A stretch of DNA of 20,548 bases from a virus (IMGVR_UViG_3300042326_001114:1-20548), one strand, 5' to 3'; shown: positions 1 to 20,548, counted from the stretch's first letter. A program made the numbers and translations. The notes: a model not told the origin generated them from the sequence alone.

Positions 1-12
1 TTTAAAAATGGT

Positions 13-31
13 AAAACTTTCCGTAGAAAGT
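13..31 (-). terminator. Rho-independent terminator with UACG tetraloop
   Basis: On the minus strand ACTTTC and GAAAGT form a perfect 6-bp stem around TACG, closed by a C-G pair (the very stable cUACGg class), followed by TTT. It lies just after the stop of the 106-aa gene, so it probably ends the uvsX/gp43 transcript. The U tract is short, so termination may be partial. Confidence 0.6.
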
Positions 32-36
32 CCTCA

Positions 37-357
37 TTATAAATCAGGTTTTTTAATATCGTCTGTTCCAGTTTCATCCACTATTTCCTGCTCAATATTG
101 TTTGACATTAATTCTACAAGTAAATCACCAAGATAATTTTTAAAGTCTGTATCTTTTTCCAGCTTTTTTGGTTTATCAACTACTGATTCTAACACATCAT
201 AAGCAAAAAGTAAATACATTTGTTCATTTTCTTCTTTGAACTTTACCTTACCATATTTGAATACGGTATCTTTATATGGTCCTTGTAAGAACCTTATGTG
301 TACCGCTGTTGAATCATCTTTAGGATAAATGAAACAATAATCTGTACCTTCAATCAT
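37..357 (-). CDS. Conserved-looking phage hypothetical protein, 106 aa
   Basis: A 106-aa soluble acidic protein starting MIEGTDYCFIYPKDD; I do not recognise a named family. The first half looks beta-rich (HIRFLQGPYKDTVFKYGKVKF), and the C-terminus is acidic and probably disordered. It has no signal peptide, membrane segment or obvious catalytic motif. Its ATG overlaps the stop of the preceding 55-aa gene by 8 bases, which suggests translational coupling in the uvsX operon. It is the last gene before the terminator at 13-31. Position downstream of uvsX suggests an accessory role in replication or recombination, but that is inference from location only. Confidence 0.75.
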   Translation of the reverse strand: MIEGTDYCFIYPKDDSTAVHIRFLQGPYKDTVFKYGKVKFKEENEQMYLLFAYDVLESVVDKPKKLEKDTDFKNYLGDLLVELMSNNIEQEIVDETGTDDIKKPDL

Positions 358-517
358 ATAGAGACCTTAAAGATATTGATGATTCGAGATCCTCAGAACG
401 GCCTTTATCTTCTTTTCTAGTAATCACTACACAAGACCCGTCCCAATCAGATTGTCCTCGGCCTTCCCAATGTTCTGGACCATCGTGATTTATTTTTTTG
501 TATTGATTATCAATCAT
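350..517 (-). CDS. Small hypothetical protein, 55 aa
   Basis: A 55-aa reading frame from ATG at 517 (MIDNQYKKINHDG) to TGA at 350-352. A GGTG/GGTGAA Shine-Dalgarno-like stretch stands 3-8 bases before the ATG. It overlaps its neighbours at both ends by 8 bases, as expected for a packed phage operon. The middle is rich in Trp, Asp and Gly (EHWEGRGQSDWDGSC) and the end is polar. I do not recognise the family. The fit between flanking genes and the ribosome site are the main evidence that it is real. Confidence 0.6.
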   Translation of the reverse strand: MIDNQYKKINHDGPEHWEGRGQSDWDGSCVVITRKEDKGRSEDLESSISLRSLYD

Positions 518-749
518 TATTCACCTCAAATCTTTTTTCTTGTATGGTCTTTTCTTTCCATACTTTTCTAGGGTTACCACACATTACACATTCAGGATTA
601 CCACAGTCCATTGCATGGTGTTTGGCAAATTTGTGTGGTTCATCTACCGGCATACCATGTGATTTGGCAATTTTAGTTTGTTTCTTAATTTGATTTTGAG
701 TTTTTTGAATACGCTTAGAATGTTTTAATTTAGCATCTTCATTACTCAT
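510..749 (-). CDS. Small basic protein with Cys cluster (CGNPxCxxCGNPR)
   Basis: A basic protein of about 79 aa with a Lys/Gln-rich helical N-terminal half, then HHAMDCGNPECVMCGNPRK. Three cysteines (near residues 50, 55 and 58) plus neighbouring histidines could bind zinc. Small proteins with a CGNPxCxxCGNPR motif recur in T4-like phages as conserved hypotheticals, as I recall. There are two adjacent ATG codons. I chose the second (749) because GGAG lies 6 bases before it, against 3 bases for the first (752). It overlaps the end of uvsX by 8 bases. A nucleic-acid-binding role is inferred from its charge and Cys cluster. Confidence 0.75.
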   Translation of the reverse strand: MSNEDAKLKHSKRIQKTQNQIKKQTKIAKSHGMPVDEPHKFAKHHAMDCGNPECVMCGNPRKVWKEKTIQEKRFEVNND

Positions 750-1818
750 CATCTACTCCGTTCGTTGTCTCCACTTCAAATGCTTGGTCAACATCTCCTT
801 GCATAATATTACCTGAAGCAATTTGGTAAGTGTTCTGCACAAAATCTTGGAAGGATTTTTGTTTGAGAATTGGTAACCAAAAATCTGATGATTCGGTTTC
901 TTTAATGCGGTATTTTTTATCTTCTATAACACCATCGGCGTCCACTTTGCTGTACCAACCATTGGACGGCTTAACAACATGACCCGATTCAAGAGCAAGG
1001 TCAAGTAACCCACTCCACTTACTAATGCCACCATCGTGACGAACCGTAACAGGAATTTTAGACTTTTCTTTAACATATCGGGATTTCTCTACATTAATAA
1101 TGAAGTTGTAACCAACAACCTCAGTACCTTCTTTTTCTTGCTGGCGTCCAATAATAAAGATATTATCAGCAGAATAGTATGAACCCGTTCCACCACCAAC
1201 GATTGCTTTAGGGAACATACCAATTTCCATGTAGGTATGATTTACTACAATCATTGGAATATCTTTAAGATTTAAATGAGGAGTTATCATTCTGAATAAT
1301 GATTTCACTTGTTTTGCTCTTGACATATCGGCAACAGACTTTTCTGCCAAGGCATCTTCAACTTCTTTCTTTGAAGCCAAATTACCAATCGAATCAATAA
1401 TAATAATTAACTTATCATTACGTTCTAATTGGGTTAATTGTTGCATAACATCAAACTTTAATTGTTCAATATCAGTAAGAGGTGTATGTAGAACTCTACT
1501 GGTATCAATACCAAAGCTGTCAAAATAAGACTGAGGAGTGCCAAACTCCGAATCATAGAATAGTAACGCTGCATCTTCATATTTGTCCAAATAACTTTTT
1601 GCCATCAATAACGAAAAGGCGGTCTTAAAGTGTTTTGATGGACCTGCCCACATTGTAAGACCGGGTGTTAAACCACCATCTAATTTACCGGACAACGCCA
1701 CATTAATAATGGGAACTGCCGTTGGTATCATATCTTTGTCAGTAAAGAACTTTGATTTAGAAAGAATTGCTGATTCTTTAATACTACTGTTCTTTTTAAT
1801 TTTATCTAATATACTCAT
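742..1818 (-). CDS. uvsX: UvsX, RecA-like recombinase
   Basis: Strand-exchange ATPase of the T4 recombination-dependent replication and repair pathway, 358 aa. Walker A is GPSKHFKT (residues 59-66), the phage UvsX form of the P-loop. FYDSEFG near residue 91 supplies the probable catalytic Glu, and LIIIIDSIGN (Asp142) is Walker B. VNHTYMEIG and GGGTGSYYSADN follow as the RecA-core L1/L2 region. The C-terminus is acidic (DVDQAFEVETTNGVDDE), as in T4 UvsX, where that tail contacts ssDNA-binding and mediator proteins. AGGTGA lies 5 bases before the ATG. It stands in the same transcript as gp43. No separate UvsY is visible in the window. Confidence 0.96.
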   Translation of the reverse strand: MSILDKIKKNSSIKESAILSKSKFFTDKDMIPTAVPIINVALSGKLDGGLTPGLTMWAGPSKHFKTAFSLLMAKSYLDKYEDAALLFYDSEFGTPQSYFDSFGIDTSRVLHTPLTDIEQLKFDVMQQLTQLERNDKLIIIIDSIGNLASKKEVEDALAEKSVADMSRAKQVKSLFRMITPHLNLKDIPMIVVNHTYMEIGMFPKAIVGGGTGSYYSADNIFIIGRQQEKEGTEVVGYNFIINVEKSRYVKEKSKIPVTVRHDGGISKWSGLLDLALESGHVVKPSNGWYSKVDADGVIEDKKYRIKETESSDFWLPILKQKSFQDFVQNTYQIASGNIMQGDVDQAFEVETTNGVDDE

Positions 1819-1829
1819 AATTCACCTTT

Positions 1830-2750
1830 TTAAAAGTCACCACCATCTAATCTTTTTTCTTTAAAAGCAAGTTCTGCTTTCTCATCATATTTACTTATGC
1901 GATCCGCCTCACGCCTCGGAAAGCCCTTCTTTTTATTTTTAGGTGCCTCATCCTCCTCGATTGCAACCAAGTTCTCTTTGGGGATTTCAACCGTATTACT
2001 CGGCGATTCTTTAACTGGCGAAACTGTTTTTCGCCTCTGCTTAGTAGGCCTAGGTACCGAAATGGGAAGTGAACTCTTGCTTCCATATTTTTCCTTGTAA
2101 GATATGTTTCCTGCTATCAATAATAACACAGCTAGAGGGTCAAATACAAGCATAATCATGAAGATTACCAGTCTTACAGCCTTATCTAAGGCACCGTCAC
2201 CACTACCAAAGAATATGTCTGCCACATATTTGATTGGACCAACATCTGCCACTAATTTATTTTCTTCTTTAAGAAGTGGTAACTTTTTCTTGTTGATTTC
2301 GGCCAATTCTTTTTGTGTTGTTTGAATCTGTCTATCAATTTGAACAGAAGCAGTTTCAGGATTACCGGCACGCTTGAGTAAATATTCTAGTCGTTGTTCG
2401 GCAATCTTCTGTTGTGAATTGAGTGTTTTGAGTTCGGCAGTATTTGCACCAGCATCTAATGTAGAATCAATATGTGATTTGGCCAAGAAACCAAAAATAC
2501 CCATTGAAGTAATAAACATTAAGATGACAACGGCAGCCGTCAAGTATGACTTCAATAAAATATTAGTTTTCTGCCAATTATTATATAGCCATGATGCAGT
2601 AATTAATTTGGCAAATTCAAGTGTTGAACCCATAATAACAACTGGCCAAAATGCGCCAGAGAATATGAGTGCAAGACCAATAACTGAATAATAAGCAGCA
2701 GTACCAGATAATAAGAATGCCGCTAAGAATGTTAATATGATTAGTATCAT
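1830..2750 (-). CDS. Multi-TM membrane protein with central coiled coil, 306 aa
   Basis: An integral membrane protein of unknown function. I place the start at ATG 2750, which forms an ATGA overlap with the gp43 stop and has GAGG 10 bases upstream; the frame is open for 17 more codons before that. Hydrophobic segments lie at about residues 2-20, 24-45, 70-90 and again at 190-215 (VRLVIFMIMLVFDPLAVLLLIAG). Residues about 100-175 are Gln/Glu/Lys-rich, predicting a coiled coil between the membrane blocks. The C-terminal about 75 residues are a polar tail (PRPTKQRRKTVSPVKESP). Similar proteins beside replication genes in T4-like phages are annotated as hypothetical. A role in tethering replication to the membrane is speculative. 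Confidence 0.8.
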   Translation of the reverse strand: MILIILTFLAAFLLSGTAAYYSVIGLALIFSGAFWPVVIMGSTLEFAKLITASWLYNNWQKTNILLKSYLTAAVVILMFITSMGIFGFLAKSHIDSTLDAGANTAELKTLNSQQKIAEQRLEYLLKRAGNPETASVQIDRQIQTTQKELAEINKKKLPLLKEENKLVADVGPIKYVADIFFGSGDGALDKAVRLVIFMIMLVFDPLAVLLLIAGNISYKEKYGSKSSLPISVPRPTKQRRKTVSPVKESPSNTVEIPKENLVAIEEDEAPKNKKKGFPRREADRISKYDEKAELAFKEKRLDGGDF

Positions 2751-5287
2751 GAGAAGAAATCCTCTATTGAACTTGTTTTTTCTGTTTTCCAGCCCATACA
2801 ATCCAGAATAACTTTAATTGGTTCTAAGAATGCCTTATCAAATTGCATATCATAATCAATATACTCTTGCAATTCGAATTCTTTTGGTAAACGAGATGGA
2901 TACGAAATGACCGTATCTTTAAATGGATTAGGCATCTTTAGGTAAGTAAACTTAACCTTTTCACCTTCTTGAATGAGTTGATATTTCTTGGTTAGATTCT
3001 TTTGTTTTAGATTGTGATTATAAAGAATGGCACCTTTAACATGAATTGGTGTTCCTTTTTTATACAATGTTAATGCATCAGAATAGGTATTTAGGCCATT
3101 AAGACCACGAGGAAAAGAGATTTCTTCTACAGGTAATGTTTTGAATTCTTTTCTAAAATCTTCAATAAATTTATATACATCTTCCTGTGTACCATTTACC
3201 ATTAACTGAATGGCTTCTTTCATTCTCTCACGGATGGCAGATGGTGTCGATGATTTAATCATTTCAAGACCCATGACTTTCATCTGTGGTTCTTTATATT
3301 GAACACCTTCATTATTATACACATTCAGAATGTATCGTTTCTTGGCAGTCCAGATGCCTTTGTTGGATAGACCTTCTCGTTTCATTTCCATTTTTTGCTG
3401 ATAGGCGTGAACATACTCAGCCAGTTCTTTATATGACTTATCGATATATGGTTGAATCTTTTCTTCACAGATTTTATCCATGAGAGAGATTACCTTCTGT
3501 TTGTCTGATGTGTCTTTAATAAATTTATTGACGAGCTCGCCCATGCGCAAATAGATTGAATCAGTATCAGAAGCAATTACATAATCCTTATCTTTTGTAT
3601 CAAGTATCTTGTTCATCCAAAGGTTAATTTTATTTTCAATCCAACGAATACTTAATTGGCCAGCAGTAGTGACGCCAAGAGCCATCCGCAAATCGTAGAA
3701 ACGGAAATACTGAGAACCCAAAGCACCGTAAGCAGAATTAAGGGAAACTTTCTTTGCCAATTGTATGTTGTTGTATTTGGCGATTCGTTTTTCAATTTCA
3801 TATTTCTTCGAGCTATCCGTTTCATTTTCATACTCCTGTTTTGCTTGTAACATCAATTTCTTAAACTTACTTCTGTCTGTATACATTTCTTCCATCATCT
3901 TAGGCAAGAACCCCCGAATATCGGTACGAAAGAATTGGCCATTAGGTGTTAGTGTTGCACCTTCTAACTGTGATGTGTTGATTTCTTTTCTTAACATTCT
4001 ATCAACAGAAACACCTTGTTCAAGTATCTCACGCATTGCATCAGTATAATTCTCTGGTTCAATAAGAGTTTCTGGTGAAATATTATATTGCATCATCAAA
4101 TGTGGATACAGAGAGTTTAAGTCAAATGAGGCAACCCAATCATGTAAACCAACTTGCGGTATTTTAACATAGGCACCTTCAAATGCTGCATCTTTATCTT
4201 TGACCACTCGTGGTGGAACAATAATATTTTTCTCACGCAAGTAAGAATAAGTCATCGCATCCCACATACGAGTTTGTGCAAAAATATCTTCATAGTTGGA
4301 TTTTGTATCGTAGGCCAGAGTTACACCTAGTTCCAACAGTTTTAATTTTTCTTCAAGTCGAACAATCAACTCAACGTCTTTAATGTTATACTCAATAAAC
4401 TTTTGATAGTTTAAACGATACAAGGCATGTAGATTATCATATTCATCATAGGCAATCTTACCTTCACCCAATTCAACCTGTGCAATGTTATCTAAACGAT
4501 ATGATTCTTGTGACTTACCGCCTGGTGCATACCATTTGTACAGTTCAATATAATCGAGTGCTGCGACACCAACAATGTCATAAGCAATTAGTTCACGGCC
4601 ATTGATTCGTGTTTTTCTTTCGGTAAGATATTTCCAAGGAGATAAGGTTTTGGTTTCATCTTCACCTAGAATTTTGCGGAAACGATTGATGATGTATGGT
4701 ACGTCAAAGAACTTGGTGTTCCAACCAGTAAGAATATCAGGACATACTTTTGTCCAGAGTGCCATGAATTGTTTACATAAAGAATATTCATCTTTACACT
4801 TCACATAAACTTCTTCACCTTGCGTGACATAATCACCACAACCAAACACATAAGTTTTGCCGTTAAGATACTTAATTGCAATTGCTGTGATAGGTTCGTT
4901 TGCTTCATATGGATCAGGAAAGCCATTTTCTGAACCGACCTCGATATCGATTACAGCAATTAAGACCTTATCTTGGTCATAGTCAACCATGCCTTGGTGT
5001 TGATCGGCAATAAAGGCATATTCAAATCGTGTTTGGCCATAGACCTTAGAGGCACCAGACACACCATCGAATTGCTTGATGTAATCTCTTGCCTCTTTAG
5101 TTGTACCAAATACTTTTTGATCTAGATAATCACCAGTAAGTGTGGTGAAATTAGTAACTCGTTTGGATGGTAGAAAAAGAGAAGGAGAATATTCAATTCT
5201 CTGTTTTACTCTTTTGCCATCCTGAATGCCTCGATAAAGTATATTACTACCGAAACATTGAACATTAGTATAGAATGATGAACTCAA
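2747..5287 (-). CDS. 43: gp43 family-B DNA polymerase
   Basis: Replicative DNA polymerase with proofreading exonuclease, 846 aa against 898 in T4. Exo I is DIE (Asp114, Glu116), Exo II is NTKFFD (Asn190-Asp195) and Exo III is YNIKD (Tyr300, Asp304). Polymerase motif A is DLNSLYP (389-395), motif B is KKVSLNSAYG (512-521), motif C is DTDS (574-577), and KKRY is at 649-652. All catalytic residues are present. The C-terminus SSIEDFFS resembles the clamp-binding peptide at the end of T4 gp43. The only plausible start is a TTG at 5287: the next in-frame stop lies just upstream, no ATG is available, and MSSSFYTNV matches the family N-terminus. AGG stands 5 bases before it, so initiation is probably weak. 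Confidence 0.97.
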   Translation of the reverse strand: MSSSFYTNVQCFGSNILYRGIQDGKRVKQRIEYSPSLFLPSKRVTNFTTLTGDYLDQKVFGTTKEARDYIKQFDGVSGASKVYGQTRFEYAFIADQHQGMVDYDQDKVLIAVIDIEVGSENGFPDPYEANEPITAIAIKYLNGKTYVFGCGDYVTQGEEVYVKCKDEYSLCKQFMALWTKVCPDILTGWNTKFFDVPYIINRFRKILGEDETKTLSPWKYLTERKTRINGRELIAYDIVGVAALDYIELYKWYAPGGKSQESYRLDNIAQVELGEGKIAYDEYDNLHALYRLNYQKFIEYNIKDVELIVRLEEKLKLLELGVTLAYDTKSNYEDIFAQTRMWDAMTYSYLREKNIIVPPRVVKDKDAAFEGAYVKIPQVGLHDWVASFDLNSLYPHLMMQYNISPETLIEPENYTDAMREILEQGVSVDRMLRKEINTSQLEGATLTPNGQFFRTDIRGFLPKMMEEMYTDRSKFKKLMLQAKQEYENETDSSKKYEIEKRIAKYNNIQLAKKVSLNSAYGALGSQYFRFYDLRMALGVTTAGQLSIRWIENKINLWMNKILDTKDKDYVIASDTDSIYLRMGELVNKFIKDTSDKQKVISLMDKICEEKIQPYIDKSYKELAEYVHAYQQKMEMKREGLSNKGIWTAKKRYILNVYNNEGVQYKEPQMKVMGLEMIKSSTPSAIRERMKEAIQLMVNGTQEDVYKFIEDFRKEFKTLPVEEISFPRGLNGLNTYSDALTLYKKGTPIHVKGAILYNHNLKQKNLTKKYQLIQEGEKVKFTYLKMPNPFKDTVISYPSRLPKEFELQEYIDYDMQFDKAFLEPIKVILDCMGWKTEKTSSIEDFFS

Positions 5288-5288
5288 T

Positions 5289-5600
5289 TTAGCCTGTAAT
5301 TAATTGTTTTGTTGGAGGAAGAACGATACCAGAACCGAAAATTTGATTGTAGTTCGTGATAAAATCTTCCGCAGGAACATAGGAGTATACTACATTCTTC
5401 TTGGCTAAGGCAACCACCGCACCTGATTTTTGTTCGGCATGAATGGGAAATGGTGCGAATCCGACACTTGGTTTACCATCAGGACCACGAACCACAGCGA
5501 TACCAACAGGATTGGTTATCACAAATTCAGTTTCGGATTCAGACTCAATTTCTCCAAGAACATCTTCACCAGTTATTAGTTTAAGTGCTAAAATTTTCAT
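5289..5600 (-). CDS. LSm/Hfq-like small protein, 103 aa
   Basis: A 103-aa protein starting MKILALKLITGEDVLGEIE. This N-terminal block followed by EFVITNPVGIAVV has the pattern of an Sm1 motif (two beta strands, conserved Gly-Glu, then NPV), and Sm-like proteins with this look occur in T4-like marine phages. A second half, VVALAKKNVVYSYVPAEDFITNYNQ, could complete the beta barrel. The frame is open further upstream, but ATG 5600 has GGAG 9 bases before it and gives the family-like N-terminus. It is the first gene after the sigma70 promoter at 5699-5727, ahead of gp43. An RNA-binding regulatory role is inferred from the fold pattern and is not demonstrated. Confidence 0.75.
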   Translation of the reverse strand: MKILALKLITGEDVLGEIESESETEFVITNPVGIAVVRGPDGKPSVGFAPFPIHAEQKSGAVVALAKKNVVYSYVPAEDFITNYNQIFGSGIVLPPTKQLITG

Positions 5601-5656
5601 AGTTATTATCTCCAGAGCGAATATATTTAAAAGTTGTTTAATGCACATCAAATTAG

Positions 5657-5664
5657 TATAAATA
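5657..5664 (+). promoter_or_regulatory. T4-type late promoter (TATAAATA)
   Basis: A perfect match to the T4 late -10 element TATAAATA, read rightward about 70 bases before the first plus-strand gene. In T4 such sites are used by host polymerase with gp55/gp33 and the DNA-loaded gp45 clamp. It predicts that the whole holin-like/curli/cyclase operon is a late unit. It lies inside the leader of the opposing early transcript. Confidence 0.7.
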
Positions 5665-5698
5665 AGTATGTATTGAAACTTATATTGATGATTTACTG

Positions 5699-5727
5699 AT
5701 TATATAACAATAACCAACGATTGTCAA
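5699..5727 (-). promoter_or_regulatory. Consensus sigma70 promoter for the LSm/gp43/uvsX block
   Basis: On the minus strand there is TTGACA (5722-5727), exactly 17 bases, then TATAAT (5699-5704), both perfect consensus. The predicted start is near 5692, giving a leader of about 90 bases to the LSm-like gene. It is one of five promoters in this window with the same -35 and spacing. Confidence 0.85.
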
Positions 5728-5734
5728 TATAAAA

Positions 5735-6013
5735 ATGGACTTTTTTAAGATTGTTGCCGAATTAGGTTTCCCAATAGCCGCTGCGTTTGCTGCAGGTTAT
5801 TTTGTGTTCCTAACTTTAAAATTTATTCTGGCCGGTGTTACCGGTTCTGTCAAAAGTTTAAGTGGTATTATTACCGCCTTAGACAATCGTGTTAAAACAA
5901 TGAACCATGATGTTATCAGAATTGATACTCTAATGTCAAGCGCTATGGGTGTCAAACCTGATATCGACCGTATTGCTCGTGCAGACGGCAAGAACGATGC
6001 TAGGAGAGATTGA
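5735..6013 (+). CDS. Holin-like single-TM protein, copy 1 (92 aa)
   Basis: A 92-aa protein with a short N-terminus (MDFFKIVAELGFP), one membrane helix (about residues 14-33) and a long helical, charged C-terminal half. This topology resembles small holins of the BhlA/UviB type. It is clearly related to the protein at 6410-6688: both begin MD..(E)IV...GFPI.AA...GYF and continue with a helix containing ALxxRV and D.IR(I/L). It is first in the late operon. No good Shine-Dalgarno sequence precedes the ATG, but the paralogue supports this start. A lysis role is plausible; alternatively it anchors the envelope complex encoded next door. Confidence 0.75.
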   Translation: MDFFKIVAELGFPIAAAFAAGYFVFLTLKFILAGVTGSVKSLSGIITALDNRVKTMNHDVIRIDTLMSSAMGVKPDIDRIARADGKNDARRD

Positions 6014-6174
6014 TGCCCGCTTATCTTGAATTAGACGATTTGGAAGATTTGGTTATTCACTTCCATGACGTTGCCAGAATGATAGAACGTGAAATAGGTA
6101 CTGGTGAATTGACGAAAGACATTAGAAGTTGTGGTGACCGATTAAAAGAATTACTCAAAGAAAGAATAGAGTAG
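6013..6174 (+). CDS. Small hypothetical protein, 53 aa
   Basis: A 53-aa acidic, probably all-helical protein (MPAYLELDDLEDLVIHFHDV...) that does not resemble a family I know. AGGAG lies 6 bases before the ATG. The start overlaps the stop of the previous gene as TGATG, so translation is probably coupled. It has one Cys and no membrane segment. Its place between two small membrane proteins suggests it works with them, as an inference from context only. Confidence 0.65.
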   Translation: MPAYLELDDLEDLVIHFHDVARMIEREIGTGELTKDIRSCGDRLKELLKERIE

Positions 6175-6177
6175 TTG

Positions 6178-6366
6178 ATGTATGTTGATGGTTACCTACT
6201 TTTAGTAATTTATTTGATTGCGGTGTTAGCGGCAGCAATTAGTGTATACGCTTTATGGACTTTAAAAGAAGTTGAAGAACAGTTAAAGAAAAAAGATAAA
6301 CCTAATAAACCTAATAACGCTTGGGATCATTATCACAATACTGCAAATCAAAAAAAAACATTCTAA
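6178..6366 (+). CDS. Small single-TM protein, 62 aa
   Basis: A 62-aa protein with one strongly hydrophobic segment (YLLLVIYLIAVLAAAISVYALW, about residues 6-27) followed by a Lys-rich tail (LKKKDKPNKPNN). I start it at ATG 6178 rather than the TTG one codon earlier. It begins 3 bases after the preceding stop; GAG in AATAGAG is the only ribosome-site candidate. The positive tail suggests the C-terminus is cytoplasmic. It could be a holin, antiholin or spanin-like accessory next to the two holin-like paralogues, but no specific motif settles this. Confidence 0.65.
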   Translation: MYVDGYLLLVIYLIAVLAAAISVYALWTLKEVEEQLKKKDKPNKPNNAWDHYHNTANQKKTF

Positions 6367-6378
6367 AGATAAAGCAAA

Positions 6379-6396
6379 AGGTTATTTCGATAACCT
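6379..6396 (+). promoter_or_regulatory. Perfect 7-bp hairpin with TTCG loop
   Basis: AGGTTAT and ATAACCT form a perfect 7-bp stem around TTCG in the 43-base gap between two small genes. No U tract follows; an AAGGA ribosome site comes directly after. It is therefore more likely an RNA stability or processing element, or a modulator of the next gene, than a terminator. Confidence 0.5.
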
Positions 6397-6409
6397 ATAA
6401 GGAAATATT

Positions 6410-6688
6410 ATGGATTTAGTAGAAATAGTTAACAAATATGGTTTTCCAATTGTTGCAGCTGGCGGCATGGGATACTTCATTTATTATGTGTGGACTTGGG
6501 TAACAAAAGAAATTAAACCTGTATTGAGTGAAGCAAGTTCGGTATTAATTGCTTTGATTGACCGTGTCAGGATGTTAGATAATGATTTGATAAGATTGAA
6601 TCAGAAAATTAACATCGTATTAATGATGCGAGAAATTAAAGAAGATGAAAAACACAAAAAAGATTCTAGTAACCCTCCTACTGATTAG
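6410..6688 (+). CDS. Holin-like single-TM protein, copy 2 (92 aa)
   Basis: A 92-aa paralogue of the protein at 5735-6013. The N-terminus MDLVEIVNKYGFPIVAAGG leads into one membrane helix (about residues 13-32, ending YYVWTWV), then an amphipathic helix (SSVLIALIDRVRMLDNDLIRL) and a charged tail. AAGGA stands 6 bases before the ATG. Its last 44 bases overlap the start of csgF in another frame. Small N-terminal-helix proteins of this kind are common in T4-like marine phages. A holin or an inner-membrane partner for the curli pore are the two readings I consider likely. Confidence 0.8.
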   Translation: MDLVEIVNKYGFPIVAAGGMGYFIYYVWTWVTKEIKPVLSEASSVLIALIDRVRMLDNDLIRLNQKINIVLMMREIKEDEKHKKDSSNPPTD

Positions 6689-7091
6689 TTCAAATTTATA
6701 CGCAGCTGAGTTAATCCACCAATTTAATTCTCCATCCTTTAGTGGTATTGGTTATTCCAACCATGTTATAACCATTGAGCAATTAGAATCTCAACGCAAA
6801 CAAAAAATAAGAGATGAAGCTAAATCGGCAGCTGATGCAGCTGAACGGGCAGCAAAAAATACCAATTTAGCTAAATTTTTAAATAATGTGGAATCTCGCA
6901 TTTACGCACAACTATCAAAACAGTTGGCCGACCAAATGTTTGCCGAAGGTGGTGCAACACAAGGAACAATGGATTTTCAAGGCACACAAATGTCTTGGGT
7001 TAACCTTGGTTCGGAAGTTCAACTAACAATTACTAATCCTGATGGCACACAAACAATAGTAACAGTACCTATTGGAACATTTGGTTTCTAA
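6645..7091 (+). CDS. csgF: CsgF-like curli assembly protein
   Basis: 148 aa with a Sec signal peptide (MKNTKKILVTLLLISSNLYA, cleavage before AEL). The mature start, AELIHQFNSPSFSGIGYSNH, matches the CsgF N-terminus (Phe-x-Asn-Pro-x-Phe-Gly-Gly type), the segment that in E. coli inserts in the CsgG channel. A helical Ala/Lys-rich middle follows, then the C-terminal beta region MSWVNLGSEVQLTITNPDG and QTIVTVPIGTF, comparable to the end of CsgF. In E. coli CsgF sits at the cell surface and links CsgG to the nucleator. It begins inside the preceding gene and ends directly against the csgG ATG, so the two are coupled. Confidence 0.85.
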   Translation: MKNTKKILVTLLLISSNLYAAELIHQFNSPSFSGIGYSNHVITIEQLESQRKQKIRDEAKSAADAAERAAKNTNLAKFLNNVESRIYAQLSKQLADQMFAEGGATQGTMDFQGTQMSWVNLGSEVQLTITNPDGTQTIVTVPIGTFGF

Positions 7092-7874
7092 ATGAAAAAA
7101 ACACTTATAGTTTTAACCATTTTATTTTTAACAGGCTGTGCTCAATTGCATATGCACTTTGCACAAGAAGAACCTGTGGAATTAAAACCAAAAGAAAATT
7201 TAATAACCAAATTACCAAAGTTGGATGGTCCACCAATTACTATTGCAGTATATGGTTTCTTAGATAAAACAGGACAAAAGAAACCTGGTGATAAAATCGC
7301 ATTGTTCTCTAGTGCCGTCACTCAAGGTGCAGAAGTATTCTTAATTAAATCATTACACGATTCACGAAATTGGTTTAAAGTGGTTGAACGAGTTGGTTTG
7401 GATAATTTAATTAAAGAACGACAGTTAATACGCAACCAAAGAGAAGTCTATGAAGGCAAAAATGCTACGCCATTGAAACCAATGACGGTTGCTGGAGTAA
7501 TTATTGATGGTGGTATTATTGGTTATGATAGTAATATACGAAGTGGAGGTAATGGTGCTCGATTTCTTGGTATTGGTGGTTCACAACAATATCGAGTTGA
7601 TGAAGTAGTTATCTCTCTTAGGTTGATTAGTGTTAATACCGGAGAAATATTAATGACAAATGCCGTGTCAAAAACAATTTTTAGTACGGCACACAATGTG
7701 GGTGTTTTTCGTTTTGTTGACCAAGGAACGAAATCGCTTGAATTGGAAAGTGGTAATGCTTTGAATGAACCCACAACATATGCAGTTCGAGTAGCAATAG
7801 AACAAGCTGTGTATGACATGATAATTAATGGAGAAAAAAAAGGTCTTTGGAAATTTAAACAAGAGGAAAAATAA
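7092..7874 (+). CDS. csgG: CsgG-like outer-membrane curli secretion pore
   Basis: A 260-aa lipoprotein with signal peptide and lipobox LTGC (Cys16). CsgG forms a nonameric outer-membrane channel that exports curli subunits. Family signatures are very clear: GPPITIAVYGFLDKTGQKKP, the DSRNWFKVVERVGLDNLIKE block, GIIGYDSNIRSGGNGARFLG, STGEILM-like NTGEILMTN, GVFRFVDQ, NEPTTYAVR, and the C-terminal GLWKF. Length is close to E. coli CsgG (277 aa). In the constriction loop the phage reads KKPGDKIALFSSAV where E. coli reads KPYPASNFSTAV. The Phe56 equivalent is kept, but the Tyr51 and Asn55 equivalents are not, and the loop is one residue longer, so gating may differ. Confidence 0.95.
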   Translation: MKKTLIVLTILFLTGCAQLHMHFAQEEPVELKPKENLITKLPKLDGPPITIAVYGFLDKTGQKKPGDKIALFSSAVTQGAEVFLIKSLHDSRNWFKVVERVGLDNLIKERQLIRNQREVYEGKNATPLKPMTVAGVIIDGGIIGYDSNIRSGGNGARFLGIGGSQQYRVDEVVISLRLISVNTGEILMTNAVSKTIFSTAHNVGVFRFVDQGTKSLELESGNALNEPTTYAVRVAIEQAVYDMIINGEKKGLWKFKQEEK

Positions 7875-7876
7875 AA

Positions 7877-8470
7877 ATGAAACTTAAAGCAATTGCTCTA
7901 ATTATGGCGATTCTTGGGTTTAATTATGCTGTAGCAAATGATGTTTATGTTGAACAAGTTGGTAGTAGTTCAACCGTAACAATTACACAAGAAGGTACAG
8001 GTAACCAAGCTGGAAACTCAACCGATTCACTTTATATTGGCTCTGGATCCAATGTCGTTACAATTGACCAAATAGGTGACAGTAACATTTTAGCCATGGT
8101 TGTTAATGGCGCTTCGGCCGATGTAACAGTTAACACCACGGGTAGTGGTAATCAACAAACGATTGATTGTGGTACAACTAGCTCTGCTGGATGTTCTGGT
8201 AGCACAATCACGCAAATTGTTGACGGTGATGATAACACCATTACACAAAGCTTAGGTGCAGGTGCAAATCACACCAGTAACATTACAGTAACAGGTAGTG
8301 ATAATGCAGTAACACATACCAGCACCGCAACTGGTACAACATCAATGAACGCAACGATTACTGGTAGCACAAATACTGTTGGTGTTACACAATCTGGAAT
8401 GACTACACAAAATGTTACGATTAACTCAACTGGTAATAGCAACACTATTACTGTTAACCAGTCAAACTAA
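7877..8470 (+). CDS. Curlin-repeat (CsgA/CsgB-like) secreted subunit
   Basis: 197 aa with a signal peptide (cleavage likely after YAVA, residue 20) and no membrane anchor. The mature protein is made of short Gly/Asn/Gln/Thr/Ser-rich beta strand-turn repeats of the curlin type, e.g. VEQVGSSSTVTITQEGTGNQ, VTIDQIGDSN, ITQIVDGDDNTITQSLGAG, and QNVTINSTGNSNTITVNQSN at the end. The Q-x-G-x-x-N spacing is that of amyloid-forming CsgA/CsgB beta-solenoids, though the repeats are less regular. There are two Cys (98 and 106), unusual for curlins. AAGAGG stands about 10 bases before the ATG. It directly follows csgG, so it is the likely cargo of that pore. Confidence 0.85.
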   Translation: MKLKAIALIMAILGFNYAVANDVYVEQVGSSSTVTITQEGTGNQAGNSTDSLYIGSGSNVVTIDQIGDSNILAMVVNGASADVTVNTTGSGNQQTIDCGTTSSAGCSGSTITQIVDGDDNTITQSLGAGANHTSNITVTGSDNAVTHTSTATGTTSMNATITGSTNTVGVTQSGMTTQNVTINSTGNSNTITVNQSN

Positions 8471-9497
8471 TTTTGCAGCTGTAGGCAAAGTTACGGAACA
8501 ATCTGGTCCAACAGAAATAGTTCGCAATAAAAAATCAATACCTAGTGTGATAAACACTGGTGTTGAAATGAATGATACAATAGTGACAGCGAAAGCGAAA
8601 GCCAAGCTGACTTTTCAGGACAACACGACAGTCAATATTACCGAACAATCAAAATTGGTAATAGATGACTTCGTGTATGATCCGAATAAGGGCACAGGAA
8701 AACTGGCAGTTAAGGTTGCCCTTGGTACTGCACGATATACTTCAGGTCAAATAGCTAAGAATAGTCCACAATCAGTAAGTGTTCAAACACCAACTGCTAC
8801 GGTTGCAGTTCGTGGTACAGACTTTTCAATGACCGTAGATGAATTGGGTCGGTCTCTAATTATGTTATTGCCATCATGCGACAAAGATAAAAAGAAATGC
8901 GTTACTGGTGCCATCGCAGTTAAAAATGATGCAGGTGAAGTTTTTATGAATGAAGCATACCAAACTACTTTAGTTATTTCAACAAGTATATCACCATCGG
9001 CACCTGTTATAGTTAACATAGACCAAGCCAACATTAATAATCTTTTGATTATATCTCCACCAAAAGAAGTCAAAGAAACTTATGTTGAATCTAAAACGGC
9101 TTTAGATGTAAACTTCTTGTCCTTAGACCTTTTAAAATTTACTGGTTTAGATGAAAATCAACTAGAAAACTTTAAAGAGCTGGACATGAATTTATTGGAC
9201 ATTGATTTATTAGGCAATCTTTTGGATGCTGAAAATGCGGCGCTTGCTGCGAACCAAGAGGTATTATCGGTTGAAACAAAACTATTACCAGGATACAATG
9301 CGGCTTCTGGTGCTCGATACTTTCTTAACGATGACCAATCCAAAATAAGTTATTGTAAATATGGTGGTAGTCACACCGCTTGTGTTATTGCATCGGCAGA
9401 CGAAAGTAAAACTTTATCATTTAATCAAGATGGTTCACCACTAATACAAAACATCAATAAAGGTGGAGATTCAAATATCACCATAATACAAAGATGA
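8412..9497 (+). CDS. Secreted FecR-domain protein with curlin-like C-terminal motif
   Basis: 361 aa. Residues 1-23 are a signal peptide (MLRLTQLVIATLLLLTSQTN, then FAA). A FecR domain follows at about 24-140: GVEMNDTIVTAKAKAKLTFQDNTT, a typical LGTARYTSGQ and the hallmark TPTATVAVRGTDF. The rest is unrecognised, with Leu/Asp-rich helices near 215-270 and two Cys near 315-325. The last about 15 residues (NINKGGDSNITIIQR) resemble one curlin repeat, so this protein may dock on the fibre. Its first 59 bases overlap the end of the curlin gene in another frame; the signal peptide requires this start. FecR proteins are periplasmic sensors or regulators and in bacteria can occur next to CHASE2 cyclases, as here. 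Confidence 0.85.
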   Translation: MLRLTQLVIATLLLLTSQTNFAAVGKVTEQSGPTEIVRNKKSIPSVINTGVEMNDTIVTAKAKAKLTFQDNTTVNITEQSKLVIDDFVYDPNKGTGKLAVKVALGTARYTSGQIAKNSPQSVSVQTPTATVAVRGTDFSMTVDELGRSLIMLLPSCDKDKKKCVTGAIAVKNDAGEVFMNEAYQTTLVISTSISPSAPVIVNIDQANINNLLIISPPKEVKETYVESKTALDVNFLSLDLLKFTGLDENQLENFKELDMNLLDIDLLGNLLDAENAALAANQEVLSVETKLLPGYNAASGARYFLNDDQSKISYCKYGGSHTACVIASADESKTLSFNQDGSPLIQNINKGGDSNITIIQR

Positions 9498-10678
9498 AAA
9501 AATTATTTTTGTTTCTAATGATGATATGCAGTATTGCTCGAGCAGATATTTTAGACTTGAAGGTTAGTACCGCACAGATATTTGATGTGCAATGGTATAT
9601 TTCAGGTAATACATTGTATGCCAGTGGTTTCAATTATATTTACGCTTCTGTGAATTATGCAACACAGACTACTAGTGCGGCCCGTTGGACTGCGGCTCAA
9701 ACAACAGACGCTGGTGCTAACGGCCGTTATATAGGATTCTTCAACAGCACAACCAATCCTGGCACTTACGGTATGGCCGTGTTCAATAGTAATGGCACCA
9801 GATACAAAACTATCAACAACACCGGATCGTTTAGAGCGTTGGCCAACGGCGCCATCTTTTATAACGGTAACGGTATGTGGGGTACATTAATAACTACGGG
9901 ACAAGGTTATAACTACGGGCAAAGCGGATCGTGGGCAGTGACGCAGAGCAATCCAACTAACACACAATTGCAAGCTTATGTTCCTCCAAGTTCAACACCT
10001 TTATCTGCTGGCCAAACCGCAGCACCTCCAGCGCCAACATATTCAGCCACAATAACAACAGAACAACAAAATAAAATTAATGAGGCACGAGCAAGACAAA
10101 CATATAAGAATGAAATTAATATTGACCAAATAGGACATTACAATAATATTGATGTTATACAATCTGGATATTATCATTTAATCGATATTAATGTTAATGG
10201 TGATACAAATCTAATTGATGTTGCACAATACGGAATCAAAAACTATGCCAAAGTTCAAACAACAAATGGCAATAATAATTCAGTAAATATATTTCAACAC
10301 AATACAGGCGGCGCTCAGGTACTTGGTCATTTCTCGGAAACATTAATTTCTGGAAGTAATAATACAGTAACTTTAAATCAAACGGGTGATGGAGAAAAAA
10401 GAAATTTTACTAATGTAAGTGGTAATTTAAATACCATTAATCATTTACAAAATGGCACCGGTACAAAATACTCTGACATAAAAGCCACTGGAAACGGCCA
10501 TACGATCACACTAGACCAAAAAGACGGTGGTGCTCACGCAGCTCGGATTGAAGTAACAAATAATGGCGGAGCTTCTACTGTAAACGTATCTCAACAAGGC
10601 AATACCAATCAAACTTATTCTGTTCAACAACTTTGTGCTACCGTAAGTGGATGTTCAGTCGGTATTCAACAGCAATAA
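9494..10678 (+). CDS. Large two-part secreted protein: N-terminal domain plus curlin repeats
   Basis: 394 aa with a signal peptide (MKKLFLFLMMICSIARA). Residues about 20-160 are an unrecognised Gly/Tyr/Asn/Trp-rich, beta-looking domain. A Pro/Ala linker (near 165-185) and a short helix (TTEQQNKINEARARQ) follow. From about residue 207 to the end there are curlin-type repeats, e.g. INIDQIGHYNNIDVIQSGYY, TVTLNQTGDGE, HTITLDQKDGG and STVNVSQQGNTNQ. Two Cys sit in the last repeat (C381, C387). It starts in an ATGA overlap with the FecR gene. The plan suggests a nucleator or adhesin carried on a curli fibre. The N-terminal domain has about 49% GC (hand count 9661-9960), against about 32% in the repeat part, suggesting a different origin. 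Confidence 0.8.
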   Translation: MKKLFLFLMMICSIARADILDLKVSTAQIFDVQWYISGNTLYASGFNYIYASVNYATQTTSAARWTAAQTTDAGANGRYIGFFNSTTNPGTYGMAVFNSNGTRYKTINNTGSFRALANGAIFYNGNGMWGTLITTGQGYNYGQSGSWAVTQSNPTNTQLQAYVPPSSTPLSAGQTAAPPAPTYSATITTEQQNKINEARARQTYKNEINIDQIGHYNNIDVIQSGYYHLIDINVNGDTNLIDVAQYGIKNYAKVQTTNGNNNSVNIFQHNTGGAQVLGHFSETLISGSNNTVTLNQTGDGEKRNFTNVSGNLNTINHLQNGTGTKYSDIKATGNGHTITLDQKDGGAHAARIEVTNNGGASTVNVSQQGNTNQTYSVQQLCATVSGCSVGIQQQ

Positions 10679-10688
10679 ATAATTTACT

Positions 10689-12695
10689 ATGAAAAAAATA
10701 TTATTCTCTCCATGGACGGCCGTAATCACATTGTTGGTATTACTTGCAATCCGGATTGCAGACCCTATGTTTTTGGAATCTGTTCGACTTCGTTATTTTG
10801 ACCAATTAATAACCTCAAAGGAGACAACTGTATCTCAACAGGTACACGTTGTAAACATAGATGACGAAACTATTCGACAAAAAGGACAATTCCCGTTCCC
10901 TCGTAGAGAATATTCCAAACTTATTACTGATGTTTATGCTCGTGGTGCTGGGCTGGTTGTCTTTAATATCTATATGCCTGAGTCTGACCGTTTTGGCCAA
11001 GATTTGGATTTAGCACAAACTTTTAAAAAATATCCTGTTGTATTACCACAAACAGGAACAAATGATAATTTAAAATCAAAATATCCACCATTCAGGCCAG
11101 GTGTTTCTGTGATTGGTGGTGAAGATGTAGGAATAAAATATGAAAACATTGAACCCAATATACAACCATTCAATTCAACTGCTGCTGGTATTGGTATTGT
11201 TAACACCTTACCAGAACTTGATGGCGTTACCAGACGAGTTCCTATGGTCGTCAGCTCACAACAAAAGTTGTATCCGAGCATTAGTCTTGAAACATTGCGG
11301 GTCGCAAGTGGAGACCCAAGCTTCCAAGTCAAAGTCACCGAATACGGAATCGAAGCCGTCAGAATTCCAAAATTTGGTAAAATTACAACAGACAACGTGG
11401 GTCGAATTTGGGTTGACTGGTCAACAAAACCAATTCAACATAGTGCCAACAACTTACCCAATGATTTCAAAGGAGGAATCGCCATCATCGGTGTTACCGC
11501 AAAAGGTCTTAACAACCCTGTCGGAACATCTATGGGGGCAGTCTATCCACATTATTTACAAGCAGCTGTATTAGATACTGTAATTTCAGGTACTAATATA
11601 TCTCGAACAGATTATGCTGACGGTGCAGAAATATTATATACATTTATTGCTTGCCTATTAGCTCTTTTCTTTACGAGATATACACATGGATACATTGCAC
11701 CAATCACGATTGCCGTATTTACTTACTTTGGCACCAAGCAATTATTTTTGGGACACCAGTACCTTTTTGATGCTGTATTTCCTATACTCACCATTACGCT
11801 TTGCTACGCTCATGGATACACAGTCAAATTTTTGTCCGAGCTCAAACAAAAGCTCCAAATCAAAAAACAATTTGGAACATATTTGTCTCCAGCACTAGTA
11901 GAAAAATTGCAGAAGAATCCAGAACTGTTAGTTCTTGGTGGAGAATCAAGAGAACTTTCTATTATGTTTACGGATGTTCGTGGATTTACAACAATTTCCG
12001 AACACTATGGTAAAGATGTTCAAGGTCTTACTAAGATTATGAATCGATACATGACTGCAATGACAGCAAAGATTATAGAGAACAATGGAACATTAGACAA
12101 ATATATTGGTGATGCTCAAATGGCATTTTGGAACGCACCTGTAGATGAAACCAATCATGCTAAGATGGCAGTTAAAACTGCATTACAGATGATGAATAGT
12201 TTGGATGAATTCAATAGAGAAATTGAACAAGAAGGTATTCCTGCTTTTGGTATGGGTTTAGGTATCAATACAGGCACCGTTGTTGTTGGTAATATGGGTT
12301 CAAGTCAACGATTTGATTATACTTGCCTTGGTGATTCGGTTAATTTGGCATCAAGACTTGAAGGACAAAGTAAACCCTATGGTGTTAAAATTATTCTTGG
12401 ACCACTCACAGCTGAACAAGTAAAGGATGAATATCCTGTTGTTGAATTGGATTGTATTGCAGTTAAAGGTAAAAAAGAAGGAGTTAAAATATACACTTTA
12501 GCTCCAGATAATGAACTACACCAACAATGGTTGAATTTATATTATCGTGGTCAATGGAACAAAGCATTGCTATTAATAGAACAACTAATTAATGTTACTC
12601 CGGAATTACAACATTATTATGAAAACATGTCAGAAAGATTAAAAGAAGGAGTACCTTCTAATTGGGACGGCACATATCGAGCTACGAATAAATGA
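10689..12695 (+). CDS. CHASE2-domain class III adenylate cyclase
   Basis: A 668-aa membrane receptor cyclase predicted to make cAMP from ATP. One N-terminal helix (about 8-25) leads into an extracytoplasmic CHASE2 sensor (about 30-305: RYFDQLI, VVNIDDETI, FPFPRREYSKLI, GAGLVVFNIYMPE, DGVTRRVPM). Three helices (about 312-330, 335-350, 357-375) follow, then a linker helix and the catalytic domain (about 415-605). Metal ligands are Asp429 (FTDVRGF) and Asp475 (KYIGDAQMAFW). The adenine-selecting pair is Lys471/Thr545, the class IIIb pattern, and transition-state residues are Asn552 and Arg556 (VNLASR). The C-terminal tail ending [11 protein letters not shown] is also typical of the family. The gene is intact, with no missing catalytic residue. 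It probably acts with the FecR protein. Confidence 0.94.
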   Translation: MKKILFSPWTAVITLLVLLAIRIADPMFLESVRLRYFDQLITSKETTVSQQVHVVNIDDETIRQKGQFPFPRREYSKLITDVYARGAGLVVFNIYMPESDRFGQDLDLAQTFKKYPVVLPQTGTNDNLKSKYPPFRPGVSVIGGEDVGIKYENIEPNIQPFNSTAAGIGIVNTLPELDGVTRRVPMVVSSQQKLYPSISLETLRVASGDPSFQVKVTEYGIEAVRIPKFGKITTDNVGRIWVDWSTKPIQHSANNLPNDFKGGIAIIGVTAKGLNNPVGTSMGAVYPHYLQAAVLDTVISGTNISRTDYADGAEILYTFIACLLALFFTRYTHGYIAPITIAVFTYFGTKQLFLGHQYLFDAVFPILTITLCYAHGYTVKFLSELKQKLQIKKQFGTYLSPALVEKLQKNPELLVLGGESRELSIMFTDVRGFTTISEHYGKDVQGLTKIMNRYMTAMTAKIIENNGTLDKYIGDAQMAFWNAPVDETNHAKMAVKTALQMMNSLDEFNREIEQEGIPAFGMGLGINTGTVVVGNMGSSQRFDYTCLGDSVNLASRLEGQSKPYGVKIILGPLTAEQVKDEYPVVELDCIAVKGKKEGVKIYTLAPDNELHQQWLNLYYRGQWNKALLLIEQLINVTPELQHYYENMSERLKEGVPSNWDGTYRATNK

Positions 12696-13396
12696 ACATT
12701 ATACTTTACACACTCATAGTAACACACATAACAATTATATCAGTAACGCTATATCTACATCGTAGTCAAACACATCGTGGAGTTACATTTAATCCTGTAG
12801 TAAATCATTTTTTTAGATTTTGGTTATGGATGACTACTGCAATGGTTACCAAGCAATGGGTAGCAATACACCGTAAACACCATCAGTATAGTGATGTAGA
12901 AGGAGACCCACATAGTCCTAAATTATTTGGCATTAAAAATATATTATTTCGTGGAGTTTATTATTACTATGTTACGGCCAAAGATGCGAGAATGACATTA
13001 TCTTATGGTAAAGGAACACCAGAGGATTGGATAGAGAAAAATATATATTCAAAATATAACTATGCCGGTGTTTGTTTGATGTTGATAATCAATGTCGTAT
13101 TATTTGGATGGATTGGTCCTATAATTTGGTTGATTCAAATGTTATGGATTCCATTTTGGGCAGCTGGTGTTATCAACGGAATAGGACATTGGTTTGGGTA
13201 TCGTAACGGAACAACTAGAGATAATTCTCACAACATACTTCCAATAGGCATTTGGATTGGTGGAGAAGAATTACATAACAATCATCATTTGGATCCAGCA
13301 AATCCAAAATTGAGTAAGAAGTGGTTTGAATTTGATGCTGGTTGGTTCTACATTAAAGTATTAGAAAAACTCAAACTAGCAAAACTTAAGCATTAA
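12692..13396 (+). CDS. Membrane fatty acid desaturase (delta-9 type)
   Basis: A 234-aa di-iron acyl-lipid or acyl-CoA desaturase. All three histidine boxes are present: HRSQTH (23-28), HRKHH (60-64) and HNNHH (195-199), plus the supporting NGIGH (His166). Membrane segments lie at about 3-21, 33-52, 125-148 and 149-165. It is shorter than typical bacterial enzymes (about 280-300 aa) but not truncated at any motif. Its ATG overlaps the cyclase stop (ATGA), so it is in the same operon. Desaturases occur in some T4-like marine phages, where they are thought to alter membrane fluidity. The 3' end overlaps the convergent Fe-S carrier gene by 11 bases. Confidence 0.93.
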
Positions 13397-13709
13397 AAGA
13401 AGAACCGCAACCACAGGTAGATTTGGCATTTGGGTTACTAATAACAAACTGTGAATTGAATTTTTCTTCTTTATAATCCAATGTTGCGCCTTGTAGATAT
13501 TGTGAAGAAATTATATCAACGACCACTTTGATGCCTTCATTTTCAATCACAAAATCATCTTCATTAATTTCTTCATCAAAAGTAAATCCATATTGATAAC
13601 CAGAGCAACCGCCGCCTTGCACAAACATTCTTAAAGCTCCATTTGGTAGTTTTTCTTCAACCAACAAATCACGAACTTTATTAATTGCACTACTGGTTAT
13701 TTGAATCAT
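13386..13709 (-). CDS. iscA: A-type Fe-S cluster carrier (IscA/ErpA/HesB family)
   Basis: 107 aa, normal length for the family. The three ligand cysteines are present: Cys35 ([12 protein letters not shown]), Cys99 and Cys101 (STCGCGSSF). These bind or transfer an Fe-S cluster to apoproteins. A-type carriers are recurrent in T4-like cyanophages and pelagiphages. The targets are unknown; host respiratory or ribonucleotide-reductase-related proteins are possible. Its ATG overlaps the end of the upstream 56-aa gene by 20 bases, and only a weak ribosome site (GGATAG) is visible, so translation may be coupled. It is the last gene of its transcript, tail to tail with the desaturase. Confidence 0.94.
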
Positions 13710-13860
13710 TTTGTTGTTCTATCCGTTTAAATTCTTCATCTTCTGCAATAGCATCATCAATTTCTTTTGGTTCAGGTGGTTCAACACCAGTGCATGAACC
13801 CTTATTTATGAACCACAACTCCATGGCTTGTTGACGATACTTTTCTAAATCGGATGTCAT
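13690..13860 (-). CDS. Small acidic hypothetical protein, 56 aa
   Basis: 56 aa ([20 protein letters not shown]...), with a helical N-terminus and an acidic Pro/Glu/Asp-rich C-terminus ([17 protein letters not shown]). AGAGG lies 3 bases before the ATG. The start overlaps the stop of the 40-aa gene as ATGA and the end overlaps iscA by 20 bases. That chain of overlaps is the main evidence that it is a gene. It contains a CATAAATA near-match to the late promoter (13802-13809), which could serve iscA. Function unknown. Confidence 0.6.
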
Positions 13861-13979
13861 CGGCCTCTACCCACCTTTCGCATTACAGTCATCTTAGGAA
13901 CAAATGTTTGTTTTGGTTTTGGTGTAGGTGGAGTTTTTGTTTTAGGTAATGTTATTGCTGGCTTTTTTGGTTCAGTCAT
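13857..13979 (-). CDS. Very small Pro/Lys-rich basic peptide, 40 aa
   Basis: A 40-aa basic peptide, MTEPKKPAITLPKTKTPPTP at its N-terminus, ending KVGRGR. A perfect AAGGAG stands 6 bases before the ATG, and the stop overlaps the next start (ATGA), both strong signs of translation. The composition predicts an unstructured nucleic-acid- or protein-binding tail. It begins 13 bases after the encoded CCA of tRNA-Met, so its mRNA 5' end may be made by tRNA processing. Function unknown. Confidence 0.6.
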   Translation of the reverse strand: MTEPKKPAITLPKTKTPPTPKPKQTFVPKMTVMRKVGRGR

Positions 13980-13992
13980 AATATCTCCTTGT

Positions 13993-14067
13993 TGGTTGCG
14001 GGGGAAGGAATCGAACCTACGGCCCCTGGATTATGAGTCCAATGCTCTACCTCTGAGCTACCCCGCT
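13993..14067 (-). tRNA. tRNA-Met (CAT anticodon), CCA encoded
   Basis: Cloverleaf on the minus strand: acceptor AGCGGGG/CCCCGCA, D stem GCTC/GAGC, anticodon stem TTGGA/TCCAG with loop CTCATAA (CAT), T loop TTCGATT, discriminator A and CCA. Mismatches are A-A at the first acceptor pair and T-T in the T stem. The anticodon stem lacks the three G-C pairs of an initiator, so I call it elongator Met. Ile2 cannot be fully excluded. Confidence 0.85.
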
Positions 14068-14120
14068 TCAGTATATATGTTGAAAACTAAAATGACTTTT
14101 TTATATCTTGAAATCGTAGG

Positions 14121-14141
14121 AAAAAATTTCGGAGGCTCCGA
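14121..14141 (-). terminator. Rho-independent terminator after groES
   Basis: On the minus strand TCGGA and TCCGA pair around GCC, followed by AATTTTTT, 14 bases after the GroES stop. The stem is short (5 bp), so readthrough into the downstream tRNA-Met and iscA group is likely, and no clear promoter was found for that group. Confidence 0.6.
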
Positions 14142-14154
14142 CTGGCCAACCTTT

Positions 14155-14391
14155 TTAGTAAATAAAGATAACTTCGTTGATGGGAACAATATAATTTTCA
14201 TCTTCAATTTTTACTGCTCTGTTCCAATTTAATAATACTTCATCATCGACTGAAACTTCATCAACTTTAGGACCAAGAGAAACAACTTTTGCACGGTCTG
14301 GTGCTTCAGTATGTTTCAATATGATACCCGATTCGGTTTGTTTTTCTGCAGCAATTCGTGTTACGATAATGTTATCTCTTAACGGTTTCAT
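14155..14391 (-). CDS. groES: GroES-like co-chaperonin
   Basis: 78 aa, shorter than GroES (about 97) and T4 gp31 (111). The family pattern is clear: MKPLRDNIIVTRI at the start, the mobile-loop segment KQTESGIILKHTE whose SGIIL matches the GroEL-contacting GGIVL, AKVVSLGPKVDEVSVDDEVL in the core, and ENYIVPINEVIFIY at the end. The roof loop is shortened. By analogy with gp31 it would cap host GroEL to fold phage proteins such as the major capsid protein. It begins 16 bases after tRNA-Thr with only a weak AAAGAA ribosome site, and is followed by a terminator. Confidence 0.9.
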   Translation of the reverse strand: MKPLRDNIIVTRIAAEKQTESGIILKHTEAPDRAKVVSLGPKVDEVSVDDEVLLNWNRAVKIEDENYIVPINEVIFIY

Positions 14392-14407
14392 AATTTATTC
14401 TTTATAG

Positions 14408-14481
14408 TGGTGCCTCTTGATAGAATCGAACTAACAATTCAAGATTACAAATCTAGCGTTATACGATTTAACTAAAGAGGC
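14408..14481 (-). tRNA. tRNA-Thr (TGT anticodon), CCA encoded
   Basis: Perfect acceptor GCCTCTT/AAGAGGC, discriminator A and CCA. D stem GTTA/TAAC, anticodon loop TTTGTAA (TGT, reads ACA), T loop TTCGATT. There is one T-T mismatch in the anticodon stem and one in the T stem. ACA is a favoured codon in AT-rich genomes. The 5' end overlaps the stop of the upstream 57-aa gene. Confidence 0.9.
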
Positions 14482-14645
14482 CGAGAGGTTAGTGTTGTAA
14501 TGCGTTTTTGAATTTTGGCTTTATCTTTTGGTCTGCTAGACTTTTCCAACATATCATTAAGTTGTTTGAGATTGAGAGTTCCTAATCTTGGCTTACCGTT
14601 TTTGGTTAACATAGGATTTTTCTTTTTTGATTTCGAAACTGCCAT
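14472..14645 (-). CDS. Small basic conserved phage protein, 57 aa
   Basis: 57 aa, highly basic: MAVSKSKKKNPMLTKNGKPR, then LGTLNLKQLNDMLEKSSRPK and DKAKIQKRI. Small proteins with the pattern KNGKPRLGxLNLxQL...SSRPKxKAKIQxRI are, to my recollection, conserved hypotheticals of T4-like phages. AAGGA stands 7 bases before the ATG. The last 10 bases lie within tRNA-Thr, so tRNA maturation would cut this mRNA near its 3' end. It is the first gene after the promoter at 14740-14768 and the structured leader at 14668-14731. Confidence 0.75.
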   Translation of the reverse strand: MAVSKSKKKNPMLTKNGKPRLGTLNLKQLNDMLEKSSRPKDKAKIQKRITTLTSRPL

Positions 14646-14667
14646 GATATAGTCCTTAAAAATTGGA

Positions 14668-14731
14668 GCGGTGCCACTGCTATGCTCAGGTAATACAAGA
14701 GGGTATCTTATATCGTGCTATCACTCACCGC
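14668..14731 (-). ncRNA. Candidate small RNA or structured 5' leader
   Basis: A 64-base stretch closed by a perfect 6-bp pair GCGGTG/CACCGC that begins within 1-2 bases of the start predicted by the promoter at 14740-14768. Inside, GATAC/GTATT forms a hairpin presenting the loop CCTCTT, complementary to AAGAGG-type ribosome sites. TCCAATTTTT follows the closing stem, so the RNA might end there as a free small RNA, or continue as the leader of the 57-aa gene. No tRNA T loop is present. Confidence 0.4.
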
Positions 14732-14739
14732 ATGAAACA

Positions 14740-14768
14740 AGTATAACATTATATAGGCTGATTGTCAA
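14740..14768 (-). promoter_or_regulatory. Sigma70 promoter inside the end of the HExxH gene
   Basis: Minus strand TTGACA (14763-14768), 17-base spacer, TATACT (14740-14745). The predicted start is near 14733. The -35 lies in the last codons of the upstream gene. It should drive the candidate small RNA, the 57-aa gene, tRNA-Thr and groES. Confidence 0.8.
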
Positions 14769-15288
14769 TAGTTATTTGTGGTATATTTTTCCATCCTAAA
14801 GGTTCTGTTTCAATTTTTGTATCTGGATTACTGACGCCTTCAAATACTTGCCAAAGTTTTTCTTTAATAGCAAATTTGGTAAATAAACCGGCTTCATATC
14901 CGTATGCTTCTATTTCCCAAGGTTGGATCCAATAATCAACCGTATCAGAATCAACCCTTTCACCTTTCCAACGAGTCAATTTCTCATTGGTTTCACCATA
15001 AACATATTGTTTAATGTGAACAAATTCATGTGCCAAAGTTTTGAGAATATCATAAGCACCAATACCGGGATGAAGTTCTATTTCAAATTCTCTAGGTTTG
15101 CCACTATCATTATAATCTTCTACAGAGGCGTATCCGTAAGCATCTAAAGCTTTATTAAATTTTACTCTAACAAATATATTATCTAGCATTTTTTCTGATA
15201 ACAGTTCTTTAGCGTAAAACTGTGCGGCCCGTTTTACAAACGGCCTAAAGCGTTTTTTATCGGGACATCCAACTATACTGAGTTGCAT
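14749..15288 (-). CDS. Putative zinc metallopeptidase-like protein (HExxH)
   Basis: 179 aa from ATG 15288, chosen because AGGAG lies 9 bases upstream; the longer frame could only begin at a TTG. The core motif is LAHEFVHIKQY (His87, Glu88, His91), a zincin HExxH, followed about 35 residues later by QPWEIEAYGYEAG, where a Glu (125 or 127) could be the third ligand. This is the arrangement of SprT-like and gluzincin-like phage proteins. The N-terminal part, DKKRFRPFVKRAAQFYAKEL, is basic and helical. No signal peptide is seen, so it acts in the cytoplasm or virion. Substrate unknown. Confidence 0.75.
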   Translation of the reverse strand: MQLSIVGCPDKKRFRPFVKRAAQFYAKELLSEKMLDNIFVRVKFNKALDAYGYASVEDYNDSGKPREFEIELHPGIGAYDILKTLAHEFVHIKQYVYGETNEKLTRWKGERVDSDTVDYWIQPWEIEAYGYEAGLFTKFAIKEKLWQVFEGVSNPDTKIETEPLGWKNIPQITIDNQPI

Positions 15289-15342
15289 CTGAGGTTTCTC
15301 CTGTAAAAACCAATTAACACTTCTCAAATATTTAGGTACTAT

Positions 15343-15789
15343 CTACTTTTCACCAGGTGAAATTTGTTCTACTAAAATACCACAATGATTTAAGAAGTCT
15401 ATGCCGATGGTATCTCGATACGAATTACGGTAATATACCTTTTTAATACCAGCGGTATAGACTTGTTTTGCACAATGAATACACGGTGCATGGGTCAGGA
15501 ACATGGTGGAACCATCTCCAGATTCACTACTCTTGGCCAGTTTAGCGATGGCATTAGCTTCTGCATGGATCACTTCATCCTTGGTTTTGGTGGTAGTTCC
15601 CCCATCTTCTAGGTATTCTACCACTTCCTCACATTCGTTGGTCCAGCCAGCTGGCATACCATTATAACCGATAGATATAATTCGGTCATCTTTTACTACA
15701 ATGGCACCGACCTGTAGTCGTTTTGCAGATGACAATTTAGCAAATCGGTCTGCAACATCCATGTAAGCGTCAATAAATTTTTGTTTCAT
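15343..15789 (-). CDS. dCMP deaminase
   Basis: 148 aa. Converts dCMP to dUMP for dTTP synthesis (T4 gene cd type). The zinc site is intact: HAEANAIAK (His75, Glu77) and APCIHCAKQ (Pro102, Cys103, Cys106). The N-terminal KFIDAYMDVADRFAKLSSAK and the QVGAIVVKDDRIISIGYNG strand pair are typical. The frame stays open upstream through tRNA sequence, but translation there is meaningless, so I use ATG 15789, 11 bases after the tRNA CCA end. No Shine-Dalgarno sequence is visible in that gap, so initiation may rely on the short AU-rich leader. Confidence 0.93.
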   Translation of the reverse strand: MKQKFIDAYMDVADRFAKLSSAKRLQVGAIVVKDDRIISIGYNGMPAGWTNECEEVVEYLEDGGTTTKTKDEVIHAEANAIAKLAKSSESGDGSTMFLTHAPCIHCAKQVYTAGIKKVYYRNSYRDTIGIDFLNHCGILVEQISPGEK

Positions 15790-15800
15790 AATTATAAATT

Positions 15801-15877
15801 TGGTGGGCCTTGTAGGACTCGAACCTACGACCAAAGGATTATGAGTCCTCTGCTCTAACCAACTGAGCTAAAGGCCC
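15801..15877 (-). tRNA. tRNA with CAT anticodon, probably tRNA-Ile2
   Basis: Perfect cloverleaf: acceptor GGGCCTT/AAGGCCC, D stem GCTC/GAGC, anticodon stem GAGGA/TCCTT with loop CTCATAA, T arm GTAGG/CCTAC with TTCGAGT, discriminator A and CCA. The stretch AGAGCAG..GACTCATAATC..TTGGTCG is much closer to E. coli ileX (lysidine-modified, reads ATA) than to metT. ATA is common in these genes, which would explain carrying it. Confidence 0.9.
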
Positions 15878-16074
15878 AAGTTACCATAATTGAGAATACT
15901 GTTGTGTGTTTAAGATGGCTTTAAAAACCCATCTCCTAGACTTCACGCTTTCATTCTACTTTTGGGATAGTAGAACATCTCCGGATAATGGATGCGGTAT
16001 TGCTAGGATGGTTAATCTCCCTAACAGTTGGGATTCCTATTTCTTTCGCTCACATTCTCAATTATGGTTGCTGG
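15878..16074. other. Non-coding, hairpin-rich 197-base gap
   Basis: No convincing gene on either strand, although neighbours elsewhere overlap or abut. Inverted repeats seen: AGATGG/CCATCT (15913-15934), a 7-bp TTCTACT/AGTAGAA around TTTGGGAT (15954-15975), TAGGA/TCCTA enclosing GTTA/TAAC (16003-16040 region). The minus strand reads AATGAAAGCGTGAAG between hairpins, reminiscent of the conserved single-stranded ends of structured RNAs of the TnpB/IscB class, but no such protein is nearby. It could be a non-coding RNA or a decayed insertion. Confidence 0.4.
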
Positions 16075-16245
16075 TTACCAACTTCCGTCATCAAACCAAA
16101 CACGAATTGTGATTGGTAAAAGTTCTAATATAAAAGCATCTTGTTCCCATGCTTCATTTGTTTTGAAGTATGCACAATGTAATCTCCAATGAAACGGATT
16201 TAATTTCAAAGTAATATTGCAACCTGAATATTTTAACCAGTTCAT
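16075..16245 (-). CDS. Small aromatic-rich hypothetical protein, 56 aa
   Basis: 56 aa, rich in Trp, Phe and Tyr: MNWLKYSGCNITLKLNPFHW, then RLHCAYFKTNEAWEQDAFIL and ending VWFDDGSW. The pattern of NPFxWRL followed by a two-strand beta end is one I associate with small uncharacterised T4-like phage proteins. Its ATG overlaps the stop of the upstream gene (ATGA). It has two Cys, and no signal peptide or continuous membrane helix. Function unknown. Confidence 0.7.
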   Translation of the reverse strand: MNWLKYSGCNITLKLNPFHWRLHCAYFKTNEAWEQDAFILELLPITIRVWFDDGSW

Positions 16246-16472
16246 TTTAAGATTTCTGCCGTGAGTTCTGGAATGTTGAATTGACTACGAATATATTTGT
16301 CTTTTAACATTTCTGGAATAATTGTATGTGGCTCTTCTAAAAGAAAAGGACACGGTCCGTTCCATTTATTAGTAATCAAAAATGTTTTAAATATCTCTAT
16401 ATCTTTTTTACTTTTTGGATTAAATTTTCTTTTTTGGTTTTGCACCAATTGATGGTTTGTAAGAATAGTCAT
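16242..16472 (-). CDS. Hypothetical protein, 76 aa
   Basis: 76 aa, basic N-terminus (HQLVQNQKRKFNPKSKKDIE) and a central FKTFLITNKWNGPCPFLLEEPH. I do not recognise a family; the WNGPCPFLLEEPH stretch suggests a compact folded domain with a turn. It starts and ends in ATGA overlaps with its neighbours, forming a three-gene coupled unit (16693 to 16075). No membrane segment or signal peptide. Confidence 0.7.
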   Translation of the reverse strand: MTILTNHQLVQNQKRKFNPKSKKDIEIFKTFLITNKWNGPCPFLLEEPHTIIPEMLKDKYIRSQFNIPELTAEILK

Positions 16473-16693
16473 TTCACATACTCCACATTATCTTTACGAA
16501 GATAATGAACCATTTGATATTCATCATTGAATGATTTCACCACAGGAATAAAAGTAATGCCCTCAATCTCTTTGGTTTCCCAATTTGAATAGGTGTAATA
16601 GATATCCGAGTTCATTTTTGAACGAACTTTTTTGAGGATGGCTTTACCACCAGTGGTACTGGCAATATAACCTGGTCTTAGATTTTTTTTCAT
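16469..16693 (-). CDS. Hypothetical protein, 74 aa, possibly leaderless
   Basis: 74 aa: MKKNLRPGYIASTTGGKAIL, then a strand-rich middle (SDIYYTYSNWETKEIEGITFIPVV) and a charged end. No family recognised. A TTG six codons upstream is in frame, but it falls inside the promoter. The -10 TATAAT ends 6 bases before the ATG, so transcription should begin at or next to the A of ATG and the mRNA would have no leader and no ribosome site. The next internal Met (27) has no ribosome site either, which supports a leaderless start. Confidence 0.7.
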   Translation of the reverse strand: MKKNLRPGYIASTTGGKAILKKVRSKMNSDIYYTYSNWETKEIEGITFIPVVKSFNDEYQMVHYLRKDNVEYVK

Positions 16694-16699
16694 GATATG

Positions 16700-16728
16700 A
16701 TTATAACTCAAAAATAGGGGGTTGTCAA
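16700..16728 (-). promoter_or_regulatory. Consensus sigma70 promoter with -35 in a terminator loop
   Basis: Minus strand TTGACA (16723-16728), 17 bases, TATAAT (16700-16705), perfect consensus. The predicted start falls at about 16693, the first base of the next gene. The -35 overlaps the loop and arm of the terminator at 16710-16739. Confidence 0.85.
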
Positions 16729-16739
16729 GAACCCCCTAT
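16710..16739 (-). terminator. Strong rho-independent terminator (10-bp stem)
   Basis: ATAGGGGGTT and AACCCCCTAT form a perfect 10-bp stem with a 6-base loop; on the minus strand a T run follows. It ends the hsp20 transcript. The stem is GC-rich in an AT-rich genome, so it is the strongest hairpin in the window. Confidence 0.85.
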
Positions 16740-16743
16740 ATTA

Positions 16744-16806
16744 TTACCGACTTTTTGGATAATTCAACTGTTCCCATTCCTCATCGGTTACGGGCCACCA
16801 GTTCAT
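16744..16806 (-). CDS. Possible 20-aa peptide downstream of hsp20
   Basis: A 20-codon frame, MNWWPVTDEEWEQLNYPKSR, whose ATG overlaps the hsp20 stop (TAATG), with AAGAG 6 bases upstream inside hsp20. It is short but neatly fills the space between hsp20 and the terminator. Three Trp in 20 residues is unlike random AT-rich sequence. It could equally be chance. Confidence 0.4.
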   Translation of the reverse strand: MNWWPVTDEEWEQLNYPKSR

Positions 16807-17267
16807 TATTGACTCTTTTCTTTAATGGCAATCTTTTTAATGGTATCTTGAGTCTGCACAAGATTTTCTAACCAAACTTTTAACATACCATTTACCATTT
16901 CTGCCTGGTCAATTTCAATCTTGTCAGCCAATGTAAATGAACGTGTAAAGTTGCGGTTAGCGATTCCTTTAAAGAGGAAATTTTCTTCTTCTTTAAGTTC
17001 ATCTTCTTTTGCAGAGCCTTTAATAACCAATTTATTACCTTCAAGAGTTACTTCAATATCAGACTTGGCAAAACCAGCAACTGCCAATTCAATGACGTAC
17101 TTGTTCTTGCTTACTTGTTTGATATTGTATGGGGGATACGATGGTACATTCTTTGCAATATTTTTGGTTACTTCTTCAATGTCTTTGAAAAAGTTATCGT
17201 AACCAACGGTGAATGGATCCAACGTTTTATGAAAGTCAAATAGACTTGGTAATAGACTTGTAGTCAT
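16806..17267 (-). CDS. hsp20: Hsp20/alpha-crystallin small heat-shock protein
   Basis: 153 aa, IbpA-like. Small heat-shock proteins hold unfolding proteins in a refoldable state. The N-terminal FDFHKTLDPFTVGYDNFFKD is the IbpA-type region. The alpha-crystallin domain runs from YPPYNIKQ to about residue 140, with YVIELAVAGFAKSDIEVTLE, GNKLVIKG, FLFKGIANRNFTRSFTLAD and the MVNGMLKVWLEN strand (the usual A-x-x-x-N-G-x-L motif). Hsp20 genes are a hallmark of T4-like phages of marine bacteria. It has its own promoter at 17332-17360, a strong AAGGAG that can be base-paired in the leader, and the strong terminator at 16710-16739. Confidence 0.95.
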   Translation of the reverse strand: MTTSLLPSLFDFHKTLDPFTVGYDNFFKDIEEVTKNIAKNVPSYPPYNIKQVSKNKYVIELAVAGFAKSDIEVTLEGNKLVIKGSAKEDELKEEENFLFKGIANRNFTRSFTLADKIEIDQAEMVNGMLKVWLENLVQTQDTIKKIAIKEKSQ

Positions 17268-17275
17268 GTGTAGTG

Positions 17276-17326
17276 CTCCTTAGTTAAGCGAGTTAATCAA
17301 AAATTGCGGTCTCATTGAGCCCCGCA
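17276..17326 (-). promoter_or_regulatory. ROSE-like two-hairpin leader of hsp20 (candidate RNA thermometer)
   Basis: The leader can form a 5' hairpin TGCGG/CCGCA (17305-17326) with an inner CTC/GAG, then a second hairpin in which CTCGCTT (17286-17292) pairs with the ribosome site AAGGAG (17276-17281) around AACT, leaving one G bulged. TCGCT fits the UYGCU anti-SD motif of ROSE thermometers, which control Hsp20 genes in proteobacteria. The first hairpin is followed by TTTTT, so attenuation is an alternative reading. Confidence 0.5.
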
Positions 17327-17331
17327 CCATT

Positions 17332-17360
17332 AGTATACTATTATTTATACAACTTGTCAA
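17332..17360 (-). promoter_or_regulatory. Sigma70 promoter of hsp20 with embedded late element
   Basis: Minus strand TTGACA (17355-17360, overlapping the regA stop), 17 bases, TATACT (17332-17337). Start near 17325. The spacer itself contains TATAAATA (17342-17349, minus), a perfect T4 late element, so the gene may be read both early and late from nearly the same point. Confidence 0.8.
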
Positions 17361-17764
17361 TAGTCCTGTGTTTTCTTACCAATATTATATTTTGGTACTA
17401 ATTGCCAGTCATCCTTCTCTTTATGTGAAAGAATCTTAATTTGACTGAGGAATATGGGTGGTGGATTTTCAATCTGTTGTTTTCGGACAACAGTTACCAG
17501 GTTCCAATCTTCCAATAGCTTTATTATGGCATTCCTACGGGACAAGTCGTTTTCGGTAATATCGGTTGGTTTACCATCTAAGGCAAATAATTCTTTGAAG
17601 TGGACAATATAATATTGACCTCTTTTGTGTAGTATATGACACGATTGGAATAAGGTTTGGTCTTTTTTTGAAGCCACTCCAATGCGTGTTAATGTTTCTC
17701 TGACTTTGAGGAAATCATCATTCTCATTCAAAGTTACTTCAACTAAATCAGTAATATTAATCAT
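17357..17764 (-). CDS. regA: RegA translational repressor
   Basis: 135 aa, against 122 in T4. RegA binds AU-rich ribosome-binding regions of early mRNAs, including its own neighbours, and blocks initiation. Matches to T4 RegA are extensive: NDDFLKVRETLTRIGVASKKD, LFQSCHILHKRGQYYIVHFKE, RRNAIIKLLEDWNLV and the end WQLVPKYNIG. The start overlaps the gp62 stop (ATGA), the same gene order as T4 (44-62-regA). The TGA stop overlaps the hsp20 -35 element. Confidence 0.96.
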   Translation of the reverse strand: MINITDLVEVTLNENDDFLKVRETLTRIGVASKKDQTLFQSCHILHKRGQYYIVHFKELFALDGKPTDITENDLSRRNAIIKLLEDWNLVTVVRKQQIENPPPIFLSQIKILSHKEKDDWQLVPKYNIGKKTQDY

Positions 17765-18144
17765 ATTCCGCCTTTATCTGTTCTTCTTTTTATTTCAGCG
17801 ATTTGGTCATCATTAAGAATTCGTAAAGCTTCTTTAGCCTTCTGGTTAGAATAACCAAAGTAGGTCTTTACGCAATCTATGTTCTTATCGGTCTCTGTTT
17901 TCTGCCACGGTTGAAATTTCCGTTTCATTGACCTGATGGTATTTAGAAGATATTGATATTGAAGGTCTTTTTCCAACTCTGGATAAAGGTTCATCTCGTT
18001 GGCATATAGAACACAATCCATATGATATGACAAGGCACGATTGACCACAAAAGGTGTATAGTCTTTTGCATCAATGTCATCATGTATTACAGACTTCTTG
18101 GTTTGAAGTATTGAGGGAATAATCTCTTTGAACAAGTCAGGCAT
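17761..18144 (-). CDS. 62: gp62 clamp loader small subunit
   Basis: 127 aa, shorter than T4 gp62 (187) but like the cyanophage versions. Partner of gp44 in the ATP-driven loading of gp45 on primer junctions. Signature stretches are DAKDYTPFVVNRALSYHMDC, VLYANEMN, QYQYLLNTIRSMKRKFQPW and VKTYFGYSNQKAKEALRIL. Start 18144 lies directly after the upstream stop, and the end overlaps regA by 4 bases. The position between gp44 and regA supports the call. Confidence 0.93.
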   Translation of the reverse strand: MPDLFKEIIPSILQTKKSVIHDDIDAKDYTPFVVNRALSYHMDCVLYANEMNLYPELEKDLQYQYLLNTIRSMKRKFQPWQKTETDKNIDCVKTYFGYSNQKAKEALRILNDDQIAEIKRRTDKGGI

Positions 18145-18145
18145 A

Positions 18146-18607
18146 TTAATATCCTGATACGGTATACTTTTGTAACTCAGCCATTTCTTGTTCAGTCATT
18201 TTTCTAACTGGCTTTAAAGCTTCTTGTTCTCTATCAATTAGAATCATATTACGACCATCTTTGGTTATATAGTTTCTTGTTTTAAAGTTTTTTGGTTCTA
18301 CTCTAAAAATCCATCCAGCCCACTTATCTTGATGCCGTGGAGGTGGTACCGAAACAAAATAAAGAACATCAACTGACCTACATTTGTTTAATTGATTTGG
18401 TTTAAATGTAAAAGCGTTTTGCATAATAAAAGGTACTTGAGTTTTGACTTCAACTTTTTTATCATTAACTAACAAATCTTTTTCTGAATCAAATTTATCA
18501 ACAGAAGTTTTAATTCTACAACCTTCTTCACTCAGCATATTAATGATAATTTTCTCTCCGGCTAAACCGAGTTCATTCATCATTTCTTCTTTGGTCATGT
18601 TTTTCAT
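18146..18607 (-). CDS. PD-(D/E)XK nuclease-like protein between gp44 and gp62
   Basis: 153 aa, not part of the T4 clamp-loader operon. NELGLAGEKIIINML (helix with Glu), DKFDSEKDLLVNDKKVEVKT (Asp, then Glu-x-Lys on a strand) fits the E...D...ExK pattern of PD-(D/E)XK nucleases. VDVLYFVSVPPP and WAGWIFRVEP could be the following strands. Typical members are Holliday junction resolvases and restriction or repair enzymes. Its ATG overlaps the gp44 stop (ATGA); a second Met at residue 4 is possible. The end is one base from the gp62 start region, so it is fully embedded. Function is inferred from the motif only. Confidence 0.7.
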   Translation of the reverse strand: MKNMTKEEMMNELGLAGEKIIINMLSEEGCRIKTSVDKFDSEKDLLVNDKKVEVKTQVPFIMQNAFTFKPNQLNKCRSVDVLYFVSVPPPRHQDKWAGWIFRVEPKNFKTRNYITKDGRNMILIDREQEALKPVRKMTEQEMAELQKYTVSGY

Positions 18608-19536
18608 TTGAACTCACAATCTACCATGATTTCAGTTAGACAAGCGATGAGATTAATTTCGGAGTCAGCAACAAAGGCTGCTTGATATTGATACTTAGCA
18701 AGAACCAAAACCAACTGTGGAACAGATTGTGGTTTTAACGATTCATATAAACTGTCGTATAGTTTACGGAAGATTCTGGCTGGGTCGTTGTCGAGATTGT
18801 TGGTGACCCATTTCCTGGCGGCCGCAAAGTCTTTTTCTTTGAGAGCTCGAAGTAAATCAGCAAGTTGTATATCACTAACACTAGAAAGAATACCTTTGTC
18901 AATTGTACCAGCAACCGAATATCGTTGAAGTTCATTAAGAATTCTACGATTATCCGGAAAGTGTTTCGTGATAATAGCGGCGACCACTTCTTTGTCGTAT
19001 GTAACTCCTTCTTGCTGAAGGATGTTTTCAACTCGTTTAAAGAATTGTGCAGCCAGTTTTGGTTTAGAACCATTGATTTTAAAATCGATAACAGAACAAC
19101 GGGAGTGAATCGGATCAATGATACGATTTTTGAAATTGCAAGTGAAAATGAATGAGCAGTTTGAGGCAAATTCTTCAATGGCTCCCCGTAGAGCAGGTTG
19201 AGTTGAATTTGGATTAAGATAATCAGCCTCATCAATGATGATAACTTTTCTGCCGCCCATAAGAGAAACTGATGAAGCATAGTTTTTAATTTTGTTGCGA
19301 AGGACATCAATGCCAGACTCGTCAGAACCATTGATGATAATGTAATCGCAACCAACCTCATTACACAATGCTTTAGCAACTGTTGTTTTTCCAACACCTG
19401 CCGTACCAGATAAAAGAAGATTTGGTATCTCTTTTCTCTTGACGAACTCCTGAAAAGTTTCCTTGATGCCATCTGGAAGAACACAATCTTCTATTCTAGC
19501 TGGTCGATACTTCTCGACCCACAATAAATGTTCCAT
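18604..19536 (-). CDS. 44: gp44 clamp loader ATPase subunit
   Basis: 310 aa (T4: 319), AAA+ ATPase that with gp62 opens gp45 and places it on DNA. Walker A is GTAGVGKTT (44-52), Walker B is VIIIDEAD (Asp102, Glu103), sensor 1 is FTCNFKN, the SRC arginine finger motif is HSRCSVIDF (145-147), and PDNRRILNELQRY is the sensor 2 helix. The N-terminal LLWVEKYRPARIEDCVLP is the usual loader start. GAGG lies 8 bases before the ATG. The gene order gp45, small gene, gp44, nuclease-like, gp62, regA is T4-like with two insertions. Confidence 0.97.
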   Translation of the reverse strand: MEHLLWVEKYRPARIEDCVLPDGIKETFQEFVKRKEIPNLLLSGTAGVGKTTVAKALCNEVGCDYIIINGSDESGIDVLRNKIKNYASSVSLMGGRKVIIIDEADYLNPNSTQPALRGAIEEFASNCSFIFTCNFKNRIIDPIHSRCSVIDFKINGSKPKLAAQFFKRVENILQQEGVTYDKEVVAAIITKHFPDNRRILNELQRYSVAGTIDKGILSSVSDIQLADLLRALKEKDFAAARKWVTNNLDNDPARIFRKLYDSLYESLKPQSVPQLVLVLAKYQYQAAFVADSEINLIACLTEIMVDCEFK

Positions 19537-19572
19537 TTCACATACCTCATAATAAAATATACAACTAAAATA

Positions 19573-19764
19573 CTACTCAATTTGTCCCTGAAGGACACCA
19601 ACAACATCAATTTGTGATTCTTCTACAACAATATTACCATTCGTTAATCCAACAACAGTTTTACCTTTCATTTCACCATCAGGTAAAACAAATACAATCA
19701 TAACAAACTTTGGATTAATGGCAACTTTTTGTTGATTGGTTGCATCAGTAAAATATACTAGCAT
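19573..19764 (-). CDS. Small conserved phage protein between gp45 and gp44, 63 aa
   Basis: 63 aa, strand-rich: MLVYFTDATNQQKVAINPKF, then VMIVFVLPDGEMKGKTVVGL and NGNIVVEESQIDVVGVL. Proteins of this pattern (INPxxVxxV...GxTxVxLxNGxxxVxE) occur between gp45 and gp44 in T4-like cyanophages, as I recall, and resemble the short FlbD-like fold. GGA stands 5 bases before the ATG; it begins 2 bases after the gp45 stop. No motif indicates a reaction. A role in regulating clamp or loader is only a guess from position. Confidence 0.75.
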   Translation of the reverse strand: MLVYFTDATNQQKVAINPKFVMIVFVLPDGEMKGKTVVGLTNGNIVVEESQIDVVGVLQGQIE

Positions 19765-19766
19765 AA

Positions 19767-20441
19767 TTATCCTTCAAATTTAGATTCTTTAGATTCTGTT
19801 GCAATCCAGTATTGAATGTCAACGGACTTGTTTTTAAACGAGGCAAGGCCTTTTGATGAAATTTCAACATCATAGGCACCAGGAATCATTTTAAGATTTT
19901 CAGTTAAGAATACCATCTTAAATTTCTTTCCGTTACCACTACCTACTTCAATGTGATTTGTGTGAGCAGAATCATCTTTTGCATTAAAGGTTGTCAAAAC
20001 AATTTTATCATCTTTTGACAATACAGCAATGTGTGGAGATTGTAGAACAGAAGCACTCTTTAATAAATCAGCCAAATCTTCTTTGGCCAAAGAAAAAGCA
20101 ATGTCAACTGATGGTAAAGAAAGTTCTTTGTCTGGTGCCGTGACAATCATTTCTTTGACTGTCTTACGATAAGTGGTCGACTTTTTTGGACCAAATTTGA
20201 AAATCACATTCTTATCATCAAAATCGATTTCCGTATTATCGAACATCGAATGAACCGAAAGAAACTGATTCAAATCATAAACACAAAAGTCTTGTGGGAA
20301 CTCATCCTTTAAAGATGCTTTGGCAAGAACAGTTTTGCCAGAGGACATGGTACGAATTGTATTGCCTTTTTTAAATTCCATACCAGAATTAATTGAGGCA
20401 AAGTTTTTTAATACATCAAGTGTATCTTTTGATAATTTCAT
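19767..20441 (-). CDS. 45: gp45 sliding clamp
   Basis: 224 aa (T4: 228). Trimeric DNA clamp giving gp43 processivity and, in T4, the mobile activator of late transcription. The N-terminus MKLSKDTLDVLKNFASINSG is almost identical to T4 gp45. FCVYDLNQFLSVHSMFDN, AKEDLADLLKSASVLQSPHIAV and MIPGAYDVEISSKGLASFKN match the two clamp domains. GGAG lies 6 bases before the ATG. It is first in its transcript, from the promoter at 20467-20495. Its presence together with TATAAATA sites suggests T4-style clamp-dependent late transcription. Confidence 0.97.
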   Translation of the reverse strand: MKLSKDTLDVLKNFASINSGMEFKKGNTIRTMSSGKTVLAKASLKDEFPQDFCVYDLNQFLSVHSMFDNTEIDFDDKNVIFKFGPKKSTTYRKTVKEMIVTAPDKELSLPSVDIAFSLAKEDLADLLKSASVLQSPHIAVLSKDDKIVLTTFNAKDDSAHTNHIEVGSGNGKKFKMVFLTENLKMIPGAYDVEISSKGLASFKNKSVDIQYWIATESKESKFEG

Positions 20442-20466
20442 TTAAATCTCCATCATGTAAAATTTA

Positions 20467-20495
20467 ATAATACTACATTCAAAAACATTTGTCAA
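20467..20495 (-). promoter_or_regulatory. Sigma70 promoter of gp45 and the clamp-loader operon
   Basis: Minus strand TTGACA (20490-20495), 17-base spacer, TATTAT (20467-20472). Start near 20460, giving a leader of about 20 bases to gp45. The -35 begins 1 base after the stop of the upstream partial gene. Confidence 0.8.
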
Positions 20496-20496
20496 G

Positions 20497-20548
20497 TTAT
20501 TCTTTGGAATACTTAACATCATGTTCATACAAAAACATCAAACAACAC
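20497..20548 (-). CDS. 3' end of an upstream gene (partial)
   Basis: One minus-strand frame reads LMFLYEHDVKYSKE to a TAA at 20497-20499; the other frames close sooner. Its stop falls just before the gp45 promoter, as for other gene ends here. Too short to identify. Confidence 0.4.
   Translation of the reverse strand, partial: CCLMFLYEHDVKYSKE

Follow-up and report, generated by a model that had tools for sequence, protein, structure and literature searches.

Two curlins of unequal design were found together with their secretion genes in a T4-like phage, and we consider it rather probable that the smaller protein (curlin 1) forms a fibre on which the larger one (curlin 2) displays a binding domain, by way of a phage curli module. 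The arrangement suggests that the phage gives its infected host a coat of fibres with some holding function, and the head of curlin 2 is probably sticky. The window, meaning the whole stretch of DNA that was analysed, is a T4-like viral contig of 20,548 bases, in which T4-like genes flank the curlin pair.

Curli module and genomic context

A rightward run of close or overlapping genes spans positions 5735 to 12695, and a desaturase gene extends it to 13396. Within this run, a Pfam scan identified CsgF, CsgG, two Curlin_rpt proteins, a FecR protein, a CHASE2 domain joined to a cyclase, and the desaturase. The module, encoded on the plus strand, opens with a 92-aa membrane-segment protein (5735-6013; phrog_18771) and its 92-aa paralogue (6410-6688; phrog_18771), each with a single hydrophobic segment, the second of which matched a holin family weakly (E 0.015). 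These are followed by the curli assembly factor CsgF (6645-7091; PF10614, E 6.1e-17) and the lipoprotein CsgG, the outer-membrane curli secretion pore (7092-7874; PF03783, E 4.6e-52), and then by curlin 1 (7877-8470; Curlin_rpt, E 9.7e-7), the FecR-domain protein (8412-9497; PF04773, E 5.7e-12), curlin 2 (9494-10678; Curlin_rpt, E 1.8e-9) and the CHASE2-adenylate/guanylate cyclase (10689-12695; PF05226, E 7.5e-36; PF00211, E 7.1e-22). The genes from CsgF to the cyclase are contiguous. The locus thus contains the genes by which a type VIII secretion (curli) system is recognised, namely a CsgG pore, CsgF and at least one curlin-repeat protein, here two with PF07012 above its cut-off. Tens of viral loci keep this order, as do two isolated phages, Melnitz, whose host is OM43, and HTVC008M, whose host is Pelagibacter. 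A sequence-only reading of this region had placed both curlin genes correctly and recognised them as a pair, but had left out the FecR gene between them; rather than standing alone, the pair belongs to a phage curli/T8SS module.

No gene for the periplasmic factor CsgE was detected among the module genes scanned with Pfam in the window, which is a fragment. This absence is not disqualifying, since phage modules are reported to be usually without CsgE (PMC9599517) and CsgE is described as dispensable for curli (PMC7029224). One or more histidine kinases have been reported at the position preceding CsgF (PMC9599517). That label was given by position, and Pfam and NCBIfam scans found no kinase domain in the two 92-aa proteins located there.

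FecR begins, in another frame, before curlin 1 ends, so that its signal-peptide codons share 59 nt (8412-8470) with the 3′ end of the curlin 1 gene. The overlap measured 38-83 nt in most related loci, was longer where the first possible start lay upstream, and was missing in L045-L051, L057, L059, L060 and L066. At the other end of the run, the desaturase gene (12692-13396) overlaps the cyclase gene by 4 nt and is followed on the opposite strand by an A-type Fe-S carrier gene (13386-13709, minus). Upstream of the module, a T4 late-promoter-like TATAAATA (5657-5664, plus) is directed toward it, and the same intergenic gap holds a perfect sigma-70 promoter, TTGACA-17-TATAAT (5727-5699, minus), directed toward the replication genes. 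Because TATAAATA was not above chance frequency in the window, and because the 8 of 39 related loci with it upstream of the module are confined to a few clades, it is only a hint of a late promoter. The family B polymerase gene (2747-5287, minus) was considered as an indicator of the host; its nearest relatives were cyanophage gp43 proteins at about 51% identity, which is too unspecific for that purpose.

Architecture of the two curlins

Both curlin-repeat reading frames were confirmed, and both proteins have signal-peptide-like N-termini by inspection. The 197-aa curlin 1 is the plain curlin that had been proposed, with the addition of the signal peptide. AlphaFold2 (36 aligned sequences) predicted a beta-solenoid with a pLDDT of 90.3 and a pTM of 0.87, comprising 14 strands from residue 13 onward in about seven repeats. 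A profile of curlin-1 homologues matched the solved curlins 8c50 (E 2.7e-17) and CsgA 8enq (E 7.8e-4), so that Pfam, AlphaFold2 and the solved-curlin profile agreed on tandem curlin repeats in a solenoid fold. Foldseek returned weak beta-helix matches for both curlin models (best E for curlin 1, 0.077), and the fold assignment consequently rests on the repeats, the sequence profile and AlphaFold2.

The 394-aa curlin 2 has the tripartite structure of non-repeat N-terminus, linker and repeats that the sequence-only reading had described. Its N-terminal domain, designated domain A (approximately residues 18-182; 9545-10039), contains no Cys and leads into a Pro/Ala/Ser-rich linker, YVPPSSTPLSAGQTAAPPAPTYS (residues 163-185; 9980-10048), at the end of which AlphaFold2 confidence was low. 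A predicted junction helix (residues 189-200; 10058-10093) precedes the C-terminal solenoid (10109-10672), for which 16 strands in about eight repeats were predicted with a pLDDT of mostly 85-94. Only the solenoid was modelled confidently, the N-terminal domain being poorly predicted; the solenoids predicted for both proteins bear out the fold that had been expected. With its N-terminal domain set apart on a stalk that would polymerise or anchor, curlin 2 has the architecture of a tip or surface adhesin. The junction helix was nearly unchanged beside unrelated N-terminal domains (L061, L067), and the linker and helix of the window and L067 were 88% identical over 26 residues.

In NCBIfam, curlin 1 scored 20.3 of the 160 bits required for the CsgA equivalog NF007470, and curlin 2 scored 22.6 of the 165 bits required for CsgB (NF007506). 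Since both cut-offs were missed, the two proteins are, judged by sequence, curlins but not CsgA/CsgB orthologues. Curlin 1 would be the major fibre subunit.

Conserved cysteine pairs

Each protein carries a close pair of Cys at the positions first noted, as read from the DNA. In curlin 1, Cys98-x7-Cys106 (8168-8194, plus; codons 8168-8170 and 8192-8194; mature 78 and 86) lies on either side of the predicted loop that joins strand 73-78 to strand 89-96. In curlin 2, Cys381-x5-Cys387 (10634-10654, plus; codons 10634-10636 and 10652-10654; mature 364 and 370) replaces the turn of the last repeat in the model and encloses the loop that connects the final pair of strands (358-363 and 371-376). A third Cys of curlin 2, C12, lies within the signal peptide.

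Conservation in homologues had been proposed as a check on these pairs, and they passed it. The curlin-1 set, made up of viral-locus homologues together with Melnitz and HTVC008M, formed 37 clusters at 90% identity. An internal pair was present at the same place in 31 of the 37, with a spacing of 8 in 28 and of 6, 9 or 15 in three more; five of the remaining clusters were Cys-free and one had a C-terminal pair. Mature curlin 1 accordingly contained either no Cys or two, and a single Cys in none of the 37 clusters. Complete curlin 2 proteins had C-x(3-5)-C approximately 6-10 residues before the C-terminus in all 18 clusters. In the wider set of curlins with domain A, the terminal pair was found in 27 of 27 clusters; although the Cys motif was used in part to define this class, the count holds, since every complete domain-A protein with a curlin tail had the pair and the other domain-A proteins were autotransporter-like, truncated or broken (L222). 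Outside this set, a terminal pair occurred in 5 of 221 curlin-like ORFs from 79 genome_contigs loci. Four of these were small curlins adjoining CsgG, three of them on contigs with Hyphomonas in the title and one in an alphaproteobacterial MAG, and the fifth lay on a phage-like contig in a bacterial bin.

The close spacing, the count of none or two, and the position around one predicted loop make the pairs look like within-chain staples, an inference drawn from sequences and models. The curlin 2 proteins of L047, L048, L049 and L051 have adjacent Cys-Cys in the linker (187-188 in L047), and curlin 1 of the same four loci is without the internal pair.

Exchange and sharing of the N-terminal domain

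The N-terminal domain of curlin 2 is exchangeable, as judged from a comparison of loci. Domain A is carried by curlin 2 of the window, L005, L045, L047-L049, L051 and L066, and is combined with an F5/8 type C domain in L050, L052 and L057-L060. An F5/8 type C domain alone is found in L061 and L063 (Pfam E 5.8e-9), other N-terminal domains are found in L034, L067 and HTVC008M, and Melnitz has none.

A profile scan of viral contigs for domain A yielded 79 loci. Together with four earlier loci, these placed the domain on 46 curlin-type proteins (27 clusters) and on 27 autotransporter-like proteins (20 clusters). The autotransporter beta-domain PF03797 was confirmed by Pfam on the domain-A proteins of L204 and L211, the other autotransporter-like calls resting on a C-terminal F/W and on sequence appearance. 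The autotransporter-like form adjoins CsgG/FecR/AC in L018, L204, L205, L230, L236 and L238. Elsewhere, as in L064 and L183, gp43 is close to this form but no CsgG gene lies nearer than 6 kb. Domain A was Cys-free in 46 of 47 clusters, which suits export through either CsgG or an autotransporter barrel.

Domain A had no Pfam or PDB match, and AlphaFold2 confidence for it was poor. A single-sequence scan of the bacterial genome_contigs did not find it. A profile search of 398 genomes, sampled from the phylum to which a Sphingomonas genome belongs, was likewise empty, which by itself is no evidence of absence; the profile used on these genomes did match five virus records.

Between phages with CsgG proteins of approximately 50% identity, domain A was 86-88% identical at the amino-acid level, with the exception of L051 (77%). 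A recent swap of the domain was considered as the cause and rejected, the fourfold-site identity of domain A (0.32-0.40, saturated) being as low as that of other genes. With these sites saturated, strong constraint rather than recent transfer explains most of the identity, and a domain under such constraint would be expected to have a partner that is itself conserved, not a receptor that changes fast. Between the window and L005, domain A was 81% identical and CsgG 92%, values compatible with an exchange of the domain in this case. Glycan or lipid binding by the head is hinted at by the relatives with F5/8 type C domains.

In L222, the domain-A protein beside CsgG/FecR/cyclase (5953-6801, 282 aa) stops inside its F5/8 type C domain, and the gene therefore looks broken. 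A further N-terminal or middle domain, 34-53% identical, is shared by L009, L026 and L064, where it occurs on autotransporter-like proteins and one truncated protein in the curlin 2 position; the L009 copy matched NF038132 weakly.

Core and accessory genes of the module

The position of curlin 2, between FecR and the cyclase, behaves as a slot of variable content, while a curlin-1 homologue was present in modules with complete flanks. Many loci have a curlin with an N-terminal domain in this slot. In nine loci (L011, L012, L016, L017, L021, L028, L029, L030 and L033) it contains little or nothing, and it holds an autotransporter-like protein in L009, L010, L018 and L020 (in L020 with a beta-domain by Pfam) and also in G003. 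By eye, an IscU-like gene occupies it in L007 and a PstS-like gene in L027, so not every slot product is a surface protein.

Ten large records with curlin 1 (59-344 kb), which may be incomplete, were searched with a curlin-2-tail profile and for domain A; the tail profile hit curlin 1 and nothing else, and neither a second curlin nor domain A was found in them. Because these records hold no second curlin, curlin 1 is, on this comparison of gene contents, best seen as the core component and curlin 2 as an optional domain-bearing subunit, not a required nucleator. Of the earlier proposal of a major subunit with an adhesin or nucleator, the contrast between a plain and a domain-fused curlin stands, and the nucleator part is weakened by the same ten records.

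Proposed mechanism and alternatives

In the course of infection, both curlins would leave the cell in unfolded form through the CsgG/CsgF pore of the phage, and stacked curlin 1 solenoids would build up an amyloid-type fibre on the outside of that cell. Curlin 2, as an optional minor subunit, may use its C-terminal solenoid to enter the fibre or, at CsgF, to initiate it, with the linker holding the N-terminal domain outward as a binding domain on the cell surface. The Cys pairs would close one arc loop in curlin 1 and the last-repeat loop in curlin 2 within the chain and stiffen the solenoid, and their short spacing might let loops formed beforehand still traverse the pore. FecR and the CHASE2-cyclase may sense or regulate. 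The likely gain is that infected cells are held to neighbours, particles or glycans. Among the roles considered, display appears to fit the sharing of domains best, although the high conservation of domain A within a close group is unlike a diversifying adhesin. More broadly, we tentatively suggest, with some doubt, that many T4-like phages mount a conserved binding domain as an exchangeable head on a phage-made curli fibre or an autotransporter.

Curlin 2 could instead be a CsgB-like nucleator, with its last C-terminal repeat docking on CsgF at the pore and serving as the template for curlin 1; the N-terminal domain would then be secondary. E. coli CsgB likewise has a degenerate C-terminal repeat, for which a link with CsgF binding has been described (PMC10192328). 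Every complete curlin 2 keeps the terminal Cys repeat, and four bacterial loci have such a repeat in a small curlin that directly follows CsgG and precedes a large curlin. We nevertheless regard this role as unlikely, since many modules have curlin 1 but no second curlin, making a nucleator unneeded there, and the CsgB equivalog score was far under its cut-off. It is quite unlikely that curlin 2 is a terminator, a cap whose disulfide-stapled last repeat and bulky N-terminal domain would halt stacking and so determine how long the fibre grows. Solenoid proteins are indeed held back from polymerising by terminal repeats that are irregular or by extra domains (PMC10192328), and the Cys pair is predicted to replace the turn of the very last repeat, but a turn loop lies on the side of the solenoid rather than on its stacking face, and curlin 1, which presumably makes up the polymer, has a comparable Cys loop at an internal position.

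The Cys had also been proposed to lock or join subunits. Disulfides between subunits, or between the two proteins, might lock the fibre, given that Cys are present in both proteins and that engineered Cys across the curli interface can form disulfides (PMC10192328). We consider joining very unlikely: the pairs are 3 to 14 residues apart and flank one predicted loop, mature curlin 1 has none or two, and in five clusters curlin 1 is Cys-free while the partner curlin 2 retains its terminal pair. A staple within one chain fits these observations better. The view that the module is a pore re-purposed for uptake or lysis timing, with the curlins as relics, follows a proposal made for Melnitz CsgGF in the published account (PMC9004378), and its first two genes do encode short membrane proteins, one with the weak holin-family match (E 0.015). 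It too is highly improbable, because the repeats, both Cys pairs and the N-terminal domain are conserved across diverged phages, which is unexpected for relics, and the Melnitz record annotates two curlin-repeat proteins. The display of a binding domain on a fibre is the preferred reading. That an accessory curlin and autotransporter-like proteins have the head in common favours a display role over one as a pore or in lysis.

If the exchangeable-head reading is true, a specific grip for the doomed cell would be a regular part of infection, which bears on why phages carry curli genes in hosts without them. Domain A is a defined domain whose ligand can be sought.

Comparison with known systems

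Phage type VIII secretion modules have already been reported for pelagiphages (PMC7029224, PMC9599517), and their gene set and order, like those of Melnitz (PMC9004378), are as in the window. In the parts of this literature at hand, the second curlin is counted simply as a second CsgA/B copy, and the asymmetry of the curlins, the modular head, the exchange of domains, the Cys pairs and the autotransporter counterparts are apparently not described for these modules. Capture of sibling cells, defence against superinfection, uptake and lysis timing are among the roles that these sources propose for phage curli (PMC7029224, PMC9599517, PMC9004378). Cultures infected with Melnitz are reported not to have clumped under the conditions tested (PMC9004378); the target of a displayed head therefore need not be sibling cells.

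The window curlins resemble E. coli CsgA (8enq) and CsgB in their curlin repeats, predicted solenoid and presumed export by CsgG/CsgF, and the last repeat of CsgB also deviates. Unlike these proteins, they have putative Cys-closed loops and miss the equivalog cut-offs, and curlin 2 has a separate N-terminal domain. If closed, the conserved loops set these proteins apart from curlins without Cys and are relevant to the range of chains that CsgG can pass. The small Hyphomonas-type curlin after CsgG (L083, L086, L091, L101) ends like curlin 2 in Y-x-I-x-Q-x2-C-x5-C with a short strand to Q, but it is without the added N-terminal domain, and neither FecR nor a cyclase was detected adjacent to it in those bacterial loci. 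Curlin R15.5 of Pontibacter korlensis (8c50; PMC10192328), the best solved-structure match of the curlin 1 profile, has 15.5 more regular repeats, as against about seven in curlin 1. The PF03797 autotransporters of related phages have domain A in common with curlin 2, some also the F5/8 type C domain and some the same slot, and they differ in the carrier, which is an outer-membrane barrel where curlin 2 has its solenoid.

Further occurrences of the module

In L006 (10001-10760; the same contig in L044), a near-identical contig whose other module genes are 100% identical, CsgG is split into frames of 217 and 63 aa by a frameshift or an assembly error. The phage-type module was also found in Rhodobacteraceae, Flavobacteriaceae or Pelagibacter bins (L070-L072, L074, L076 and L148), with the two small genes, CsgF and CsgG, and with FecR and the cyclase where the contig reaches them; these look like phage contigs inside bacterial bins. 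Viral contigs of 236-344 kb carry the module in L008, L010, L012, L013 and L017; the isolates, at 141-147 kb, are far shorter.
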